DNA of 64,000 nt from an uncultured Clostridia bacterium. GTDB lineage: Bacteria > Bacillota > Clostridia > Oscillospirales > Ruminococcaceae. Every line of letters starts with the position of its first letter. Position 1 is the stretch's first letter. Under the pieces are notes generated by a model that was not told where the DNA came from, did not search any database, and saw only the letters and a program-made list of their open reading frames with translations. Below are positions 1 to 64,000 of the stretch, piece after piece. The stretch spans positions 1 through 64,000 of the forward strand of contig CANDVA010000001.1 in assembly GCA_947389015.1 (NCBI GenBank). The letters run 5' to 3'. A program made the position numbers and the translations under genes.

Positions 1-55
1 CAGAAAAAAGTGATCCACGCTCCGATCAACACCCTGCTGATATAAATTCTGATTT
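1..55. repeat. 3' end of a third, diverged copy of the hairpin-rich dispersed repeat
   Basis: Positions 43-55 are an exact match to the right terminal inverted repeat (TAAATTCTGATTT) of the copy ending at 43568. Aligned without gaps to the last 55 bases of the copy at 2476-2846, the segment matches at roughly three quarters of positions, starting with CAGAAAAAA. The rest of the copy lies outside the window. Confidence 0.7.
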
Positions 56-87
56 TAATATACTATATTGTATCACAAAACAACGCC

Positions 88-96
88 TTTGTCAAA
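88..96 (+). promoter_or_regulatory. Possible Spo0A box upstream of spoIIE
   Basis: TTTGTCAAA lies 126 bases before the spoIIE start and differs at one position from the clostridial 0A-box form TTTGTCGAA. spoIIE is Spo0A-controlled in Bacillus subtilis, so the position makes sense, but a 9-base near-match in AT-rich DNA is weak evidence. No confident -35/-10 pair was identified in the 56-221 interval. Confidence 0.3.
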
Positions 97-221
97 CTTT
101 TATCCGAAAAGCCAACAAAGCCTTAAAATATAACAACCGTTTACGACAGCTTTTTCAGCCTTTCCGTGCTATTATTTAATAACCGCAAGGGGAAATGCAA
201 CAGAAAGGACGATAAAAAATT

Positions 222-2477
222 ATGACTGAAAAAGCGGCTTTATTCAAACGGGAAACGGATTTCTCGCACTGGGGAGTATTCTTGAAAGAAAATGCGGTCT
301 GGGCTGTTCTCGGACTTGGGGCGGAACTCGGTTCGTCGGGGCTTTCCGCTGCTCCGACAGCGGCAGCGCTGGTCGCGGGTCTTTCGGGGAAGCGCAGCCT
401 ATGCGCGGCGTTCGGGGGCGCGCTTGGAGCTGTGCTCCACGGATTTCCTAGCGCGCTGCTGGGCCTGGCGGCTATGGGAATAGTACTGGCAGCACGGTTT
501 ATTCCCGATCTTAACAACGCTAAGCTAAGGGCTGCCGAACGCTTTTTCGCGGCGGCGTTCGCGGTGTTTTTCGCGCGTATCGCAGAGGTCGGCGATACCT
601 CGGAGCTGCTGATAACGATAGTCGCGGCGCTGACCTCGGGGCTGCTAGCGCTGTGCGTATGCTTACTGTGCGATATAAGTAAAACGCGCGATCCCGATAT
701 ATCCGAACCGCGCGACTGCTCGCTCTGCTGTATCGCGACGGAGCTCGGATTCCTTTCGCTTGGAGCGCTGGATTATCCGTTCGCGAATATAGGAAGGCTG
801 ATACTTGGGTTTGTTTTGCTCACCGTTACCGCAAGACGGGGACTTGCATGGTGCGCGGCTATCGCCGTGCCCGCGGTGCTGGGCTTTTGCGCGAACGGCG
901 CGGGAGTCGGCGCGGCCGTTATCGCGTTTTCGGCGGTCACGAGCGGAGCGTTCACGAAATACGGGAAAATAGTACGCGCTGTCGGGTTTATGTTTTTTTG
1001 CGCCGTCAGCACTGTGGTGCTTGGCATTGACGATAATACATGGAAAATACTTGTTGAAGCTGCGGTCGCCGCGGCGGCTTTTGTGTGCATACCTATTGAA
1101 AAAATCAAAGTTCCCGAGAACGATTTTTCGGACAGTACGGTCGCGCTTATGCTCCGTGAACGGCTGAATTTCGCCGCGGACGCTATCGGCGGCATCGGGA
1201 GCGGCATCAATGCCGCCGCCGATACACTGGACAGAAAATACTCGACTAATCCCGAGCAGATAGCGGAACGCGCTGCCGACAGAGCTTGCCGCTCATGCCC
1301 GAATTCAATGGTGTGCTGGGGGAAGAAGTACGAGCAATTTCGCAAAGAGTTTTCACGGCTGGTCACTCAGCTGCGAACGGGGTTTGAGTTGACGGAATTT
1401 TCAATGTCGCCCGAGTGCGCGGAGGAGTGCGTCAACAAAAACAGCGTTATCCGCGCGATATCGTCGGAATATTCGAGGTATGTTTCAGCTGCCGCTGACG
1501 AACGGAGGATCCGCGAGCTGCGGCGTATCTACATAGATCAGCTTGAAGGTGTTCGTGACATTCTTCGCGATATGGGCGCAGTCAAGTCGGAGGTCAAGAC
1601 AGCTAACCGCGCGAGAGCCGCGGAAAAACGCGCCGAAAAGCTGCTGCGCGAGAATGGCGTGGAACTGCCGCAGGCGTTTGTAATGTTCGACAGACGCGGA
1701 AAGCTGCGCTTTGAGGCTTACGGCACCACCGAGCCGCGCGTTACCAAAGAGTATCTGGGGACGCTGCTGATAAAGGCGCTTGGGCGCGATCTGGAGCTGC
1801 CTGAGATAACGGGCAGCAGCGGACGTATACGCATTACGACAAACGAGCGCACCGCGCTTTCCGCGAAGATAGGCGCGTTTCAGCTGCCCAAGGGGCAGAA
1901 TAATGTCTGCGGCGACTGCTACGATACGTTCACCGACGCGTCGGGAACGCTGTATGTTATACTCTCGGACGGAATGGGCACGGGCAGCCGCGCAAGAGTA
2001 GATTCGGCGATGGCCTGCTCGGTGCTTTCTAAGCTGCTCAAGGGTGGGATATCTCTACCCGCGGCGCTGGAAACGGTAAACAATGTGCTTATGGTAAAGA
2101 GCGCCGACGAAAGCTTCGCGACACTCGACATTTGCCGTCTCGACCTCAACAGCGGCGAATGCGCCGTCTATAAAGCGGGCGCGGCGACTACCTATATAAA
2201 GTCCGCGAACAAGCTCGTGAGGGCGACCTTGTCATCACCGCCCGCGGGATTAGGCGGAAAGCTCACCGTGCCCGCACAGAGATTCACAGTGGGAGCGGGA
2301 GACGTTATCGTCATGACCACCGACGGCGCAGTGCTGGACGAGCAATGGCTCTCGCGTGAGCTGTCACAGCGCGTCGAGCCGTGCGAGCTCTCCGAGCGTA
2401 TCGCTAAGGCGGCGCGCTCTGCGGAGAATGGCAGAGATGATGATATCAGCGTTATTGCTGTGGCGGTGGGAAAGTAA
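222..2477 (+). CDS. spoIIE: Stage II sporulation protein E (SpoIIE), PP2C-type phosphatase
   Basis: 751 aa, close to the usual SpoIIE length. The N-terminal ~300 residues are a run of hydrophobic Ala/Gly-rich helices (about ten membrane segments), followed by a charged central region with a Cys-rich RACRSCPNSMVCWGKKY stretch typical of clostridial SpoIIE. The C-terminal ~200 residues form a PPM/PP2C serine phosphatase with the metal-binding LSDGMGTG motif and a late TTDGA and DDISVI motif. In the family it dephosphorylates SpoIIAA to release sigma F in the forespore and acts at the polar septum with FtsZ. The ATG follows AGAAAGGA. Its stop codon overlaps the first bases of the adjacent repeat. 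Function by family knowledge; identification is firm. Confidence 0.95.
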   Translation: MTEKAALFKRETDFSHWGVFLKENAVWAVLGLGAELGSSGLSAAPTAAALVAGLSGKRSLCAAFGGALGAVLHGFPSALLGLAAMGIVLAARFIPDLNNAKLRAAERFFAAAFAVFFARIAEVGDTSELLITIVAALTSGLLALCVCLLCDISKTRDPDISEPRDCSLCCIATELGFLSLGALDYPFANIGRLILGFVLLTVTARRGLAWCAAIAVPAVLGFCANGAGVGAAVIAFSAVTSGAFTKYGKIVRAVGFMFFCAVSTVVLGIDDNTWKILVEAAVAAAAFVCIPIEKIKVPENDFSDSTVALMLRERLNFAADAIGGIGSGINAAADTLDRKYSTNPEQIAERAADRACRSCPNSMVCWGKKYEQFRKEFSRLVTQLRTGFELTEFSMSPECAEECVNKNSVIRAISSEYSRYVSAAADERRIRELRRIYIDQLEGVRDILRDMGAVKSEVKTANRARAAEKRAEKLLRENGVELPQAFVMFDRRGKLRFEAYGTTEPRVTKEYLGTLLIKALGRDLELPEITGSSGRIRITTNERTALSAKIGAFQLPKGQNNVCGDCYDTFTDASGTLYVILSDGMGTGSRARVDSAMACSVLSKLLKGGISLPAALETVNNVLMVKSADESFATLDICRLDLNSGECAVYKAGAATTYIKSANKLVRATLSSPPAGLGGKLTVPAQRFTVGAGDVIVMTTDGAVLDEQWLSRELSQRVEPCELSERIAKAARSAENGRDDDISVIAVAVGK

Positions 2478-2846
2478 ATCAGAATTTATATTAGCAGCAC
2501 CCTCCGCGCGAAGCGCGGAATAAAAATTTTTCGTCAAGCCTTTTTTCAAAAAGGCTTGCGGAGTGCAGAGGCAGCGCCTCTGCGCAGGTTTGGGCGGCAG
2601 CCCAAAACGCCGTGCTTCGCACGGCAGTTGCGCACATAGTGCGCAACATAGGCGCGGAGCGCCGCACCGCCGCAAAGCGGCGGAACAAAAAAGGCGCTAA
2701 AAGGGCTTGGGGAAAAACAAGAGTTTTTCCCCAAATCAAGGATTTTGCCAACAGGCAAAATCCTTGATAAATTAGTTTTTTCTGCCGGTGGCAGAAAAAA
2801 CTAATCAGCGACCCAAACAACTCTTTGCTAAGATAAATTCCGATTT
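2476..2846. repeat. Hairpin-array dispersed repeat, copy 1 (371 bp, MITE-like)
   Basis: Bounded by 13-bp terminal inverted repeats (AAATCAGAATTTA at 2476-2488; TAAATTCCGATTT at 2834-2846, one mismatch). Between them lie about nine consecutive near-perfect hairpins, among them GCCGTGC-ttc-GCACGGC, GTTGCGCAC-ata-GTGCGCAAC, and a 15-bp stem with loop AACA around 2745. It fills most of the 673-base gap between spoIIE and glgB. No convincing coding sequence: short ORFs inside it are Ala/Cys/Arg-rich by-products of the stems. No clear target-site duplication. A second copy lies at 43174-43568 in the same orientation, so it is a mobile or amplified non-coding element; how it moves is unknown. Confidence 0.85.
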
Positions 2847-2996
2847 TTCTTTCCAAAAACTTCTAGAAAACGGTAAAATATTCAAGAAAATATCTTTGTG
2901 AAAACGTTTTCAATCATTTTTTGACAAAACCATTGTGAAATATTGCTAAAAAATTAACAAGAAAATGTTAAATTACATAAAAAATTAACAAAGCCC

Positions 2997-3025
2997 TTGC
3001 AAAATTTTGGCATATATGCTACAAT
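2997..3025 (+). promoter_or_regulatory. Sigma-A promoter of glgBCD
   Basis: TTGCAA (2997-3002), 17-base spacer, TACAAT (3020-3025). The transcript would have a leader of about 120 bases. An 8-bp hairpin in that leader (GAGCTTGT/ACAGGCTC, about 3107-3130) sits just before the ribosome site at 3135-3140. The 2847-2996 interval upstream is AT-rich with no recognised feature. Confidence 0.75.
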
Positions 3026-3150
3026 AGTGATAAAGAAACACTGCGCTCGAGTTTTGTTTTTGTTGAAAATAATCAAATCGGGCGTGACGTGTTTTTACAG
3101 AGGTCGGAGCTTGTAGGATAACAGGCTCTTCAGAGGGAGGTATTAGTAAC

Positions 3151-5226
3151 ATGGCAATTGTTGTTCCCGAGCAATACAATGTACCGCTGCATTTATTCCA
3201 CCAGGGCGAGAACGCGCATGCTTATGATTTCTTTGGCTCTCACAAGGAAAAGAACGGCGTTGTTTTCAGATGTTGGGCGCCTCACGCAAAATCGGTAAGT
3301 ATTGTCGGAGATTTCAACCACTGGGACAGAACGCTGAACTATATGAACAAGATCAGCGACGGAGGAATATGGGAGCTGTATATCGAGGGCATTAAGCAGT
3401 TCGACAACTATAAGTACAGCGTTGAGGCTCCTGACGGGCTTATCAAGCTCAAGGCAGACCCTTACGGATATCATATGGAGCTTCGCCCGAATACGGCTAC
3501 AAAGTTCTTCGATATCGAAGGGTACGCATGGAAGGACAAAAAGTATATGGACACGCTTTCAGAGACCAACGTCTATGAAAGCCCGATAAATATTTATGAG
3601 GTAAATATCGGCTCGTGGAAGAAATCGGGTGAAAATTATCTCAGCTACACAATGCTGGCGGACGCGCTAATTCCCTATGTTAAAGAAATGGGCTACACTC
3701 ACGTTGAACTTATGCCTATCGGCGAGTATCCGTTCGACGGCTCGTGGGGATACCAGCAGATCGGTTATTTCGCTCCTACGTCGCGTTTCGGTACTCCGCA
3801 CGACTTTATGGCGTTTATTGACAAGTGTCATCAGGCGGGTATCGGCGTTATCGTAGACTGGGTTCCCGCGCATTTTCCGAAGGATGCGGCGGGCTTGTAC
3901 GAGTGGGACGGCGAAAGCTGCTACGAGTACGTTGATCCGCTCAAGCGCGAGCATAAGAACTGGGGCACTCATATATTCGACTGGGGCAAGCCCGAGGTGC
4001 AGTCATATCTCGTTTCCAACGCGAATTACTGGATAGAGAAGTATCATATCGACGGTCTGCGCGTGGACGCCGTGGCTTCCATGCTGTATCTCGACTATGA
4101 CCGCAGGCAGGGCGAATGGCGTCCGAACAAGCAGGGCGGCAAGGAGAACATTGAGGCTATCGCGTTCTTGCAGAAGCTCAACGCGGCTGTATTCAAGGAG
4201 CACCCGAATATCCTTATGATCGCAGAGGAATCCACGGCTTGGCCTATGGTAACAAAGCCCGCGGATATCGGGGGCTTGGGCTTCAACTTCAAGTGGAATA
4301 TGGGCTGGATGAACGATATGCTCCGCTATATGAGCATGGATCCGCTCGGCAGACCGTATAACCACAATCTCGTTACATTCTCGTTCTACTATGCGTTCTC
4401 CGAAAATTATGTGCTACCGATAAGCCATGACGAGGTTGTTTACGGAAAGTGCTCTATGCTGGATAAAATGGGAGGTCCGCGCGAGTATCGTTTTCATTCC
4501 ATGAGGACGTTCCTCGGCTATATGATGGCTCACCCCGGCAAAAAACTGATGTTTATGGGGCAAGAATTCGCTCAGTACAAGGAATGGAATTTCCAGTCGC
4601 AGCTTGATTGGGAGGTCCTCGAATTTGAGCCGCACTATAAGTATCACGAGTATGTGAAAGCTATCAACAAGCTTTACAAGGATACTCCCGCGCTTTGGGA
4701 GTGCGATACGAGCTGGGAGGGCTTCCATTGGATATCGGCGGAGGACAATCAGAATTCCGTTATCGCGTTCAGGCGTATCGCCAAGAACAAGGATGAAGTG
4801 ATCGTTGTCTGCAATTTCCAGCCCGTACATCATGAGATCTACGAGATAGGAGTTCCGTATTTCGCAGACTACAAGGAGATATTCAACTCCGATGATGTGA
4901 AGTTCGGCGGAAGCGGTATTACAAACAAGACCGTCGCCGCTAAGAAAGAGCCGATGCACAACGAACAGTACAGAATATCGCTGGATATCCCGCCTATGTC
5001 GGTGATGTATTTCAAGCCCGTCAATATCCGCGACCCCGAGGAGGCAGTCGAGGTCGAGTTTACGGAAAAACTCGCTCACCCACACACGGATAAAAAACCC
5101 GAAAAGGAAGAGAAATCCGATAAGACGGATAATGCTGTAAAAAACGTGAAGGCTGAAAAGCCCGACACCAAAGAAACTGAGCCCGATACCGAGAAAACGG
5201 CTAAGGCAAAAAATAACGGCAAATAA
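3151..5226 (+). CDS. glgB: 1,4-alpha-glucan branching enzyme GlgB
   Basis: 691 aa. Transfers alpha-1,4 segments to form alpha-1,6 branches in glycogen. An N-terminal CBM48-like domain (residues ~20-120) precedes the GH13 barrel with [15 protein letters not shown], the VDWVPAHFP region, the nucleophile region [11 protein letters not shown], acid/base region IAEEST, and [11 protein letters not shown], all matching Escherichia coli GlgB landmarks. The ATG follows GAGGGAGG. Unusual point: after the normal C-terminal beta domain there is a ~55-residue Lys/Glu/Asp/Thr-rich, low-complexity tail not seen in standard GlgB. First gene of the glgBCD operon, 19 bases before glgC. Confidence 0.95.
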
Positions 5227-5245
5227 TGTATCAGGAGGAATATAT

Positions 5246-6451
5246 ATGAACCACATTAAAAAAGAGTGCGTCGCTATGCTGTTGGCAGGCGGTCAAGGCA
5301 GCCGTCTCTACGCGCTTACTCAGGACATGGCAAAGCCCGCTGTTCCGTACGGCGGCAAGTACAGAATTATCGACTTCCCGCTGTCCAACTGCGTAAACTC
5401 GGGTATCGACACGGTAGGCGTGCTGACGCAGTACCAGCCTATGGTGCTCAACGAGTATATCGGCAACGGTCAACCGTGGGGTCTTGACCGCGCACATGGC
5501 GGAGTTCACGTTCTGCCGCCTTATGAGACCGCCTCGGGCAAGTCGTGGTATTCCGGTACGGCTAACGCTATCTATCAGAACATCAGTTTTATTGACCGCT
5601 ACAACCCCGAATATGTGGCTATCCTTTCGGGAGACCACATCTACAAGATGAACTACTCAAAGATGGTGGATTTCCACAAGTCGCACAATGCAGACGCCAC
5701 TATCGCGGTGCTTGAAGTTCCGTGGGAGGAGGCTCCCCGTTTCGGTATCATGAGCGTTGACGATAACGACGTTATCTACGAATTCGCGGAGAAGCCGAAG
5801 GAGCCGAAATCCAACCTCGCGTCTATGGGAGTATATGTGTTCACTTGGTCCAAGCTGCGCAAGTACCTCATCGACAACGAAAACGACGAGGGCGCGACCA
5901 AGGACTTCGGTAAGAACATAATCCCTGCGATGCTCGACAACAAGGAGAAAATGGTCGCTTATCATTTCGACGGTTACTGGAAAGACGTAGGAACTATTGA
6001 CTCTCTTTGGGAGGCGAATATGGACGTTCTTGACCCCAAGGTTCCGCTCGATCTGCTGGACGACAGCTGGAAGATCTATTCGCGCAACCCCGTTATGCCG
6101 CCGCACTACGCGGGTCCGCAGTCGAGAATAGAAAACTCTATGATCGCGGAGGGCTGCGAGATCAACGGTATGATCGACTTCTCGGTGCTGTTCGCAGGCG
6201 TTACGGTCGAAGAGGGCGCTATCGTGCGCGACTCCATTATAATGCCGAATTCCGTTATCAAGAAGGGCGCGGTTATTGAGTACGCCATCGTCGGCGAGGA
6301 CTGCGTCATCGGCGAGGGCGCGCATATCGGCGAGCGTCCCGAGCTTATCGAGGACAAATCGCAATGGGGCGTTGCCGTTATCGGACATCAGGTGAACGTT
6401 TCGGATAAGGCAGTCGCACCGCCTAAGGCTATGATTTCTAAGGATATATAA
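5246..6451 (+). CDS. glgC: Glucose-1-phosphate adenylyltransferase, catalytic subunit GlgC
   Basis: 401 aa. Makes ADP-glucose from ATP and glucose-1-phosphate, the committed step of glycogen synthesis. The N-terminal nucleotidyltransferase domain carries the intact signature [10 protein letters not shown] with the following [19 protein letters not shown], and [11 protein letters not shown] supplies the metal-binding Asp region. The C-terminal part is a left-handed beta-helix of hexapeptide-like repeats. The ATG follows CAGGAGGAA. It pairs with the adjacent glgD product; Firmicutes commonly use a GlgC/GlgD heteromer in which GlgC catalyses. Confidence 0.96.
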
Positions 6452-6470
6452 TATAGGAGGATCGTTTGAT

Positions 6471-7595
6471 ATGGCAAGTATGGCTAAAGTTCTGGGTTTG
6501 ATCTTTGCTAATATGCACGAGCAGACCCTTCCCGAATTGACTAAGGCGAGAGCGATGGCAAGCGTTCCGTTCGGCAGCAAGTACCGTCTGATAGACTTTC
6601 CGCTGTCGGGAATGGTAAATTCGGGCATTACACAGGTCGGCATTATCACAAAGCAGAATTACTATTCGCTGATGAACCACCTCGGCATGGGCTCGGAATG
6701 GGATCTGGCGCGCAAGACGGGCGGTCTGCATATTCTTCCGCCTTACGGCAGAGAGGGCACCGGCATTTACCGCGGCAGACTTGAGGCGCTTGCGGGCGCT
6801 GCCGAGTTTATCCGCGAAAGCAACGCCGAGTACGTTGTAATGGCGGACAGCAACGTCATTGCGAATATGGATATGCGCCCTATAGTTGACTTCCACGAGA
6901 AGAGCGGCGCGGACATCACCTGCGTTTACGGCAGCGGCGTTTACTCCGTCGAGAGAGCGCTGACGCAGACGGTTCTCTGCGTCAACGAGGACAACGTTGT
7001 ATACGATGTGCTGGCAAGACCCGCCATAAGCGGCGAAATGAACGTTGCGCTCAACGTTTATGTAATGCGCAGAGCATTCCTCGACGGGCTTATCCGCGAG
7101 AGCGAGTGCCGCAGTCTGTACAGCTTCGAGACGGATATCCTCCAGCACAAGCTGCACGACTACAAGGTAATGGGGTACAAGTACGACAAGTATTTTGAGA
7201 TAATCGACTCGATGAAAACATACTACAAGGCGACCATGGACATGAAGAACCGCGATATCTCGCGCGAGGTATTCTCGCTCGATACGCCGATCTACACCAA
7301 GGTTCGCGACGTTGCTCCCGCAAAGTACGGCATCGACTGCTCCGTCAAGTCCTCGCTTATCGCGGACGGCTGCATAATCGACGGTATCGTTGAGAACTCC
7401 GTTCTGTTCCGCGGCGTTAAGGTCGGCAAGGGCGCGGTCATCAAGGACAGTATCGTAATGCAGGGCGCGGTCATCGAGGAGAAGGCGGCGTTTATCAACG
7501 CTATTGCGGACAAGGACGTTACCATTACCAAGAACCGCACGATCACGGGCTCCGCGGACTTCCCCGTTTACATCAGCAAGGGCGGCGTAGTCTGA
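6471..7595 (+). CDS. glgD: GlgD, regulatory paralogue of glucose-1-phosphate adenylyltransferase
   Basis: 374 aa, homologous to GlgC throughout (SKYRLIDFPLSGMVNSGI matches the Glg[12 protein letters not shown] region) with the same beta-helix C-terminus. The catalytic glycine-rich loop is gone: where GlgC has AGGQGSRL, this protein reads ANMHEQTLPEL, so it is predicted to be non-catalytic and to modulate GlgC, as known for Firmicutes GlgD. The ATG at 6471 follows TAGGAGGAT; an in-frame ATG at 6480 is less well placed. Last gene before a strong terminator. Confidence 0.95.
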   Translation: MASMAKVLGLIFANMHEQTLPELTKARAMASVPFGSKYRLIDFPLSGMVNSGITQVGIITKQNYYSLMNHLGMGSEWDLARKTGGLHILPPYGREGTGIYRGRLEALAGAAEFIRESNAEYVVMADSNVIANMDMRPIVDFHEKSGADITCVYGSGVYSVERALTQTVLCVNEDNVVYDVLARPAISGEMNVALNVYVMRRAFLDGLIRESECRSLYSFETDILQHKLHDYKVMGYKYDKYFEIIDSMKTYYKATMDMKNRDISREVFSLDTPIYTKVRDVAPAKYGIDCSVKSSLIADGCIIDGIVENSVLFRGVKVGKGAVIKDSIVMQGAVIEEKAAFINAIADKDVTITKNRTITGSADFPVYISKGGVV

Positions 7596-7654
7596 TCGTT
7601 TATTGATTTTGACAACACTCAATGTTTTTCATTTTTACCTCCTTTCTTTGTATT

Positions 7655-7699
7655 GCCCCCGTTTGGCAAAAGCCCGACGGGGGCGCTTCTGTATTTTTT
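7655..7699 (+). terminator. Rho-independent terminator of glgBCD
   Basis: 8-bp perfect GC stem GCCCCCGT (7655-7662) with ACGGGGGC (7677-7684), followed within 8 bases by a TATTTTTTT tract. Confidence 0.85.
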
Positions 7700-7707
7700 T
7701 ACTTTAA

Positions 7708-7739
7708 GTGTGACAAATTGCCTGTCAGGATTGTCTTAT
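7708..7739 (+). promoter_or_regulatory. Candidate autoregulatory ECF promoter, module 1
   Basis: GTGTGACA (7708-7715) and TGTCTTAT (7732-7739) stand 16 bases apart, ~44 bases before the sigma-factor gene. They do not fit a sigma-A promoter and have the bipartite form of ECF promoters. Assignment rests only on position and form. Confidence 0.4.
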
Positions 7740-7782
7740 AAGTGAAAGACGTCTTTTATACAGTCGAGGTGAGAGAATTTAT

Positions 7783-8247
7783 ATGACAAACGAAGAGCTG
7801 ACGGAATATGTACGAATGTTCCACGGTACCCTTTACCGTCTCGCGCTCGGATACGTGCATAACTGCGAGAACGCGGAGGACATCTGCCAAAGCGCATTTG
7901 TCAAGCTGATAGACTGCAAATGCAGCTTTGACGCGCCCGAAAACTGCAAGGCGTGGCTTATTCGGGTCACGATAAATCTCTCGAAAAACCTCTTGCGCTC
8001 AAAGCGTTCAATGCAGCTCGAGGAGCTTGACGAAAATATTCCCGCGCTCGATAAGGAACAATCGGAGCTGCTGGAGATCGTGTGTCAACTGCCACCCAAA
8101 TACCGTGCCGTAATTCATCTGTACTACTATGAGGGGTACTCTGTAAAAGAGATCGCGGATATTATCGGGGCTTCGGTAACGTCGGTCACGACCCGGCTCT
8201 CACGTGCGAGAGAACGCTTGAAGGATATGCTCTCGAGGGAGGAATGA
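7783..8247 (+). CDS. ECF-type RNA polymerase sigma factor (module 1)
   Basis: 154 aa, the size of an ECF sigma-70 factor with only regions 2 and 4. Region 2: YRLALGYVHNCENAEDICQ and the following AWLIRVTINLSKNLLRSKR. Region 4: LPPKYRAVIHLYYYEGYSVKEIADI with a C-terminal helix-turn-helix ending SRARERLKDML. The ATG follows CGAGGTGAG. Its stop overlaps the next start (ATGA, 4 bases), the usual arrangement of a sigma factor with its membrane-bound antagonist. The regulon is unknown; the signal is presumably sensed by the downstream protein. Confidence 0.9.
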   Translation: MTNEELTEYVRMFHGTLYRLALGYVHNCENAEDICQSAFVKLIDCKCSFDAPENCKAWLIRVTINLSKNLLRSKRSMQLEELDENIPALDKEQSELLEIVCQLPPKYRAVIHLYYYEGYSVKEIADIIGASVTSVTTRLSRARERLKDMLSREE

Positions 8248-9398
8248 ATATGGATAATAAGTACAAGGAGCTTTTTGACAAGCTCGCCCCCATACGGAGC
8301 GACGAGGAACTGCTGCGCGCGGTTCTTGACAGAAAGGCGGAAACAATGAAAAACGGAAAACATTTTATGAAAAAGGCTATTATCATACCCGCTGCCGCGG
8401 CAGCGCTTCTTTGCACTACGGTCGGAGTTTCGGCGGCGTACGAGTGGAACATACCCGCGGCAATCGCGGACATTTTCGGCAGGAATTCCGATAAAATACC
8501 CGACGGCGTGAGCTTTAAGGATTTCAACTTTACCGCCGTCGGCGGCAGGGAGCTTAACGACGTGTTCAAGTTCAACGGCTACGAGGTGCAGATCAAGGGT
8601 GTGGCAGCGGACCCGCACAGTATGCTGCTGTTCTATGATGTAGCGTTCGATAACGAAACGTCCGAAGAGACCATTGAGAAATTTAAAGCTATTTACGCTA
8701 TTGCAGACCTCCAATTGTTTGTGGATTACAACCGCAATCTGAGCGCGGCGGGAACAGCTGACGATCCCGCGTTCTCAAAGGAATACAGCTGGAAGCATAT
8801 AAATATGGCACACCAGCAGCGTAATCTTTATCTCGGCAGCGAGGGTAATGTTGCGCATTACTGCTTTAAGTACGCTGTGACAGGCGCGTCGCTGGCGGGG
8901 CGGAGCGTGGCGCTCGAAGTCGGCGATATGAGCGTCCTCAATAGCGACGGCGCGGAACGCGCAGACTACACGCTCGACCTCGGCTTTGTTGACGACGACG
9001 ATTGTCTCGATATTTACAAAGACAATGAAATAAATCTCTCATCTGGCGTTAAAGGCAACGTAAGCCACATTCAGCTTACGCCGTTCAGCGTATGCTTCAG
9101 AGTTGACTGGGGCGAACAGGCAGTTGAATACCCCGATGAAAACGGCAACGTCTCCGCGGGCGCACTCGACGTGAACACCATATACAACGAGTTTAAAATA
9201 AAGCTCAAAGACGGCACGATAATGGACGCTAAAGCCTTCCGCCCGTTCGAGGACGGCGCAGACCGCAGTTACACCAAGGAGGGTTGGGACAGCGGCGAGG
9301 TCTATGCACAGGATCCCATATTTGAGTGGCTCTACCCCGTAAACGTTTCGGAAGTGGAGGCGCTTGTTATAGGCGACACCACCATATCCTTAAACTAA
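8244..9398 (+). CDS. Probable membrane anti-sigma factor with extracellular domain (module 1)
   Basis: 384 aa. A short charged cytosolic N-terminus (~44 residues) is followed by one membrane helix (~45-65, Ile/Ala-rich) and a ~320-residue extracellular domain without motifs I recognise. This topology and the 4-base overlap with the ECF sigma gene make it the probable anti-sigma factor. It resembles DUF4179-type proteins of clostridia in layout, but that family assignment is from memory of architecture, not a search. An alternative ATG six bases later is equally usable. Followed by a strong terminator, so the sigma/anti-sigma pair is a two-gene operon. Confidence 0.7.
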   Translation: MNMDNKYKELFDKLAPIRSDEELLRAVLDRKAETMKNGKHFMKKAIIIPAAAAALLCTTVGVSAAYEWNIPAAIADIFGRNSDKIPDGVSFKDFNFTAVGGRELNDVFKFNGYEVQIKGVAADPHSMLLFYDVAFDNETSEETIEKFKAIYAIADLQLFVDYNRNLSAAGTADDPAFSKEYSWKHINMAHQQRNLYLGSEGNVAHYCFKYAVTGASLAGRSVALEVGDMSVLNSDGAERADYTLDLGFVDDDDCLDIYKDNEINLSSGVKGNVSHIQLTPFSVCFRVDWGEQAVEYPDENGNVSAGALDVNTIYNEFKIKLKDGTIMDAKAFRPFEDGADRSYTKEGWDSGEVYAQDPIFEWLYPVNVSEVEALVIGDTTISLN

Positions 9399-9432
9399 GG
9401 TCAATCAATTTCCTGCCCATATTATAGATTTA

Positions 9433-9462
9433 GGGGGAGCATTTCGCTCCCCCCGCTTTTTT
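9433..9462. terminator. Convergent terminator between anti-sigma gene and GNAT gene
   Basis: Perfect 8-bp stem GGGGGAGC (9433-9440)/GCTCCCCC (9446-9453), loop ATTTC, then a T-rich GCTTTTTT on the plus strand. It lies directly against the 3' end of the minus-strand gene and may serve both directions. Confidence 0.8.
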
Positions 9463-9931
9463 ACAGTATCTTTTCCATTCCGATCTTCTGCACCTGCAAG
9501 CCGCATTTTTCGTAGAATTTCATTGCGCTCTCGTTGCACGCCCAGACGTTCAGCGTCACATTGTAACAGCCGCTTTCCTTAGCGAATTTGAGAATGTACT
9601 CGTACAGCGCTTTGCCAACGTGCATTCCCCTCGCCTTTTCGTCGACGCAGAGGTCGTCGATATACAGCGTGGTAAATTCGGGAGTGTTTTGTTCCTTATG
9701 CCGTTGTAACACGCAGAATGCGTAGCCCAGAACAACGCCGTCATGCTCGCCTACGAATATAGGGCGCTCGTGGTCGGCAATTATTTCCCCAAGCTCCGAG
9801 GGGGCATACTTAGTCGTTCCCGACTTAAACAGGTCGGGGCGACCTTTCGCGTGAACCTCCAGCACCTGCGACAGCAGCTCCATAATGCGCGGAATATCGC
9901 GCGGCTCGGCTTTTCTGATATCGACTTCCAT
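9461..9931 (-). CDS. GNAT-family N-acetyltransferase
   Basis: 156 aa single GNAT domain. The acetyl-CoA loop region reads LCVDEKARGMHVGKALYEYI (the R/Q-x-x-G-x-G/A type motif A), preceded by beta-strand 4 TLYIDDL, with the C-terminal NESAMKFYEKCGL motif B typical of small ribosomal/amino-group acetyltransferases. Substrate cannot be told from sequence. It lies 12 bases downstream of the GH43 gene and is the last gene of a minus-strand run of nine. Confidence 0.85.
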   Translation of the reverse strand: MEVDIRKAEPRDIPRIMELLSQVLEVHAKGRPDLFKSGTTKYAPSELGEIIADHERPIFVGEHDGVVLGYAFCVLQRHKEQNTPEFTTLYIDDLCVDEKARGMHVGKALYEYILKFAKESGCYNVTLNVWACNESAMKFYEKCGLQVQKIGMEKIL

Positions 9932-9943
9932 TATCGCACTTCC

Positions 9944-11407
9944 TTATAATGTATACTCAAATTCGGTGAACTCTGCCGTACCGTTCACGGCGTACAGAGC
10001 GAGAACAACGCCCGTAAAGCCGCCCGAGACCTCGCTCGACAGATATTTCGCCTGACCGCAGCCGAGAATTTTTTCGCCGCCGTTATCGGAAACTATGAGC
10101 GAGTAGCCGTTGTTGTCCATCTTTATAATAAGTTCCGCGCCGTTTCCGCTTATCGGACAGGTGTTTGCAATATGCTTTATGCCGCCGATATTCAGTTTCG
10201 CGACGGCTTCATATCCGCCGTCAGTTTTGCGAACGGCGATATCGTAATGCTCCTGCTCGCACATATAAGCGGTAAGTCCCGCCTCGCCGCTTTCGAGCGT
10301 TACATTAGTGCGGATAACTCCGACGAACTCGCGCTGGCGTATGCCGAGAAACGTCGGGTTGTCAACGTCGTCGAGAGTTTTTTCCGTGCCGCGGAGAATT
10401 GCTTTATTGTCCGTAAACTCGTAGTTTTCCGTTACGGGGTGACGGAGGTGTACCCATTCAAGCTGCGAATTCGCAAACGTATAGCGGCGGCATTGCTCCT
10501 GCGCAAAATCGCCCTTTATCTCGTACTCGAAATCGCATGTGCCGTCTCGTCCCGCGTAAAACGTGCCGTCACTGTTAAATGTAACGGGAATAAGGAACGT
10601 TTCCCGTCCGAGATTGTGATACGGAGTCCACTCGCCGAGCTGACGAAATCCCAGGCACATAATATGCCAATCGCCGTATTTATCTTGTATAAGGTCGCCG
10701 TGACCCACGCCCTGAATTATATACGGCGCTTTATTGCGGTTGGTGAGTACGGGGTTGTTCGGAAAGCTCTCGAAACATCCCCACACGCTTTCGGAACGCG
10801 CGCAGGTTATCATGTGACCGTACTCCGTGCCGCCCTCCGCCGCCATAAGATAGTACGTGCCGTCTATTTTGTACATATGCGGGCTTTCGAGGAAGCGTCC
10901 GCCCGAGCCCGTCCATATGCGTTTGCTCGGCGAGAGCTTTCTTCCCGTCGCGATATCTATCTCGCACTGGACTACGCCGCCCTTGCCCTCGTCGTCCGTG
11001 CCGTTGCTGATAAAGTACGCGCGTCCATCCTCGAAGTACAATGACGGGTCAATGCCGTCCTGATCGACCTCAATCGGCTCGCTCCATTCTCCGTAAATAT
11101 CGTCGGTATATACATAGAAATTTCTGCCTGTGGAATTGTTGTTCGTCACCATGTAGAACCGCCCGTTATCAAAGCGGACAGTAGGCGCGAATACTCCGCC
11201 CGAGCTCGGAACCTTATCCAGCATTACCTGACTTTTCCGAGTGAGAACGTGACCTATCTGTGTCCAGTTGACAAGGTCAACGCTCTCGAACAGCGGCACT
11301 CCTGGGAAGTACTGAAACGAGCTGCACACAAGGTAATATTTTCCGTTCGCCGCGCAGACGGACGGGTCAGGATAAAAACCTTTTACTACGGGGTTTTGAT
11401 ATTTCAT
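9944..11407 (-). CDS. GH43 glycoside hydrolase, probable beta-xylosidase
   Basis: 487 aa with no signal peptide, so probably acting in the cytosol on short xylo-oligosaccharides. A five-bladed GH43 propeller occupies the N-terminal ~300 residues: GFYPDPSV carries the general base Asp14, DQDGIDPSL the pKa-tuning Asp120, and RFLESPHMYK the general acid Glu174. A C-terminal beta-sandwich (~310-487) is the usual XynB-type accessory domain. Specificity (xylosidase versus arabinofuranosidase) is inferred from overall resemblance to intracellular XynB. Thirteen bases after the upstream GNAT gene; its presence in this regulatory-looking run is unexplained. Confidence 0.85.
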   Translation of the reverse strand: MKYQNPVVKGFYPDPSVCAANGKYYLVCSSFQYFPGVPLFESVDLVNWTQIGHVLTRKSQVMLDKVPSSGGVFAPTVRFDNGRFYMVTNNNSTGRNFYVYTDDIYGEWSEPIEVDQDGIDPSLYFEDGRAYFISNGTDDEGKGGVVQCEIDIATGRKLSPSKRIWTGSGGRFLESPHMYKIDGTYYLMAAEGGTEYGHMITCARSESVWGCFESFPNNPVLTNRNKAPYIIQGVGHGDLIQDKYGDWHIMCLGFRQLGEWTPYHNLGRETFLIPVTFNSDGTFYAGRDGTCDFEYEIKGDFAQEQCRRYTFANSQLEWVHLRHPVTENYEFTDNKAILRGTEKTLDDVDNPTFLGIRQREFVGVIRTNVTLESGEAGLTAYMCEQEHYDIAVRKTDGGYEAVAKLNIGGIKHIANTCPISGNGAELIIKMDNNGYSLIVSDNGGEKILGCGQAKYLSSEVSGGFTGVVLALYAVNGTAEFTEFEYTL

Positions 11408-11420
11408 GTTGATCTCCTTA

Positions 11421-12197
11421 TTACTGTAAATCAGAGCTACGCCTTTTGACGGTAAAACATTCAGCCGTTTTTACAAACCCTGTCTTTTCCGCTAATTTTT
11501 GTGATGCTATGTTGTCCGAATGACAAGCCCAAACCGGTCGTTTATGACGGCTCAAGCAGTATTGTATCATTTTTTCCGCAACGATAGCTCCAAACCCGCT
11601 ATGCCGATACTCCGCCCTTGTTTCTATTCCGATATCAATTTCTTCGCTGCTTACCGCCGCCGTAAAAGCCCATGCTGCCGCGGTCTCTCCGTCTGTGATG
11701 CAATAGCCCGCTCCCTTTTTTAAAAAATCGGACAGATCGCTCCATAAAAAGCGCGGAGTGACATTGCCGTTTATTTTATCAAATAAATCGCCGCTAATCT
11801 CACACAGCCTGAGACTGGCGGGTAATATTCTATCGTCCGTGGCGGTATCTCTCCGATATTCAAAAAAGTAACGGCGCTCCAATACGGCGTTTTCTTTCTT
11901 CGAGAAAAATCGTCTCGTTTTCTCGTCAGATATAAACAGAATGAACCGTCTCGGGGATATATCGTTACCGCAAATAAACTTTTCGTATATTTTATTGAGG
12001 AATTCTTCGTCATGTTCGCCGTAAACAAACGCAAACCCGCAATAATGCCAAAACAGGACCGAATTGCCGTCCGCGACGATATCCCCCTGCTGAAACGCTT
12101 CAGCCACAGAAAGAGGATAGACCCGACCGCACCCTGTTCTGTCAATGTACCGAATATAATTATTATGCTCCCGTAAGCTCGGGCCATGACGTATCAT
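11421..12197 (-). CDS. GNAT-family acetyltransferase (long form)
   Basis: 258 aa. The C-terminal ~110 residues form a GNAT domain: YCITDGETAAAWAFT, then IDIGIETRAEYRHSGFGAIV with the acetyl-CoA loop, and the later NIASQKLAEKTGF motif B. The N-terminal half looks like the companion domain of the PF12746-like GNAT_acetyltran family, by recall. Substrate unknown. The ATG follows AGGAGGATAAAGGA. Twelve bases from the upstream membrane-protein gene. Confidence 0.8.
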   Translation of the reverse strand: MIRHGPSLREHNNYIRYIDRTGCGRVYPLSVAEAFQQGDIVADGNSVLFWHYCGFAFVYGEHDEEFLNKIYEKFICGNDISPRRFILFISDEKTRRFFSKKENAVLERRYFFEYRRDTATDDRILPASLRLCEISGDLFDKINGNVTPRFLWSDLSDFLKKGAGYCITDGETAAAWAFTAAVSSEEIDIGIETRAEYRHSGFGAIVAEKMIQYCLSRHKRPVWACHSDNIASQKLAEKTGFVKTAECFTVKRRSSDLQ

Positions 12198-12209
12198 TCC
12201 TTTATCCTC

Positions 12210-12641
12210 CTATCTCGGCCTGCCCTTTCGCCTTAAAACGACCTCCGCTATCGAAACGGCAAGCATAAAAAAAGCGATAATATACGTCATACAAGAGACG
12301 ATCGGGTCGAAACCCGCGTAGGAACTGTCGTTGTACGCCTTGTACAGCGACACGATAAACGTCTCAAAGCAGTACAGTATAAACGCTCCGCACATCCCTA
12401 CCGCGCTCAGTACTATCGGCGCTATGCCGCGCAGCCATACGGAAAGCGCCGTGAGCAGGATCATCGGGTAAACTCCGAAGACCACAAGCAGTATCAACAG
12501 CGAGGGCGTTCCTTCGTTAAATCCGTAGCGCTCCGAAAGCTCCCACCAATGCGAAAACGTTCTCTCGAGCTTGAAAAACAGCAGCAGAAACAGCAGTATC
12601 GAGAATACGCAATTTATTAAAAGTCTTATCTTTTTCGGCAT
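12210..12641 (-). CDS. Four-helix membrane protein of unknown function
   Basis: 143 aa with four hydrophobic segments at about residues 6-24, 45-66, 70-92 and 110-130, and short polar connections; it ends in an Arg/Lys-rich tail (RRKGRPR). I do not recognise a family. The ATG follows GGAGGTCGGAA. Eighteen bases after the preceding small gene and twelve before the GNAT gene, so it is probably co-transcribed with the kinase/TerY-C genes. Confidence 0.7.
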   Translation of the reverse strand: MPKKIRLLINCVFSILLFLLLFFKLERTFSHWWELSERYGFNEGTPSLLILLVVFGVYPMILLTALSVWLRGIAPIVLSAVGMCGAFILYCFETFIVSLYKAYNDSSYAGFDPIVSCMTYIIAFFMLAVSIAEVVLRRKGRPR

Positions 12642-12659
12642 TTCCGACCTCCACGGCTC

Positions 12660-12854
12660 TTAGCGCTTCTTTATAAAGTCAACGACCGCCGCTATCACCG
12701 CGCCCGTAAAACAAGCACCCGCCACGGGCATACAAACGGAAAACGCGCGCCAAGTCGCCGCGTCCTCGTCCGAAAAAATCACGAACAATATAAACACGGC
12801 AACGGCAATGCCCGCGACGGCAAGTAATATCCAACCTATCCTTTTGACGTACAC
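12660..12854 (-). CDS. Small two-helix membrane protein
   Basis: 64 aa with two hydrophobic segments (about residues 6-26 and 35-57) and a DFIKKR end. It begins with GTG (positions 12854-12852), four bases after the kinase stop, with AAGGA as the ribosome site overlapping the kinase 3' end. No family recognised. Tight spacing implies translational coupling to the kinase. Confidence 0.6.
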   Translation of the reverse strand: MYVKRIGWILLAVAGIAVAVFILFVIFSDEDAATWRAFSVCMPVAGACFTGAVIAAVVDFIKKR

Positions 12855-12858
12855 GCTG

Positions 12859-14130
12859 TCAGTCCTTTATCTCGTACTTCTCGCCGTCGATTTGTACGCT
12901 CGTTCCCGTGAATATCGGCGCGGCTTTTCCGCTTTCGATCTGCTTTTCGTCGCCGTTGGGGAGCGTGCAGCTCCAGCTTTCCGCGCCGTGATTTTTCAAG
13001 CCCCAGAGCGCGGGATTTTTCTTGTTGCGGACTACCTCCGCCTCGAGCGAAACGTCCTCGTTGAACAGCTTCGCACCGTCGAACAAGAGCACGCTCGTTT
13101 TCGCGCCGACAAGCGACAGCGGCTTGGCGTAATGAGTTCCGCACGGACAGATGAGCTTACCTTCGTCGTCCGTCTCAACGGCGGGGAGGAAGTTCTGTAT
13201 TCCGCACGGACACGCCGTGATATCGCCGCGCAGACGCTTCAGCAGGTCAAGCCACTGCTTTTCGATAAGCCGCTTTGACGGTTCGTTCAGCCCCGTCGTG
13301 AACGAAAACTCAAACGCCTCCCTTATGTAATCGGGCATTATCCGCCAGAACTTTATGATGTTGTTGTGAACGCCGCGCACGGGACGGTTGCTGTCATCCT
13401 CGGGGTCGTAGACGAAAATAGGCTCGAAGCCGTAATGCCGCCGCTCCGCCTCCTCGGTAAGACAGACGCTTTTCAATACGCGTCCGCCCTCCAGCGGGTC
13501 GCCGCGCAATAGCAAGCGGAACAGAACCACCGCCAGAGAATATCGGTCGGTGTACTTGTCGGGAGCTTTCTCGCCGCGGACTATCTCGGGCGCCATATAA
13601 CCGGGCTTACCCGCGATCCCGAGGTGTTCGCCGTAGGGAGCTATATTGTCGCAGTCGCAGATAAGCACGTCGCCGTCGGACGGTCGGATAAAGAAACCGC
13701 CGTCGTTCATATCCTGGTAGCTCTTTCCGCTGTTGTGGAGCTCGCGGAACGCTGCCGTAATCTTTATCGCGGAATTGACCACCGAATACAGTCCCGAAAG
13801 CTTGACACGCGCGTTAAGTATATCCGAAAACGGCTTGTAGTCCTCGGGAATCACGTCCATTAAAAAGCCGAAGCTGTCCTCGATCTGCGCGGTGAGCAGC
13901 CGCGGCATAAGAAACGCGCCGTGCGCCGATTTGTCCTCGCAGAGCGTGCGCAGATTGTCGCGGAATATGTCGGGACGGCGGAGCTTATTCGCGAAGTAAA
14001 TTTTGAGCGCGTACTCCTTGCCCGCGAACTCCGCGCGGTAGACAGTGCCCTGACCGCCTTGTCCGAGAACCTCCGTTATCGTCGCGCTGCCGCCAAGCTC
14101 GAGCGGAACGCTGTCGCCGATCCTCAGCAT
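12859..14130 (-). CDS. Atypical serine/threonine kinase-like protein with C-terminal zinc ribbon
   Basis: 423 aa. Residues ~15-280 form a protein-kinase fold: glycine loop LGQGGQGTVY (22-31), ATP lysine in YALKIYF (Lys43), catalytic loop YQDMN in place of HRDxxxxN, metal Asp in CDCDN instead of DFG, and KPGYMAPEIV as the APE motif. Key Lys and both Asp are kept, so activity is possible. A later CPCG...CPCG pair (about 35 residues apart) forms a zinc ribbon, followed by a small beta domain. The start overlaps the stop of the TerY-C gene (TGATG), implying coupling. Layout recalls TerY-P systems of TerY, phosphatase and kinase, although no phosphatase or vWA gene is nearby. Confidence 0.8.
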   Translation of the reverse strand: MLRIGDSVPLELGGSATITEVLGQGGQGTVYRAEFAGKEYALKIYFANKLRRPDIFRDNLRTLCEDKSAHGAFLMPRLLTAQIEDSFGFLMDVIPEDYKPFSDILNARVKLSGLYSVVNSAIKITAAFRELHNSGKSYQDMNDGGFFIRPSDGDVLICDCDNIAPYGEHLGIAGKPGYMAPEIVRGEKAPDKYTDRYSLAVVLFRLLLRGDPLEGGRVLKSVCLTEEAERRHYGFEPIFVYDPEDDSNRPVRGVHNNIIKFWRIMPDYIREAFEFSFTTGLNEPSKRLIEKQWLDLLKRLRGDITACPCGIQNFLPAVETDDEGKLICPCGTHYAKPLSLVGAKTSVLLFDGAKLFNEDVSLEAEVVRNKKNPALWGLKNHGAESWSCTLPNGDEKQIESGKAAPIFTGTSVQIDGEKYEIKD

Positions 14131-14480
14131 CAGAATCCGCCTCCCGAAAGCGACTCAAAGTTCTCCTCTGCGGAGGTCTCGGCGGCGTTTCCGCACCACT
14201 CGCAGACGGTCTCGTTCTCGCCGTCCCAGCAGGTGGTCTTGCCGCACTCGCTGCACTGGAAAAAGCCCTTGGCACCGCAGTACGGACAGGACGGATACTC
14301 GGTCGTGACGTACACATTGCCCGATATCTCGGTGTCGCCGAACTTCTCGCGACCCGCGGTGTGCTCGCTCACCTTAAACGCCCACGTGGCGTACCAGTCG
14401 CCGTCCTCGCGCTGCTCGGTGCGTATGCCGAACAGGTCGTGGGTCTGCTTGCATTTCGTTAAAATAACTGCTGCTTTCAT
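14130..14480 (-). CDS. Stand-alone TerY-C-like zinc-binding protein
   Basis: 116 aa. Two Cys clusters, CPYCG...CSEC and a following CEWCG, form a paired zinc ribbon like the C-terminal metal-binding domain (TerY-C) normally fused to the vWA protein TerY. Here no vWA domain precedes it; the N-terminal ~60 residues instead read as a small beta-rich domain. It overlaps the kinase gene by a TGATG junction. The role is probably as partner or adaptor of that kinase (inference). The ATG follows GGAGGATAA. Confidence 0.65.
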   Translation of the reverse strand: MKAAVILTKCKQTHDLFGIRTEQREDGDWYATWAFKVSEHTAGREKFGDTEISGNVYVTTEYPSCPYCGAKGFFQCSECGKTTCWDGENETVCEWCGNAAETSAEENFESLSGGGF

Positions 14481-14499
14481 AATTTATCCTCCATAAAAA

Positions 14500-15513
14500 T
14501 TATCCTCTGTTGAGAATTTCTTGGTTTGCGTAGATGTACTCGTAAACGGTTCGGTGCTCCAATATATCCTCCGTATTGTAGGTAAGACACTCGGCAAGCT
14601 TTCCGTCCGCGTTGTAGCTTAACTCCACACGCACGGACGAGCTTACCTCTCCGTTCTCATTATAATATGTGACGCGTCTTCCGGACATCTTACCGGACGT
14701 GTCGTACAACCATTCGTATATTTCTTTTATACCACCGTTATCATCAGGAGTAGTGCGGCGCGATAATTTAAGAGTACCGTCGTCGTAATATTCGCGCACG
14801 GTACTTTCCCTTACATTGCCGTCTATATCATAAGACGTTGATACGATTTGTCTGTCGTTTTCGTCATATTGATTTTCGTATTTTAAATACACTAAAAGTA
14901 CTGATGTGCCATCGTCGTTGTAATAGTCGGAGACCCATTCGGACATCTCACCGTGCTCGTCGTAGGATATATTGCTTATCATCGTTACACGACCGTCGCG
15001 GCTTGTTGTCCTTTTTACGTCAAGCCCATTATCGTCATATTCGATATCGGTATACTCGTCTGCCGATTCATATTCCCTGAGAATTTGCCCGTCAGTTCCG
15101 TACTCATAGGAAACATACACATCACCGTAACGGTTTCGATACAGCAGCTCATCGTGCTCGTCATATATTTCGATTTTGCTTTTGTTCCGCGATTCGTCAA
15201 GCGGGTATATCTCCGTTATTGTGACGATATACGCCGCACGTCCTCTTGACGGCAAGTCCTCCGGTCCTACCAAATCGCCGACCTTGTAGGGGCACTCGGT
15301 CATTTTTTCCGGCTCGCTTTCCGAAGACGTGTCCGACGTTTCCGAAGAGCTCTCCGCGCTTTCTTCCTCGCTCTCGGGAGGGGTCTTGACAATAGGGTGA
15401 ACGTACTCGGATACGCTTTGCACGGTGCTGTACATGCCGCCTTCGGTTCTGCCGCAGGCGGTAAGCGCCGCGAGCGCCGACAATGCCAAAGCTGTAAGCA
15501 GGATTTTTTTCAT
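14500..15513 (-). CDS. Lipoprotein with YD-like (RHS-type) repeats
   Basis: 337 aa. Signal peptide with lipobox LTAC (Cys ~20), then a Ser/Glu-rich linker (~40-70) and, from ~100 on, eight or so ~20-residue units of the form YDexGxxxxxxxYxxDG, for example SYDIDGNVRESTVREYYDDG. These resemble the YD repeats of RHS proteins and of many gut-bacterial surface lipoproteins. Predicted to be anchored on the outer face of the membrane; ligand unknown. Nineteen bases upstream of the TerY-C gene and nine after the Sel1 gene. Confidence 0.75.
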   Translation of the reverse strand: MKKILLTALALSALAALTACGRTEGGMYSTVQSVSEYVHPIVKTPPESEEESAESSSETSDTSSESEPEKMTECPYKVGDLVGPEDLPSRGRAAYIVTITEIYPLDESRNKSKIEIYDEHDELLYRNRYGDVYVSYEYGTDGQILREYESADEYTDIEYDDNGLDVKRTTSRDGRVTMISNISYDEHGEMSEWVSDYYNDDGTSVLLVYLKYENQYDENDRQIVSTSYDIDGNVRESTVREYYDDGTLKLSRRTTPDDNGGIKEIYEWLYDTSGKMSGRRVTYYNENGEVSSSVRVELSYNADGKLAECLTYNTEDILEHRTVYEYIYANQEILNRG

Positions 15514-15522
15514 GGCGCCTCC

Positions 15523-16842
15523 TTAATTGTGCGACAGCTTTTTGAGTATCTTCGCCGCGTCCTCGTGACCATTCTGCGCCGCCTTTTCAAACCACTTGCG
15601 CGCCTCGGTGTGATCCTTGGGAACGTACACGCCCTTTAAATACATAACGCCGAGATTGTACTGCGCGATATTCAGCTCCTGATCGGCGGCGGTCTTGAAC
15701 CAGCGGAACGCCTCGGCGGGATCTTTCGGAACGCCGTTGCCCGTGTACAGGCACTTTCCGTAGGAGCACTGCGCCCTCGCGTGACCTGTCTCGGCGGCTC
15801 GCTTGTAGAACAGCGCCGCGCCCTCCGGATCCTTTTCGGCTAAGCAGCGCCTTGCGCTCTGATACAGCTCCTCGCCGTCGTCGGGAAGGGGCTTGGGTAC
15901 TTCCACGTCGGGATCGGGAAGCTTGGGAGCTTCATTCTCGGGGGCGATAACGACCGCCTCGCCGCCCGCGAGCTGCTTGCGCCACTTTTTGGCAAGCTCG
16001 ATATTTTTCTCGGTATGCACACCGTTCTCGTAGCAGAGAGCGACCATATTCACCGCCTCCGCGCAGCCCTTTTTCGCCGCGTTGAGAAAGCACTTAAACG
16101 CTTTGTCCTCGTCAACCCCGCAAGAAATACCCTCCGCGTAGAAGTATCCGACCATATATTCCGCCTGCGCAACACCGTTTTCCGCGCCGCGCACAAACCA
16201 CTCGCGGGCCTGATCGAGATTTTGTATGCCGCCGCGCCCCTCAAGACGATAGCTGCCCATGTAATACTCCGCCTCGCCGTGATCCTGCAAAGCCGCCGAC
16301 TCAAACCAATAAAGCGCCTTTTCATACTCGCGGATACGGTCGAAATGCCGTCCGAGGGAATACTGCTCGGCGGGGTCGGTGATGTTCTTTTTACTCTCGG
16401 TCTCTCTTGCGGGCAATGCCTCGGACTTCCTGAACGCTATCTCACAGCCTACCGCGCAGCCCACCGCCTCAACCGCCTCGGTGGCAACTCTGCCTTTAAG
16501 ACCTATCTCATCGCGCAGCGACTGGATACACCTTGCTCCCGCCGCGCACCGTACTTCAAAGGGCTTTTCGCGCACCGCGTACAGCTTCTGCGCGCAGCCG
16601 TCGTACAACGCGACGTAGCAAAGCCGCCGCGCGGCGGTCTCCTTGGGGAAAAAGTCCGCGATAAGCGCGTCGGTGCGCCGTCGATCGAGAATAGTCTGCT
16701 CGCCGTATCTGTCGGCGATATAGCGCAGAATGCCCTTTATGTCACGGACAGCCTCGCCCTTTTTATTGTGAACGGTCCTGCAAAAACCGCAATAGTCCTG
16801 TTGGGTCTCGTCAAACGTCTTTCCGCAGCGCGTACATTTCAC
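15523..16842 (-). CDS. Sel1-repeat protein with N-terminal zinc ribbon
   Basis: 439 aa from the GTG at 16842. That start is chosen because AGCAGGGAAG precedes it at good spacing, while the in-frame ATG at 16881 has no such site. The N-terminus holds CTRCGKTF...CGFC, a zinc ribbon. From ~180 on there are about six Sel1/TPR-like repeats (for example AEYYMGSYRLEGRGGIQNLD and AQYNLGVMYLKGVYVPKD), split by a Pro/Glu linker near residue 310. Sel1 proteins usually act as scaffolds. First gene of the minus-strand run; it has a consensus promoter. Confidence 0.8.
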   Translation of the reverse strand: MKCTRCGKTFDETQQDYCGFCRTVHNKKGEAVRDIKGILRYIADRYGEQTILDRRRTDALIADFFPKETAARRLCYVALYDGCAQKLYAVREKPFEVRCAAGARCIQSLRDEIGLKGRVATEAVEAVGCAVGCEIAFRKSEALPARETESKKNITDPAEQYSLGRHFDRIREYEKALYWFESAALQDHGEAEYYMGSYRLEGRGGIQNLDQAREWFVRGAENGVAQAEYMVGYFYAEGISCGVDEDKAFKCFLNAAKKGCAEAVNMVALCYENGVHTEKNIELAKKWRKQLAGGEAVVIAPENEAPKLPDPDVEVPKPLPDDGEELYQSARRCLAEKDPEGAALFYKRAAETGHARAQCSYGKCLYTGNGVPKDPAEAFRWFKTAADQELNIAQYNLGVMYLKGVYVPKDHTEARKWFEKAAQNGHEDAAKILKKLSHN

Positions 16843-16894
16843 GAATATCACTTCCCTGCTGATTACTTCATAATTAAACACCTATACACTATAT

Positions 16895-16923
16895 ATTGTA
16901 CCATAAAATTGTGAAATTGTCAA
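16895..16923 (-). promoter_or_regulatory. Sigma-A promoter of the Sel1-kinase-GNAT gene run
   Basis: On the minus strand TTGACA (16923-16918), 17-base spacer, TACAAT (16900-16895): both boxes nearly ideal. It can drive the whole run down to 9461, in which no gap exceeds 19 bases and no internal terminator is visible. Confidence 0.85.
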
Positions 16924-16989
16924 CGACTTTATACATATTTTTAATATATGACAAATGCTTACGATTTTCTTACAATTTTGTCACAACAC

Positions 16990-17018
16990 TTGCATTACTG
17001 CGGAAAAAATGTTATAAT
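16990..17018 (+). promoter_or_regulatory. Sigma-A promoter of the VanZ-like gene
   Basis: TTGCAT (16990-16995), 17-base spacer, TATAAT (17013-17018), 22 bases before the GTG start. It faces away from the Sel1 promoter, with 66 bases between the two -35 boxes. Confidence 0.8.
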
Positions 17019-17039
17019 TTCAACAAAGGGGGGCTTTTC

Positions 17040-17639
17040 GTGGGAAAATATACGCATATAATTTACGATTACAATATAGCGTCTGCGGCGTTCTGCGCGG
17101 CGATAATGATCGCGGCTTATATTCCGCTGCGCGCGGTCTCGCTGAAGATCCGCCGCAAACGCCGTAAGACGTTTCCCGAGGAAATATCCCGCGCACTGCT
17201 CGCGGGATATATTACGGCGCTTGTAAATATCGTATGGTATCCCGTTCCCGACCTTATACAAATGCTGACGTCTGACCCCGCTCGGCTCAAGGCCGCTTTC
17301 AACGGCGGCTATTACGCGCGAAATTACGAGGTGCTGCGCTGTCTGTTTGTGGAGTTTCGTCCGCTTGTGCTGCTGCACGACTTTGAAATACGCGCAAATA
17401 TCGCCCTGTTCGTGCCGCTCGGTTTTTTGCTGCCCGTTGCGTTCAAGAAGCTGAAATGGTGGACGGTCGACTTGATCTGTCTGGGAACCACATGCCTTGT
17501 GGAGATAGTTCAGCCGTTTTTCGGGCGCGCGGGAGATATCGACGACATTATTACGAACGCGCTCGGGGGCGTTATCGGCTGCGCTTTGGCAAAAATTCTT
17601 CTAAAGAATATTCGGAGGAAAACGGGAGGTTACCAATGA
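17040..17639 (+). CDS. VanZ-like membrane protein
   Basis: 199 aa from GTG at 17040, which follows AAAGGGGGG; longer in-frame starts upstream would overlap the promoter. About four membrane helices, with the VanZ landmarks FVPLGFLLPV, LVEIVQPFFGRAGDIDDIITNALGG split over two segments. VanZ proteins give low-level teicoplanin resistance in Enterococcus, but most chromosomal homologues have no known role; here no glycopeptide-resistance genes are near. First of four overlapping genes. Confidence 0.8.
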   Translation: MGKYTHIIYDYNIASAAFCAAIMIAAYIPLRAVSLKIRRKRRKTFPEEISRALLAGYITALVNIVWYPVPDLIQMLTSDPARLKAAFNGGYYARNYEVLRCLFVEFRPLVLLHDFEIRANIALFVPLGFLLPVAFKKLKWWTVDLICLGTTCLVEIVQPFFGRAGDIDDIITNALGGVIGCALAKILLKNIRRKTGGYQ

Positions 17640-18226
17640 AAAAACGTAGATTTGCGGCGACGGTCTTATTCGTGCTTACGGCGGCGGGGGTACTGCTTAT
17701 GGTGTTCTCGCTGATAGGTATTTTCAGACCGATAAATGAAACCGATCCGAAGCCCGGAGACAGAACGCTGATAGAACCCGAGCTTGGTACATGGATCATC
17801 ACCTGTGATGCTCCCATAATGGGCGATGAATATTACTACGCGTTCTTTACGCTCGGCAACTCTCCGAAGGGCTGGCTTGTAAAAGCCGACAAGGAGTGGT
17901 TCTCCGAGTTTTTTGAGCTGGACAGCGGACGCGCGAAAACGAAACTTGTCATCCGCGGCACCGTGAAAAAATTTGACCACGGCTCGAAAAGCGTCGACCG
18001 TGAGGTAGACAGATTTATTTCAAACAATATCGGCGAATGTGATTTTGAATACGGCACGTTTGTCGACCTGACCGCGTACGATCGTTTTGTTTTCACGCTG
18101 AAAGCCGGGGCGGTATGCGCTGTATGTGCGGCAGTTGGCTTTATTACGTTAATATTTTTGGCAAGGCGTTTTAAAGCGTCAAAGCGGAGGGATGATGAGA
18201 AATGCAAAGAAAAAAGTTCGTTATAG
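17636..18226 (+). CDS. Membrane-anchored protein of unknown function
   Basis: 196 aa. A hydrophobic helix at about 7-30, a ~125-residue extracellular middle, and a second helix near 160-182 followed by a Lys/Arg/Glu-rich tail. The start ATG overlaps the VanZ stop (ATGA) behind GGGAGG. A much longer reading frame extends upstream but runs inside the VanZ gene and is not needed. No family recognised. Confidence 0.65.
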   Translation: MKKRRFAATVLFVLTAAGVLLMVFSLIGIFRPINETDPKPGDRTLIEPELGTWIITCDAPIMGDEYYYAFFTLGNSPKGWLVKADKEWFSEFFELDSGRAKTKLVIRGTVKKFDHGSKSVDREVDRFISNNIGECDFEYGTFVDLTAYDRFVFTLKAGAVCAVCAAVGFITLIFLARRFKASKRRDDEKCKEKSSL

Positions 18227-18633
18227 GCGGTGTATTGATACTTGCCGCGCTGCTTATCGCGGCGGGAATTACGCTCTTTATCAGTTCGATAAAAGCCTAT
18301 GAGCTGTGCCAAGACTGCGCTGCGTACGGCTGGGAGGACAATCTGAAATACTCAATGCTGTCAAAGGAGCTGAAAAGCATTATCACGGAGGAGGAGTTTC
18401 TTGACGATACCCCCGAGGGCAGACTTGAGCTGTACACAAAGCTGAACGGTCTTGTGCTTGACGAGCGCCAGACCGAAAAATTCCACGGCAGCACTCACGG
18501 ATTCAAAACGCCCAGTCTTTGTTATAAGCTTGACGTGAACGGTAGTATCTATTACGCCGAAATCCGTGTAGATGCTATGGGCAGACTGACGGGGATAGAG
18601 GTGCGCAATTTTTACTCTTATCTTCATAAGTGA
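18202..18633 (+). CDS. Small single-helix exported protein, unknown
   Basis: 143 aa. N-terminal membrane helix at ~7-29, then a mostly acidic/basic extracellular domain with two Cys (CQDC) directly after the helix. It overlaps the preceding gene by 25 bases. The C-terminal segment (SIYYAEIRVDAMGRLTGIEV) looks like a small beta sheet. No family recognised; co-transcribed with its neighbours. Confidence 0.6.
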   Translation: MQRKKFVIGGVLILAALLIAAGITLFISSIKAYELCQDCAAYGWEDNLKYSMLSKELKSIITEEEFLDDTPEGRLELYTKLNGLVLDERQTEKFHGSTHGFKTPSLCYKLDVNGSIYYAEIRVDAMGRLTGIEVRNFYSYLHK

Positions 18634-18641
18634 GGCGAGCT

Positions 18642-19100
18642 ATGTCCAAGAAAAACAAAGCGGCTTTGATAATTATTTCGGCGGTCGTGCTAACCGCGGT
18701 CTGCTTCTGCGTTTCAATTCCCGTAGTCAACGACCTGCACGCGAAACGCGTCGCCGACGGGCTGAGCGCTCTGCCGCTGCCCGAAAATACCCGTATCCTC
18801 GAAAAGAAGTCCATAGCCGCCAAGCTGTGGGGAAACGGAAACGGTATGCAGTATATGGGCGCGCTGCTGATCGAGAGCGGGCTGACCTTGGAGGAGCTTA
18901 AAGAATTCTATTCCGAAAGCCGAATAGAATTCTGTTCGGTAAGCAGGCAGACGGGAAAGAAGATAACGGTCGTCGAGCACGGGAATTACGGGTTCAAGAC
19001 CGAAATAAACTCCGACGATTTTTATATAGTGTACGCATTGGGTAAGTGCGATAATTTCATAATCAAACTGTATGCGGAGCTTGACCTGCGCGGTCATTAA
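18642..19100 (+). CDS. Single-helix exported protein, unknown
   Basis: 152 aa from ATG 18642, preceded by GTGAGGCGA; a GTG at 18630 is the alternative. N-terminal helix at ~8-28, then an extracellular alpha/beta domain. It shares layout with the preceding gene, but no clear sequence similarity is visible by eye. Last gene of the four-gene VanZ operon. No terminator stem seen before the ylxM promoter 19 bases on. Confidence 0.6.
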   Translation: MSKKNKAALIIISAVVLTAVCFCVSIPVVNDLHAKRVADGLSALPLPENTRILEKKSIAAKLWGNGNGMQYMGALLIESGLTLEELKEFYSESRIEFCSVSRQTGKKITVVEHGNYGFKTEINSDDFYIVYALGKCDNFIIKLYAELDLRGH

Positions 19101-19118
19101 AAAAATTTAAAATTCCTC

Positions 19119-19147
19119 TTGACAAGGGGGATTTTTTCTGTTATAAT
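19119..19147 (+). promoter_or_regulatory. Sigma-A promoter of ylxM-ffh
   Basis: TTGACA (19119-19124), 17-base spacer, TATAAT (19142-19147): a full consensus promoter, in keeping with high expression of SRP and ribosomal genes. Confidence 0.9.
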
Positions 19148-19197
19148 AATATCTGTCGGTGTAACGGGAATTTGCTTTACACCCGAAAGGGCGCGTT

Positions 19198-19539
19198 ATG
19201 AATATAGATTTTGTGGTTTTGCTGGACATTTACGGCGGGATATTGTCAAAGGGACAGCGCGAGGCGTTGGATTTGCGGTATAATGCCGACCTGACGTTAT
19301 CGGAGATCGCCGAGGAAATGGGCGGCATTTCGCGGCAGTCGGTCAACGATTTCATCAAAAAGGGCGAAAAACGGCTGCTGGAACTGGAGAGGGTTCTCGG
19401 CACGGCTGAGCGACACAAGTCCGTTACGGCAAAGCTCGCTGAAATAAAGGGCATGGTCGCCGAAATTAAAAAAGGCGGCAATGACGGACGGCTTGCGGAG
19501 CTTGAAAAGGCTCTGAACAGCATAGAAGATATGGTGTAG
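19198..19539 (+). CDS. ylxM: YlxM/p13 family helix-turn-helix protein
   Basis: 113 aa. The N-terminus DIYGGILSKGQREALDLRYN and the LSEIAEEMGGISRQSVNDFIKKGEKRL helix-turn-helix (split here by family landmarks) match YlxM, a sigma-70 region-4-like protein encoded next to ffh in Firmicutes and thought to assist SRP. The C-terminal half is a predicted coiled coil. Eleven bases before ffh. Confidence 0.92.
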   Translation: MNIDFVVLLDIYGGILSKGQREALDLRYNADLTLSEIAEEMGGISRQSVNDFIKKGEKRLLELERVLGTAERHKSVTAKLAEIKGMVAEIKKGGNDGRLAELEKALNSIEDMV

Positions 19540-19550
19540 GAGGTGCTGAC

Positions 19551-20912
19551 GTGGCTTTTGAGGGATTATCAACCAAATTGAATAACGTTTTCGGCAAGCT
19601 TAAAGGTCATGGAAAGCTTACCGAAAAAGATATAAAGGACGCTATGCGCGAGGTTCGCATGGCGCTGTTGGATGCGGACGTAAACTTCAAGGTCGCCAAG
19701 GACTTTGTAAACAAGGTCAGCGAAAAGGCGCTCGGCGCTAAGGTCATGGAGAGCCTTACTCCCGCGCAGCAGGTCATTGATATAGTTCACGGAGAACTTA
19801 TCGAGCTTATGGGCAATACCACCGCAAAGCTGAATTTTCCGAGCAAGCCGCCGTGCGTCATTATGATGTGCGGATTGCAGGGCGCGGGCAAGACCACGCA
19901 CTGCGCTAAGCTCGCGAAGTGGCTCGAGGGACAGAACCGCAGACCGCTGTTGGTCGCGTGCGACGTATACCGTCCCGCGGCTATCGAGCAATTGCATATC
20001 GTCGGCGAAAAGGTGGGCGCTCACGTCTTTGACGAAGGGCAGGGAAACCCTGTCGAGATAGCTCAGCATGGCATTAAGTACGCCAAGGATCAGGGCTTTG
20101 ATACCGTTCTGCTCGATACGGCGGGTCGTCTGCATATCGACGAAACGCTGATGAAGGAGCTTGAGGATATAAAGGCTACTACTCAGCCTAACGAGATACT
20201 GCTTGTAGTCGACTCGATGACGGGCCAGGATGCGGTAAATGTTGCGGAGAGCTTTAACAGCACGCTGGACATCACGGGCGTAATTTTGACAAAGCTCGAC
20301 GGCGACACGCGCGGAGGCGCGGCGCTGACTGTTCTCGCGATAACGGGCAAGCCCATAAAGTTTGCGGGTATCGGAGAAAAGCCCGAGGATTTGGAGCCGT
20401 TCTATCCCGACAGAATGGCGAGCCGTATTCTCGGAATGGGCGACGTGCTCACGCTTATCGACAAGGCTAAGGCGTCCATCGACGAAAAAGAGGCGGAGAA
20501 AGCGGTCAAGAAGTTACAGGAAAACAAGTTCGATATGAACGACCTGTACGCTCAGTTTGAACAGATCGAAAAAATGGGCAATATACGCTCTATTCTGAAT
20601 ATGATCCCGGGCGTTGCGGGTAAGATCAAGGACGAGGATATCGACGAAAAAAAGATGCCGCACACCAAAGCAATAATCTCCTCGATGACGAAAAAGGAGC
20701 GCGAAAAGCCCTCCATTATCGACGCGAAGCGCAAGCGCAGGATCGCCGCGGGCTCGGGTACGTCGGTCGAAGAGGTCAATCAGCTCCTACGACAGTTTGA
20801 TCAAATGCAAAAGGTCATGAAGCAGATGGGCTTTGCGGGCAAAGGAAAGAAAAAACGTATGCCGAGGTTTCCCATGAATATGGGAGGAATGGGCGGTATG
20901 GGCGGTTTTTAA
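19551..20912 (+). CDS. ffh: Signal recognition particle protein Ffh (SRP54)
   Basis: 453 aa. GTPase that, with the SRP RNA, targets nascent membrane proteins to FtsY/SecYEG. An N-terminal four-helix N domain, then the G domain with GLQGAGKTTHCAKL (P-loop), LLDTAGRL and LTKLDGDTRGGA, followed by the Met-rich M domain ending GGMGGMGGF. GTG start after GGAGGTGCTGAC. Overlaps the next small gene by one base. Confidence 0.97.
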   Translation: MAFEGLSTKLNNVFGKLKGHGKLTEKDIKDAMREVRMALLDADVNFKVAKDFVNKVSEKALGAKVMESLTPAQQVIDIVHGELIELMGNTTAKLNFPSKPPCVIMMCGLQGAGKTTHCAKLAKWLEGQNRRPLLVACDVYRPAAIEQLHIVGEKVGAHVFDEGQGNPVEIAQHGIKYAKDQGFDTVLLDTAGRLHIDETLMKELEDIKATTQPNEILLVVDSMTGQDAVNVAESFNSTLDITGVILTKLDGDTRGGAALTVLAITGKPIKFAGIGEKPEDLEPFYPDRMASRILGMGDVLTLIDKAKASIDEKEAEKAVKKLQENKFDMNDLYAQFEQIEKMGNIRSILNMIPGVAGKIKDEDIDEKKMPHTKAIISSMTKKEREKPSIIDAKRKRRIAAGSGTSVEEVNQLLRQFDQMQKVMKQMGFAGKGKKKRMPRFPMNMGGMGGMGGF

Positions 20913-21115
20913 TGGGCGATATAACGTCGACTGTCGTCATGACTGTCTTTGGCACAGCTATTGCGGTGTATGGCGTGTTGCTGATGGTTTTTGCGATAAC
21001 GGGCAAGGGCTTTGCGAAAAAACTTGAGCCAAGGCACAGGGCAAGGCTCGGCTGTTCGGCGCTCATGACAATTATAATCGGAGCATGGCTCGTGTCGATT
21101 GGCTTTACGGCATAA
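20912..21115 (+). CDS. Small two-helix membrane protein between ffh and rpsP
   Basis: 67 aa with two hydrophobic helices (about residues 8-29 and 46-65) separated by a basic loop (KKLEPRHRAR). The ATG overlaps the ffh stop (TAATG), suggesting coupling. Resembles DUF3784-like small membrane proteins in size and topology only. An extra gene at this spot is not part of the standard ffh-rpsP arrangement. Confidence 0.6.
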   Translation: MGDITSTVVMTVFGTAIAVYGVLLMVFAITGKGFAKKLEPRHRARLGCSALMTIIIGAWLVSIGFTA

Positions 21116-21169
21116 AACAAGCGTATGCTTGATTTTATAAATAAAGATATTTGAAAGGAGATACATCTT

Positions 21170-21397
21170 ATGGCAGTTAAGATCAGACTGAGAAGAATGG
21201 GCGCTAAGAAGGCACCGTTCTACCGTGTAGTCGTTGCCGATTCGCGTTTTCCGCGCGACGGACGCTTCATTGAAGAGATCGGCTACTATGATCCTACCAA
21301 GGAGCCCGCTGTTGTCAACATAGACAAGGAAAAGGCGGAGGAGTGGATCAAAAAGGGCGCACAGCCTACCGACACAGTTAAGAGACTTTTAAAGTGA
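21170..21397 (+). CDS. rpsP: 30S ribosomal protein S16
   Basis: 75 aa. Full-length S16: [20 protein letters not shown], then [14 protein letters not shown] and the C-terminal [16 protein letters not shown]. Binds 16S rRNA in the 30S body. The ATG follows GAAAGGAGATAC. Standard ffh-rpsP-khpA neighbourhood of Firmicutes. Confidence 0.97.
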
Positions 21398-21494
21398 TCA
21401 ATGAGCAAAGGTTAAATAGGCAAAGGTATTTTAGAATTCATCTTGATCCGGTCAATAATTTACCACGGCATTTAACCCCTATGGAGGGAAAGTT

Positions 21495-21731
21495 ATGATG
21501 AAAGAACTTCTTAGCACCATTGCTACTGCATTGGTAGAGGACAAGACAGCCGTTGAGGTCAGCGTTGACGAGCCTAACGACGAGGGCGTTATTGTGTATC
21601 ATCTGCACGTGGGTCCCGACGATATGGGCAGAGTTATCGGCAAGCAGGGACGAATCGCCAAGGCGATACGTACGGTAATGCGTGCGGGAGCTGTTCGTGC
21701 CAACGAGAAAATTTCCGTTGAGATCGACTGA
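21495..21731 (+). CDS. khpA: KH-domain RNA-binding protein KhpA (YlqC)
   Basis: 78 aa single KH domain with the GxxG-type loop in GRVIGKQGRIAKAIRTVMRA. KhpA pairs with KhpB/EloR to bind RNA and affects cell elongation in Gram-positives. Two adjacent in-frame ATGs (21495, 21498); AGGGAAAG precedes both. The 97-base gap after rpsP shows no feature. Confidence 0.93.
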   Translation: MMKELLSTIATALVEDKTAVEVSVDEPNDEGVIVYHLHVGPDDMGRVIGKQGRIAKAIRTVMRAGAVRANEKISVEID

Positions 21732-21774
21732 TTTGGAAATTACGGCACATAATGATAGTGTGCGGTATAGAAGT

Positions 21775-21815
21775 ATTTCGGTGTCGGACGAATATGTTTG
21801 ACACCGAAATTTTCT
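21775..21815 (+). terminator. Terminator of the ylxM-khpA operon
   Basis: 11-bp perfect stem ATTTCGGTGTC (21775-21785)/GACACCGAAAT (21800-21810), followed by TTTCT. Confidence 0.75.
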
Positions 21816-21856
21816 ATAAAGCGTATTCGAGTACCGTTGTTTTGTGAGGTGATATT

Positions 21857-22057
21857 ATGGCGGTCAAGGAAAACGATAACAAGGAAATAGTGAAAATGAT
21901 ACGCGAGGGACTGAAGAAAAGCGGAGGCTACTGTCCGTGCCGGCGCGAAAAGAGCCCCGAGAACAAGTGTATCTGCGAGGAATTCAGGCGACAGATAGCC
22001 GATCCCGATTTTGAGGGGTATTGTCACTGTATGCTGTACTATAAATCCAAAGACTGA
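21857..22057 (+). CDS. Ferredoxin-thioredoxin reductase catalytic-chain-like protein
   Basis: 66 aa. Three Cys pairs, CPCR, CIC and CHCMLYY, match the order of the CPC/CPC/CHC motifs that hold the 4Fe-4S cluster and redox disulfide in the FTR catalytic subunit, though spacing is shorter between the first two pairs and Pro is replaced by Ile in the second. No FTR variable chain or thioredoxin gene lies nearby. Probable small Fe-S disulfide reductase; partner unknown. The ATG follows GTGAGGTGAT. Confidence 0.75.
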   Translation: MAVKENDNKEIVKMIREGLKKSGGYCPCRREKSPENKCICEEFRRQIADPDFEGYCHCMLYYKSKD

Positions 22058-22075
22058 TTTTTTTCAATTTTCCTC

Positions 22076-22106
22076 TTGACTTTGACACGGTGTCATACAT
22101 TATAAT
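22076..22106 (+). promoter_or_regulatory. MerR-type promoter with operator, upstream of the merR-family gene
   Basis: TTGACT (22076-22081) and TATAAT (22101-22106) are separated by 19 bases, the over-long spacer typical of MerR-activated promoters. The spacer contains the perfect 13-bp palindrome TGACACGGTGTCA (22083-22095). The same arrangement recurs at 23167-23197. Confidence 0.85.
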
Positions 22107-22129
22107 TAAAGTCGGAAGGAGAGATAAAT

Positions 22130-23125
22130 ATGGAGCTTACAATAAGTCAGGTAACGCAGAGCCTTGACGTTACGCCGAGAATGCTGCGGTATTATGAGAA
22201 AATGGGACTGATAACCCCGTTTCATAAGGACGACTACGCGTACAGGTGCTATGACGAGGAGACCATAAAGCGTTTGCAGCTTATCATAGTTATGCGCAAG
22301 CTGCGTATCCCGTTAAAGAAGATCGCGGTAATATTGCAGGACAGCGGGCAGATGAAAACGCTGGAGATCCTCCGTGAGAGCGTCGAGGAGCTTGACGGCG
22401 AGATAAAGTCACTCGAAACTGTCCGCAGTGCTCTTAATATGTTTATATCGCATCTTGACGAGGCGACGCAGGCAAAGGCGCGGGTATATCTGCTCGGCAA
22501 CAATGTGCTGATGAAAGCGGTTGACGCTCTTTCTCTTCCGAAAACGACACTGAAGGAGAAAACGACAACCCTGAGCGATCTGGACCAAGCCAATGAGAAC
22601 CTGGACAAGCATCTCAACGTGCGTATAGTAATGCTGCCGCCGTTTACTGTCGCGTCGAACCATGTTATCGGAAAAGACCCCGAGGAGAATGTCTGCGACC
22701 TTGTCAACAAATTTATTCATGACAGCAGACTGTACGAGATCAAACCCGACTCGCGTTACTTCGGCTTTAATCACCCGAACCCGGGAGTGCTTGAGGACGG
22801 TATCCACGGCTACGAGGTCTGGGTGACTATACCCGACGATATGGACGTTCCCGCGCCTATGACAAAGAAGAAATTTAAAGGCGGTCTCTATGCCGCAATG
22901 ACCATTAAATTCCCCGAGTTTCAGCTCTGGTGCGAGCTCAACAGGTGGGCATGGGAAAGCGCAGAGTACGAGGCGGATTACAGCGAGCTCGGTGCCGAAA
23001 ATATGAACGGCTGCCTTGAGGAGCATCTTAACTGGGTATACTCCTCGCATATGGGCTGGCCCGAAAACGGTATCGACGGTCAGCTTGATCTGCTGTTGCC
23101 GATAAAGAGAAAAGAAAAAAGATAA
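22130..23125 (+). CDS. MerR-family regulator with GyrI-like effector domain
   Basis: 331 aa. N-terminal winged helix (VTPRMLRYYEKMGLI, residues ~14-28), a coiled-coil dimerisation helix (~75-125), and from ~155 on a GyrI-like small-molecule-binding domain. The region 165-331 is clearly paralogous to the protein encoded at 23250 (shared RIVxLPPxTVAS, LYEIKPDxRxFGFN, NPGVLEDGxHGYEVWVT). Its own promoter carries a MerR-type operator, so it is predicted to control itself and the downstream gene. Ligand unknown; BmrR-like multidrug sensing is possible. The ATG follows GGAAGGAGAG. Confidence 0.9.
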   Translation: MELTISQVTQSLDVTPRMLRYYEKMGLITPFHKDDYAYRCYDEETIKRLQLIIVMRKLRIPLKKIAVILQDSGQMKTLEILRESVEELDGEIKSLETVRSALNMFISHLDEATQAKARVYLLGNNVLMKAVDALSLPKTTLKEKTTTLSDLDQANENLDKHLNVRIVMLPPFTVASNHVIGKDPEENVCDLVNKFIHDSRLYEIKPDSRYFGFNHPNPGVLEDGIHGYEVWVTIPDDMDVPAPMTKKKFKGGLYAAMTIKFPEFQLWCELNRWAWESAEYEADYSELGAENMNGCLEEHLNWVYSSHMGWPENGIDGQLDLLLPIKRKEKR

Positions 23126-23131
23126 AAAAAG

Positions 23132-23158
23132 GGTAAGTGCTCGGCGCTTACCTTTTTT
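23132..23158 (+). terminator. Terminator between merR-family gene and GyrI-like gene
   Basis: 9-bp stem GGTAAGTGC (23132-23140)/GCGCTTACC (23144-23152) with one G-T pair, followed by TTTTTT. It isolates the two genes, which are then each driven by their own copy of the operator-promoter. Confidence 0.8.
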
Positions 23159-23166
23159 CGCGCCCC

Positions 23167-23197
23167 TTGACATTGACACGGTGTCATACGTTATAAT
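23167..23197 (+). promoter_or_regulatory. Second MerR-type operator-promoter, upstream of the GyrI-like gene
   Basis: TTGACA (23167-23172), 19-base spacer holding the identical palindrome TGACACGGTGTCA (23174-23186), TATAAT (23192-23197). Over the 31 bases it differs from the upstream copy at two positions only. Confidence 0.85.
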
Positions 23198-23249
23198 AAA
23201 CCGAGGAGGATATTTTCCTCCTAATAAACATATCAAAGGAGAACGGAAT

Positions 23250-23774
23250 ATGAGCAATATCAGCAATGAACTTAACGTAAGGATAGTATTGCTGCCGCCC
23301 ATGACGGTAGCGTCCTATCACTGTATCGGAGACGATCCCGAAGAACAGGTTTTTGGAGTAATGACCGACTTTGCGCAGAAGATACGTCTTTACGAAATAA
23401 AGCCCGACGCGAGGATGTTCGGCTTTAACCGCCCTAATCCCGGCGTGCTGGAGGACGGAACTCACGGTTATGAGGTGTGGGTCACCGTACCCGAGGATAT
23501 GAAGCTCCCCGAACCGCTCGTCAAAAAGCACTATGACGGCGGGAGACTGTACGCGGTGCTTTCCATTCGCTTTCCCGAATTTCAGCTTTGGGGAGACCTG
23601 ATAAATTGGGTCAACAACAGCGAGCAATATGAAACGGACTATACCGAAGAGGAGCTTGCGGGACAAATAGGCGGCTTTGAGGAGGAGCTGAATTGGGCTT
23701 ACGGCACGCTCAACGGCTGGCCGGAGGAGACCAGCGGGCAAATAGATATAATGGTCCCGATAAAGAAAAGATAA
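23250..23774 (+). CDS. Stand-alone GyrI-like small-molecule-binding protein
   Basis: 174 aa from the ATG after AAAGGAGAACGG; a longer frame upstream would start inside the promoter. The whole protein is one GyrI/AraC-effector-like domain paralogous to the C-terminal half of the neighbouring MerR-family regulator. It has no DNA-binding or membrane part. Free-standing GyrI-like proteins bind hydrophobic ligands, and some hydrolyse them; here it may sequester or break down the regulator's inducer (inference). Confidence 0.85.
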   Translation: MSNISNELNVRIVLLPPMTVASYHCIGDDPEEQVFGVMTDFAQKIRLYEIKPDARMFGFNRPNPGVLEDGTHGYEVWVTVPEDMKLPEPLVKKHYDGGRLYAVLSIRFPEFQLWGDLINWVNNSEQYETDYTEEELAGQIGGFEEELNWAYGTLNGWPEETSGQIDIMVPIKKR

Positions 23775-23779
23775 ATCAT

Positions 23780-23801
23780 GCCCCCGAAAGATTTCGGGGG
23801 C
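23780..23801. terminator. Convergent hairpin between GyrI-like gene and epimerase gene
   Basis: Perfect 10-bp stem GCCCCCGAAA (23780-23789)/TTTCGGGGGC (23792-23801), loop GA-T only 2 bases, no clear T tract. Position between convergent genes supports a terminator role. Confidence 0.6.
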
Positions 23802-23814
23802 ACTGCCGACATAT

Positions 23815-24984
23815 TTAACCAAGCCGTCTCATGACCTCAAGGCACATTCTGCCGTTGTGATACGGACATTTCCACGGGTCAACTATGTTGTTCTTCGGGT
23901 CAGGTTTTCCGTTGTCGTCGAGAGACCACTGCCACTCGCCGCCCGCGCGCTTGTCGGAGATGTTGTTCTTAATGTAGCTCCAGATGTTTTCCGCGAGTTT
24001 GAGATAGTCTCCATAGCCACGCTGATGAGCGTTCAAAAAGCCGACGACGCTTTCCGCCTGTACCCACCAGATACGTTGGCGATTGACAACGCTCTTGTCG
24101 CATTCGTTGAGCAGCGAGCCGCTATCCTTGTCGTAGGCGATCTTGGCAATATTTGAGGCGATACGGCTGTTCATATCGCGGAACTTTTTCGCAAATTCCT
24201 CGTCGCCGATAACGTCAGCAGCGCGGTCGATAAGCCACGTCGCCTCGATATCGTGACCGTAGCTGTGAACGTCGCCGATCTCGTTCATCTCCCTGTCAAA
24301 GAACACCATGAGTTTGTCACCGTTTTTATCAAATATTTTGTCATAGGTGACGTTCATCTGAAACTTCAGCCGCTCGAGAACCTTCTCGTTCTTGTCCGCA
24401 AGATACAGCTCGGTATACGCCTCCATAAGGTGGAGCGTGGTGTTCATGGTCTTGTCCGCCATCAAGCCGTTCTCGGAAAGCTCGTCATTAGCGAGCTCCT
24501 GTTTGAGATCGCGGGAGAGCTTTTCGCGGTAGGCGATATCGTCCGCATGATTGCCCTCAATAAGCTCGAAAACGTTATATGCGATATCAAGCGCGTTCTT
24601 GTCGCCGCACGCGCGGTAATAGCTCGCCAGCGCGTAGATAAAAAACGCCTGACAGTAGCTGTGCTTCATATCGTCCGAGGGTGTGCCGTCGTAGTTCATC
24701 ATCCAGTAAACGCCGCCGTACTCCCTGTCATAGCACTTTTCGGTAAGGAATTCATATGCGTGCTTTGCGTTGTCGAGCAGCGCCGGGTCTTTAAGCGCCA
24801 TATACGCGTTTGAGTAGAACCACAATATTCGCGAGTGGAGGATAACGCCCTTTTCGGCTTTTCTGTTCACGTTAAGGGAGCTGTCGACCTCGCCGTACCA
24901 GCCGCCGAATTCGTTGTCGCGCAGAGCATTCCAGAAAGGGATAATATGGTCTGTAAGCTCGCTTGTTATTTCGTCTAACATCAT
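23815..24984 (-). CDS. Cellobiose 2-epimerase (AGE superfamily)
   Basis: 389 aa. Epimerises cellobiose to 4-O-glucosyl-mannose, feeding the mannobiose/cellobiose phosphorolysis routes of ruminococci. It follows the Ruminococcus albus enzyme almost throughout, from memory: KGVILHSRILWFYSNAYM, YGGVYWMM, the HSYGHDIEATWL catalytic-His region, RxWWVQAE and GPWKCPYHNGRMC-like end (here DPWKCPYHNGRMC). (alpha/alpha)6-barrel fold, no signal peptide. Start at either of two adjacent ATGs. Separate from secA by a terminator hairpin. Confidence 0.93.
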   Translation of the reverse strand: MMLDEITSELTDHIIPFWNALRDNEFGGWYGEVDSSLNVNRKAEKGVILHSRILWFYSNAYMALKDPALLDNAKHAYEFLTEKCYDREYGGVYWMMNYDGTPSDDMKHSYCQAFFIYALASYYRACGDKNALDIAYNVFELIEGNHADDIAYREKLSRDLKQELANDELSENGLMADKTMNTTLHLMEAYTELYLADKNEKVLERLKFQMNVTYDKIFDKNGDKLMVFFDREMNEIGDVHSYGHDIEATWLIDRAADVIGDEEFAKKFRDMNSRIASNIAKIAYDKDSGSLLNECDKSVVNRQRIWWVQAESVVGFLNAHQRGYGDYLKLAENIWSYIKNNISDKRAGGEWQWSLDDNGKPDPKNNIVDPWKCPYHNGRMCLEVMRRLG

Positions 24985-25011
24985 TTGCTGTCTGTCCTTT
25001 CGTTACTTAAG

Positions 25012-25038
25012 TTTTCCCCGCCGAATAAGCGGGGAAAA
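25012..25038. terminator. Terminator downstream of secA
   Basis: Perfect 10-bp stem TTTTCCCCGC (25012-25021)/GCGGGGAAAA (25029-25038). Read on the minus strand it ends in a T-run inside the stem, which suits termination of secA. It lies 28 bases ahead of the epimerase start. Confidence 0.7.
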
Positions 25039-25045
25039 TATTTTA

Positions 25046-27730
25046 TTACTTCTTGCCTTTCTTTTTCTTCTCGGCGCGTTTTTCACTTCTGTACGGGGTC
25101 TGAGGTCCTCCCGCGTTGGGAGCGTCGGGGCGCATTACCTGCTCGCGCTGAATGGGCGCCTGCATACGCACGGGAATAGTGAGCACAAGCTTTACAGTCT
25201 CCTCGCGGATAGCCGCTATCATCTCGTCGAACATCGCGAAGCCCTCGAAACGGTACTCATCGACGGGATTGCGCTGTGCATAGCCGCGCAGACCGATACC
25301 GTTCTTCAACTCGTCCATAGCGTCGATATGATCCATCCAATGGCGGTCGACCGTTTTCAGCAGGCACACGCGCTCGATCTCGCGCATACTCTCGCTGCCA
25401 AGCTCCTCCTCGCGGAGCTTGTACATAAGATCTCCGCGTCTCTTGACAAGCTCGGTGATATCCTTCTGCGAGATATCGTTAAGGTCGGTTATATCATACC
25501 GCAGATCGGTATCCATAAGGTACAGATTCATATAATGAGCGCGCAGACCGTTCAGATTCCAGTTTTCGGCAACGGTATCCGAGCAGTACATCTTTACCGT
25601 CTCCTCGATATCCTGGTTCATCATCTGCACGATATTGTCGTGAATATCCTCGCCGTCGAGCACCTTTCTTCTCTGGGAGTAAATGGTGTGGCGCATACGC
25701 GACATAACGTCGTCAAAATCAAGGACGTGCTTACGGATAGAGAAGTTGTTGCCCTCTATCTTCATCTGCGCCGACTCGATGGCCTTGGACAGGAAACCCG
25801 CCTCTATGGGGATATCCTCGTCGAAGTTCATAGTCTCCATAAGACGCTGCACGCGCTCGCCGCCGAACAGGCGCATAAGATCGTCCTCAAGGGAGATGTA
25901 GAAGCAGCTCTCGCCGGGGTCGCCCTGACGTCCCGAGCGTCCGCGGAGCTGATTGTCGATACGCCGCGATTCGTGACGCTCGGTACCTATAATAAACAGA
26001 CCTCCCGCATTGCGCACTTCCTCGGCTTCGGGCTTTATTTTTTCATCAAACTTCGCGATAAGCTCCTGGTACTTTTGGCGCGCCGCAATTATCTCCTCAT
26101 CGTCGGTCTCAGCAAAACCCGTAGCCTCCTGAATGATCTGCTCGGAATAGTCGAGCTTTCTCATCTCGGCAAGCGCCAGATACTCCGAGTTGCCGCCAAG
26201 CTTGATATCCGTACCGCGTCCCGCCATGTTCGTCGCGATAGTTACCGCGTTCTTTTTGCCCGCCTGCGCGACGATCTCCGCCTCGCGCTCGTGGTTCTTC
26301 GCGTTGAGCACCTCGTGCTTGATACCGCGCGCCTTTAGAAGCTTTGATAACTGCTCGGACTTCTCGATGGTCACCGTGCCGACAAGCACAGGCTGACCCT
26401 TTTTATGGCACTCCTCCACCTGATCGCATACGGCTTTCAGCTTGCCGTGAACGTTCTTGTATATCTTATCGTGGTTATCTACGCGGATAACGGGCTTGTT
26501 GGTGGGTATCTCGATAACGTCGAGCGAGTATATCTGCCTGAACTCGTCCTCCTCGGTCATTGCGGTACCCGTCATACCCGACAGCTTGCTGTAAAGACGG
26601 AAGAAGTTCTGGAACGTAATGGTAGCGAGCGTCTTGCTCTCGTGGTTTACCTTTACGCCCTCCTTAGCCTCGATAGCCTGATGCAGACCCTGATTGTAGC
26701 GGCGTCCGAACATCAGACGACCCGTAAACTCGTCGACGATAACGATCTCACCGTCGCGGATAACGTAATCTACGTCCAGTTTCATTATACCGTTCGCGCG
26801 GATAGCCTGGTTAATATGGTGAAGCAAGGTCATATTCTCGGGGTCCATAAGGTTCTCAACGTTGAAATACTTCTCCGCCTTGGCTACGCCCGCGGGCAAG
26901 AGGTTACAAGTCTTTTCCTTTTCGTCCACAAGATAGTCGCCGTCGAAGTCCTTGTCGTACTCCTCCTTGGTGTCTATCTCAACGACCTTGTCCATTTTGA
27001 GCGTCTTGGCAAACCTGTCCGCCTTTTCGTACAGGTCGCTGGACTTTTCGCCCTGACCCGAGATGATAAGCGGCGTTCTCGCCTCGTCTATAAGAATGGA
27101 GTCCACCTCGTCGACTATCGCGAAATTCGGCTCGCGCTGTACGAGATCTTTCTTGTAAAGGCACATATTGTCGCGCAGATAGTCGAAACCAAGCTCGTTG
27201 TTGGTCGCATAGGTGATGTCGCAGGCATACGCGGCGCGGCGCTGGTCGTTGTTCAGATCGTGAGTGATAAGCCCGACTGTCAGCCCCATGAAGCGGTGTA
27301 CCTTGGCCATGAGCTCGCTGTCGCGCTTGGCAAGGTAATCGTTGACCGTGACGATATGCACGCCCTTGCCTGTCAGCGCGTTAAGATAGGACGGCAAGCA
27401 CGCTACGAACGTCTTGCCCTCGCCCGTTCTCATCTCCGCGATACGTCCCTGGTGGAGTACTATACCGCCGATTATCTGCACGGGATAGTGACGTATGCCG
27501 ATAACGCGGTCGGAAGCCTCGCGGCAGGCGGCAAACGCCTCAGGCAGGATATCGTCGAGTGTCTCGCCGTTGGCGAGGCGCTCCTTCAGGATACCCGTTT
27601 GAGACCTAAGCTCCTTGTCGGACATTGCCTTGTACTTATCCTCAAGGTCGAGAACCGCCTGTTTTATCGGCTCAATACGCTTGAGCTCGCGTGAAGAATA
27701 AGTTCCGAAGATAGATTTGATAATTCCCAT
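25046..27730 (-). CDS. secA: Preprotein translocase ATPase SecA
   Basis: 894 aa. Motor that drives unfolded preproteins through SecYEG. Contains the DEAD motor I P-loop [28 protein letters not shown], the preprotein-binding domain, motor II with [13 protein letters not shown] and [12 protein letters not shown], and the helical wing. The C-terminus is Lys-rich (EKKKKGKK) and lacks the Cys-His zinc motif used for SecB binding, which is common in Firmicutes. ATG after AAAGGTAAAAT. Confidence 0.97.
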
Positions 27731-27806
27731 ATTTTACCTTTCCTTTGTGAGAGGGCTTGCGGCACTCTCCTGTACACATAAAAGTATAAACAAATATACA
27801 ATTTAT

Positions 27807-27835
27807 ATTATACACCCAAAATACGGTTTTGTCAA
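27807..27835 (-). promoter_or_regulatory. Sigma-A promoter of secA
   Basis: On the minus strand TTGACA (27835-27830), 17-base spacer, TATAAT (27812-27807): a full consensus, with ~75 bases of leader before the ATG. Confidence 0.88.
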
Positions 27836-27888
27836 TAGTAATAAATAAAGAAAGATGAAACGTTTTTTCAAAAAAATGCAACCTTTTT

Positions 27889-27900
27889 GACCGCTCGGTC
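27889..27900. promoter_or_regulatory. Palindrome GACCG-CT-CGGTC upstream of the transglutaminase lipoprotein gene
   Basis: A 12-bp inverted repeat about 45 bases before the gene start, of the size bound by TetR-family dimers. No cognate regulator gene is next to it; no promoter boxes could be tied to it. Confidence 0.35.
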
Positions 27901-27945
27901 GTGTTATCAGTGAAAGGGATAAAAAATACTTTTTGGAGGACTACT

Positions 27946-30465
27946 ATGGTAAACAGAAAATTTTTTACGCGGATCTCCGCGGCGGCGCTTTGTATGAGCT
28001 TACTGCTCACGGGGTGCGATAAAAGCGGCACTGAGAGCCTGCCCGACAGCAGCGCGAGCGATAAAAACAGCACGAGCTCGGATACGGGCTCCTCAGGAGG
28101 AAATTCCGTGCCTATGCCAAGCTATGGGGCAACGGTCTCCGTAGAGGATATCAAAAACGCCTACGGCTCAGCGGACAACGATATTATGCCGCTGTACAAT
28201 ATCGACCCGACCGAGAGCTTTGACTTCGAGTTCGCGGTGAGCTGGGATGATCTTCTCGGCGTGAACGCTCGGGATATGGTCTCGGTACACACCGACCCGC
28301 GCTGTCTGCCCGAGAGCGAGATCTACACCTACGGCACCATGGACTATACCGAAAACGGCGGTACGCGCGTCAACATCGCCCCGATAAGCGGACCTCTCGC
28401 CACCGACGCGGAGACCGACGATATGCTTGAAAACGGCGTTGAGACATGGGGCAATGCTTCGATATACTACATCGCGGTGCGCTATGACAGCGAAGCCGAA
28501 ACGCCCACCAAGCTCGACGAACCGAAAATTATCCCGTTTACGGTCAAGCACGAGCTTCCCGTGCCTACGCTCAAGGGCGTTGTAGACCCTACGGGGCGGT
28601 TCAAGCTGGTGTGGGAGCCCGTCGAGGGCGCGGACAGCTACAACGTGTACACCTACGGCAGCACCGATATCAACTACACGGGAGATATAAACGAGCCCGT
28701 GGCGGGCGCGGAAAAAGCATATGATGTAAACGGCGACAGCCATCTTCTAAAGGACGCGAACACGACCGAAACGGAATTCGACGACTTTGCGGGAACAGGT
28801 CACAGTCTGGCGGTGCATGAGCGCTCCGTAACGGGCGAGGAATACGTTCTCGGACAGAATTACAGCGTGAACGGCTCGTATTTCGTGACCGCCGTTTTCG
28901 GTAACAAGGAAAGCTCGCTGTCCAATATCGTGAACACAGCCGACCTTATCCTGCCGTTCAAACCAATAGACGAGGACGACATTATGATGGAGCGCTACGA
29001 GGACGAGGCTCTGCTGCCGAAAACCATGCGCGTGCTGAATATCGACGGTTCGGTCACCGAAAGAAGTATCGCCTATTCGTTCTTCTGGGGCAACTCCTAC
29101 CTCGCGGAGGAGGAGAATTTGGGTATCGACCCGAGAATTCCCGAATATCAGTACACGGTAGAGGGCACGGCGATATCGGGATTTGTTACCATGATGCAGG
29201 AAAACCGCATGGAGATATACGCCGACAAGCAGAACGGCGAAGCTCCGACGGGGCATATCGGCACAGGGAACAGCACGTCGGTGAAGTCCGACCCCGAAAA
29301 CGATAGCGAATTCAATCCGAGCGCGGACGTTCCCACCATAATCGAGCCGGAGGGAGAGGTCTCCGCGCCCAACGACGGTAACAAAACCCTTGTCGAGCGG
29401 CAGACCGAGAATACCGAAAAACACCTCGAAAGCGGAAACGCGGCAACCGTCGATAATTCGGAATATCCCGTTTTCGCGGACAGCGCCGAGGAAGAATGGC
29501 TGGCGAGAAATCTTATCGCGGGAAACGAGACCATCCCGCTTGAAGCGTTTCCGAGCCTGCAAATATATGAAAATCTTGCCGATGTTTTCCAGAAAGTCTA
29601 TTATCAGAACCCGTATGTGCTCGGCGTTACCTCTTACAAATACGATTACGCCGCTCTCACGCTGAACGTCAGATACTGCTACACTAAGGACGAGATCGCG
29701 AGTCGGCAGGCGGAACTCTTCTCGGAGGCGAACGGGATAATCGGCAATACCGTAAGCTCCGATATGTCGGACGGCGAGAAATGCCGCGCGCTGTATAACT
29801 ACTTCAACGCGAACACCGTCTATGACGAAGAGGCGGTCGAGGAAGCGGAGCGTAACAACTACACCAAGGGCGAGGGCTGGAAGGACGCGGAGGACGCGTT
29901 CAACGCCTACGGTATTATCGTAAACAAAAAGGGCGTGTGCCAGTCGTATGCGTTGTCGTACAAGCTGCTGTGCTATCTTTGCGGCGTTGAAGCCAAGGTC
30001 GTTACGGGTTATCTTGACAATACGCTCCCGCACGCGTGGAACGCCGTAAAGCTTGACGGCGAATGGTATCAGACCGACTGCACCAACAACGAGACCAACT
30101 GCGGTATACCGTTCTTCCTCTACGAGGCGGGCGAAAACGACCTCGCTATGACAGGCTACACCGAGGACAAGATGTACGAACTCGATCTCGCGGTCGGACT
30201 GTATGCGGTAGCGGACTCCGACAGGGAATACTACGAAGCAAACGGTCTGTGTGCCGCAAACGCCGACGAATACAAAACCGTGCTCGCCACGTGTCTTGAA
30301 AACCCCTCCGAGGTTATTGCCATACGCTACACGGGAGGATATGTCCCGCAGGACGAGATAATTAAAGCCGTTGTCGAGGTCTACAATATGAAAGGCATGG
30401 AAGATAAGCTCGCGTCACTCGGATTTGGAATATCTAACAGCTTTATCCTGCTGATCAACAAATAA
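27946..30465 (+). CDS. Large lipoprotein with transglutaminase-like domain
   Basis: 839 aa from the ATG after TTGGAGGAC. Signal peptide with lipobox LLTGC, a Ser/Gly/Asp-rich linker, then ~500 residues of beta-rich, fibronectin-like segments (around 200-330) and a C-terminal transglutaminase-like cysteine peptidase fold. The triad is visible: Cys665 in KKGVCQSYA, His696 in LPHAWNAV, Asp711 in YQTDCTN. Predicted outer-face enzyme, acting as protease, amidase or crosslinker; substrate unknown. Single-gene unit closed by a terminator. Confidence 0.85.
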   Translation: MVNRKFFTRISAAALCMSLLLTGCDKSGTESLPDSSASDKNSTSSDTGSSGGNSVPMPSYGATVSVEDIKNAYGSADNDIMPLYNIDPTESFDFEFAVSWDDLLGVNARDMVSVHTDPRCLPESEIYTYGTMDYTENGGTRVNIAPISGPLATDAETDDMLENGVETWGNASIYYIAVRYDSEAETPTKLDEPKIIPFTVKHELPVPTLKGVVDPTGRFKLVWEPVEGADSYNVYTYGSTDINYTGDINEPVAGAEKAYDVNGDSHLLKDANTTETEFDDFAGTGHSLAVHERSVTGEEYVLGQNYSVNGSYFVTAVFGNKESSLSNIVNTADLILPFKPIDEDDIMMERYEDEALLPKTMRVLNIDGSVTERSIAYSFFWGNSYLAEEENLGIDPRIPEYQYTVEGTAISGFVTMMQENRMEIYADKQNGEAPTGHIGTGNSTSVKSDPENDSEFNPSADVPTIIEPEGEVSAPNDGNKTLVERQTENTEKHLESGNAATVDNSEYPVFADSAEEEWLARNLIAGNETIPLEAFPSLQIYENLADVFQKVYYQNPYVLGVTSYKYDYAALTLNVRYCYTKDEIASRQAELFSEANGIIGNTVSSDMSDGEKCRALYNYFNANTVYDEEAVEEAERNNYTKGEGWKDAEDAFNAYGIIVNKKGVCQSYALSYKLLCYLCGVEAKVVTGYLDNTLPHAWNAVKLDGEWYQTDCTNNETNCGIPFFLYEAGENDLAMTGYTEDKMYELDLAVGLYAVADSDREYYEANGLCAANADEYKTVLATCLENPSEVIAIRYTGGYVPQDEIIKAVVEVYNMKGMEDKLASLGFGISNSFILLINK

Positions 30466-30472
30466 AAAGCGA

Positions 30473-30500
30473 AGAACGGAGTTTTACGCTCCGTTCTTTA
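30473..30500 (+). terminator. Terminator of the transglutaminase lipoprotein gene
   Basis: 9-bp perfect stem AGAACGGAG (30473-30481)/CTCCGTTCT (30489-30497), followed by TTATTTAT. Confidence 0.8.
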
Positions 30501-30599
30501 TTTATAGCACCGCCTCCGCAATAAAAATTTATAAACATAGTTATGCCTATTGGCGAAAAAATATTTAGTTTTTTGTTGAAATTAACCAAACGACTTATA

Positions 30600-30628
30600 T
30601 TGACAAGAGCGTCATATTTTGATATAAT
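30600..30628 (+). promoter_or_regulatory. Sigma-A promoter of the chemoreceptor gene
   Basis: TTGACA (30600-30605), 17-base spacer, TATAAT (30623-30628). Sequence between 30501 and 30599 is AT-rich and shows nothing else. Confidence 0.85.
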
Positions 30629-30686
30629 TAAATATATATCACGCCGAATTATCGACATTAATTAATTTTGTGAAGGGACTGGGTTT

Positions 30687-32594
30687 ATGAATTCTAGAAT
30701 TGGAAGAAAACTGCTGTTGGCGATCATTATCTGCCTTGTGCTGACGATCGTTGTTGTAAACGTGTTCACTGTTAAACTGTCGGGCGGCAACACCGATAGG
30801 CTTATGATGTCGCAGACCGAAACGGGTATGCATACGTTGGTTGCAGCCAAGGAGGTGCAATTGGACAAGGTTGAGGATATGCTCGGCGATATGGAGTACA
30901 GCGGTCTCCTGAGGTCCGATGCGTCCCCCGAGGAACTCGACGCATTTTTTAACTCAAAGAAAAAGACCGAAAGCGACTTTGCGGCTATCATGGATTCAAG
31001 CGGCAATATCGTATGGAAAACGGACAACTTCGACCTTGCCGATTTTAACCTCGCGAGAGCGAGCGCGGGATATACGGGCGTCGTGAGCGATTCCAAAAGC
31101 GGACTCGCATTACAGACGGCTAAAGGCACCGTTGACGGCGGCGCTGCCGTTTCCGGTATGTACCTCAGTGAGAACAGCTGGATAGACGCGGTAAAAGAGC
31201 AGAGCACCGCCGAGATTACGATAATAGACGGCAAGACTCGTATCGCGACTACCATTATAAACAACGGTCAGAGAGCGGTCGGCACGACTATTCCCGATAA
31301 GCCCGCACAGGTAGTTGTTGACGGCGGCAACACCTTTGAAGATACCATTGATATACTTGGACAGAGACATTATGTTTTCTACCGCCCGATGTTTGACATA
31401 AACAATAAGGTAGTCGGCGCATATTTTGCGGGTTTCTCGGCTGCCGAGGCGGAACAGCTCAGAGTGCAGCTCATTATCGTTTCTACGATAGCGGCAGTTA
31501 TCATAGGCGGCATTATGCTGGTGATCGTTGGATTTTACGCAATCAAAACAATTCTCCGTCCCATTCAGGAAGCTGAAAAGCTGGCGGACAGCATGAGCCG
31601 CGGCGCGCTCCACGAGCCGAACTCCGATTATAAATTCGGAAACGACGAGCTGGGCGACTTTGTACACAAGCTCGAATTCACCAAAAACGAGCTGAATTCG
31701 TATGTTGCGGACATTAACAACGTGCTTTCACAGATGGCTACGGGCGATTTTACCGTAAAGCCCAAGGTTACATACCTCGGCGACTTCGTTCAGATCAGCG
31801 AGTCGTTTGAACAGATCGAGGGTTCGCTCCATGAGATCATCGGCAATATAAATCAGTCCTCCAAGGACGTAAGGAACGGGTCGGAGCAGATCGCCGAGGG
31901 CTCACAGGTTCTCGCGGACGGCACCACGCGTCAGGCGGCGGCTATCGAAGAATTGTCCGCGTCTATCAACGAGATCGCCGAAAAGGTTCAGCAGAGCGCC
32001 CATAACGCTGCCGAGGCAAGCAAAATATCCGTTCAGAGTTCCGAGAAAATCACGTATCAGAACGACGAGGTAAAGAATATGCTCGCCGCTATGGACGAGA
32101 TCAAGGAGAAGTCCGATCAGATCAAGAATATCATCAAGGCTATCGACGATATCGCGTTCCAGACCAATATCCTCGCGCTGAACGCCGCTATCGAGGCTGC
32201 CCGCGCGGGCGCCGCAGGCAAGGGCTTTGCGGTCGTTGCGGACGAGGTCCGCAACCTCGCGGCAAAGAGCGCGGAATCCGCGGCACAGACCGGCGAGCTT
32301 ATCAACGCGACTATCGCGGCGGTAGACAAGGGCACCGTGATAGCGCAGAGCACCGCAGATACAATGAAGGAAGTTACCGAGCTTGCGGACCGCACCAACA
32401 AATACATCGGCGAGATTTCCGTTGCCGCCGACGATCAGGCTGATTCTATCGAACAGGTAAAGACCGGTATCGATCAGATATCCACGGTCGTACAGCAGAA
32501 TTCCGCTACCGCAGAGCAGACAGCCGCTTCCTGCGAGCAGCTGAGCGGTCAGTCCGCAATGCTCGAGGAGCAGATCCAGAAACTTCGCGTATAA
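30687..32594 (+). CDS. Methyl-accepting chemotaxis protein
   Basis: 635 aa. TM1 at ~8-29, an extracellular Cache-type sensor (~30-255; [20 protein letters not shown] is the end of the sensor), TM2 at ~257-283, a HAMP domain, then the long coiled-coil signalling domain. The hairpin tip is well conserved: [15 protein letters not shown] and [13 protein letters not shown], split here. Implies a chemotaxis system elsewhere, since no che or flagellar gene is in the window. ATG after GAAGGGA. Ligand unknown. Confidence 0.93.
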
Positions 32595-32614
32595 TTGAAT
32601 AAGGCATAATTCAC

Positions 32615-32666
32615 ACTCCTTTGCAGATAATACCTATATCGGAATTATTTGCAAAGGAGTTGTTTT
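32615..32666 (+). terminator. 17-bp hairpin that is both chemoreceptor terminator and RBS mask for the next gene
   Basis: ACTCCTTTGCAGATAAT (32615-32631) pairs with ATTATTTGCAAAGGAGT (32644-32660), one G-T pair, loop of 12. A TGTTTTTA tract follows directly, so it fits a rho-independent terminator. The 3' arm contains AAAGGAG, the only ribosome site for the gene starting at 32668. Confidence 0.7.
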
Positions 32667-32667
32667 T

Positions 32668-32949
32668 ATGTCGAAATTCGGAAAAACGGCAGTGCTCGCG
32701 GCGGCGTTTTGTCTCGCCTCGCAAACGATAACGCTTGCGAACGCGTCTGCGGACGCGGTATATTTCATACTGTGCGAGTACAACGGAAAAATAGCGCTTA
32801 TGGAGGAAGGGGTCGACGAGCCCATAGCGGTGTACAAAACGCCGATAAGCTCCCTCTACCCCGCGGACGCGGAGCTGCTCCGCGAGGGCATACGTCTGAA
32901 GAACCGCGCCGAGCTCTCGCGGCTTATTGAGGATCTTGATTTGGAGTAA
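32668..32949 (+). CDS. Small secreted protein with BofC C-terminal-like domain
   Basis: 93 aa. N-terminal hydrophobic segment ending in ALANASA-like Ala-rich residues suggests a signal peptide (~1-29). The rest, AVYFILCEYNGKIALMEEG and the later LREGIRLKNRAELSRLIEDL, resembles the short BofC-C domain found alone in many clostridial proteins, which in Bacillus is part of the SpoIVB inhibitor in sporulation. Function inferred by family. Its ribosome site is buried in the hairpin before it. Confidence 0.65.
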   Translation: MSKFGKTAVLAAAFCLASQTITLANASADAVYFILCEYNGKIALMEEGVDEPIAVYKTPISSLYPADAELLREGIRLKNRAELSRLIEDLDLE

Positions 32950-33059
32950 CAGCCGCGAATATTAACAAAAGTTTATCTTTGTTGTTGATTACGCCAACAG
33001 TCTCGGACAAAATTTACCCGCGATTTGTTTAAATAGCAGAAAAACCGCCGATATGCCAC

Positions 33060-33103
33060 ATTCCGCAACATATTGTCCTTTTTGGGACAATATGTTGCGG
33101 AAT
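33060..33103. repeat. Perfect 19-bp inverted repeat upstream of the lipid-cluster promoter
   Basis: ATTCCGCAACATATTGTCC (33060-33078), loop TTTTTG, then its exact complement (33085-33103). It ends 6 bases before the -35 box of the plsC-like promoter and has no T tract on either side, so it looks like an operator or DNA structure more than a terminator. The 32950-33059 stretch holds nothing else I recognise. Confidence 0.75.
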
Positions 33104-33109
33104 TGCCCA

Positions 33110-33138
33110 TTGAAAAAAAAGCGTTCGGCGGTTATAAT
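33110..33138 (+). promoter_or_regulatory. Sigma-A promoter of the acyltransferase-ACP-KS cluster
   Basis: TTGAAA (33110-33115), 17-base spacer, TATAAT (33133-33138), 32 bases before the first start codon. Likely drives 33171-38918, as no terminator is visible until 38924. Confidence 0.8.
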
Positions 33139-33170
33139 ATTTAATGTAAGTAATTAAGGGGAGCGGTATT

Positions 33171-33836
33171 GTGAACAATAACGTCAAAAGGCAGACGCTG
33201 TGGGGCAGGCTTTTTCAAGTGCTCATCATTTGGACGGTGTATTTTTTGTTCCGCCCCAAGGTGATATTCATCGATAAAACGCTGAAGAAACGCCTTAAAG
33301 GTATGCCATGCGTGTTCGTCGGCAACCACACGCATCACTTTGACGGGGCATACGGTCCCGCCGTGCTGTGGCGGTATAAACCGTATATTCTCGTCAAGAA
33401 GCAGTGGTACGAGAAAAAGCGGACGGGAAAAATGATATCGTGGTGTCGGAGCATACCGATAAATCTCGACGAAGCAGACGGCTCCTGGTACGCAGCGGCG
33501 GAAGCGGTAGTTGAAAACGGCGGCTCTCTGATGATCTTTCCCGAGGGCGGACTTTCGCGCGACGGGGAAATTCACGAGTTCAAGCCCGGAGCGGCGCTGC
33601 TCTCGGCAAAAAAGGGCGTGCCGATAGTACCCTGCGCAATATACGGTACATATTCGCCAGTGTTTGGTATGCGGCAGAAAATGCTCGTCGGCAAGCCTAT
33701 CGAGAGCATCTGTCCCGAGAATATGCGCCACAGCAAATACGCGCGGCAGCTTATTTCCGAGGCGGAAAAATCGGTTCGGGAGCTGTACGCTCAAATGGTC
33801 GAAAAATACGGCGACTGCGGGCAGTACCACAAGTAA
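33171..33836 (+). CDS. PlsC-like 1-acylglycerol-3-phosphate acyltransferase
   Basis: 221 aa. LPLAT fold with catalytic His53-x4-Asp58 (NHTHHFD), the FPEGGLSRDG substrate motif near residue 125 and VPIVPCAIYGTYSPV further on. N-terminal hydrophobic stretch (~12-28) for membrane association. GTG start after AAGGGGAG. As first gene of an ACP/ketosynthase cluster, it may transfer the cluster's acyl product onto a glycerolipid instead of doing general phospholipid synthesis (inference). Confidence 0.88.
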   Translation: MNNNVKRQTLWGRLFQVLIIWTVYFLFRPKVIFIDKTLKKRLKGMPCVFVGNHTHHFDGAYGPAVLWRYKPYILVKKQWYEKKRTGKMISWCRSIPINLDEADGSWYAAAEAVVENGGSLMIFPEGGLSRDGEIHEFKPGAALLSAKKGVPIVPCAIYGTYSPVFGMRQKMLVGKPIESICPENMRHSKYARQLISEAEKSVRELYAQMVEKYGDCGQYHK

Positions 33837-33886
33837 ATCACGGCATAAAGCCGAAAAATCATAAGTATTCAAAGGAGAAAATTACA

Positions 33887-34135
33887 ATGTCTAACACAGA
33901 AATTTGCGAGAAGATCAAGGGTATGTTGGTGGAGAATCTGAGAATTCCCGCCGACGAGCTGGAATTTGATTCGGAGCTTTTCGGCGACGATATCGGACTG
34001 GATTCCATTGACTCTATCGAAATAATCGCGGGTATCGACAGCCTTTTCGGCGTACAGATGACAGGCGCGGCAAGAGAAAACTTCAAGTCTATCGAAACGC
34101 TTGCTAAGTACGTTGAGGAGCATCAGGGTGAGTAA
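33887..34135 (+). CDS. Acyl carrier protein of the cluster
   Basis: 82 aa four-helix ACP with the phosphopantetheine site in IGLDSIDSIE (Ser40). It is acidic, as usual for ACPs. The Ile after Ser where primary-metabolism ACPs have Leu suggests a specialised carrier. ATG after AAAGGAGAAA. Two bases before the ketosynthase start. Confidence 0.93.
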   Translation: MSNTEICEKIKGMLVENLRIPADELEFDSELFGDDIGLDSIDSIEIIAGIDSLFGVQMTGAARENFKSIETLAKYVEEHQGE

Positions 34136-34136
34136 T

Positions 34137-36362
34137 ATGAACGATAACGGGAGAGTTGTTGTTACGGGTCTGGGATTGGTGTGCGCTCTCGGCGAGGACT
34201 CCGATAAATGCTGGAGCGCGGCGGTGAACGGCGTTACGGGTATCCGCGAGGTGAAGTCCGTGAACACCGACGGCTGCTACGCGAACGTAGGCGCGGAGGT
34301 TCTGACCGCTTCTAAGGATCTGTCGGACGAAGACTACGACCGCTCGTCCCTGCTGTGCATTAAGGCGGCGGGAGAAGCGCTCGTGGATTCGGGTTACAAA
34401 GTCACCGAGGAGAGTTCCGACAGGATAGGCGTTATCGTCGGCAACTGCGTCGGCGGCGCGGCAAGTATCGACAAATATTTCACCGACGAGCTGAAAAACG
34501 GCGGCGGAAACAAAGCCGATATTCTGAAAATGCCCGCGGCGGCTATCGCGAACAACGTCGCCAAGCACTTCGGATTGAACGGTACCACCGCGAATATCGT
34601 TAACGCGTGTGCGGCGGGAACTATCTCGCTCTCTTACGCCGCCGACCTTATTCGCGCGGGCAAGGCGGACGCGTTTGTCGCGGGCGGCTCGGACAGCTTT
34701 TCGTCGCTGGCGTTCGCAGGATTTCACGCCCTGCACGCGCTTGACGAGAACTCCTGCTCGCCGTTCAACCGCTCAAGCGGAATAACTCTCGGCGAGGGCG
34801 CGGGCGTTCTGATAATTGAAAGCTACGAACACGCAAAGGCTCGCGGCGCGAAAATTTACTGCGAGGTTCTAGGCAGCGGAGTTTCCTCCGACGCTCACCA
34901 CATAACCGCTCCCGATCCCGAAGGCAAGGGGCAGATGCTGGCTATCAGCCGCGCGATCACGAATTCGGGACTTACTCCGAACGATATCGACTACATCAAC
35001 GCGCACGGCACGGGCACGGCAAAGAACGACGAGGCGGAGTTTCTTTCACTGCACACTATTTTCGACGGTAACGATCACTTATCGGTAAGCTCCACCAAGT
35101 CTATGACGGGTCACTGTCTGGGTGCCGCGGGCTCTATCGAGGCGGTGCTGACGGTCAAGGCGGTATGCGAAAACGCCGTTCCCCCGACTATCGGCTATAC
35201 CGAGGAGAACCTCGGGGCGCTAAAAGAAAAGGCGGGCGCTATCGATTTCGTACCGAATGTCAAGCACGAAAAGACTATCAATTACGCGGCTTCCAACTCG
35301 TTCGCGTTCGGCGGCAACAACGCTTCTATCATATTCGCGAAGGAGCCGCGCGAGATACCTGATCGCACCAATAAGGACAGGATTTTCATTACGGGTATCG
35401 GAGGACTTATAAGCAAGGGACGCGTTGAGATAAGCTCCGACGACTACAAGGCTCATGGGATCAAAATGGCATTCTACCGCAAGCTCGACCGCTTCTCGCA
35501 GTTACAGCTTTTGAGCGGTATGCAGGCGCTTGCGGACGCGAATATTACCGTTTCCGAGGAGAACGAAAAGGATATCGGAATAGTCGTGGGCACCGCCGAC
35601 GGTCCAATGACCGAAATAGTCGGTTTCCAGAAAAACGTTATCGAGAACGGCACGGCAAGCGGCTCGGCGTTCTCGTTCCCGAATACCGTGTACAATGCGG
35701 CGGGCGGATATTTCAGCATTTTTGCGGGGATAAAGGGATACAACGTCACCAACGCGAACAGCATTCAGGCTGGCTTGCAGAGCCTTTGCTACGCGGCGGA
35801 TGTTATCAGAAACGGCGACGAAAAAATTATGGTCGCTTCGGGTACGGACGAAAACACCGATACTACGGAGTATCTGTACGGAAAACTCGGTCTGCTGAAC
35901 GGCAGTCTCGGCGAGGGCTCGGTTTCGCTAATACTTGAAAACGAGAACAGCGCTAACGAGCGCGGCGCTAAGAAATATGCGGAGCTTGTCGGCTGGGCGA
36001 CCGCTCACAAGTCCGTTGAGTTCGGCACGGTAAAGGGTTCGGAAAGCGCTTTAAAGGCGGCAATCGAAAATGCCTGCAAGTCCGCGGGTATCGCGCTCAA
36101 AGACATTGAAGCGGTGTGCGGATTTGCGAATGGAGTGCCCACCGTTGACGATATCGAAAAGAACACGTATGCGGAGCTTTTCGGCGATATTCCCGTTGTA
36201 CGGGTCAAGGACGAACTTGGAGAAGCGCGCGCGGCGGCAAGCGCGGAACAGGCGGCTTGCGCAGCGAAAATGCTCGGCGAGGGCAAGTACGGATATGTTC
36301 TCGCGGCAGCGTTCGGCGTTGGCGGACAGTATTCGGCTGTCGTTTTGAAGAAAGTTGATTGA
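34137..36362 (+). CDS. Fused ketosynthase and catalytically dead ketosynthase (KS-CLF-like)
   Basis: 741 aa. Residues ~1-415 are a FabF-type condensing enzyme with Cys158 (NACAAGTI), His290 (NAHGTGTA) and His326 (KSMTGHCLGAAGS). Residues ~425-741 are a second, shortened ketosynthase fold (RIFITGIGGL start; YAADVIRNG aligning with YAADLIRAG) in which the Cys position is Ile543 and both catalytic His are missing. This is the KS/chain-length-factor pairing of type II polyketide and aryl-polyene systems, here on one chain. The ATG at 34137 follows AGGGTGAG. Condenses malonyl-ACP units; product unknown. Confidence 0.85.
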   Translation: MNDNGRVVVTGLGLVCALGEDSDKCWSAAVNGVTGIREVKSVNTDGCYANVGAEVLTASKDLSDEDYDRSSLLCIKAAGEALVDSGYKVTEESSDRIGVIVGNCVGGAASIDKYFTDELKNGGGNKADILKMPAAAIANNVAKHFGLNGTTANIVNACAAGTISLSYAADLIRAGKADAFVAGGSDSFSSLAFAGFHALHALDENSCSPFNRSSGITLGEGAGVLIIESYEHAKARGAKIYCEVLGSGVSSDAHHITAPDPEGKGQMLAISRAITNSGLTPNDIDYINAHGTGTAKNDEAEFLSLHTIFDGNDHLSVSSTKSMTGHCLGAAGSIEAVLTVKAVCENAVPPTIGYTEENLGALKEKAGAIDFVPNVKHEKTINYAASNSFAFGGNNASIIFAKEPREIPDRTNKDRIFITGIGGLISKGRVEISSDDYKAHGIKMAFYRKLDRFSQLQLLSGMQALADANITVSEENEKDIGIVVGTADGPMTEIVGFQKNVIENGTASGSAFSFPNTVYNAAGGYFSIFAGIKGYNVTNANSIQAGLQSLCYAADVIRNGDEKIMVASGTDENTDTTEYLYGKLGLLNGSLGEGSVSLILENENSANERGAKKYAELVGWATAHKSVEFGTVKGSESALKAAIENACKSAGIALKDIEAVCGFANGVPTVDDIEKNTYAELFGDIPVVRVKDELGEARAAASAEQAACAAKMLGEGKYGYVLAAAFGVGGQYSAVVLKKVD

Positions 36363-36371
36363 GGTGGCGTT

Positions 36372-37100
36372 ATGGTTGCATTGGTTACGGGAGCTTCCCG
36401 CGGAATAGGCAGAGCTTGCGCGATAAGGCTCGCGGAAAGCGGTTACGACGTCGCGGTGAATTACAATTCCAACGAAGCGAAAGCCGCCGAGGTCGTTGCC
36501 GAGATAGAAAAGCTCGGAAGAAAAGCCGCCGCCTACAAAGCCGATACGGCGGACTTAAAGGCGGTTCAGGGAATGTTCCGCGAGGTGCAGAAGGAATTCG
36601 GGCAGCTTGACGTATTGGTCAACAACGCGGGCGTAGTCGACGACGCGTATCTGCTGATGATAAACGAGGACTCGCTGTCGCGCAGTCTGGACATAAACAT
36701 CAAGGGTTACTTCCACTGTGCGCAGCAGGCGGCTCTTAAAATGATGTCCAAAAAGCACGGCAAGATAATCAACATCTCGTCGGTAAGCTCCGTTCTCGCG
36801 GTAGAGGGTCAAGGAGTTTACTCCGCGACAAAGGGCGCGGTGAATTCCATGACCGCGACCTTGGCGAAGGAGCTTGCTCCGCGCGGCATTACCGTAAACG
36901 CGGTAGCGCCGGGCTTTATCGAAACGGAAATGATGGACGCTATCCCAGAGGACAAAAAGGCCGAATACATAAAGGCCATACCCATGGGGAAATTCGGCAG
37001 CGCGGCGGACGTGGCGAATACCGTTGCGGCGCTCTGCTCTGAGGCGTTCGACTATGTGACGGGCCAGGTGATCGTACTTGACGGAGGGCTCAGCTTATGA
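36372..37100 (+). CDS. 3-oxoacyl-ACP reductase (FabG-type SDR)
   Basis: 242 aa short-chain dehydrogenase. NADPH motif TGASRGIG at the N-terminus, NNAG (~85-88), catalytic Ser of NISSVSS and Tyr-x-x-x-Lys in YSATKGAVN, and the usual C-terminal ITVNAVAPGFIETEM and TGQVIVLDGG. Reduces the beta-keto group set up by the ketosynthase. ATG after GAGGTGGC; overlaps the dehydratase gene by 4 bases. Confidence 0.92.
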   Translation: MVALVTGASRGIGRACAIRLAESGYDVAVNYNSNEAKAAEVVAEIEKLGRKAAAYKADTADLKAVQGMFREVQKEFGQLDVLVNNAGVVDDAYLLMINEDSLSRSLDINIKGYFHCAQQAALKMMSKKHGKIINISSVSSVLAVEGQGVYSATKGAVNSMTATLAKELAPRGITVNAVAPGFIETEMMDAIPEDKKAEYIKAIPMGKFGSAADVANTVAALCSEAFDYVTGQVIVLDGGLSL

Positions 37101-37549
37101 TGAATCTGCTTGAGATCAACAAGCGTATAAAGCAGCGCCCGCCTTTTCAGATGATAGAGCGCGTGCTTGAATTAGAGCCGAATATTTCCGCCAAAGGCAT
37201 AAAGAACGTTTCGGTGAACGAGCCGTATTTTATCGGGCACTTTCCCGAAGCGCCGATAATGCCGGGCGTACTGCTTATCGAGAGCGCGGCTCAGCTTTGC
37301 AGTCTGGTGATAGCTCCAGACGGCGCTGCCGATGACGCGGGAAAGCTGTATGTTCTGCTAAAGGTCAAGGATTTCAAGTTTTTAAAGCCGGTTATCCCCG
37401 GCGATACTCTGACGATCGACGTTAAATGCACGATGTCGGGCGCGGGCGCGTATGAATTTTCGGCGGTGATCTCGGTAAACGGCACGGTCAAGGCAAAGGG
37501 CAGTATGCTGTTTACATCTATGGACAAAAGCACGGTGTATGATGGATAA
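37097..37549 (+). CDS. 3-hydroxyacyl-ACP dehydratase (FabZ-like hotdog protein)
   Basis: 150 aa hotdog fold with the complete FabZ signature GHFPEAPIMPGVLLIESAAQ: His48 and Glu62 are the catalytic residues. Removes water to give the trans-2-enoyl-ACP. No enoyl reductase follows in the cluster, so double bonds would be kept unless a housekeeping enzyme acts. Overlaps the fabG-like gene (ATGATGA) and the next gene. Confidence 0.92.
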   Translation: MMNLLEINKRIKQRPPFQMIERVLELEPNISAKGIKNVSVNEPYFIGHFPEAPIMPGVLLIESAAQLCSLVIAPDGAADDAGKLYVLLKVKDFKFLKPVIPGDTLTIDVKCTMSGAGAYEFSAVISVNGTVKAKGSMLFTSMDKSTVYDG

Positions 37550-38198
37550 TATAATTGATTTTTCAGCTTCGATAGTAACGGGTGGGAATGTTCTGCGCTC
37601 GCGTATCGAAAGCGCGGCAGCATACTACGACGAGGGCTGCCGCGGGTATTTCGAGGAAATCATGTCAAAGCGCGGAAACGCGTTCTGCGATTCGGCATGC
37701 GGATTTCTGCTGCTGGACAGCCTGCTGCAAAAGCACAGAATAAACCGCTCGGAGCTTGTCATAACGCTTGACGAGCGCGGCAGACCGCACACGAACCGTT
37801 CCGATCTTGATTTCAGCATATCCCACAGCGAAGGATGCGCGGTGTGCGTTATCGAAATAGGCGAAGGAGCGAATATCGGCGTTGACGTTCAGCGCGAGCG
37901 TCCGTATTCTGCTGCGAAAATGGACGAGCTTGCAAAGGCGTTTATGACCGAAACGGAGCTAACAGAGTTCCGCAGCTCGAAGCACGATCCCGCCGAATTC
38001 TTCACCGCGTGGACAAGACGCGAATCCTATGTCAAGCGCATAGGCTCTGATATTTTTGACAACCTGAAAAGCGCCGACCTCAGCGCCGAAAGCTTTCGCG
38101 AGGGCGTTATCACCGCCTGCGGACGGCGTTATTATTACAGCATTAACGCGCGGGCGGAGGTTTTGTTCCCCGTGGAACAAAGCGAAGAACGGGGGTAG
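37539..38198 (+). CDS. Sfp-type 4'-phosphopantetheinyl transferase
   Basis: 219 aa. Sfp-superfamily landmarks: FSISHSEGCAVC, NIGVDVQRERP (metal-binding Asp and partner), and FTAWTRRESYVK in place of WTxKEAxxK. Longer than AcpS, so of the secondary-metabolism type; it most likely arms the cluster's own ACP. Overlaps the dehydratase gene by 11 bases. Start at 37539 or the next ATG 37542. Confidence 0.88.
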   Translation: MMDNIIDFSASIVTGGNVLRSRIESAAAYYDEGCRGYFEEIMSKRGNAFCDSACGFLLLDSLLQKHRINRSELVITLDERGRPHTNRSDLDFSISHSEGCAVCVIEIGEGANIGVDVQRERPYSAAKMDELAKAFMTETELTEFRSSKHDPAEFFTAWTRRESYVKRIGSDIFDNLKSADLSAESFREGVITACGRRYYYSINARAEVLFPVEQSEERG

Positions 38199-38207
38199 AT
38201 ACAATAA

Positions 38208-38918
38208 ATGAAAGTTCTGATATTAAATGGCAGCCCAAAAGCGGAGCGCTCAAATACGCTTAATATTACAAAAGCATTTTTGAGCGGATTTCCCGAGGGT
38301 ACGGATATCGAATATGTAAACCTGTACAAGCTGAACATAAAGCCATGCGTAGGCTGCTTTTCCTGTTGGAGCAAAACACAGGGAAAGTGCGTTATACAAG
38401 ACGATATGCAGGAGCTTTACGGTAAGATAGAGGCGGCGGATATCATCATTGAGAGCTTTCCGCTGTACTTTTTCGGTATGCCGAGTCAGCTCAAGGCAAT
38501 GACGGACAGATGTCTGCCGTTTATGCTGCCGTATATGGGAAATCTCGTCGAGGACAAAAACGCGTCGTTCCATGAGCTGCGCGACGAAAGCATGCATGAA
38601 AAGCGCCTTGTAGTTATCACGACCTGCGGCTATGTCGACACAAAGCCCATGTACCCCGCGCTGCTCAAGGAGTATGATCTGATATGCGGCGACGGTCACT
38701 ACACGGCGATAATGTGTCCCGAGGGCGAGCTGTTCATCGCGGAAAAGGCGAAGCGTCAGCGCGAGGGATATCTTGCCGATATAAAAAAAGCGGGCGCGGA
38801 GTTCGCAGAAAACCGCAGGCTCTCCCCCGAGACTATGGAGCGCATTTCAAAGCCGATACTCTCACCGCAGGGCTTTGAAGCGATCACCTTGGCGCATTGG
38901 GAAATGAAGTCAAAATAA
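38208..38918 (+). CDS. NAD(P)H-dependent FMN reductase-like flavoprotein
   Basis: 236 aa. Flavodoxin-like fold of the NADPH-dependent FMN reductase family: N-terminal LILNGSPKAERSNT phosphate loop, then PCVGCFSCW and GKCVI Cys residues as in iron-sulfur or azoreductase-type members, and FPLYFFGMPSQLKAMTDR. Nine bases after the transferase gene and before the shared terminator, so co-transcribed. It could reduce a quinone, a polyene or an unrelated substrate; not decidable from sequence. Confidence 0.8.
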   Translation: MKVLILNGSPKAERSNTLNITKAFLSGFPEGTDIEYVNLYKLNIKPCVGCFSCWSKTQGKCVIQDDMQELYGKIEAADIIIESFPLYFFGMPSQLKAMTDRCLPFMLPYMGNLVEDKNASFHELRDESMHEKRLVVITTCGYVDTKPMYPALLKEYDLICGDGHYTAIMCPEGELFIAEKAKRQREGYLADIKKAGAEFAENRRLSPETMERISKPILSPQGFEAITLAHWEMKSK

Positions 38919-38923
38919 AACAA

Positions 38924-38954
38924 AAACGCGCTCCGTTTTATACAGAGCGCGTTT
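38924..38954. terminator. Bidirectional terminator between lipid cluster and dpaB
   Basis: 9-bp perfect stem AAACGCGCT (38924-38932)/AGCGCGTTT (38946-38954), with A/T runs on both sides. It ends two bases before the 3' end of dpaB. Confidence 0.75.
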
Positions 38955-38956
38955 GC

Positions 38957-39559
38957 TTATTTCGCATCGACGGAATACATAGGCTGAACCTGCCTGCCGT
39001 CCAGCGCCTCGAAAATGGTCTGCGGTATCTTCTTGAAATCCGCGATCATCGAAAAGGGCTTGCCGCGGCAGTCGTCCTGGAACATCGGCACAAAGTAGAA
39101 GTTCTTGTAGTTGCGGAGTGTTCCTATGTTCTTTGCGGAGGCGGACAGCGCGTCGTTGGTCGACACCGCGATCACCACGGGCCGCTGATTGCGCAGGTGG
39201 CTTTTTACCGCCATGCATACGGGAGTATCGGTTATCCCGAGCGCCAGCTTTGCGAGGGTGTTGCCGGTACATGGCGCGATAACCAGAACGTCAAACATCT
39301 TTTTGGGTCCTATGGGTTCGGCGGCGGTGATGTCGTGGAGAACCGTCCTGCCCGTGATCTCGTACAGCCGCGCGGCGTGCTGCTGAGCAGTGCCGAAGCG
39401 GGTATCGAGCGTATATGCGTTGTGGGACATTATCGGGGTGACCTCGCAGCCGAGAGAAACAAGTTCCTCCAGCTCCTCGAAAACCTTGGCGAACGTACAG
39501 AACGAACCGCAGACCGCAAATCCCACACGCAGTCCCGAAAGCTTCTCTATATCGCTCAT
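38957..39559 (-). CDS. dpaB: Dipicolinate synthase subunit B (SpoVFB)
   Basis: 200 aa flavoprotein of the HFCD family: VGFAVCGSFCTF at the N-terminus, PIMSHNAY, and VLVIAPCTGNTLAKLALGI. With DpaA it makes dipicolinic acid, the spore-core chelator, in the mother cell. Placement directly after dpaA is the standard operon order. ATG after GGATAGATC. Supports that this organism makes spores. Confidence 0.95.
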   Translation of the reverse strand: MSDIEKLSGLRVGFAVCGSFCTFAKVFEELEELVSLGCEVTPIMSHNAYTLDTRFGTAQQHAARLYEITGRTVLHDITAAEPIGPKKMFDVLVIAPCTGNTLAKLALGITDTPVCMAVKSHLRNQRPVVIAVSTNDALSASAKNIGTLRNYKNFYFVPMFQDDCRGKPFSMIADFKKIPQTIFEALDGRQVQPMYSVDAK

Positions 39560-39643
39560 GATCTATCCTTTCACTGTTGTGTACCTATAAGTTTGGGCGC
39601 GCAAACGCGCGGTATGTCTTTGATTTGGAGCGATCATACATGA

Positions 39644-40450
39644 TTATTTTTCGGTAAGCTTCGACGCTATCGTCTCGGCGATAGCGTTCCCCGCCGCTTT
39701 GGGCGAGTGTTTTCCGGGCAACCCGGGCGCGTAAATATATTGTATATCATAGCTTTCGGCAAGCGGCTTTGAAGGCTGTTCGGGGAGCGTGGCAAGCTCA
39801 ATAAACACACTGCCGCACTTCATTGCCGAAAAGTGACTGTCCGTAAAGAGCGCGTAAGGAACTGTATTCGCGGTGAAGTCAACGTCTCCGAGAACGCCGC
39901 CGATATCCGAGGTATTGACCGACGAAAAGCCGTCAAGCTCCGCCTCCGTGCGCTGTTCGGGGCGGCGTGCCGCTACCGTGACGGACGAGCCGTTTGCCGA
40001 CAGTCTGTACGCCAGCATTCTGCCTATCCTGCCGTAGCCCGTAATCAGCGAACGCGATCCGAGCAGTGCGCCGTCAGTGCTTTGCGATAGCAACGCGCAG
40101 GCGGCTTCGGCGGTTAGCGCGGCGTTTTTCAGGGTAAGCGCCTCCTCGGCAAAATAGTTGACGAGCGTATAGCCGTTTTCGGCGCATATCTCAGTCAGAG
40201 CTGGGCACTCCCCGCCCGCGAATATTATGGTATTTTTATCGGCAAATTGCGTAATAATGCCGAATTCAAGCGAATTATCAGAAAGCGGCGCAAGAATTTC
40301 CCTGCCGTTCCTCGTAAGCGGCAGCGGCAGGACTACCGCGCCGAACCTGCCCCGCGTTTTTTCGCAAAGCCGTTCGACGTCATATTCCGCGGATAATCTT
40401 TCCGCCGTATAATTCATTCGCTTGTCGCCGCCGATAAACAATATCTTCAT
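39644..40450 (-). CDS. dpaA: Dipicolinate synthase subunit A (SpoVFA)
   Basis: 268 aa from the ATG at 40450, behind GGGAGGGGAGCTT; a further upstream in-frame start is poorly placed. N-terminal KILFIGGDKRMNYTAERL and a central Rossmann motif LITGYGRIGRMLAYRL match DpaA, a dehydrogenase-like protein that reduces or processes dihydrodipicolinate-derived product. Followed 84 bases on by dpaB. Confidence 0.95.
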   Translation of the reverse strand: MKILFIGGDKRMNYTAERLSAEYDVERLCEKTRGRFGAVVLPLPLTRNGREILAPLSDNSLEFGIITQFADKNTIIFAGGECPALTEICAENGYTLVNYFAEEALTLKNAALTAEAACALLSQSTDGALLGSRSLITGYGRIGRMLAYRLSANGSSVTVAARRPEQRTEAELDGFSSVNTSDIGGVLGDVDFTANTVPYALFTDSHFSAMKCGSVFIELATLPEQPSKPLAESYDIQYIYAPGLPGKHSPKAAGNAIAETIASKLTEK

Positions 40451-40484
40451 AAGCTCCCCTCCCGAATATGCCGTGTTATGACAC

Positions 40485-40511
40485 ATTGTATGCGGCTTGA
40501 CGGGTTTTCGT
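40485..40511 (-). promoter_or_regulatory. Candidate sigma-K promoter of dpaAB
   Basis: On the minus strand AC (40511-40510), 17-base gap, CATACAAT (40492-40485), 34 bases before the dpaA start. It fits the sigma-K pattern AC-N16/17-CATAnnnT. The dpa (spoVF) operon is sigma-K-dependent in B. subtilis. Confidence 0.55.
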
Positions 40512-40678
40512 GAATGTAATACTTATGATCTACGCGTAAACATCTTCTAGGAAATCCCGCATCTCTCGCCGCGTCAACGCTCCTTGGCGTACATACAGTA
40601 CGCCTGCGTCACGTTTCCATACGATAGGTGCGGTCTATCCTCAAACCTTGTCTACACTCTGATCATAAATTAGTATAA
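40512..40678. other. Unexplained intergenic stretch with two hairpins and a start-less open frame
   Basis: Holds a hairpin GGCGTAC-ataca-GTACGCC (about 40593-40611) and GATAG-gtgcggt-CTATC. On the minus strand a frame ending in TAG stays open for ~34 codons (…YVRQGALTRREMRDF…) without a start codon. Could be a gene remnant, a repeat or a structured leader. No function assigned. Confidence 0.35.
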
Positions 40679-40709
40679 AAGTCTCCCGAGACATCCTCCC
40701 GGGAGACTT
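40679..40709 (-). terminator. Terminator of the GH25 gene
   Basis: 10-bp perfect stem AAGTCTCCCG (40679-40688)/CGGGAGACTT (40700-40709); on the minus strand it is followed by TTATACT. Confidence 0.78.
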
Positions 40710-40713
40710 GCAT

Positions 40714-42162
40714 TTATCTTTTGTAACCGCCGTCGCTGATTATTTTACAGTAATCGCGGTAACAGATGTTCAGGTCAACGTCGCCGCGTATTCCCGATAC
40801 TCTGCCCTCGCTTGAGTACTGCCAAATACCGAAATTTCCGCTGTACGTCGGCGAGGTGCGCCACTCGGCAAGCCATAGGTCGTATTCCGACAGCCTGTTC
40901 ATATCCAACAGCGTCGTGAGCCAATGCTTGTTGGCATAGAGCATAGGATAATATCCCGCATTCTTTATCTCGTCAAGGAACGCCTTTGCTATTGCGGTAA
41001 GTCGGCTTTTGCCCAAGTCCTCCTGCGACGGATCCTCAAAATCGAGTATCACGGGAAAATCCAGATCATACGGCTCTATCACGCTCAGGAAATACCTTGC
41101 CTCCTCGCGCGCCTCGAGCATCGTCGTCGCGTAGCAGTAGTGGTAAACGCCCACCATTACACCCGCTTTCTGCGCCTCGACTATATTGTATTCAAAGGTC
41201 TTGTCCTTCTTCACATAAAACGAGGAGCGGAGTATCGCGAAATCAATACCCGCGTTTTTCACGCGCTTCCAGTCAATTATATCCTGCCAGCTTGAAACGT
41301 CGATACCCTTCAGCTTGACATTATCGCCGATTGGCGGATGCTCGGGACGTATTACTGCTTCGGGCGGCGAATTACGGTTATCGACTACACGTCCGCTTTT
41401 GGTGAGAGCCAGCGTCGCGCTTTGAGATTTTAAGTACTTTGAACCGTAGTTCAGCGTGACTGTTCCGCTGTTCACAAGCCTGCTGTACAGGCACAGGTTG
41501 CCAGATTGGACGATCTTTCCGCTCAAAGTGACCAAAAGCTTGCCTTTTGCGAACAGCTGCCCCATATCAAGCGTCTGCCAGCTGCCCGTTATTTTAACGT
41601 CAGAGGTCTGCGAAAGCGTCGTCCTGCCGCTGCTCTTGTAAATACCCGAATTGTAGACCAACACCTCGCCGCCGAGCACTGCCGTCGCCGCATTCGTTGT
41701 TGTGAACGCGGAGGATATCCTCAGCGTTGAGCTTTTCGTCGTCGAGACATTTCCATTGTTTAAGAGCGAGCTGCCCGCCGCCAGCGTTAACGTTCCAGAA
41801 ACGGTCATCTGAGCCTTTGGCTGAACGGTCACTGCGCCGCGTATAACAAGCGCGCTTCCGACGTAGACCTGCAAATTCGCGCCCTCGCGAAGCTCAAGCG
41901 TGCTTCCGGCGGGAAAAGTCACCGTAGTTCCCCTTGATATTTTTACCGTGCTGTCTATGTAATAATTCCTGTTCGCCAAAGGCGACGAACTGCCCGTCCA
42001 CCGCGTCGCGCCGTTCTGCGTACTCGGACGGGCACTGCCCGTAACGGCGGAGCTTGACGATCCCGACGAGGACGACGGCGCGGCATATGCCGTACAGCCG
42101 AGCGCGAGAGCCGCCGCAAGGAACAGTCCCGCAACTCTTTTCAAAAGTTTGATTTGCACCAC
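40714..42162 (-). CDS. Secreted GH25 lysozyme with N-terminal beta-helix-like region
   Basis: 482 aa. GTG start after AAAGGGAA. Signal peptide (~1-27, ending AYA-A), Ser-rich linker, then ~220 residues of short repeated strands rich in Thr/Ser/Gly/Asn (for example LTLAAGSSLLNNGNV) likely forming a beta-solenoid. The C-terminal ~200 residues are a GH25 muramidase: GIDVSSWQ, IDWKRVKNAGIDFAILR, and catalytic DFED in PVILDFEDPS, ending IWQYSSEG. Cleaves peptidoglycan outside the cell, for growth, sporulation or competition. Confidence 0.88.
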   Translation of the reverse strand: MVQIKLLKRVAGLFLAAALALGCTAYAAPSSSSGSSSSAVTGSARPSTQNGATRWTGSSSPLANRNYYIDSTVKISRGTTVTFPAGSTLELREGANLQVYVGSALVIRGAVTVQPKAQMTVSGTLTLAAGSSLLNNGNVSTTKSSTLRISSAFTTTNAATAVLGGEVLVYNSGIYKSSGRTTLSQTSDVKITGSWQTLDMGQLFAKGKLLVTLSGKIVQSGNLCLYSRLVNSGTVTLNYGSKYLKSQSATLALTKSGRVVDNRNSPPEAVIRPEHPPIGDNVKLKGIDVSSWQDIIDWKRVKNAGIDFAILRSSFYVKKDKTFEYNIVEAQKAGVMVGVYHYCYATTMLEAREEARYFLSVIEPYDLDFPVILDFEDPSQEDLGKSRLTAIAKAFLDEIKNAGYYPMLYANKHWLTTLLDMNRLSEYDLWLAEWRTSPTYSGNFGIWQYSSEGRVSGIRGDVDLNICYRDYCKIISDGGYKR

Positions 42163-42312
42163 TTCCCTTTTTAAAGAATAGGTAAGATGTTTTTATTATT
42201 TGTTCCATAGTTATATTGTCTCATATTTTTATTGATTTGTCAAATGTTTTTTTGCTTTTTTTTGTGGTAATTTTCGTAAAGAACGGAAAAATGCGGAATT
42301 TATGTAGCACGG

Positions 42313-42336
42313 GGCTGCCGAAAAATTTCGGCAGCC
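42313..42336. terminator. Hairpin downstream of the SpoIIQ-like gene
   Basis: 11-bp perfect stem GGCTGCCGAAA/TTTCGGCAGCC with a 2-base loop, 8 bases past the gene's 3' end. T tract is weak, so terminator activity is not assured. The AT-rich 42163-42312 interval shows nothing further. Confidence 0.5.
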
Positions 42337-42343
42337 TTTGAGG

Positions 42344-43057
42344 TCAAGTTGACGCGTCGATGACCGACATCGGATCGACCCACTCTCCGCCGCGTTTTAC
42401 GCCGAGATGGAGATGCGGCTGTTGAAGCACCTCGGACTGGTTGGTCTCGCCCGTTTTCCCGATGATCTCGCCTTGATTCACCTGCTGACCCGCCTTGACG
42501 TTAAGCTCCTTTGCAAGTCCGCAATAGTGTACCTCAAGACCGTTGCTCTGCTCCACGATAACATACACGCCCCACAGGGGATCGTCCTTGATCTCCTTTA
42601 CCGTGCCCTCGGACATGGACTTTACATCCGTGCCGAGGTCACAGAGAATATCGCATCCGTCGTGAGTTTTCCACACGCCAAGCGTCTCGGATTTCACGAG
42701 CTCGCCATTGCTGAACTGGTGAGATACCTCGCCCGTCACCGGAAGAACGTTCCCGATCTCAACGGCGACTATCGGCTTGTTGACCTCCTCGGCGGACTCG
42801 CTTGAAACTGGCTTTTTTGTTGATGAGGGCTTGCCGTTCTCAATAGGCACTCCCGAGACGTTATTCTGCACGGGAATGTCCGAGCTGCTGTTCGAGTAGA
42901 CCCACGAGCTTTCACCGGAGCTTGTTCCCGTAGGAACAAGCCGTTTCATCGTAGAGTTATACGCCGCGAACACCGATACCACAACAGCCGCTATTCCCAG
43001 CGCGGACGCGATAACAAGCACCTTTCCGTTCTGACTGTCCTTGTTTCTTTTTTTCAT
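42344..43057 (-). CDS. spoIIQ: M23 (LytM) family protein, probable SpoIIQ
   Basis: 237 aa from the ATG at 43057; a GTG six bases earlier is the alternative. One N-terminal membrane helix (~15-35), a Ser/Pro/Lys-rich stalk (~45-90), and a LytM domain (~105-225) with THDGCDI (His, Asp) and PHLHLGV, so zinc ligands are all present. Layout and length match SpoIIQ, the forespore half of the SpoIIQ-SpoIIIAH channel; clostridial SpoIIQ keeps the zinc site, unlike Bacillus. A general cell-wall endopeptidase is the alternative. Confidence 0.65.
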   Translation of the reverse strand: MKKRNKDSQNGKVLVIASALGIAAVVVSVFAAYNSTMKRLVPTGTSSGESSWVYSNSSSDIPVQNNVSGVPIENGKPSSTKKPVSSESAEEVNKPIVAVEIGNVLPVTGEVSHQFSNGELVKSETLGVWKTHDGCDILCDLGTDVKSMSEGTVKEIKDDPLWGVYVIVEQSNGLEVHYCGLAKELNVKAGQQVNQGEIIGKTGETNQSEVLQQPHLHLGVKRGGEWVDPMSVIDAST

Positions 43058-43173
43058 AAGCACTTTTCCTTTCCAATTTGTTTATGGATCGCCCCATTGG
43101 TTTGGGAGATATCAGTATTTTTGACTAAAATGGGGAAAATATACATTTTTTGGTATTGGAGTGATAATAAGGC

Positions 43174-43568
43174 AAATCAGAATTTAACGCAGTAAGTCCG
43201 AGCTCCCTCCGCGCGAAGCGCGGAATAAAAGTTTTTCGCCAAGCCTTTTTTCAAAAAGGCTTGCGGAGTGCAGCGGCAGAGCCTCTGCGCAGGTTTGGGC
43301 AGAAGCTGCCTCCAAGGCGGCAGCCCAAAACGCCGTGCGAAGCACGGCAGTTGCGCACATAGTGCGCAACAAAGGCGCGGAGCGCTGCATCGCCGCAAAG
43401 CAGCGAAACAAAAAAGGCGCTAAAAGGGCTTGGGAAAAACAAGAGTTTTTCCTAAAATCAAGGATTTTGCCTGTTGGCAAAATCCTTGATAAATTAGTTT
43501 TTTCTGCCAGTGGCAGAAAAAACTAATCAGTAACCCAAACAACTCTTTGCTAAGATAAATTCTGATTT
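43174..43568. repeat. Hairpin-array dispersed repeat, copy 2 (395 bp, MITE-like)
   Basis: Exact 13-bp terminal inverted repeats AAATCAGAATTTA (43174-43186) and TAAATTCTGATTT (43556-43568). Highly similar to 2476-2846 along its whole length and in the same orientation, with an ~18-bp insertion that itself adds a hairpin (GGCAGAAGCTGCC, ~43298). Two loops are reverse-complemented relative to copy 1: GAA versus TTC, and TGTT versus AACA. It fills most of the 657-base gap between the SpoIIQ-like gene and the EAL-HDOD gene; the remainder is AT-rich promoter sequence. Confidence 0.88.
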
Positions 43569-43659
43569 ATATTACTCCATACAACAGAAAATTCCTTTCC
43601 GCATTTTTGTGCAAAATAAACAAAAAAATGCTATTCCCGCAAAAGCCGATTAGTATCGC

Positions 43660-43688
43660 TTGAAAAAATTATGAAAATATAGTATAAT
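43660..43688 (+). promoter_or_regulatory. Sigma-A promoter of the EAL-HDOD gene
   Basis: TTGAAA (43660-43665), 17-base spacer, TATAAT (43683-43688). Confidence 0.8.
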
Positions 43689-43720
43689 AAAATGTGTATA
43701 GATTTTAGGGGGCGTTTACT

Positions 43721-44935
43721 ATGAATGTGTATATGGCTCGGCAGCCGATCTTTGATAACGAAAATAACGTCTATGCCTACGAGCTGCTCTACCGCAGCAA
43801 CGGACAGGAAAACGCGTATAACGGCATTTCGGGCGACGAATCCACCGCCGACGTGGTAACAAACGCGTTCTTCGGACTGGACGTTAAAAACATCATCGGA
43901 AACGCAAGGGCTTTCATAAACTTTACGGGCAACCTCCTCAAGCGTGGTATTCCTAAAATGCTATCTCCCGAGATACTGGTCGTTGAGGTGTTGGAAAATC
44001 AGCTTACCGACGACGATCTCCTCGACGCCTGCCAAGAGCTTAAGGAACTTGGCTATATGATCGCGCTTGACGACTTTGAGTACTCCAACGCATATAGCGA
44101 GCTGTTCCAGCTGGGCGATCTTGTGAAGATCGACTTCAGAACTCCCCCGAAATCCATAGAGGAGACCGCTTACGTCTGCCGATACTCCAACAAGCTTATG
44201 CTCGCGGAGAAGATCGAAACGCGCGAGGAGTTTGAGTATGCGAAAAAGCTCGGCTGCACATATATGCAGGGCTACTATTTCGCAAAGCCCGCCATTATGT
44301 CGGGAAGCAGTATTCAACCGCTGCCCGTCAACCTTATGCAGGTAATGCAGCTTATCTCCGAGCCCGAGCCCGACATAGGCGCGATAGTCGAGGTAATGTC
44401 TCGTGATACGGCAATGTGTCAAAGAGTGCTGCGCCTTATAAATTCCGCGTATTTCGGGGTATCAAATAAGGTGTCTTCTATAAATCAGGCAATACTGATA
44501 CTCGGTCTGGACTACCTGCGCGAATGGGTCTATCTTATGGGCATGCAGAAACTTACCCATAACGACAACGTCGAGGCAATGAAAACCTCTCTGCTTATGG
44601 CAAAGCTTTGCAAGAAAATATCGCTTTTGATCCCCGAAGCGGAAGAGCAGTCGGAATCGTTCTACCTTATGGGGCTGCTGTCAATGGTGGTTCTCGGCGG
44701 CGAGCGCGCGCTGGCGCAGGCGCTGGACGAGTTCCCGCTCACAAACGATATCAAAAAGGGCTTGCTGAGACGCGGCGGCATTTACAGCGACGTATTTGAA
44801 ATGGCAATGTCCTATACCAACGCGGATTGGGAGCGCTTTGAGGAAATGACCGAAAAGTACCGTATCGACAGCTCGGTTATTACCGATCTGTTTGTTGAGT
44901 GTACGAAAGAAATAGATCAGATCCAGATGACATAA
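43721..44935 (+). CDS. EAL-HDOD (YuxH-like) signalling protein
   Basis: 404 aa. The N-terminal ~200 residues are an EAL-like domain, but the EAL motif itself reads YELLYRS; LDDFEY and EKIETREEF remain. The C-terminal ~200 residues are an HDOD domain (SRDTAMCQRVLRLINSAYFG, ILGLDYLREWVYLMG). YuxH-type proteins usually lack c-di-GMP hydrolysis and act as signalling adaptors, so a non-enzymatic role is likely. ATG after TAGGGGGCG. Thirty bases before the FkbM gene. Confidence 0.85.
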   Translation: MNVYMARQPIFDNENNVYAYELLYRSNGQENAYNGISGDESTADVVTNAFFGLDVKNIIGNARAFINFTGNLLKRGIPKMLSPEILVVEVLENQLTDDDLLDACQELKELGYMIALDDFEYSNAYSELFQLGDLVKIDFRTPPKSIEETAYVCRYSNKLMLAEKIETREEFEYAKKLGCTYMQGYYFAKPAIMSGSSIQPLPVNLMQVMQLISEPEPDIGAIVEVMSRDTAMCQRVLRLINSAYFGVSNKVSSINQAILILGLDYLREWVYLMGMQKLTHNDNVEAMKTSLLMAKLCKKISLLIPEAEEQSESFYLMGLLSMVVLGGERALAQALDEFPLTNDIKKGLLRRGGIYSDVFEMAMSYTNADWERFEEMTEKYRIDSSVITDLFVECTKEIDQIQMT

Positions 44936-44965
44936 TGACGATTCACTGTGTTTGGAGGTTTGGCA

Positions 44966-46057
44966 ATGTCGTTTTTTCTAGACGAGATCGACTCCGATCT
45001 GTGGGAGCGTCTCGGCTCCTGCGGAAAGAAAATAGTGCTGTACGGTATGGGAGACGGCGCGGAAAAGATCAAAGCCGTGTTGGACGAAAAGAGTATTCCC
45101 GTTGCAGATATAATGGCGAGCGACGACTTTGTGCGCGGTCATGATTTTCTGGGTTTCCGTGTGAAAAAGCTCTCCGAGATTGAGGCGGAGTACGACGATT
45201 TTATTATCCTAGTTTGTTTCGGCACTCAATTACCCGATATCATGGATAAAATATACGGGGTCGCGGAAAAGCACGAGCTGTACGCGCCGAACGTTCCCGT
45301 TGTGGGCAAGGGGCTGTTCGACCTCGGATTCGCTCGGGAGCACAAGGGCGAACTGAAAAAAGTTTACGATCTGCTCGCGGACGAGCAGTCCAAACGCGTT
45401 TTCGAGAACGTTATACGTTATAAATTAAGCGGCGAGCTGAAATATCTGCGTACTGTCGAAACGCCCTCGGAGGAGAAGTTCGATCTGCTGAATATAGGCG
45501 TTGAGGAGACTTATATCGATCTCGGCGCGTACAACGGCGACACGCTGATCGAATTTCTTAACGAGACCTCAATGCAGTTCACAAAGCTGTACGCTATGGA
45601 GCCCGATATGAAAAATTACCGCAAGCTAAAGCGGCGGCTGTATATGATCGGTTCGGCGCTGCTGGAAGCGTACAATGTCGGCGCGTGGGACGAAGACACC
45701 ATCGCGGCGTTCAGTATGCGGGCGGGCAGAAGCTCGCACGCGATGCCGCAGGAGGGCAAACCCGCAAATCCCTCGCGATACCGAGAGGTCAAGATGATGA
45801 AGGTCGACACTATGCTCCAAGGCGGGTCGGCTAGCTACATCAAAATGGACGTCGAGGGCTCGGAGGAAAACGCTCTCCGCGGAGCGGCGGAAACTATAGC
45901 AAACTTCAGACCCAAGCTGAATATCGCGTTGTATCACCGAAACGAGGATATTTTCAAGCTCCCTCTGCTGGTGAACGGAATGAATAAAAGATACAAGCTG
46001 TATATGAGACATCACCCGTATGTCCCCGATTGGGATACTAATCTTTACTGCGTTTAA
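44966..46057 (+). CDS. FkbM-family methyltransferase
   Basis: 363 aa from ATG 44966 behind TTGGAGGTTT; a GTG at 44948 is in frame but unlikely. The N-terminal ~180 residues are a Rossmann-like region (VLYGMGDGAEKIKAVL). The C-terminal half is an FkbM SAM-dependent methyltransferase: YIDLGAYNGDTLIEFL (SAM loop), YAMEPDMKNYRKL, and IKMDVEGSEENALRGA. FkbM enzymes methylate sugars or polyketides; here substrate unknown. Two-gene transcript with the EAL-HDOD gene is likely. Confidence 0.85.
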   Translation: MSFFLDEIDSDLWERLGSCGKKIVLYGMGDGAEKIKAVLDEKSIPVADIMASDDFVRGHDFLGFRVKKLSEIEAEYDDFIILVCFGTQLPDIMDKIYGVAEKHELYAPNVPVVGKGLFDLGFAREHKGELKKVYDLLADEQSKRVFENVIRYKLSGELKYLRTVETPSEEKFDLLNIGVEETYIDLGAYNGDTLIEFLNETSMQFTKLYAMEPDMKNYRKLKRRLYMIGSALLEAYNVGAWDEDTIAAFSMRAGRSSHAMPQEGKPANPSRYREVKMMKVDTMLQGGSASYIKMDVEGSEENALRGAAETIANFRPKLNIALYHRNEDIFKLPLLVNGMNKRYKLYMRHHPYVPDWDTNLYCV

Positions 46058-46069
46058 CAAGGAGTTTTT

Positions 46070-46852
46070 ATGAAAATTGCTATTGGAATAATTTTGGTGG
46101 CGATAGTTATGGCGGCATTGGTGTTATATCTTGTGCTGATAATGAATTCCCACGCTTTGGCTTTCTGCGGTGATATCCCCCAGACGGAGGGCACAAATCT
46201 ATCCGTAACGAGAATATACACCGCCGACTTTAACGCCAATGAGACGCTGTCCGAGATAGTAAATCGTATGAACGCAAACGAAAGCGGCAATATGTCCGCC
46301 GAGGAGCTTACCGAAATATTAGCTACATATCAAAATATCATTTACGCGCCTGTGTTCCTGTTTAATCTGGCACAGGAGGACAATAATACATTCGTGCTCA
46401 CGGGAAGCGTGTATAACGGTATCAGCCCGGAGGGCACACCGACCTCGGCCGATTTTATGTATAGAAATCTAACTCTTACCGCGGGCATACCCGACGGCAA
46501 GATGCTGGCGGTGCAGAATGTGTATTCCGACAACGTTGACGAGGACGGTCAGCCGTCTTTCAAGGAGCGCAAAAAGGTTGTCGATCCCGTGCTTATGGAC
46601 AACGATCAGGCGGCGGCGTTCGCATTCAGGGAATTTGACAGCTTCCGTATCGTGTTCACGGCTGTCGAAGGCGTTCCCGCCTCTATTACTTTGGCGTTTG
46701 AATACGAGGTCGTGGCGCAGAACCCTCTCGATTTCACAAATCTGCCCAACGGTAAAATGGGCGTGACTATTACCGCAGGCTACAACGACCGCGGCGAGCT
46801 TACTCCCGAAATAGAGCTGGAGCGCATCTACGCGATGTCGGACGCTCAATGA
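46070..46852 (+). CDS. Membrane-anchored exported protein, unknown
   Basis: 260 aa. One N-terminal hydrophobic helix (~5-26), then a beta-rich extracellular domain without recognisable motifs. ATG after AAGGAG. Twelve bases after the FkbM gene and before a terminator, so it probably ends that transcript. No family recognised. Confidence 0.65.
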   Translation: MKIAIGIILVAIVMAALVLYLVLIMNSHALAFCGDIPQTEGTNLSVTRIYTADFNANETLSEIVNRMNANESGNMSAEELTEILATYQNIIYAPVFLFNLAQEDNNTFVLTGSVYNGISPEGTPTSADFMYRNLTLTAGIPDGKMLAVQNVYSDNVDEDGQPSFKERKKVVDPVLMDNDQAAAFAFREFDSFRIVFTAVEGVPASITLAFEYEVVAQNPLDFTNLPNGKMGVTITAGYNDRGELTPEIELERIYAMSDAQ

Positions 46853-46868
46853 TTAAAAAAATACGAAA

Positions 46869-46900
46869 CTCCTCCGCCGAGATCGTCGGGGGAGCTTTTT
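46869..46900 (+). terminator. Terminator of the EAL-HDOD/FkbM transcript
   Basis: 8-bp stem CTCCTCCG (46869-46876)/CGGGGGAG (46887-46894), one G-T pair, then CTTTTTG. Confidence 0.75.
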
Positions 46901-47004
46901 GTGCGCGAACGCATTTTCGGCGAACGTCCGCGAGGATGCTGGTATACCATATTTAAGGATACAAGGATAAACCCGCATAACACTGACATTGCCAAACAAC
47001 ATAA

Positions 47005-47029
47005 CCGACCGCAGGTGTTCTGCGGTCGG
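47005..47029 (-). terminator. Terminator of the ECF-ABC operon
   Basis: 9-bp perfect stem CCGACCGCA (47005-47013)/TGCGGTCGG (47021-47029), downstream of the last minus-strand gene. T tract on the minus strand is weak (TTATGTTGTTT). Confidence 0.6.
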
Positions 47030-47055
47030 CTGCGCTTGTTATTACTTTCTATGGC

Positions 47056-47469
47056 TTAACATCTGTTAACGCGGACCTCAGCGCCGTCGAAAAGCGCCCC
47101 CGTGCTTTCCGTCACGATCCGGTCGGAGAAGATAATCCCCGAAACAATCTCGACATACCCGTCCCGCTCCTCGCCCGTCTGCACGGGAGCCAGCCTTACG
47201 AAATCCCGCTTCGTCCCGTTCTTTTCGGCGGAGTAAACCGCGTAAACGCCGTCCTCGAGCATGGTTTTCGTAACGGCAATTTTTTGTATCGAGCCCGTCC
47301 TCGGCTCGCCGTTTTTGTCCGCGTATTCATATGGAAACATCCTTTGCTCGGGACGCGCGGCGGTCACCTCCGGCAGCGTGCCTTCGTGTATCTTCTCCGC
47401 GAAAAACGTCAGGAGCAACATTCCCGCAAAAAAGAATACCGTAACAATAATCAATATTTTTTTCGTCAT
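47056..47469 (-). CDS. Single-helix exported protein at the end of the ABC-importer operon
   Basis: 137 aa. Membrane helix at ~4-23, then a ~110-residue beta-rich extracellular domain whose end (VSGIIFSDRIVTESTGALFDG) looks like the late barrel of adaptor proteins of efflux pumps, but this is weak. Start overlaps the stop of the permease gene (ATGA). Role unknown; context ties it to the importer. Confidence 0.6.
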   Translation of the reverse strand: MTKKILIIVTVFFFAGMLLLTFFAEKIHEGTLPEVTAARPEQRMFPYEYADKNGEPRTGSIQKIAVTKTMLEDGVYAVYSAEKNGTKRDFVRLAPVQTGEERDGYVEIVSGIIFSDRIVTESTGALFDGAEVRVNRC

Positions 47470-48227
47470 GACAAATCACCCAAAGTCAGCCCTTTTTCCA
47501 GATTTTCGTTAAAGAAAAGGTACAGAATCAGCACGGGGATCAGGAAGATCACCGCCGCGGGAAACAGCACCTCGCCCGTGTATCCCTGCGCGTTGGTAAT
47601 AAAGACGGGCAGCGTTTTCAGACCGTCGTTCTTCAGAAAAAGCATGGGCTGCTCCACCATATTCCAGCAGTCCGCAAATACGAATAAAACAACCGCAAAA
47701 ATGCAGATGCGTATCTGCGGAATAACTCCCGTAAATATCACGCGGAATATCGAATTAGTTTCAATGCGCGTCGCCTCGATAACCGAATTGACGATATTTT
47801 TCATGTACTGGTGCATGACTACAACTCCGAACGGACTGAAGATCATCGGCAGAATAATGCCCCACGGCGTATCGATCAAGCCCATATCACGCAGCCCGAT
47901 ATAATTCGGCAGGATCGTGACCTGCAGGGGCATCATCATGAGTATGATATAAAACACAAACAGCGCGCCCTTGCCGCGGAATTTTGCCTGCGAAAAGCCG
48001 AACGCGCAAGGAACGATTACAGCTAATTGCACGATTGTAATTGCCGCCGCGTACAGCACCGAATTCCAGAACATCGGATAAAAAACGAAGCAGTCGAACA
48101 GCAGATCGGCGTAGCCCTGCAGCGAAAATCCACCGTCCACGCGGAATGAAAATACCATAGTCGCCGCGACGGGAAGCACAAAAATCAGCGCGAGAATCGC
48201 GAAAAATACGGCATTGATTTTTCTCAT
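47466..48227 (-). CDS. Carbohydrate ABC transporter permease, MalG-type
   Basis: 253 aa, six membrane helices. The cytosolic coupling loop EATRIETNSIFRVIFTGVIPQI matches the EAA-type motif (EAAxxDGAxxxxxFxxIxxPxxxP) seen in MalG/CUT1 permeases. The start overlaps the upstream permease gene (ATGA), and the stop overlaps the downstream gene. CUT1 family, so the transported substrate is probably an oligosaccharide. Confidence 0.88.
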   Translation of the reverse strand: MRKINAVFFAILALIFVLPVAATMVFSFRVDGGFSLQGYADLLFDCFVFYPMFWNSVLYAAAITIVQLAVIVPCAFGFSQAKFRGKGALFVFYIILMMMPLQVTILPNYIGLRDMGLIDTPWGIILPMIFSPFGVVVMHQYMKNIVNSVIEATRIETNSIFRVIFTGVIPQIRICIFAVVLFVFADCWNMVEQPMLFLKNDGLKTLPVFITNAQGYTGEVLFPAAVIFLIPVLILYLFFNENLEKGLTLGDLS

Positions 48228-49018
48228 CGGTCGAACCTCCGCTGAATGAAAATTCCCGACATAACAATGCCGAAAACGAGGATCGAGGTCAGCACCGCTG
48301 AGGTCGCAAGGCTCTGATAATCGAGCTTAAGGAAGTTGTTGTTCATATAATATTGCAGCGTATACGAATGGTCGGGCGGGTAGTTTGTGCCGTAAAACAG
48401 ATAGCTTTCCTTGAAGATCTTAAAGCTGTTGACTATCGACAGAAGCGCAGTGAAAAATACCGTAGGCGCGACCATGGGAATGGTGATTTTTGTGTGCAGG
48501 ATCAGGCTGTTCGCGCCGTCCAGCCGCGCCGCCTCAAAGACGGAGCCTTCGATCGAGGTGAATGCAGCGGTCAGCAGCACGATACATATCCCGATATTTT
48601 TCCAGATGAACAGCAGATAGATCGGCAGCGCAGTACTGCTGTCGGCGAACACGCTCCGCCAGATCAGGACTATGCTCGCGGTGGGGATCACCATCGGCAG
48701 CACGAACGCGAACCGAGTTTTCCGCACCCATTTGATGCCGTAGGACAGCGCGAGCGAGATCACCAATGCAAGAACCATTAAAATTGGCACAGCAATCGCG
48801 ATCAGCAGGAGCGAATTTTTCAGCGATAACAGAAAATATTTATTCGTAAGCGTTTTTATGTAGTTGTCGAACCACACGAAATTGCGACGGAACTGATTGT
48901 CGATCAGCGAATAGTACAGCACGCGCATATAAGGAACGACGAAGAATACCGCCGTCCCGATCAGGCTCGGCAGAAAGCAAAGCTTGCATTTGGTGTTCCA
49001 TTTCAAATGTTTTTTCAT
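48224..49018 (-). CDS. Carbohydrate ABC transporter permease, MalF-type
   Basis: 264 aa from ATG 49018 behind AGGAGCGGAGCA; a longer start at 49036 would overlap the binding-protein stop. Six helices; the EAA loop reads FEAARLDGANSLILHTKITI. Heterodimer partner of the MalG-type permease. No ATPase gene is present in this operon; CUT1 importers in Firmicutes often share a common MsmX/MsiK ATPase. Confidence 0.88.
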   Translation of the reverse strand: MKKHLKWNTKCKLCFLPSLIGTAVFFVVPYMRVLYYSLIDNQFRRNFVWFDNYIKTLTNKYFLLSLKNSLLLIAIAVPILMVLALVISLALSYGIKWVRKTRFAFVLPMVIPTASIVLIWRSVFADSSTALPIYLLFIWKNIGICIVLLTAAFTSIEGSVFEAARLDGANSLILHTKITIPMVAPTVFFTALLSIVNSFKIFKESYLFYGTNYPPDHSYTLQYYMNNNFLKLDYQSLATSAVLTSILVFGIVMSGIFIQRRFDR

Positions 49019-49028
49019 TGCTCCGCTC

Positions 49029-51065
49029 CTATTCATTCAGATAGGCAGAGAGCTTGCGGTCCGCTTCGGCGATGAATTCGTCGAGGGTCATTTTGTCGCC
49101 GATATAATCGTAAAACGCGTTCGCGTAGACCTCGTTCGGACAATTAAACACGATACTTCCGTTATTGATAACAGACTTCAATTCCGAATAATATTCTGAC
49201 GTTTCGTAAACGGAGCGCTCGGAAACGCACAGATTTTCCTCGTCATTATGCAGCGTTTTCGCGAGCAGCGAAATATAGTCCAACGCGTCCTGCAAATTTT
49301 CCGCAAACGGATTGACGCAGATAAACGTGCAGACCGCCGAGTTATTACCGTAAAAGCCGGGAACAGGCGCGAGCTTTTTATAGGGAAACTCCGAGTACCT
49401 CGAAAAATCCGATTGATAGCAGATTATCTCAAAAGCTATATCCTCAAGCCTTCCGTCGGCCAACGCCGCTCCGAATCGCTTGAACGCGGCTTCGGCGGCG
49501 CTTCCCCCCGACATATCGAACGCCTCGTTTTTGAATATCCGAGTTTTGATGAACTCCGCAAGCTCCCGAAAGGAAACTGTGTCAAAAGACGTATTGCGGC
49601 TGAGATAGCCGTCGATCAGCAGAGAGGAATAGTAATTCGGGTCTATAAAGCACGTCAGTCCGCTTGCCTGCGCCTTTAAGAGTGCCTCCGTAAATTCGTC
49701 GGGCTGCATATTATCGGAGAAATTCAGACCGCATTGCTCCGACGTTTCACTGTCGTAGCACAGAGCGTTGACGCGCAGCGATACGGGAAGCGCCCAGACG
49801 TTTCCGTTTTCGTCCGTCATCGCGTCGCGGATAAACGGAAAGCAATCGTTCAGATATTCCTCAACTCCGTCTATATCGTTCAGCGGATAGAAGCTTCCCT
49901 TGTTTTTCGCGTTTTGAGAAAAACCGTCCTGCGAGGTGAACAGGAACAGATCGCGGTCGCTGTCCTGCGATAAAAGAGCAAGCGCGAACTCCTCCGGCTC
50001 AAGCTGCTCCGCGACCAGCGAAAACCCGAGCGAGCCGGGAACCAGCGAAAGGATCTCTGTGGACGCCAGCGAAAGGAATTTAGACAGATCGGCATTAAGC
50101 GCCGCCGAGATATCCGCGATGATCAGCTGTCCGAAGGTCGCAGACTGCGGAGCCGCGTCGATAAAGCAGAGCCGTCCGTTTGAGAATTTGATGTTCCCGC
50201 CCGCGCCAACCTCGCTTATCGGGATATCCAGCCTTCCCTTTTCGGTAAGCGAACCCATCGTTACGCAGGAATTATTGTAGGAATTTTCGACCGCAGAATA
50301 GACATACCTGTCCTCGCCGCACATAGCGAAGGAAAATATCATTCCGAGATCGTCTCTTTTCTTCTCGGAATAATCTCCGGTAGCAGCGTCGTAGGTAACG
50401 AAGAAATATCCGTCCGCATCATGCGCGTAGATAACGAGAGTGCTTTCCCAGACGCCGAACTCGACCGCCCCCTTATCCCAGATAACGCTTTCGGTATTCT
50501 CCGCGAGATCGAAGCAGGTCAGAATTTCTCCGCTGTTGTAGTAACCGTTTCCCGTTTCGCCGACGCCGAAATTCGCGGGGTCGAGCGCGAGCATAAATAT
50601 CTTGTTGTCGGCAAGGATCATTTTCTTTACAAGAGTGATATTCCGATAGGTGTGCAGTTTTTCCTTTGTATGATCCTTCAGGGAATATCTGAGCAGCGCA
50701 ACGCTTTCGGCATGGTCTTCGCGGATATAGGAGGGATAGTAAACGATATCTCCGTCCGCGCACATATTCGCGGGACCGTTTTCCTCGTCGAGCACGCAGG
50801 GATCTTCGCTCTTATCCTCCGCGGAAAGGCGAAGTCTGTAGATCGGCTCCCCGTCGGAAAACGAATATTCTTCAAACTCGCTCGTTTTCCCGAATGTGAG
50901 GTAACGGACTTTTCCATTCTCGTCAAAGTCGAAAGCAATCACGTCTTCGTCCGAAAATACTCTTTCTATCTTATTTGTTTCGGCGATATCGGGCGGCAGT
51001 TCATTTCTTTCACAGCCGCAGATCAAGACGAGCGCCGCCGCGAGCAGTAAAATACCCTTTTTCAT
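49029..51065 (-). CDS. Lipoprotein fusing a propeller-like region to an ABC solute-binding domain
   Basis: 678 aa. Signal peptide with lipobox ICGC. Residues ~40-330 are a repeating beta pattern (for example FDFDENGKVRYLTF and DKIFMLALDPAN) similar to the sensor of the neighbouring anti-sigma factor. Residues ~340-670 look like a CUT1 extracellular binding protein: NVWALPVSLRVNALCYD, a hinge, and a late AENLQDALDYISLLAKTL helix. CUT1 binding proteins are normally ~420 aa, so the N-terminal addition is unusual. Sixteen bases after the anti-sigma gene. Confidence 0.75.
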   Translation of the reverse strand: MKKGILLLAAALVLICGCERNELPPDIAETNKIERVFSDEDVIAFDFDENGKVRYLTFGKTSEFEEYSFSDGEPIYRLRLSAEDKSEDPCVLDEENGPANMCADGDIVYYPSYIREDHAESVALLRYSLKDHTKEKLHTYRNITLVKKMILADNKIFMLALDPANFGVGETGNGYYNSGEILTCFDLAENTESVIWDKGAVEFGVWESTLVIYAHDADGYFFVTYDAATGDYSEKKRDDLGMIFSFAMCGEDRYVYSAVENSYNNSCVTMGSLTEKGRLDIPISEVGAGGNIKFSNGRLCFIDAAPQSATFGQLIIADISAALNADLSKFLSLASTEILSLVPGSLGFSLVAEQLEPEEFALALLSQDSDRDLFLFTSQDGFSQNAKNKGSFYPLNDIDGVEEYLNDCFPFIRDAMTDENGNVWALPVSLRVNALCYDSETSEQCGLNFSDNMQPDEFTEALLKAQASGLTCFIDPNYYSSLLIDGYLSRNTSFDTVSFRELAEFIKTRIFKNEAFDMSGGSAAEAAFKRFGAALADGRLEDIAFEIICYQSDFSRYSEFPYKKLAPVPGFYGNNSAVCTFICVNPFAENLQDALDYISLLAKTLHNDEENLCVSERSVYETSEYYSELKSVINNGSIVFNCPNEVYANAFYDYIGDKMTLDEFIAEADRKLSAYLNE

Positions 51066-51081
51066 TTTATTTCCTCCCCTA

Positions 51082-52425
51082 TTAGGTTGCTCCGAGCTTC
51101 AATACCGAAAACCTATTGTCGTCGGTAAAAATAATTTTAACGATATCGCCGCCCGTAAATCCGTACAGATCCGAGCCGTCCGTGTACATCTGACGGAAAG
51201 ACAGGCTTTGATCGCCGCAGGAAAGGGAAGAAAGCGCGCCGTTTTCGTCTATCTTAATGATAAAATTACGGTCGAAGCAAAGATACGCACAGCCGTCAAG
51301 CACCGTATATCCGCTGATCTCGGAGTTCGCGCCGCCGAGTAAAGATGAAAAATCGTCGACGGTATACACCCTCATTCCGCCCGTTTGCAGATTTAAAATT
51401 CGAAATGTTTTTCTGAAAAAGGCGTAATTTTTTTTATCAACGATACAGCCGTTCATGAAAAGCAACGTATCATCCGCGGCGATATCTGCCGAAACGCTGC
51501 CGTTCGTCATGAAAAAAGTATTTCTTTCCTCGCTGTATCCCAGGTGATAACCGCAGGTTTCGAGCCAATAATTCATAGGCTGTTTTTCGGAAACATTGCT
51601 TTGAAACCCTCTGAAATACTCCGCCGCAACGGATGTGCCCTTGCCGCTCTCATAGACCCTTTGTTCTCTTGTTCCGTAATAAAGCCCATCGGCTGTGGCG
51701 TGGAGACACGTGATGTTATCCTCGTCCAGATAAACCTCGCTTCTCTTTTCTGTTTTTGAATAACGATATACCGTTCCGGTCGGCCCGGAGTCTCCTATCT
51801 GGGAGGTTATCGTTCCTTTCGGCGAGATAAAGAAAATATCGTCTCCGACAGCGGTGATCCAGATTGCGGGCAGATCAGCAAGCTTTTCCGGCTTACCGTC
51901 GTTCAGATGATATAAATAGCCGCCGTCCGCTAAATTTGTATAGTATATCTCCCCGTCTTCATCACAGCAGAAAAAAGCGTTGGTGCTCATTTCCTTTGCG
52001 TTCGCGGGCAGATTTCCGACAGTCAGCGTTTCGCCCGTTAATTCCATTCCGGGAAACGGAAAATCCTCTTCGGGAGGTGCAAAGGTCGAATCATCGCTCG
52101 TAGAAACAGGCGGATCTGATATTTGCGAAGAATTTTTTTCGACTGTTTCTCCGTAAGAGTCGTTCGGCACGGACCAATTCCCCGTACCGGCGGTGTATTC
52201 CGGCAGTCCCGTGGAAGTCCCTATCCCCGAAGAATCGGGAGGAAGCACCGTAGAATTTCCTCCAAAACGCGCAAACACCGCGAACGCCGCCACCAGAACC
52301 ACCACCGCAGCAGCGGTACACGCCCACGGTACGAGCCTTATCCTGTGCGGCTTGTAGTCCATCGCCTCGCAGACAATATCGTCGTCGATAAAGCCCGCGC
52401 CCCATATCAATTTTTCTTCATTCAT
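51082..52425 (-). CDS. Anti-sigma-like membrane protein with extracellular propeller domain (module 2)
   Basis: 447 aa. Short cytosolic N-terminus (~30 residues), one membrane helix (~32-52), Ser/Pro-rich linker (~55-115), then ~330 residues of propeller-type repeats of the DUF5050 sort (IYYTNLADGGYLYHLNDGK, LYYGTREQ, AYLCFDRN). It overlaps the ECF sigma gene by 4 bases and so is the probable anti-sigma factor, with the propeller as sensor. Confidence 0.72.
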   Translation of the reverse strand: MNEEKLIWGAGFIDDDIVCEAMDYKPHRIRLVPWACTAAAVVVLVAAFAVFARFGGNSTVLPPDSSGIGTSTGLPEYTAGTGNWSVPNDSYGETVEKNSSQISDPPVSTSDDSTFAPPEEDFPFPGMELTGETLTVGNLPANAKEMSTNAFFCCDEDGEIYYTNLADGGYLYHLNDGKPEKLADLPAIWITAVGDDIFFISPKGTITSQIGDSGPTGTVYRYSKTEKRSEVYLDEDNITCLHATADGLYYGTREQRVYESGKGTSVAAEYFRGFQSNVSEKQPMNYWLETCGYHLGYSEERNTFFMTNGSVSADIAADDTLLFMNGCIVDKKNYAFFRKTFRILNLQTGGMRVYTVDDFSSLLGGANSEISGYTVLDGCAYLCFDRNFIIKIDENGALSSLSCGDQSLSFRQMYTDGSDLYGFTGGDIVKIIFTDDNRFSVLKLGAT

Positions 52426-52976
52426 ATTTCGATACCCTCCTTTTCAAGATATTTTCTAAACCGCTCGCGCGTTCTGAAAAGCAGCGACTTCACCTTGCTC
52501 TGACTGAACGCGTAACGCCTTGAGATCTCTTCGACGGATTCGAGAAACCAATAGCGCCGCATAAACACGTTCCGCGCGTCGGCGGACTGTGTGCGGAGAA
52601 AGTCGCTCATCGCTCTGCCAAGCGCCTCGCCGCCGTCCTCGAAAAACGGCGCTTGGTCGGATAGCGTTCCCTCAAGCTCCGAGAACGAGACCAGCGCCCC
52701 GCAGCCGCGCTTTTTTGCGGAGTAGTACTTCACGCGCGAAAGCGACAGGTTGCGCGTTATCTTGCAGATGAACGCCCTGAAATTATCGGGACGCTTCGGC
52801 GGTACGGTATTCCACATATTGAGATATGTATCGTTTACGCACTCCTCGGCGTCCTCGCGTATACCGATAATGCGGTATGCAACGCTCTCGCAGAGCCGCC
52901 CGTACTTCGCAGCCGTTTCGGAAAGCGCACGCTCGCTGCGTTCAAAATATAATTCTATAATCTGTGCGTCGTCCAT
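52422..52976 (-). CDS. ECF-type RNA polymerase sigma factor (module 2)
   Basis: 184 aa with region 2 (YGRLCESVAYRIIGIREDAEE and AFICKITRNLSLSR) and region 4 (SVEEISRRYAFSQSKVKSLLFRTRERFRKYLE, here split by landmarks). The ATG follows AGCGAGGTGAT. First gene of a six-gene operon whose later members are an ABC importer, so the sigma factor probably controls uptake of the importer's substrate. Confidence 0.9.
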   Translation of the reverse strand: MDDAQIIELYFERSERALSETAAKYGRLCESVAYRIIGIREDAEECVNDTYLNMWNTVPPKRPDNFRAFICKITRNLSLSRVKYYSAKKRGCGALVSFSELEGTLSDQAPFFEDGGEALGRAMSDFLRTQSADARNVFMRRYWFLESVEEISRRYAFSQSKVKSLLFRTRERFRKYLEKEGIEI

Positions 52977-53020
52977 TCGATCACCTCGCTATTGATATGT
53001 TAAAAACGTGTTCAACTATG

Positions 53021-53048
53021 TAGTAGGAAAAAAATGCTGCAAGGTTGC
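53021..53048 (-). promoter_or_regulatory. Candidate autoregulatory ECF promoter, module 2
   Basis: On the minus strand GCAACCTT (53048-53041), 14-base gap, CTACTA (53026-53021), 44 bases before the sigma gene. The AACC core at -35 is the common ECF signature. Distinct from the candidates of modules 1 and 3. Confidence 0.45.
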
Positions 53049-53077
53049 GTTATTTAAAAAAATTTTTAAAAAAGTAC

Positions 53078-53125
53078 TTGACAAATTATTCAAAAGAGTT
53101 TATACTGTATATATAACATATAAAC
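53078..53125 (+). promoter_or_regulatory. Promoter and operator of the GntR-ABC operon
   Basis: TTGACA (53078-53083), 17-base spacer, TATACT (53101-53106). An inverted repeat GTTTATA (53098-53104)/TATAAAC (53119-53125) overlaps the -10 and start region, where a GntR/YtrA repressor would block transcription; a further TATAAAC lies at 53128-53134. Confidence 0.7.
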
Positions 53126-53148
53126 ACTATAAACAGGGAGGTGAACAG

Positions 53149-53514
53149 ATGAGAATTTTACAGAACAGCGACGTACCCATCTACAAGCAGATAGCCACAC
53201 AGTTCAAGGACGATATTATGAGCGGGGCTATCGCCGAGGGAGAGTATCTGCCGTCGATACGCGGGCTTGCAAAGGATCTGAAGATCAGCGTCATAACAAC
53301 CATGAAAGCGTATGAGCAGCTCTCCGACGAGGGACTGATAGCTCCCGTACAGGGCAAAGGATATATCGTCAACCCGCAGGATAGGGAGATGGTTCGCGAA
53401 CAGCATCTGAGGCTGCTTGAGCAGCATTTGCAGAACGCTATGGAAAGCGCAAAGCTGGCGGGAGTTTCGCGCGAGGAGCTCATTAAAATGATTACGGTTT
53501 TGTATGAGATATAA
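53149..53514 (+). CDS. GntR-family regulator, YtrA subfamily
   Basis: 121 aa from the ATG after GGGAGGTGAACAG; an upstream in-frame extension runs through the promoter. N-terminal winged helix: VPIYKQIATQFKDDIMSG, EGEYLPSIRGLAKDLKIS and GLIAPVQGKGYIV. Only a short helical tail follows, as in YtrA, which represses ABC-exporter operons and responds to cell-envelope antibiotics. Autoregulation is probable given the operator. Confidence 0.9.
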   Translation: MRILQNSDVPIYKQIATQFKDDIMSGAIAEGEYLPSIRGLAKDLKISVITTMKAYEQLSDEGLIAPVQGKGYIVNPQDREMVREQHLRLLEQHLQNAMESAKLAGVSREELIKMITVLYEI

Positions 53515-53527
53515 GGAGGATCAAGTT

Positions 53528-53758
53528 ATGTTGATATATGCGCAGGACAGAAAAAACGTAGTTGACGCGCGCCTGTTTGCGGTTCAGAGAAATATCGGCG
53601 GCGGCAAGGACGGTAAATATATGATACTCGCGTGTGCGGAGGGAATGGGCGGTCAGGTCATCGCAGGAACTTACCCCGACGAAAAGACCGCTATGGACGC
53701 GCTTGAAAAGGCATACGCGGCGTTCGCGGACGGGGCAAAGGCTTACAAATTCGACTGA
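53528..53758 (+). CDS. Small conserved-looking protein between GntR and ABC genes
   Basis: 76 aa from the ATG after AAGGAGGATCAAGTT. Soluble, with a Gly-rich middle (RNIGGGKDGKYM) and the segment GTYPDEKTAMDALEKAYAAF. No family name known to me; I recall similar proteins in this position in gut Firmicutes. Function unknown. Confidence 0.7.
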   Translation: MLIYAQDRKNVVDARLFAVQRNIGGGKDGKYMILACAEGMGGQVIAGTYPDEKTAMDALEKAYAAFADGAKAYKFD

Positions 53759-53770
53759 TAGGGGGAGCGT

Positions 53771-54655
53771 ATGGATACGATATTAACGTCAAAGGGACTT
53801 ACGAAAAAATACAGCAAATTTACGCTCGGTGGTATCGATCTCGAGCTGCCTAAGGGGTTCGCGACCGCGCTTATCGGCGCTAACGGCGCTGGCAAGACCA
53901 CGCTTATCGACGTGCTGTGCGGAGTTATCCACGCGAACGCGGGCGAGGTCACATATTTCGGCGAATACAAGGACATAGACAGCGCGGCACTGCGCGAGAG
54001 GATAGGCTACTGCGCGGCGCAGGGTTTCTTCCCCGCCGCTTGGAAAGCTAAGGATATCGCGGAGGCAATGTCCGTCGTGTATGAAAAATTTGACAGGGAG
54101 CGGTTCAACAAGCTCTGCCAAGAACTTGAGGTCGACGACGAAAACACCAAGAAAGCAAAGCCTATGTACAAGCAGTCGGACGGAAACCGTATGAGAACGG
54201 CGCTTGCGGCGGTATTTGCGCGGGAGACCGATCTGCTGATACTCGACGAGCCGGGCAGCTCGCTCGACCCGTTAATGCGCGACAGGCTCTGCGACAGGAT
54301 GAGAGGGTATCTGGACGACGGCGACGGCGAGAAGTCCATTTTGTTTTCGACCCACAACATCGCCGATATGGAGAACGCCGCCGACTACGCCGTGTTTATG
54401 GACAAGGGACAGATAATCGAACAGGGGTTCGTCGAGGACTTGAAAGAGAAATACGTTATCGTGCGCGGAGACGCAGCCGATTACGACAACGCGAGGGCGC
54501 TTATGCTGTCGCACAACGTCAACAAGACGGTATTCGAGGGCTTGGCGCTCGCGGCTCACAAGAACCGCTTCGAGGCGGAGGGCGCGGTCTGCGAGCGTCC
54601 GACGCTCCAGCAATTGAGCATAGGAATGTTGAAATACGCGGAGGAACGGCGATGA
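53771..54655 (+). CDS. ABC transporter ATP-binding protein (YtrB-like)
   Basis: 294 aa. Walker A GANGAGKTTL, Walker B LLILDEPGSSLD, H-loop in STHNIADMEN. The signature motif is not LSGGQ but reads QSDGNRMR, similar to the deviant form of the YtrB/EcsA-like exporters. The C-terminal ~80 residues are an accessory domain. ATG after AGGGGGAGC; overlaps the first permease by 4 bases. Confidence 0.88.
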   Translation: MDTILTSKGLTKKYSKFTLGGIDLELPKGFATALIGANGAGKTTLIDVLCGVIHANAGEVTYFGEYKDIDSAALRERIGYCAAQGFFPAAWKAKDIAEAMSVVYEKFDRERFNKLCQELEVDDENTKKAKPMYKQSDGNRMRTALAAVFARETDLLILDEPGSSLDPLMRDRLCDRMRGYLDDGDGEKSILFSTHNIADMENAADYAVFMDKGQIIEQGFVEDLKEKYVIVRGDAADYDNARALMLSHNVNKTVFEGLALAAHKNRFEAEGAVCERPTLQQLSIGMLKYAEERR

Positions 54656-55302
54656 AATATTTCAATTCTTACAAGCTGTTTTACGGGAAGGATTTTATCA
54701 AGCAGTACTTCGCGCTGTCGGCGCTGAATATGGCGGTAATACTTATTACGGGGCTTCTGATGTTTCTGATAAACAACGAAGGCTTTCACGGCTTTATGAC
54801 GGGATTTATCCCGCTGGTGTGCGGCGCGTTTGCTATGGGCTTCGGCTTCGGACTGGTAAACTCGGTGTTCATCGGAAATCTTCCCGCAAATCCCGGATAC
54901 AAATTTTTTCATTCGGTCGCGGGCGGCGCGGAGCATTTCAAGCGCGCGATACTGTTCTCCAATATAATGTCGCTTTTCCCAATAGCGTTGTACGGCGCGG
55001 TCGGAGGGCTGGTGTTCAGGCACTACATAATCGTCGTGATGACGGTGACGGGATTGTTTATGATGGCGATAACCAACATCACAAGCCATATGACGTCTCC
55101 GTGGATAAGAATCGGCTCGTTCTGTGTGATAGGCTTCGCATACGGCTTCTACGCGGGCGTAAACGGCGATGAGGAGGAAGGAGTTGCGGTGCTGCCGCTG
55201 AACGCGACGATAATGATCTGCGCGGCGGTGCTGGTGTTCTACATAGTTTCTCTTATCGTTGTAACGACGACGGCGGAAAAACGCTGGAGCAAGGAGGGAT
55301 AA
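54652..55302 (+). CDS. ABC-2-type membrane subunit 1 (YtrC/D-like)
   Basis: 216 aa with about six membrane helices: LNMAVILITGLLMFL, a Gly/Phe-rich GFGFGLVNSVF, and a conserved-looking GNLPANPGYKFFHSVAGG loop between helices 2 and 3. Resembles the partner membrane protein of YtrB-type exporters. Substrate unknown. Confidence 0.75.
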   Translation: MKYFNSYKLFYGKDFIKQYFALSALNMAVILITGLLMFLINNEGFHGFMTGFIPLVCGAFAMGFGFGLVNSVFIGNLPANPGYKFFHSVAGGAEHFKRAILFSNIMSLFPIALYGAVGGLVFRHYIIVVMTVTGLFMMAITNITSHMTSPWIRIGSFCVIGFAYGFYAGVNGDEEEGVAVLPLNATIMICAAVLVFYIVSLIVVTTTAEKRWSKEG

Positions 55303-55306
55303 CGAT

Positions 55307-55984
55307 ATGAAAGGACTGAGATTTCTTTTTGACAGCTGGAAGAAAATGCCGTTTTTCTTCTGGTTCGGTATAGTGTTTTCGTTGGCGTTTGCGGCGCTGC
55401 CGTTTATTTTCCACAATGAGACCTCGGCGGAGGAATATATGTTCCCGAAGATGTTCATATTCTTCCCCGCGTTCTTTATGACGGAAATGGGGCTTATATG
55501 CGGCTGCCGCGATATCGCCGCGAATAAGCTTGTGCGCTCGTTCCCGATAGCAAAGGAGCTGTACACAAAGTCCGTACCGATATTCATAATGCTTCTGACG
55601 CTCGGCGTTTCGGCGGTGGTCGTGACCGCTTACTTTATCTTTCTGGGAATTATCGGCGCGGGCGCATCTCAGTTCGCCGACACGCTGATGATCGGCGCTT
55701 TCATTATCGCGCCCGAGTTTATCGTGTCGGTATTGTTCTCGAATATTCCCGCCGGCGGAATGGTCTGCGTTTATGTCGCGGCGCTGCCTATCGTGCTGAT
55801 ATCCACTATCGGCGGCGATACGGTAATGCGCATGGGCTTCGGCGTTTCCCTGCCGATCGCGGCGGTAATATTCGCGGCTGCGGTTATCGTGAGCGCCGCG
55901 CTGATGTTCGTTATCGCAAAATGGCGCTATATCAGGAGCAATGTCAAAATCAACGGCGCGGTTATAAACTACGAAGCGAGGTGA
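55307..55984 (+). CDS. ABC-2-type membrane subunit 2
   Basis: 225 aa, about six membrane helices, with a loop DIAANKLVRSFPIAKELYTK that corresponds in position to the loop of subunit 1, so the two are likely distant paralogues forming a heterodimer. ATG after AAGGAGGGAT, four bases after the preceding gene. Confidence 0.75.
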   Translation: MKGLRFLFDSWKKMPFFFWFGIVFSLAFAALPFIFHNETSAEEYMFPKMFIFFPAFFMTEMGLICGCRDIAANKLVRSFPIAKELYTKSVPIFIMLLTLGVSAVVVTAYFIFLGIIGAGASQFADTLMIGAFIIAPEFIVSVLFSNIPAGGMVCVYVAALPIVLISTIGGDTVMRMGFGVSLPIAAVIFAAAVIVSAALMFVIAKWRYIRSNVKINGAVINYEAR

Positions 55985-55993
55985 GTGTTTACC

Positions 55994-56164
55994 GTGAAAA
56001 AGGGACAGCGGGTATTGATAATAGTCATAAGCGTTATACTTATAATTTTTGCGGTGCTGTGTATATTCGACAAGGAAAACGGACACTCGATCTGCGCGCT
56101 GATCTCCGGAGCTATGCTGCTGATAAATTTGTACTTCTCGAAAAGGCGCAGAAACGGCGAGTGA
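55994..56164 (+). CDS. Very small membrane protein in the ABC operon
   Basis: 56 aa, GTG start behind GAGGTGAG. Two hydrophobic segments (about 6-23 and 32-48) and an SKRRRNGE tail. Nine bases after the preceding gene and 22 before the next. No family recognised; likely an accessory subunit. Confidence 0.55.
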   Translation: MKKGQRVLIIVISVILIIFAVLCIFDKENGHSICALISGAMLLINLYFSKRRRNGE

Positions 56165-56186
56165 ATATGGGAAAGGGTGAGTTCAT

Positions 56187-56405
56187 ATGAAAAAGAAAAC
56201 GGTCGATCTGGGATTTGCGGTCTGCCTGATGATCTCGGGCATTATCGGGATAGTAAACGGCATTGCGGGAATAATAGCGGGCTTTGAGCTGCCCAGCGTG
56301 TTTATAAGAACGCTCGGCGTGATCTCGCTTATCGATCTGCCCATGCTTGGTTTTTTCTCGGTATGGAAGATAAAACTACACAACAGTTCAAAGGAGAAAA
56401 AATGA
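56187..56405 (+). CDS. Small two-helix membrane protein in the ABC operon
   Basis: 72 aa with two hydrophobic helices (~8-31 and 36-58) and a basic C-terminus. ATG preceded by AAGGGTGAG. Overlaps the TraB/GumN gene by 4 bases. Function unknown. Confidence 0.6.
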   Translation: MKKKTVDLGFAVCLMISGIIGIVNGIAGIIAGFELPSVFIRTLGVISLIDLPMLGFFSVWKIKLHNSSKEKK

Positions 56406-57304
56406 AACGATTATTTTCTGTTATTTTATTATTCGCCGTTATGTTGTTTTCAGGGTGTGGAAGACCCGAAAACGAGGTACGTCCACCGTTCTTCAAGGTG
56501 GTCGACAAGGAAACGGGCGGCGTGGTCTATATGCTCGGCACTATGCACGTCGGCACAGAGGACGCCGTTTATTCCGACAAGGTCTACAAGGCGCTTGACG
56601 AAAGCGATACTCTGGCGGTGGAGCTTGATCTTCAGGAGCTTGAGGCGAACACGGCCGAGCTTGCCGAGGCTATGCAGCTGATGATGCTGAACGGTATGAC
56701 CGCCAAGGAGTACATAGGCGAGGACTATGCGGAAATTCGCGATTGGTTCATTGACAAGGGCTTGTACAATATGGTCTATGACTACTATATCCCCGCGGTG
56801 TGGAGCAGTATGCTGTCAAATAAGCTTGCGGACGACGCAGGCTTCATCTCGGATTTCGGCACGGACAGGCTGCTGCTGACCTACGCAAAGGAACACAACA
56901 AGGAGATATACGAGATAGAAAGCGCCGCGGAGCAGTATCAGATAAACGCGAACGAGGGAAAAGAGCTGCAAATATATATGCTCACCGAAACCGTGCGTAC
57001 CGATTACGACATTCAAGTGCAGCAAATGAAGGACTTGTATTCCGTATGGGCAAACGGCGATATCACGGGAATGGAGGAACTGCTCTCCGCCGACGAGCCG
57101 CCCGAGGAGCTTGCCGAGCAGTATGACCGATTCTACTTCGAGATGTACGAGAACCGTCAGGAAAAAATGGCAAAATACGTCACGGATACGCTTAAAAACG
57201 GCGGAAAGGCGTTTGTCGCCGTCGGCGCGCTGCACTACGCCGCCGCGCCCGATATTATCGATTTTATAGAACAGGCGGGATATACCGTTGAAAAGATAGG
57301 CTGA
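56402..57304 (+). CDS. TraB/GumN-family lipoprotein
   Basis: 300 aa from ATG 56402 after AAAGGAGA. Signal peptide with lipobox FSGC. TraB/GumN (Tiki-like) landmarks: YMLGTMHVGTE near the start with the metal-binding His, and VAVGALHYA near the end. Related eukaryotic Tiki proteins are metalloproteases; bacterial members are mostly uncharacterised. Last gene of the GntR-ABC transcript, closed by a terminator. Confidence 0.88.
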   Translation: MKRLFSVILLFAVMLFSGCGRPENEVRPPFFKVVDKETGGVVYMLGTMHVGTEDAVYSDKVYKALDESDTLAVELDLQELEANTAELAEAMQLMMLNGMTAKEYIGEDYAEIRDWFIDKGLYNMVYDYYIPAVWSSMLSNKLADDAGFISDFGTDRLLLTYAKEHNKEIYEIESAAEQYQINANEGKELQIYMLTETVRTDYDIQVQQMKDLYSVWANGDITGMEELLSADEPPEELAEQYDRFYFEMYENRQEKMAKYVTDTLKNGGKAFVAVGALHYAAAPDIIDFIEQAGYTVEKIG

Positions 57305-57317
57305 TCCGACAATAATA

Positions 57318-57352
57318 AAACCGCGGAGCTTTGAAAAGCTGCGCGGTTTCTT
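57318..57352 (+). terminator. Terminator of the GntR-ABC operon
   Basis: 13-bp stem AAACCGCGGAGCT (57318-57330)/AGCTGCGCGGTTT (57337-57349) with one internal mismatch, followed by CTTT. Confidence 0.78.
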
Positions 57353-57510
57353 TAATGCAATATTTTTCAACAAATATCTGTCCGTTTTTTCCTTGATTTT
57401 TTGTGAGGTTTTCATAAAAAACGATCAGAACGCAAAAGTTTACAAAAAGTTAATTTTTTGATGATATAATGATTTAAGTATAGTAATATGCCGTAAAGGA
57501 GGGACGGTTT

Positions 57511-58065
57511 ATGAGAAAACTCGGGAACAAGCTTTTCGGGCTGTGTCTAAGGGCTGCGAGCTGCCCGATAATACGCCGTCCCGACGGCGAACCCGCCGAC
57601 AGCAAGCCGAAAATATACGTTTGCGGAGAAGTTCCGCCGTGTGAAAAAATCTCGCTGATAAGAGCGCTGAAGTGCTCGGTGATCTTTTCACGAGACGAAT
57701 ATCCCGACAGCACCGTAATGTGCGCTGTCGGCTCGCGCAGGATCATTGCCGCGGACGGCGGTTTCAATACCGAGTGGATACACGAGGCGTTAAGACGGCT
57801 CAAGCAAGGCGAAAGCGTGATGGTATTTGCGGAGAGCGAGGGGTATGGAGGCGCGGCGCTGATGTCTCTGCTGTCGGGCGCGGAGATAGTTCCGATAGCC
57901 GCTCTGTACAGTCGCTCGAAATACAAGCCGTTCCGACGGCATAATATTATGGTAGGCGCGCCGATACAGCCGAACGGAAATTCCGTGCTGTCGGCGGAAT
58001 GGGTCAACTCCGAGATACGGCGCATAGATACGGCGGTCTCGGCGATAAAGGGGGTACGGTCATGA
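57511..58065 (+). CDS. Degenerate PlsC-like acyltransferase-fold protein
   Basis: 184 aa. Overall LPLAT pattern is visible: KIYVCGEVPP at the first motif, EWIHEALRRLKQGESVMVFAESEGYGG where FPEG stands in active enzymes, and IVPIAALYSRSKYKPF. The catalytic His-x4-Asp is absent. Predicted non-catalytic or greatly changed. ATG after AAGGAGGGAC. Overlaps the ACP-like gene by 4 bases. A TATAAT at 57465-57470 may serve as -10, but no good -35 was seen. Confidence 0.6.
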   Translation: MRKLGNKLFGLCLRAASCPIIRRPDGEPADSKPKIYVCGEVPPCEKISLIRALKCSVIFSRDEYPDSTVMCAVGSRRIIAADGGFNTEWIHEALRRLKQGESVMVFAESEGYGGAALMSLLSGAEIVPIAALYSRSKYKPFRRHNIMVGAPIQPNGNSVLSAEWVNSEIRRIDTAVSAIKGVRS

Positions 58066-58328
58066 GTATTCCCGAGGAGCTTAAAGCTATATTGACAACG
58101 ATCTCGCCCGAGACAGCGAATATGCCTCTTACCGAGGACACCGTGCTGACGGACGATCTCGGGCTTGACAATATGAGCCTGCTGCTTTTCGCAGTAAGCG
58201 TTGAGGATAATTTTGACATACGCTTTGTGGGTTCTCCCGAAATACATACCCTGGGAGACATTATAAATTACATCAAAAATTACAGCAAAGGTTTGGTGAT
58301 CGAACATGAAAACGGGACTTATACTTGA
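58062..58328 (+). CDS. ACP-like protein lacking the phosphopantetheine serine
   Basis: 88 aa four-helix ACP pattern (EELKAILTTI, VEDNFDIRF, TLGDIINYIKNY). At the prosthetic-group site the motif LGLDS reads LGLDNM, with Asn37 in place of Ser; codon AAT is one base from AGT. It should not carry phosphopantetheine. It overlaps the upstream gene by 4 bases and the patatin gene by 23. A scaffold or regulatory role is inferred. Confidence 0.75.
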   Translation: MSIPEELKAILTTISPETANMPLTEDTVLTDDLGLDNMSLLLFAVSVEDNFDIRFVGSPEIHTLGDIINYIKNYSKGLVIEHENGTYT

Positions 58329-59172
58329 AGGCGGAGCGGTTCGCGGCATTTTCACCGCAGGCGTGCTTGACCGCCTTATGGAAAACGGACTTTACTTCCC
58401 CTACGTTATCGGCGTATCGGCGGGCGGCGGCAACGCGATGAGCTACGTTTCCCGTCAAAAGGGAAGGACCTGCCGAATGATAAACGTACCGCGCAGCGAA
58501 TCGTATTACGGACTTAAACAGTTCCTAGGCTCGAAAAAGCTGATAAATCTCGACAAAATGGCGTTTGAGTATCCGTATAAGCAATTCCCGTTTGATTTCG
58601 ATACATACTTTCACAGCGGTATTGAGACCGAATACGTCTGCACCTGCATGGAGACGGGCGAAGCGGAATATTTTTCCGAAGAGAACGACTGCGAACGTCT
58701 GCTGACTATCTGCAAGGCTACCTGCTCCGTGCCTATGTTGTGCGAGCCGGTGGAAATGGAAGGGCGGCATTATCTGGACGGCTCTATCGCGGACAGCATA
58801 CCGATAGAACGCGCCCTGGATATGGGGTGCGACAAGCTGGTGATAATCCTCACCAAGCCCGACAGCACGGTCGCGCCGACGGATTACGCTAAATTCCGCA
58901 AGGTGATTCACGCGATGTACAAGGACTATCCCGCGTTTGAGGATGCCTGCCTGTCGCGCGTGGAGCGTTACTGGAAAACCGTCGAGCTTATGGAGGAGCT
59001 TGAGGAGCAGGGCAGGATATTCATTTTCCGCCCGACACTGCCCGCCATCTCGAAATTTGAGAAAGACGGCGGCAAGATAATGGAATCTTACCGCGACGGT
59101 TATACTCAAGCCGACGATAAGATCGCCGAGCTTATGCAATGGATGCAGTCGGTCGAGAGCAAGGTAAGCTGA
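58306..59172 (+). CDS. Patatin-like phospholipase
   Basis: 288 aa. Oxyanion-hole GGAVRG (residues 9-14), nucleophile Ser38 in GVSAGG, and catalytic Asp158 in LDGSIADSIP, a full Ser-Asp dyad of the RssA/YlbK type. No signal peptide, so a cytosolic lipid acyl hydrolase. Its overlap with the ACP-like gene ties it to the same transcript. Confidence 0.9.
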   Translation: MKTGLILEGGAVRGIFTAGVLDRLMENGLYFPYVIGVSAGGGNAMSYVSRQKGRTCRMINVPRSESYYGLKQFLGSKKLINLDKMAFEYPYKQFPFDFDTYFHSGIETEYVCTCMETGEAEYFSEENDCERLLTICKATCSVPMLCEPVEMEGRHYLDGSIADSIPIERALDMGCDKLVIILTKPDSTVAPTDYAKFRKVIHAMYKDYPAFEDACLSRVERYWKTVELMEELEEQGRIFIFRPTLPAISKFEKDGGKIMESYRDGYTQADDKIAELMQWMQSVESKVS

Positions 59173-59189
59173 TACATAATAAAAATTAC

Positions 59190-59217
59190 GCGCCCCGTTC
59201 GCAAATGAACGGGGCGC
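59190..59217. terminator. Convergent terminator between patatin and ECF module 3
   Basis: 11-bp perfect stem GCGCCCCGTTC (59190-59200)/GAACGGGGCGC (59207-59217), loop GCAAAT, with A/T-rich flanks on both sides. Confidence 0.8.
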
Positions 59218-59231
59218 TTGGCTGCGCGGAA

Positions 59232-60284
59232 TTATTTTGTAAAGTTATCGAGGATCTCCAGGAATTCCTCCTCGTAAATGCGACCGACAGCGGATATTCT
59301 CACGCGCGACGCCATATCGAGATCGGCGACGAAAGCAGAAGTGTCACTGTTGTAGCGGGATGTATCGTAGCGGTAGATGAGCGCCTCGTAGCCGTTTACG
59401 ATGGATACTCCCTCGTCGGGAGTTGGCGTGTTGGGATTTTTGGTCGGATCGTAAGCGGGAGTAGTCTGCCCGATAAGGTTTCCGTTCTCGTCATATTCGT
59501 TGATTATTTCGGGTGCGGGAATTTTAACGGGTTTATCGGCGGTGAGCGTTTCGCGGGAAACGGGAATGAATTTGCCGTACTGCGCCGCGACCTCTATCTC
59601 AGCGCCGCTTTCGGTAGTGTATTTGAGCGTGTTGCAGGTATCGTACATTTCAAGCTTTGCGACAAAACCGTCATTGGTCTCGCGCCTGTAAACGCCGAGC
59701 TTGTCATAAGAAAGCTTCCAGTTAGGGTACAGATCGCCGAGACGGTTGAAACGCAAACCGTAAAAGCTGTCAAGCGCCTCAAGAGAGTACTCGGTGAAAT
59801 TATTCTCAACAGTTACCACACCGCTGTGGTCGTACCCGACAAAATCTTCATCAATATCAAGCACCTTTATATCGTTTATGCCCGCGTTGGGATTGGAATA
59901 ATCGTTGATAGGCGGCTCGGGTTCAACGGCGATTTCCATGGAAGTTGTCGGAGCGTTATCGTTGGAAACGGGCGGAGTAACGGGTTGAACATCGATACAA
60001 GCGCCGCTGTTCTCATAACCATCGGCAGTGCTTGTGTGTTCGTATCCCATGGCGTCGTTCGCACCCGCATTATTTACGGTGGTTGTCGTGTCCTGCGAAT
60101 GCGTGGTCGTAAAGTTAATATATTTTCCGCGGCTCTGCGACGCGACCGCCGCGCCTATCCCGACAACTCCGACAAGCACCGCCGCCGCGCACGGCGCTCC
60201 GATAAGGAACGCTCTTCTGCGGCGCTTTATCTCGATATCTCTGCGTTTCAATACGCTTTGAGCCATTTCTTCATAATTCTTCAT
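59232..60284 (-). CDS. Probable anti-sigma factor (module 3)
   Basis: 350 aa from ATG 60284 behind AAGGAGGGCTTTGAAT; a longer frame start at 60305 is rejected on spacing. Arg/Lys-rich cytosolic N-terminus (~24 residues), one helix (~26-50, Ala/Val/Gly-rich), a long Thr/Ser/Asn/Pro-rich stalk (~55-130) and an extracellular domain ending in a helix. Overlaps the ECF gene by 14 bases. Family not recognised beyond this layout. Confidence 0.68.
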   Translation of the reverse strand: MKNYEEMAQSVLKRRDIEIKRRRRAFLIGAPCAAAVLVGVVGIGAAVASQSRGKYINFTTTHSQDTTTTVNNAGANDAMGYEHTSTADGYENSGACIDVQPVTPPVSNDNAPTTSMEIAVEPEPPINDYSNPNAGINDIKVLDIDEDFVGYDHSGVVTVENNFTEYSLEALDSFYGLRFNRLGDLYPNWKLSYDKLGVYRRETNDGFVAKLEMYDTCNTLKYTTESGAEIEVAAQYGKFIPVSRETLTADKPVKIPAPEIINEYDENGNLIGQTTPAYDPTKNPNTPTPDEGVSIVNGYEALIYRYDTSRYNSDTSAFVADLDMASRVRISAVGRIYEEEFLEILDNFTK

Positions 60285-60828
60285 ATTCAAAGCCCTCCTT
60301 TTCAAGTGCTGTTTTCAGTGCTATTCTCGCACGGTAGACTAATGTTTCGATGTTGTGAACGCTCTTTTTCATCACGGCGGCGGTCTCTTTATTGGAAAGC
60401 TCCTCAAAATAAGTGAGCCACAATACCTGCTGATACTCGGACTTCAGCGTTCCCATTGCGCGGTGAACGGCAATTTTGCGCTCCTCGCGTATGTATGACT
60501 GCTCCAAGCTCTCCCTGTCGTCTTTAAGGGTATCGGAAAGCTCCTCTATCGCGATAACGTTCCCGTGATTTTTTCTGAGATAGTCGATCGCGGCGTTTCG
60601 CCCTATAGTATAGAGAAACGTCTTGAACGACGAGTTTTCGCGGAAATGCGGTCTGCGTACCGCGAGCTTTACAAACGCGTCCTCGCAAAGCTCCTCGGCA
60701 ACGGTAAGATTGCGCACAAAGCTGTTGAGATAGAGTATAAGCCCATCCTTGTAGTCGCGGACTATTTCGACGATACCGTTGTCGTCGCCCGTGAGAAAAC
60801 GGCGGTAGCTACTTTCACCGTTCGGCAT
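60271..60828 (-). CDS. ECF-type RNA polymerase sigma factor (module 3)
   Basis: 185 aa. Region 2: AEELCEDAFVKLAV and FKTFLYTIGRNAAIDYLRK; region 4: LKSEYQQVLWLTYFEELSNKE and a final YRARIALKTALEKE helix. Closer to a SigX/M-like ECF layout than modules 1 and 2. Start follows AAAGGGGGA. Operon of two with the antagonist. Confidence 0.9.
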   Translation of the reverse strand: MPNGESSYRRFLTGDDNGIVEIVRDYKDGLILYLNSFVRNLTVAEELCEDAFVKLAVRRPHFRENSSFKTFLYTIGRNAAIDYLRKNHGNVIAIEELSDTLKDDRESLEQSYIREERKIAVHRAMGTLKSEYQQVLWLTYFEELSNKETAAVMKKSVHNIETLVYRARIALKTALEKEGFEYEEL

Positions 60829-60851
60829 TTGCTTATTCCCCCTTTCACTTG

Positions 60852-60878
60852 TTAGACGGAGATTTTTGGGAAAACCTC
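60852..60878 (-). promoter_or_regulatory. Candidate autoregulatory ECF promoter, module 3
   Basis: On the minus strand GAGGTTTTC (60878-60870) and CGTCTAA (60858-60852); CGTC is a common ECF -10 core. About 24 bases before the sigma gene. Confidence 0.45.
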
Positions 60879-60897
60879 ACGATTTTATAAAAAATAC

Positions 60898-60937
60898 TTG
60901 ACAAATTTAAATGTATGCAGTATAATACCTATATAGG
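60898..60937 (+). promoter_or_regulatory. Promoter and palindromic operator of the marR-flavodoxin operon
   Basis: TTGACA (60898-60903), 17-base spacer, TATAAT (60921-60926), then the perfect 10-bp palindrome CCTATATAGG (60928-60937) just inside the transcribed region, a fitting spot for MarR repression. Confidence 0.75.
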
Positions 60938-60965
60938 CAATATATTACCCAATGGAGGTTATGCG

Positions 60966-61421
60966 ATGTACGATCTTGAAAATATGGATCAGCGGCTTAT
61001 AGCGTATATAAATATTTTCATCTGCGCGAACCGTTTACAGGCGATAATGGACAGCGGTCTGGAGGACATCACCGCCAAGCAGTGGCTGGCGATAATGATG
61101 ATCGACGCGTTCCCCGAGCCGCCGACGCTGAAACAGATATCGGAGATGTCGGGAGTTACGCACCAAAGTATGCGGCAGATAGTCGACAGGCTTATTGACA
61201 AGGGATTTCTCGCAGTAGTTCCCGACAAAAAGGACAAGCGCGCGATACGCCTTATGAAAACCCCCGCCTCCGATAATATCCGCACCAAAAAGGAAGGGCA
61301 GAACAAGGAGTTCGTATTCAGGCTGTTCGAGTGCCTTGACGAAGAGGAGACCGCGGCGTACTGTTCGGCGCTGGCAAAGCTGTGCGAGCGGCTTAACGAG
61401 TTAAAGGAGGAAAACAAATGA
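60966..61421 (+). CDS. MarR-family transcriptional regulator
   Basis: 151 aa from ATG 60966 after ATGGAGGTT. Winged helix: LTAKQWLAIMMI-like region (here ITAKQWLAIMMIDAF), LKQISEMSGVTHQSMRQIVDRLIDKGF, and wing VPDKKDKRAIRLM. Represses or activates by small-molecule or redox signals in the family. Overlaps the flavodoxin gene by 4 bases, so that gene is the probable target. Confidence 0.92.
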   Translation: MYDLENMDQRLIAYINIFICANRLQAIMDSGLEDITAKQWLAIMMIDAFPEPPTLKQISEMSGVTHQSMRQIVDRLIDKGFLAVVPDKKDKRAIRLMKTPASDNIRTKKEGQNKEFVFRLFECLDEEETAAYCSALAKLCERLNELKEENK

Positions 61422-61936
61422 AAACGATAGTTGTATACAAGTCGAAGTACGGCTATACAAAACGTTACGCCGAGTGGATAGCCGAGGAGCTGGGCTGCGA
61501 TATCAAGGAAAACGCCGCGCTCGGCGACATTCTCGGATATGACATGATAATATGCGGCGGCGGTTGCTACGCGGGGACGATAAACGGCTCAAAGCTGATA
61601 ACGAAGAACCTTGCGCGGCTCTCGGAGAAGAAGCTGATACTATTCGCAGTGGGCTCAAGCTCGGGCGCGGACAAGGACATTGTCCCGTTCTGGGAGAAAA
61701 ATCTCACCGCCGAGCAACGGCAAGCTGTCGCGCATTTTTATCTGCGCGGCGGCTTCGATTACGGCAGGCTTGGCAGCGCCGACAAGCTGCTGATGAATAT
61801 GCTGAAATCGCATTTAAAGAAGATCAAAGACCCCGACGAGGAGACCCGCGGACTTCTCGCCGCCTACGATACTCCCGTGGACTTTACCGACAATGAACGG
61901 TTGACTGAGCTGCTGAAATACGTGAAAAATGTATGA
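61418..61936 (+). CDS. Flavodoxin-domain protein
   Basis: 172 aa. FMN phosphate loop VVYKSKYGYTKRYAEWIA near the start, ICGGGCYAGTINGSK loop and FAVGSSSG; the form is that of flavodoxin-5/HemG-like proteins rather than electron-carrier flavodoxins. With its MarR neighbour it may form a small redox-response unit (inference). Closed by a terminator. Confidence 0.85.
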   Translation: MKTIVVYKSKYGYTKRYAEWIAEELGCDIKENAALGDILGYDMIICGGGCYAGTINGSKLITKNLARLSEKKLILFAVGSSSGADKDIVPFWEKNLTAEQRQAVAHFYLRGGFDYGRLGSADKLLMNMLKSHLKKIKDPDEETRGLLAAYDTPVDFTDNERLTELLKYVKNV

Positions 61937-61941
61937 TACAA

Positions 61942-61968
61942 AAAGCGGAGAGTTTTGCTCTCCGCTTT
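61942..61968. terminator. Convergent terminator between flavodoxin gene and guaB
   Basis: 11-bp perfect stem AAAGCGGAGAG (61942-61952)/CTCTCCGCTTT (61958-61968), loop TTTTG. Confidence 0.8.
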
Positions 61969-61981
61969 GCTATATACGTAA

Positions 61982-63463
<1,482 letters not shown>

Positions 63464-63509
63464 CTACACAATCTTCATATTTATCAACCGATAGAATATT
63501 ATTGTTACT

Positions 63510-63539
63510 ATTATACACCAAACAATAATTTATTGTCAA
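63510..63539 (-). promoter_or_regulatory. Sigma-A promoter of guaB
   Basis: On the minus strand TTGACA (63539-63534), 18-base spacer, TATAAT (63515-63510). No purine-riboswitch-like structure was seen in the ~55-base leader. Confidence 0.82.
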
Positions 63540-63644
63540 GCGAAACAAAAAAGAAAAATACACAAATATCTTTACTTTTTTCAGCCGAGTTTGGAACATT
63601 TTAACGCACTTAACAAAATTTCTGTGAAAAAATGGATTTACTTC

Positions 63645-63673
63645 TTGACTTGACGGCAATTTTATTATAGAAT
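63645..63673 (+). promoter_or_regulatory. Promoter of the last, partial gene
   Basis: TTGACT (63645-63650), 17-base spacer, TAGAAT (63668-63673), giving a leader of about 160 bases. Confidence 0.6.
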
Positions 63674-63679
63674 ATATTT

Positions 63680-63839
63680 GTATGGTGTAAAAGAGCTGAG
63701 TTTCGGCTGTGTCGAAACCCTATGCGTTTTTGGCTTTGGATTGCCCTTATGGCAATTCAATTTCACACTTCGCGTGAAAACGCCAAAAGCCGCGCGTTGC
63801 TCCTCCGGTTTACGCGACTAATTAGGAGTGTTTTTTGAT
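63680..63839 (+). promoter_or_regulatory. Long structured leader, unidentified cis-acting RNA candidate
   Basis: Contains GTTTCG-gctgtgt-CGAAAC (~63699-63717), ATTGCC-cttat-GGCAAT (~63739-63755), a longer-range TTTTGGC/GCCAAAA pairing enclosing it, and CTCCT...AGGAG, the last pairing the ribosome site at ~63823-63829 with an upstream stretch. No riboswitch class recognised. Confidence 0.4.
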
Positions 63840-64000
63840 ATGGAGATCTTATATCCCGATTATGATAATTGCATAGCCAACCTTGCCTGCTCGATTATGA
63901 AGCACTTCGGAGTCGAGCCGCCGAATCCCACCCTGCCGCTTGCGGACGGGCTGCTGGATAAGCGGTACAAGAACGTTGTTGTAATGCTCCTTGACGGAAT
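63840..64000 (+). CDS. Alkaline-phosphatase-superfamily protein (5' part only)
   Basis: Only the first 53 codons are in the window. ATG follows TTAGGAGTG. The segment KRYKNVVVMLLDGM matches the start of nucleotide pyrophosphatase/phosphodiesterase and phosphopentomutase-like enzymes, in which the Asp of LLDG binds metal. The rest is cut by the window edge. Confidence 0.6.
   Translation, partial: MEILYPDYDNCIANLACSIMKHFGVEPPNPTLPLADGLLDKRYKNVVVMLLDG

Follow-up and report, generated by a model that had tools for sequence, protein, structure and literature searches.

The window, by which we mean the whole 64,000-nucleotide stretch of DNA analysed, carries seven genes on the plus strand between 33171 and 38918, identified from open frames together with Pfam and NCBIfam matches (Table 1). 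Gaps between neighbouring genes do not exceed 50 bases, the largest separating the acyltransferase (AT) from the acyl carrier protein (ACP), and overlaps do not exceed 11 bases. The co-directional set described in the earlier note is borne out, as are the catalytic residues that it named in the ACP and the dehydratase (DH) and in the ketosynthase–chain-length factor (KS-CLF), and its observation that neither an enoyl reductase (ER) nor a malonyl transferase is present among the seven genes. That reading had overlooked the four-cysteine motif of the flavoprotein, the conservation of the promoter and the existence of a wider family. Its start of the cluster, 33060, is the outer end of an inverted repeat 5′ of the promoter and not the start of a gene. 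The dehydratase scores above the cut-off of the FabZ model NF000582 and below that of TIGR01750.

Table 1. Features of the operon and of its upstream region (positions in the window)
Feature	Position	Strand	Evidence
Inverted repeat, 19-base arms, 5′ of promoter, operator-like	33060..33103	.	Strong hairpin (z below -4)
Promoter TTGAAA-17-TATAAT, conserved TTGCCCA upstream	33110..33138	+	Kept across loci
PlsC-type acyltransferase (AT), GTG start	33171..33836	+	PF01553 E 1.2e-17; HX4D H53-D58; FPEG 123-126
Acyl carrier protein (ACP)	33887..34135	+	Ser40 in GLDSID
One-chain KS-CLF, 741 aa	34137..36362	+	PF00109 + PF02801, two stretches each
KS-CLF halves	Ketosynthase about 1-412; chain-length-factor-like about 413-741	+	Residue numbers of the 34137..36362 protein
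FabG-like ketoacyl-ACP reductase (KR)	36372..37100	+	Pfam/NCBIfam matches
FabZ-like dehydratase (DH)	37097..37549	+	His48, Glu62 read from frame
Sfp-type phosphopantetheinyl transferase	37539..38198	+	PF01648
Putative Isf-like flavoprotein, flavodoxin fold	38208..38918	+	FMN_red/Flavodoxin_2; C47-C50-C53-C61

As read from the sequence, the fused protein has an intact KS site, whereas the site of the second (CLF) half is lost, Ile543 occupying the position of the cysteine. In the KS half, a 10-row alignment that extends out to Priestia and Streptomyces shows no change at Cys158, His290 or His326. The KS cysteine pattern and the first histidine pattern were found in 42 of 42 loci and the second histidine pattern in 40, and the CLF site is without cysteine in all 34 clostridial lipid-type loci where the position was read. 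The protein accordingly has the make-up of a type II KS-CLF, a KS with Cys-His-His joined to a partner without the cysteine. The one-chain arrangement had been put forward as a feature that sets the cluster apart; this was not supported, since such proteins are annotated as single genes on plasmids of Priestia and Streptomyces and in Lachnospira eligens. PDB entry 9s5h forms part of the evidence compiled on one-chain KS-CLF.

The flavoprotein carries the motif CX2CX2CX7C, and all 39 homologues compared, taken from 37 loci (the best one or two per locus), have the pattern C..C..C.{4,10}C. The compact motif of iron–sulfur flavoproteins (Isf) is CX2CX2CX5-7C (PMC3164229), and the window's motif falls within it. 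Owing to this invariant motif, the protein looks like an Isf, and we annotate it as putative. AT homologues retain FPEG in 29 of 29 cases and HX4D in 28, the remaining one (L015) being incomplete. The AT itself, one of two PF01553 matches in its own genome, passes that model (64.4 bits, cut-off 23) and stays under the cut-off of the PlsC model TIGR00530 (48.3 bits against 102.95).

Upstream of the genes, the sigma-type promoter was found in 24 of 25 loci and its extended CC[AG]TTG form in 21 of 25; the extended pattern has a single match in the window's own genome. A promoter regulon was rejected, as the sole other TTGYCCATTGAAA match in that genome sits within a coding frame. A strong hairpin (z below -4, relative to shuffles made ad hoc for this analysis) was obtained for 7 of the 21 upstream elements folded, the window's included, with a mean z of -2.7. 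An RNA structure was rejected on these grounds, and the repeat is treated as operator DNA.

KS-CLF was found in 38 of 42 same-genus genomes, four of these carrying it as fragments; in the other four, G009 and G018 among them, the fused protein was not found. Of the 25 genus-type loci that extend past KS-CLF on its downstream side, 22 carry the Sfp-type transferase. The relatives keep the gene order, and dN/dS ranged from 0.015 to 0.166 in 24 comparisons (seven genes, with KS and CLF halves scored apart, against three relatives), indicating purifying selection. Kept order and low dN/dS together argue that the operon is more than a chance assembly. A blastn scan of the operon matched 25 plasmid records, none of which reached 80% operon coverage.

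These genes appear to form a dedicated secondary type II system, apart from primary fatty-acid synthesis (FAS). The primary FAS genes of the same genome sit on another contig, C8, where FabF scores 548 bits, over the TIGR03150 cut-off. Against the FabF equivalog model, the KS half of the window reaches 368 bits and the whole protein 470, the cut-off being 493.75. The earlier note had made its reading depend on whether the KS halves group with housekeeping FabF, and the KS half was placed outside the FabF clade: KS halves share one side of a branch and 13 FabF the other, with support of 96/90* in the main tree, from which L097, L098, APE_KS2 and the APE CLF were absent. The fused rows L097 and L098, in which the split motif was not found, had been left out of the first tree; once they and APE_KS2 were added in a quick tree, still without the APE CLF, the branch uniting all fused KS halves proved weak at depth (support 21). 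Long-branch warnings accompanied all three trees. Joining the own FabF and 15 clostridial KS halves in one clade was rejected by an AU test (p 5.3e-5) on a group picked after tree inspection. A reading of the operon as the primary one for fatty acids, or as a mere copy of FabF, would agree with the FAS-like character of FabG and FabZ, as well as with the whole fused protein, halves summed, passing PRK07314 (beta-ketoacyl-ACP synthase II; 457 bits, cut-off 387), a cut-off under which the KS half alone remains (359 bits). However, the location of FAS on C8, the FabF scores, the tree, the AU test and the same-genus genomes in which the fused KS-CLF was not found all contradict it; a primary FAS operon is therefore rejected, and the duplicate, too, is highly improbable.

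The partners of the genes in other genera bear on the destination of the product. PlsX comes after the flavoprotein in L. eligens and genus g105, and a patatin phospholipase gene precedes PlsC in genera g61, g108 and g69. These partners make a membrane-lipid destination, for which the earlier note had proposed a glycerolipid as probable, likelier. No AT was seen in the f67 loci, g105 or L. eligens. The three f67 loci (L094-L096), from one relative genus, have no DH inside the cluster, and immediately downstream of it begins a FAS operon that includes FabK (that of L094 passes, 462 bits, cut-off 453.1); in L063 no DH match was found between KR and flavoprotein. A patatin gene at 58306, which shares 46% identity with the patatin of the g61 operon, was rejected as a part of the operon: a homologue is present in 42 of 43 genus genomes, including G009 and G018, and its occurrence is therefore independent of the operon.

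Taken together, we lean towards a lipid-directed secondary type II fatty-acid/polyketide line that would make a polyenoic chain. The Sfp-type enzyme would arm the ACP, while malonyl-ACP would be supplied by FabD and the acetyl-CoA carboxylase of the genome. The KS half would then condense, the CLF half of the same chain setting its length, and each cycle would comprise reduction by FabG followed by dehydration by FabZ. As the gene set has no ER, the double bonds should remain, and we infer a polyenoic, probably conjugated, acyl-ACP; the missing operon ER is consistent with a conjugated polyene, yet an ER could act in trans. Counting against this reading are the f67 clusters next to FabK and without a DH, the L063 locus, the loci in which no AT was seen, the passing of a FAS FabZ model by the window's dehydratase and of PRK07314 by the whole fused protein, and the weak deeper branch of the fused KS halves. 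The PlsC-type enzyme may transfer the chain to a lyso-glycerolipid or similar acceptor, so that the product would remain in the membrane. The Isf-like flavoprotein might serve as an anaerobe-type redox partner, for partial reduction of the chain or for protection from oxygen species. A more far-reaching version, to be entertained only tentatively, is that anaerobic Clostridia use a one-chain KS-CLF to make a membrane phospholipid bearing a conjugated polyenoyl chain, the Isf-type protein replacing the ER or shielding the chain from oxygen, by an oxygen-free pathway that was transferred between families of Clostridia.

Alternatively, the operon may be a specialised saturated or mono-unsaturated line, in which KS-CLF sets an unusual length, a housekeeping ER acts in trans and PlsC/PlsX lead to a phospholipid. 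The PlsC, PlsX and patatin partners would fit such a line, as would the f67 clusters next to a FAS operon with FabK and the similarity of KS, FabG and FabZ to FAS enzymes. Nevertheless, we consider it unlikely: the dedicated ACP, KR and DH suggest an insulated line, as does the Sfp-type enzyme carried by most genus-type loci, and APE KS-CLF and cyl-like fused KS accompany polyenes (PMC8253772; PMC6985545). The own genome has no FabK above cut-off, a weak argument that concerns FabK only and whose control passed in only 1 of 14 genomes. Quite unlikely, in turn, is a polyene on a non-glycerolipid acceptor (an amine, sugar or cell wall, as in granadaene or other pigments). The low PlsC score of the AT would be in line with it, and the fused KS may be related to that of cyl-like clusters, with 30–34% identity to their KS and the Priestia KS on the same side of the 96/90* branch (deeper support 21 in the quick tree); the seven genes, however, include no glycosyltransferase, GCV_T (CylF-like), ligase or exporter, and the PlsX and patatin partners indicate a phospholipid.

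If the preferred lipid-directed polyenoic line is correct, a group of Clostridia bears an undescribed membrane lipid or pigment from one of the smallest KS-CLF pathways. Chain-length control by a CLF on the same chain could then be studied in a simple system of discrete enzymes, and an Isf-type protein, a kind whose partners are, to our knowledge, mostly unknown, would be placed in a pathway. The carriers are probably intestinal, judging from record names such as Lapin and from the relative L. eligens, a human-gut species. A description of the cluster was not found by title or abstract opening, a scope outside which most subscription journals lie, so that absence from print is not implied. A catalogue of type II PKS clusters covers KS-CLFs of Firmicutes and human gut samples (PMC10132072), and the family of the window may be among them.

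Several known systems resemble the operon. Pfa-type secondary lipid synthases likewise have KS-CLF on one chain and a lipid product (PMC3098273), but consist of multidomain PfaA/PfaC with the enoyl reductase PfaD, in contrast with the discrete enzymes, without ER, of the window. The celluxanthenes and flavoaffinins of Clostridium thermocellum are also polyenes of anaerobic Clostridia; a pigment of this type was rejected, as these come from a type I PKS (PMC12144888; PMC11839114). The aryl polyene (APE) cluster of E. coli CFT073 shares KS, CLF, ACP, KR, DH and a lysophospholipid acyltransferase (for the latter, PMC8253772), but differs in having KS and CLF as separate genes, two ACPs, an acyl-CoA synthetase, an MMPL transporter and a LolA-family protein; the ligase, ammonia-lyase and exporter of aryl-starter activation and export are not among the seven genes. 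The cyl operon, which produces the polyene granadaene (PMC6985545), and the cyl-like clusters of Priestia megaterium pBM500 and class genomes G707 and G666 have, as in the window, a fused KS, ACP, FabG, FabZ and an Sfp-type enzyme, with two flavoprotein homologues in each of G707 and G666. They also contain a malonyl transferase and GCV_T (CylF-like), and those of G707 and G666 an ABC exporter and glycosyltransferases; the CylF-like GCV_T and ABC exporter that accompany the KS in the cyl operon (Table 1 of PMC6985545) are not found among the window's seven genes. In the megaplasmid cluster of L. eligens ATCC 27750 (NC_012780.1, EUBELI_RS11645 to RS11605), to which the record assigns no function, neither PlsC nor an Sfp-type enzyme was matched within 9 kb. 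This cluster in addition contains malonyl transferase, AccD, AccA (a frame absent from the record's own feature table), PlsX, TetR and an alpha/beta hydrolase; its core order is that of the window, with identities of 51% for the one-chain KS-CLF, 65% for ACP, 68% for both KR and DH and 43% for the flavoprotein. The operon is best read as a lipid-directed type II polyene-like pathway of a known sort, and the four-cysteine motif of its flavoprotein is the new observation.

The seven-gene operon is a dedicated, conserved and lipid-associated KS-CLF operon. All seven co-directional genes described in the earlier note were confirmed on the plus strand, and the residues it had listed are in place: Ser40 of the ACP, Cys158, His290 and His326 of the ketosynthase (KS) half, His48 and Glu62 of FabZ, as well as Ile543, which occupies the inactive site in the second half. 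Transcription very likely starts at the promoter listed below and ends after the last gene. The second (CLF) half alone has E. coli-type FabF as its top match (1b3n, E 1.6e-24) and also matches 9s5h_C (residues 13-298, in a single stretch) and 1tqy_B, which carries the deposited name actinorhodin ketoacyl synthase 2 and which we take to be the actinorhodin chain-length factor. Judged from its sequence, this half is a diverged ketosynthase relative.

Coordinates of the operon and of features in the window, its genome and related loci
Feature	Position	Strand	Remark
93-aa frame	32668-32949	+	upstream of promoter; kept in several relatives; no Pfam match
Promoter	33110-33138
Operon, AT to flavoprotein	33171-38918	+
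Two genes	38957-40486	-	convergent with operon; same placement in L014; presumably resemble dipicolinate synthase subunits
Gene adjoining patatin	57511-58065	+	no Pfam match
Patatin-like phospholipase	58306-59172	+
MarR-type regulator, then flavodoxin-domain protein	60915-61936	+
FabF, own genome	C8:91991-93223
Patatin, L063	3992-4849		first in operon
Patatin, L067	6581-7432		first in operon
Patatin, L068	12170-13027		first in operon
KS-CLF, L013	1860-4414		two frames
KS-CLF, L015	5042-7134		two frames

The earlier note had allowed for the operon being simply that of primary fatty-acid synthesis (FAS), with KS halves grouping with housekeeping FabF and no other fab cluster in the genome. In the 2.9-Mb genome (96% complete), the single further match to the fused protein is a FabF with 36% identity to the KS half, flanked by FabD, FabH, FabG, FabZ, AccC and AccA. 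This FabF reaches 548 bits with the FabF equivalog model (cut-off 493.75), as compared with 368 for the window KS half alone and 470 for the whole fused protein. The latter, with both halves summed, does pass the beta-ketoacyl-ACP synthase II subfamily model (457 bits; cut-off 387), which counts against separation from FAS, but the KS half alone stays below it (359 bits). Maximum-likelihood analysis of 42 rows places all 19 fused KS halves on one side of a branch (96/90) and the 13 FabF, including the genome's own, on another (96/95). Forcing the 15 clostridial KS halves together with the own FabF was rejected (p 5.3e-5, the group having been picked after inspection of the tree). The C8 fab cluster, the sub-cut-off KS half, the tree and this test exclude the primary FAS operon. 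A further PF01553 acyltransferase and a PlsX-family gene, both on other contigs, are taken as housekeeping.

Among 42 same-genus genomes, the fused protein has an E 0 match in 34 and fragments in four more (G003, G023, G024, G025); it was not found in G009, G018, G019 (73% complete) and G026. We compared 26 distinct window-type loci (the window, L001-L016 and nine more, four duplicate contigs being excluded), including L011 from Ruminococcus bromii YE282 (65%), which may belong to another genus. The ACP is present in 26/26, the acyltransferase (AT), ketoreductase (KR), dehydratase (DH) and flavoprotein in 25/26 each, and the Sfp-type gene in 22/26. Contigs end at the AT in L010 and at the KR, DH, Sfp-type and flavoprotein genes in L005, so the Sfp-type gene is absent from its place in three loci (L002, L011, L012). 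The dN/dS values are 0.015-0.166 (24 comparisons). The split KS-CLF of L013 and L015 possibly reflects sequencing or assembly error, or decay. A plain sigma-type promoter precedes 24 of 25 loci, and in 21 it takes the form TTGAAA-17-TATAAT with a conserved CC[AG]TTG extension ahead; L003 has neither form. Across the genome the extended pattern has a single match, and upstream of the promoter lie half sites GCAACA/TGTTGC and TTGTCC, which in the window form a perfect 19-base inverted repeat. Together, these features point to a dedicated candidate regulator.

Around a core of ACP, KS-CLF, KR, DH and flavoprotein, the variable gene is that for acyl transfer: PlsC in window-type loci, a patatin phospholipase plus PlsC in the related genera g61, g108 and g69, and PlsX in genus g105 and L. 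eligens. In one locus of each of g61, g108 and g69, read from the sequence, a divergent histidine kinase/response regulator pair lies upstream on the opposite strand. This association of two acyltransferase kinds and a phospholipase with one core is the best evidence for a probable membrane-lipid destination. The argument is one of association, and it does not extend to the f67 relatives (L094, L095, L096), whose ACP, KS-CLF, KR and Isf-like genes immediately precede a FabK-containing FAS operon and are accompanied by no AT and no DH of their own. The patatin of the window is the sole PF01734 match in its genome, is 46% identical to the g61 operon patatin and has homologues in 42 of 43 genus genomes; the adjoining gene is similar to the C-terminal region of PlsC (E 3e-5 in BLASTP against the AT).

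In the flavoprotein, Cys 47, 50, 53 and 61 are invariant in two alignments that both include the window (15 window-type and 9 diverse rows), and a motif scan found the four cysteines in 39/39 homologues, from 37 of 42 loci; the five loci without a homologue are L005 (contig end) and four Priestia and Streptomyces stretches. A passage of PMC3164229 gives the motif of iron-sulfur flavoproteins (Isf), mainly of anaerobic prokaryotes, as CX2CX2CX5-7C. A PDB search returned no entry named as Isf; the top match, 7d38 ('Cd1'), agrees in three of the spacings, its final gap being longer. The motif by itself supports a putative Isf-like protein.

Given the enzyme families and their intact residues, the operon would carry out loading, condensation, reduction and dehydration, and the genome's FabD would cover the missing malonyl transferase, an enzyme that L. 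eligens has inside the cluster. As an enoyl reductase is missing and kinship with cyl-like and aryl polyene-like systems is apparent, we infer a polyene product; this reading would fail if FAS supplies the reductase. At E < 1e-70, the CLF half is found in 14 of 396 genomes of the family, own included (five of 126 genera); with the L. eligens CLF half as query, 4 of 391 genomes of the class match at E < 1e-60. Two more in this class set, G707 and G666, have clusters (L097, L098) likened to the cyl (granadaene) operon, in which a diverged fused KS is accompanied by GCV_T, an ABC exporter, glycosyltransferases and a pair of Isf-like flavoproteins. L. eligens belongs to Lachnospiraceae, yet it clusters (99/96) with g105, a genus of the family to which the window belongs; the operon may therefore have been transferred from one family to another.

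The one-chain fusion, which the earlier note had counted among the traits that make the cluster smaller than known ones, is not new: of 1293 matching plasmid records, five were examined, and a one-gene KS-CLF occurs in every one of these (L. eligens, Priestia pBM500 and three from Streptomyces). Among the literature matches listed, no description was found of a one-chain KS-CLF combined with both phospholipid acyl-transfer genes and an Isf-like protein. Predicted from its genes, the operon would be a new variant within the type II polyene kind.
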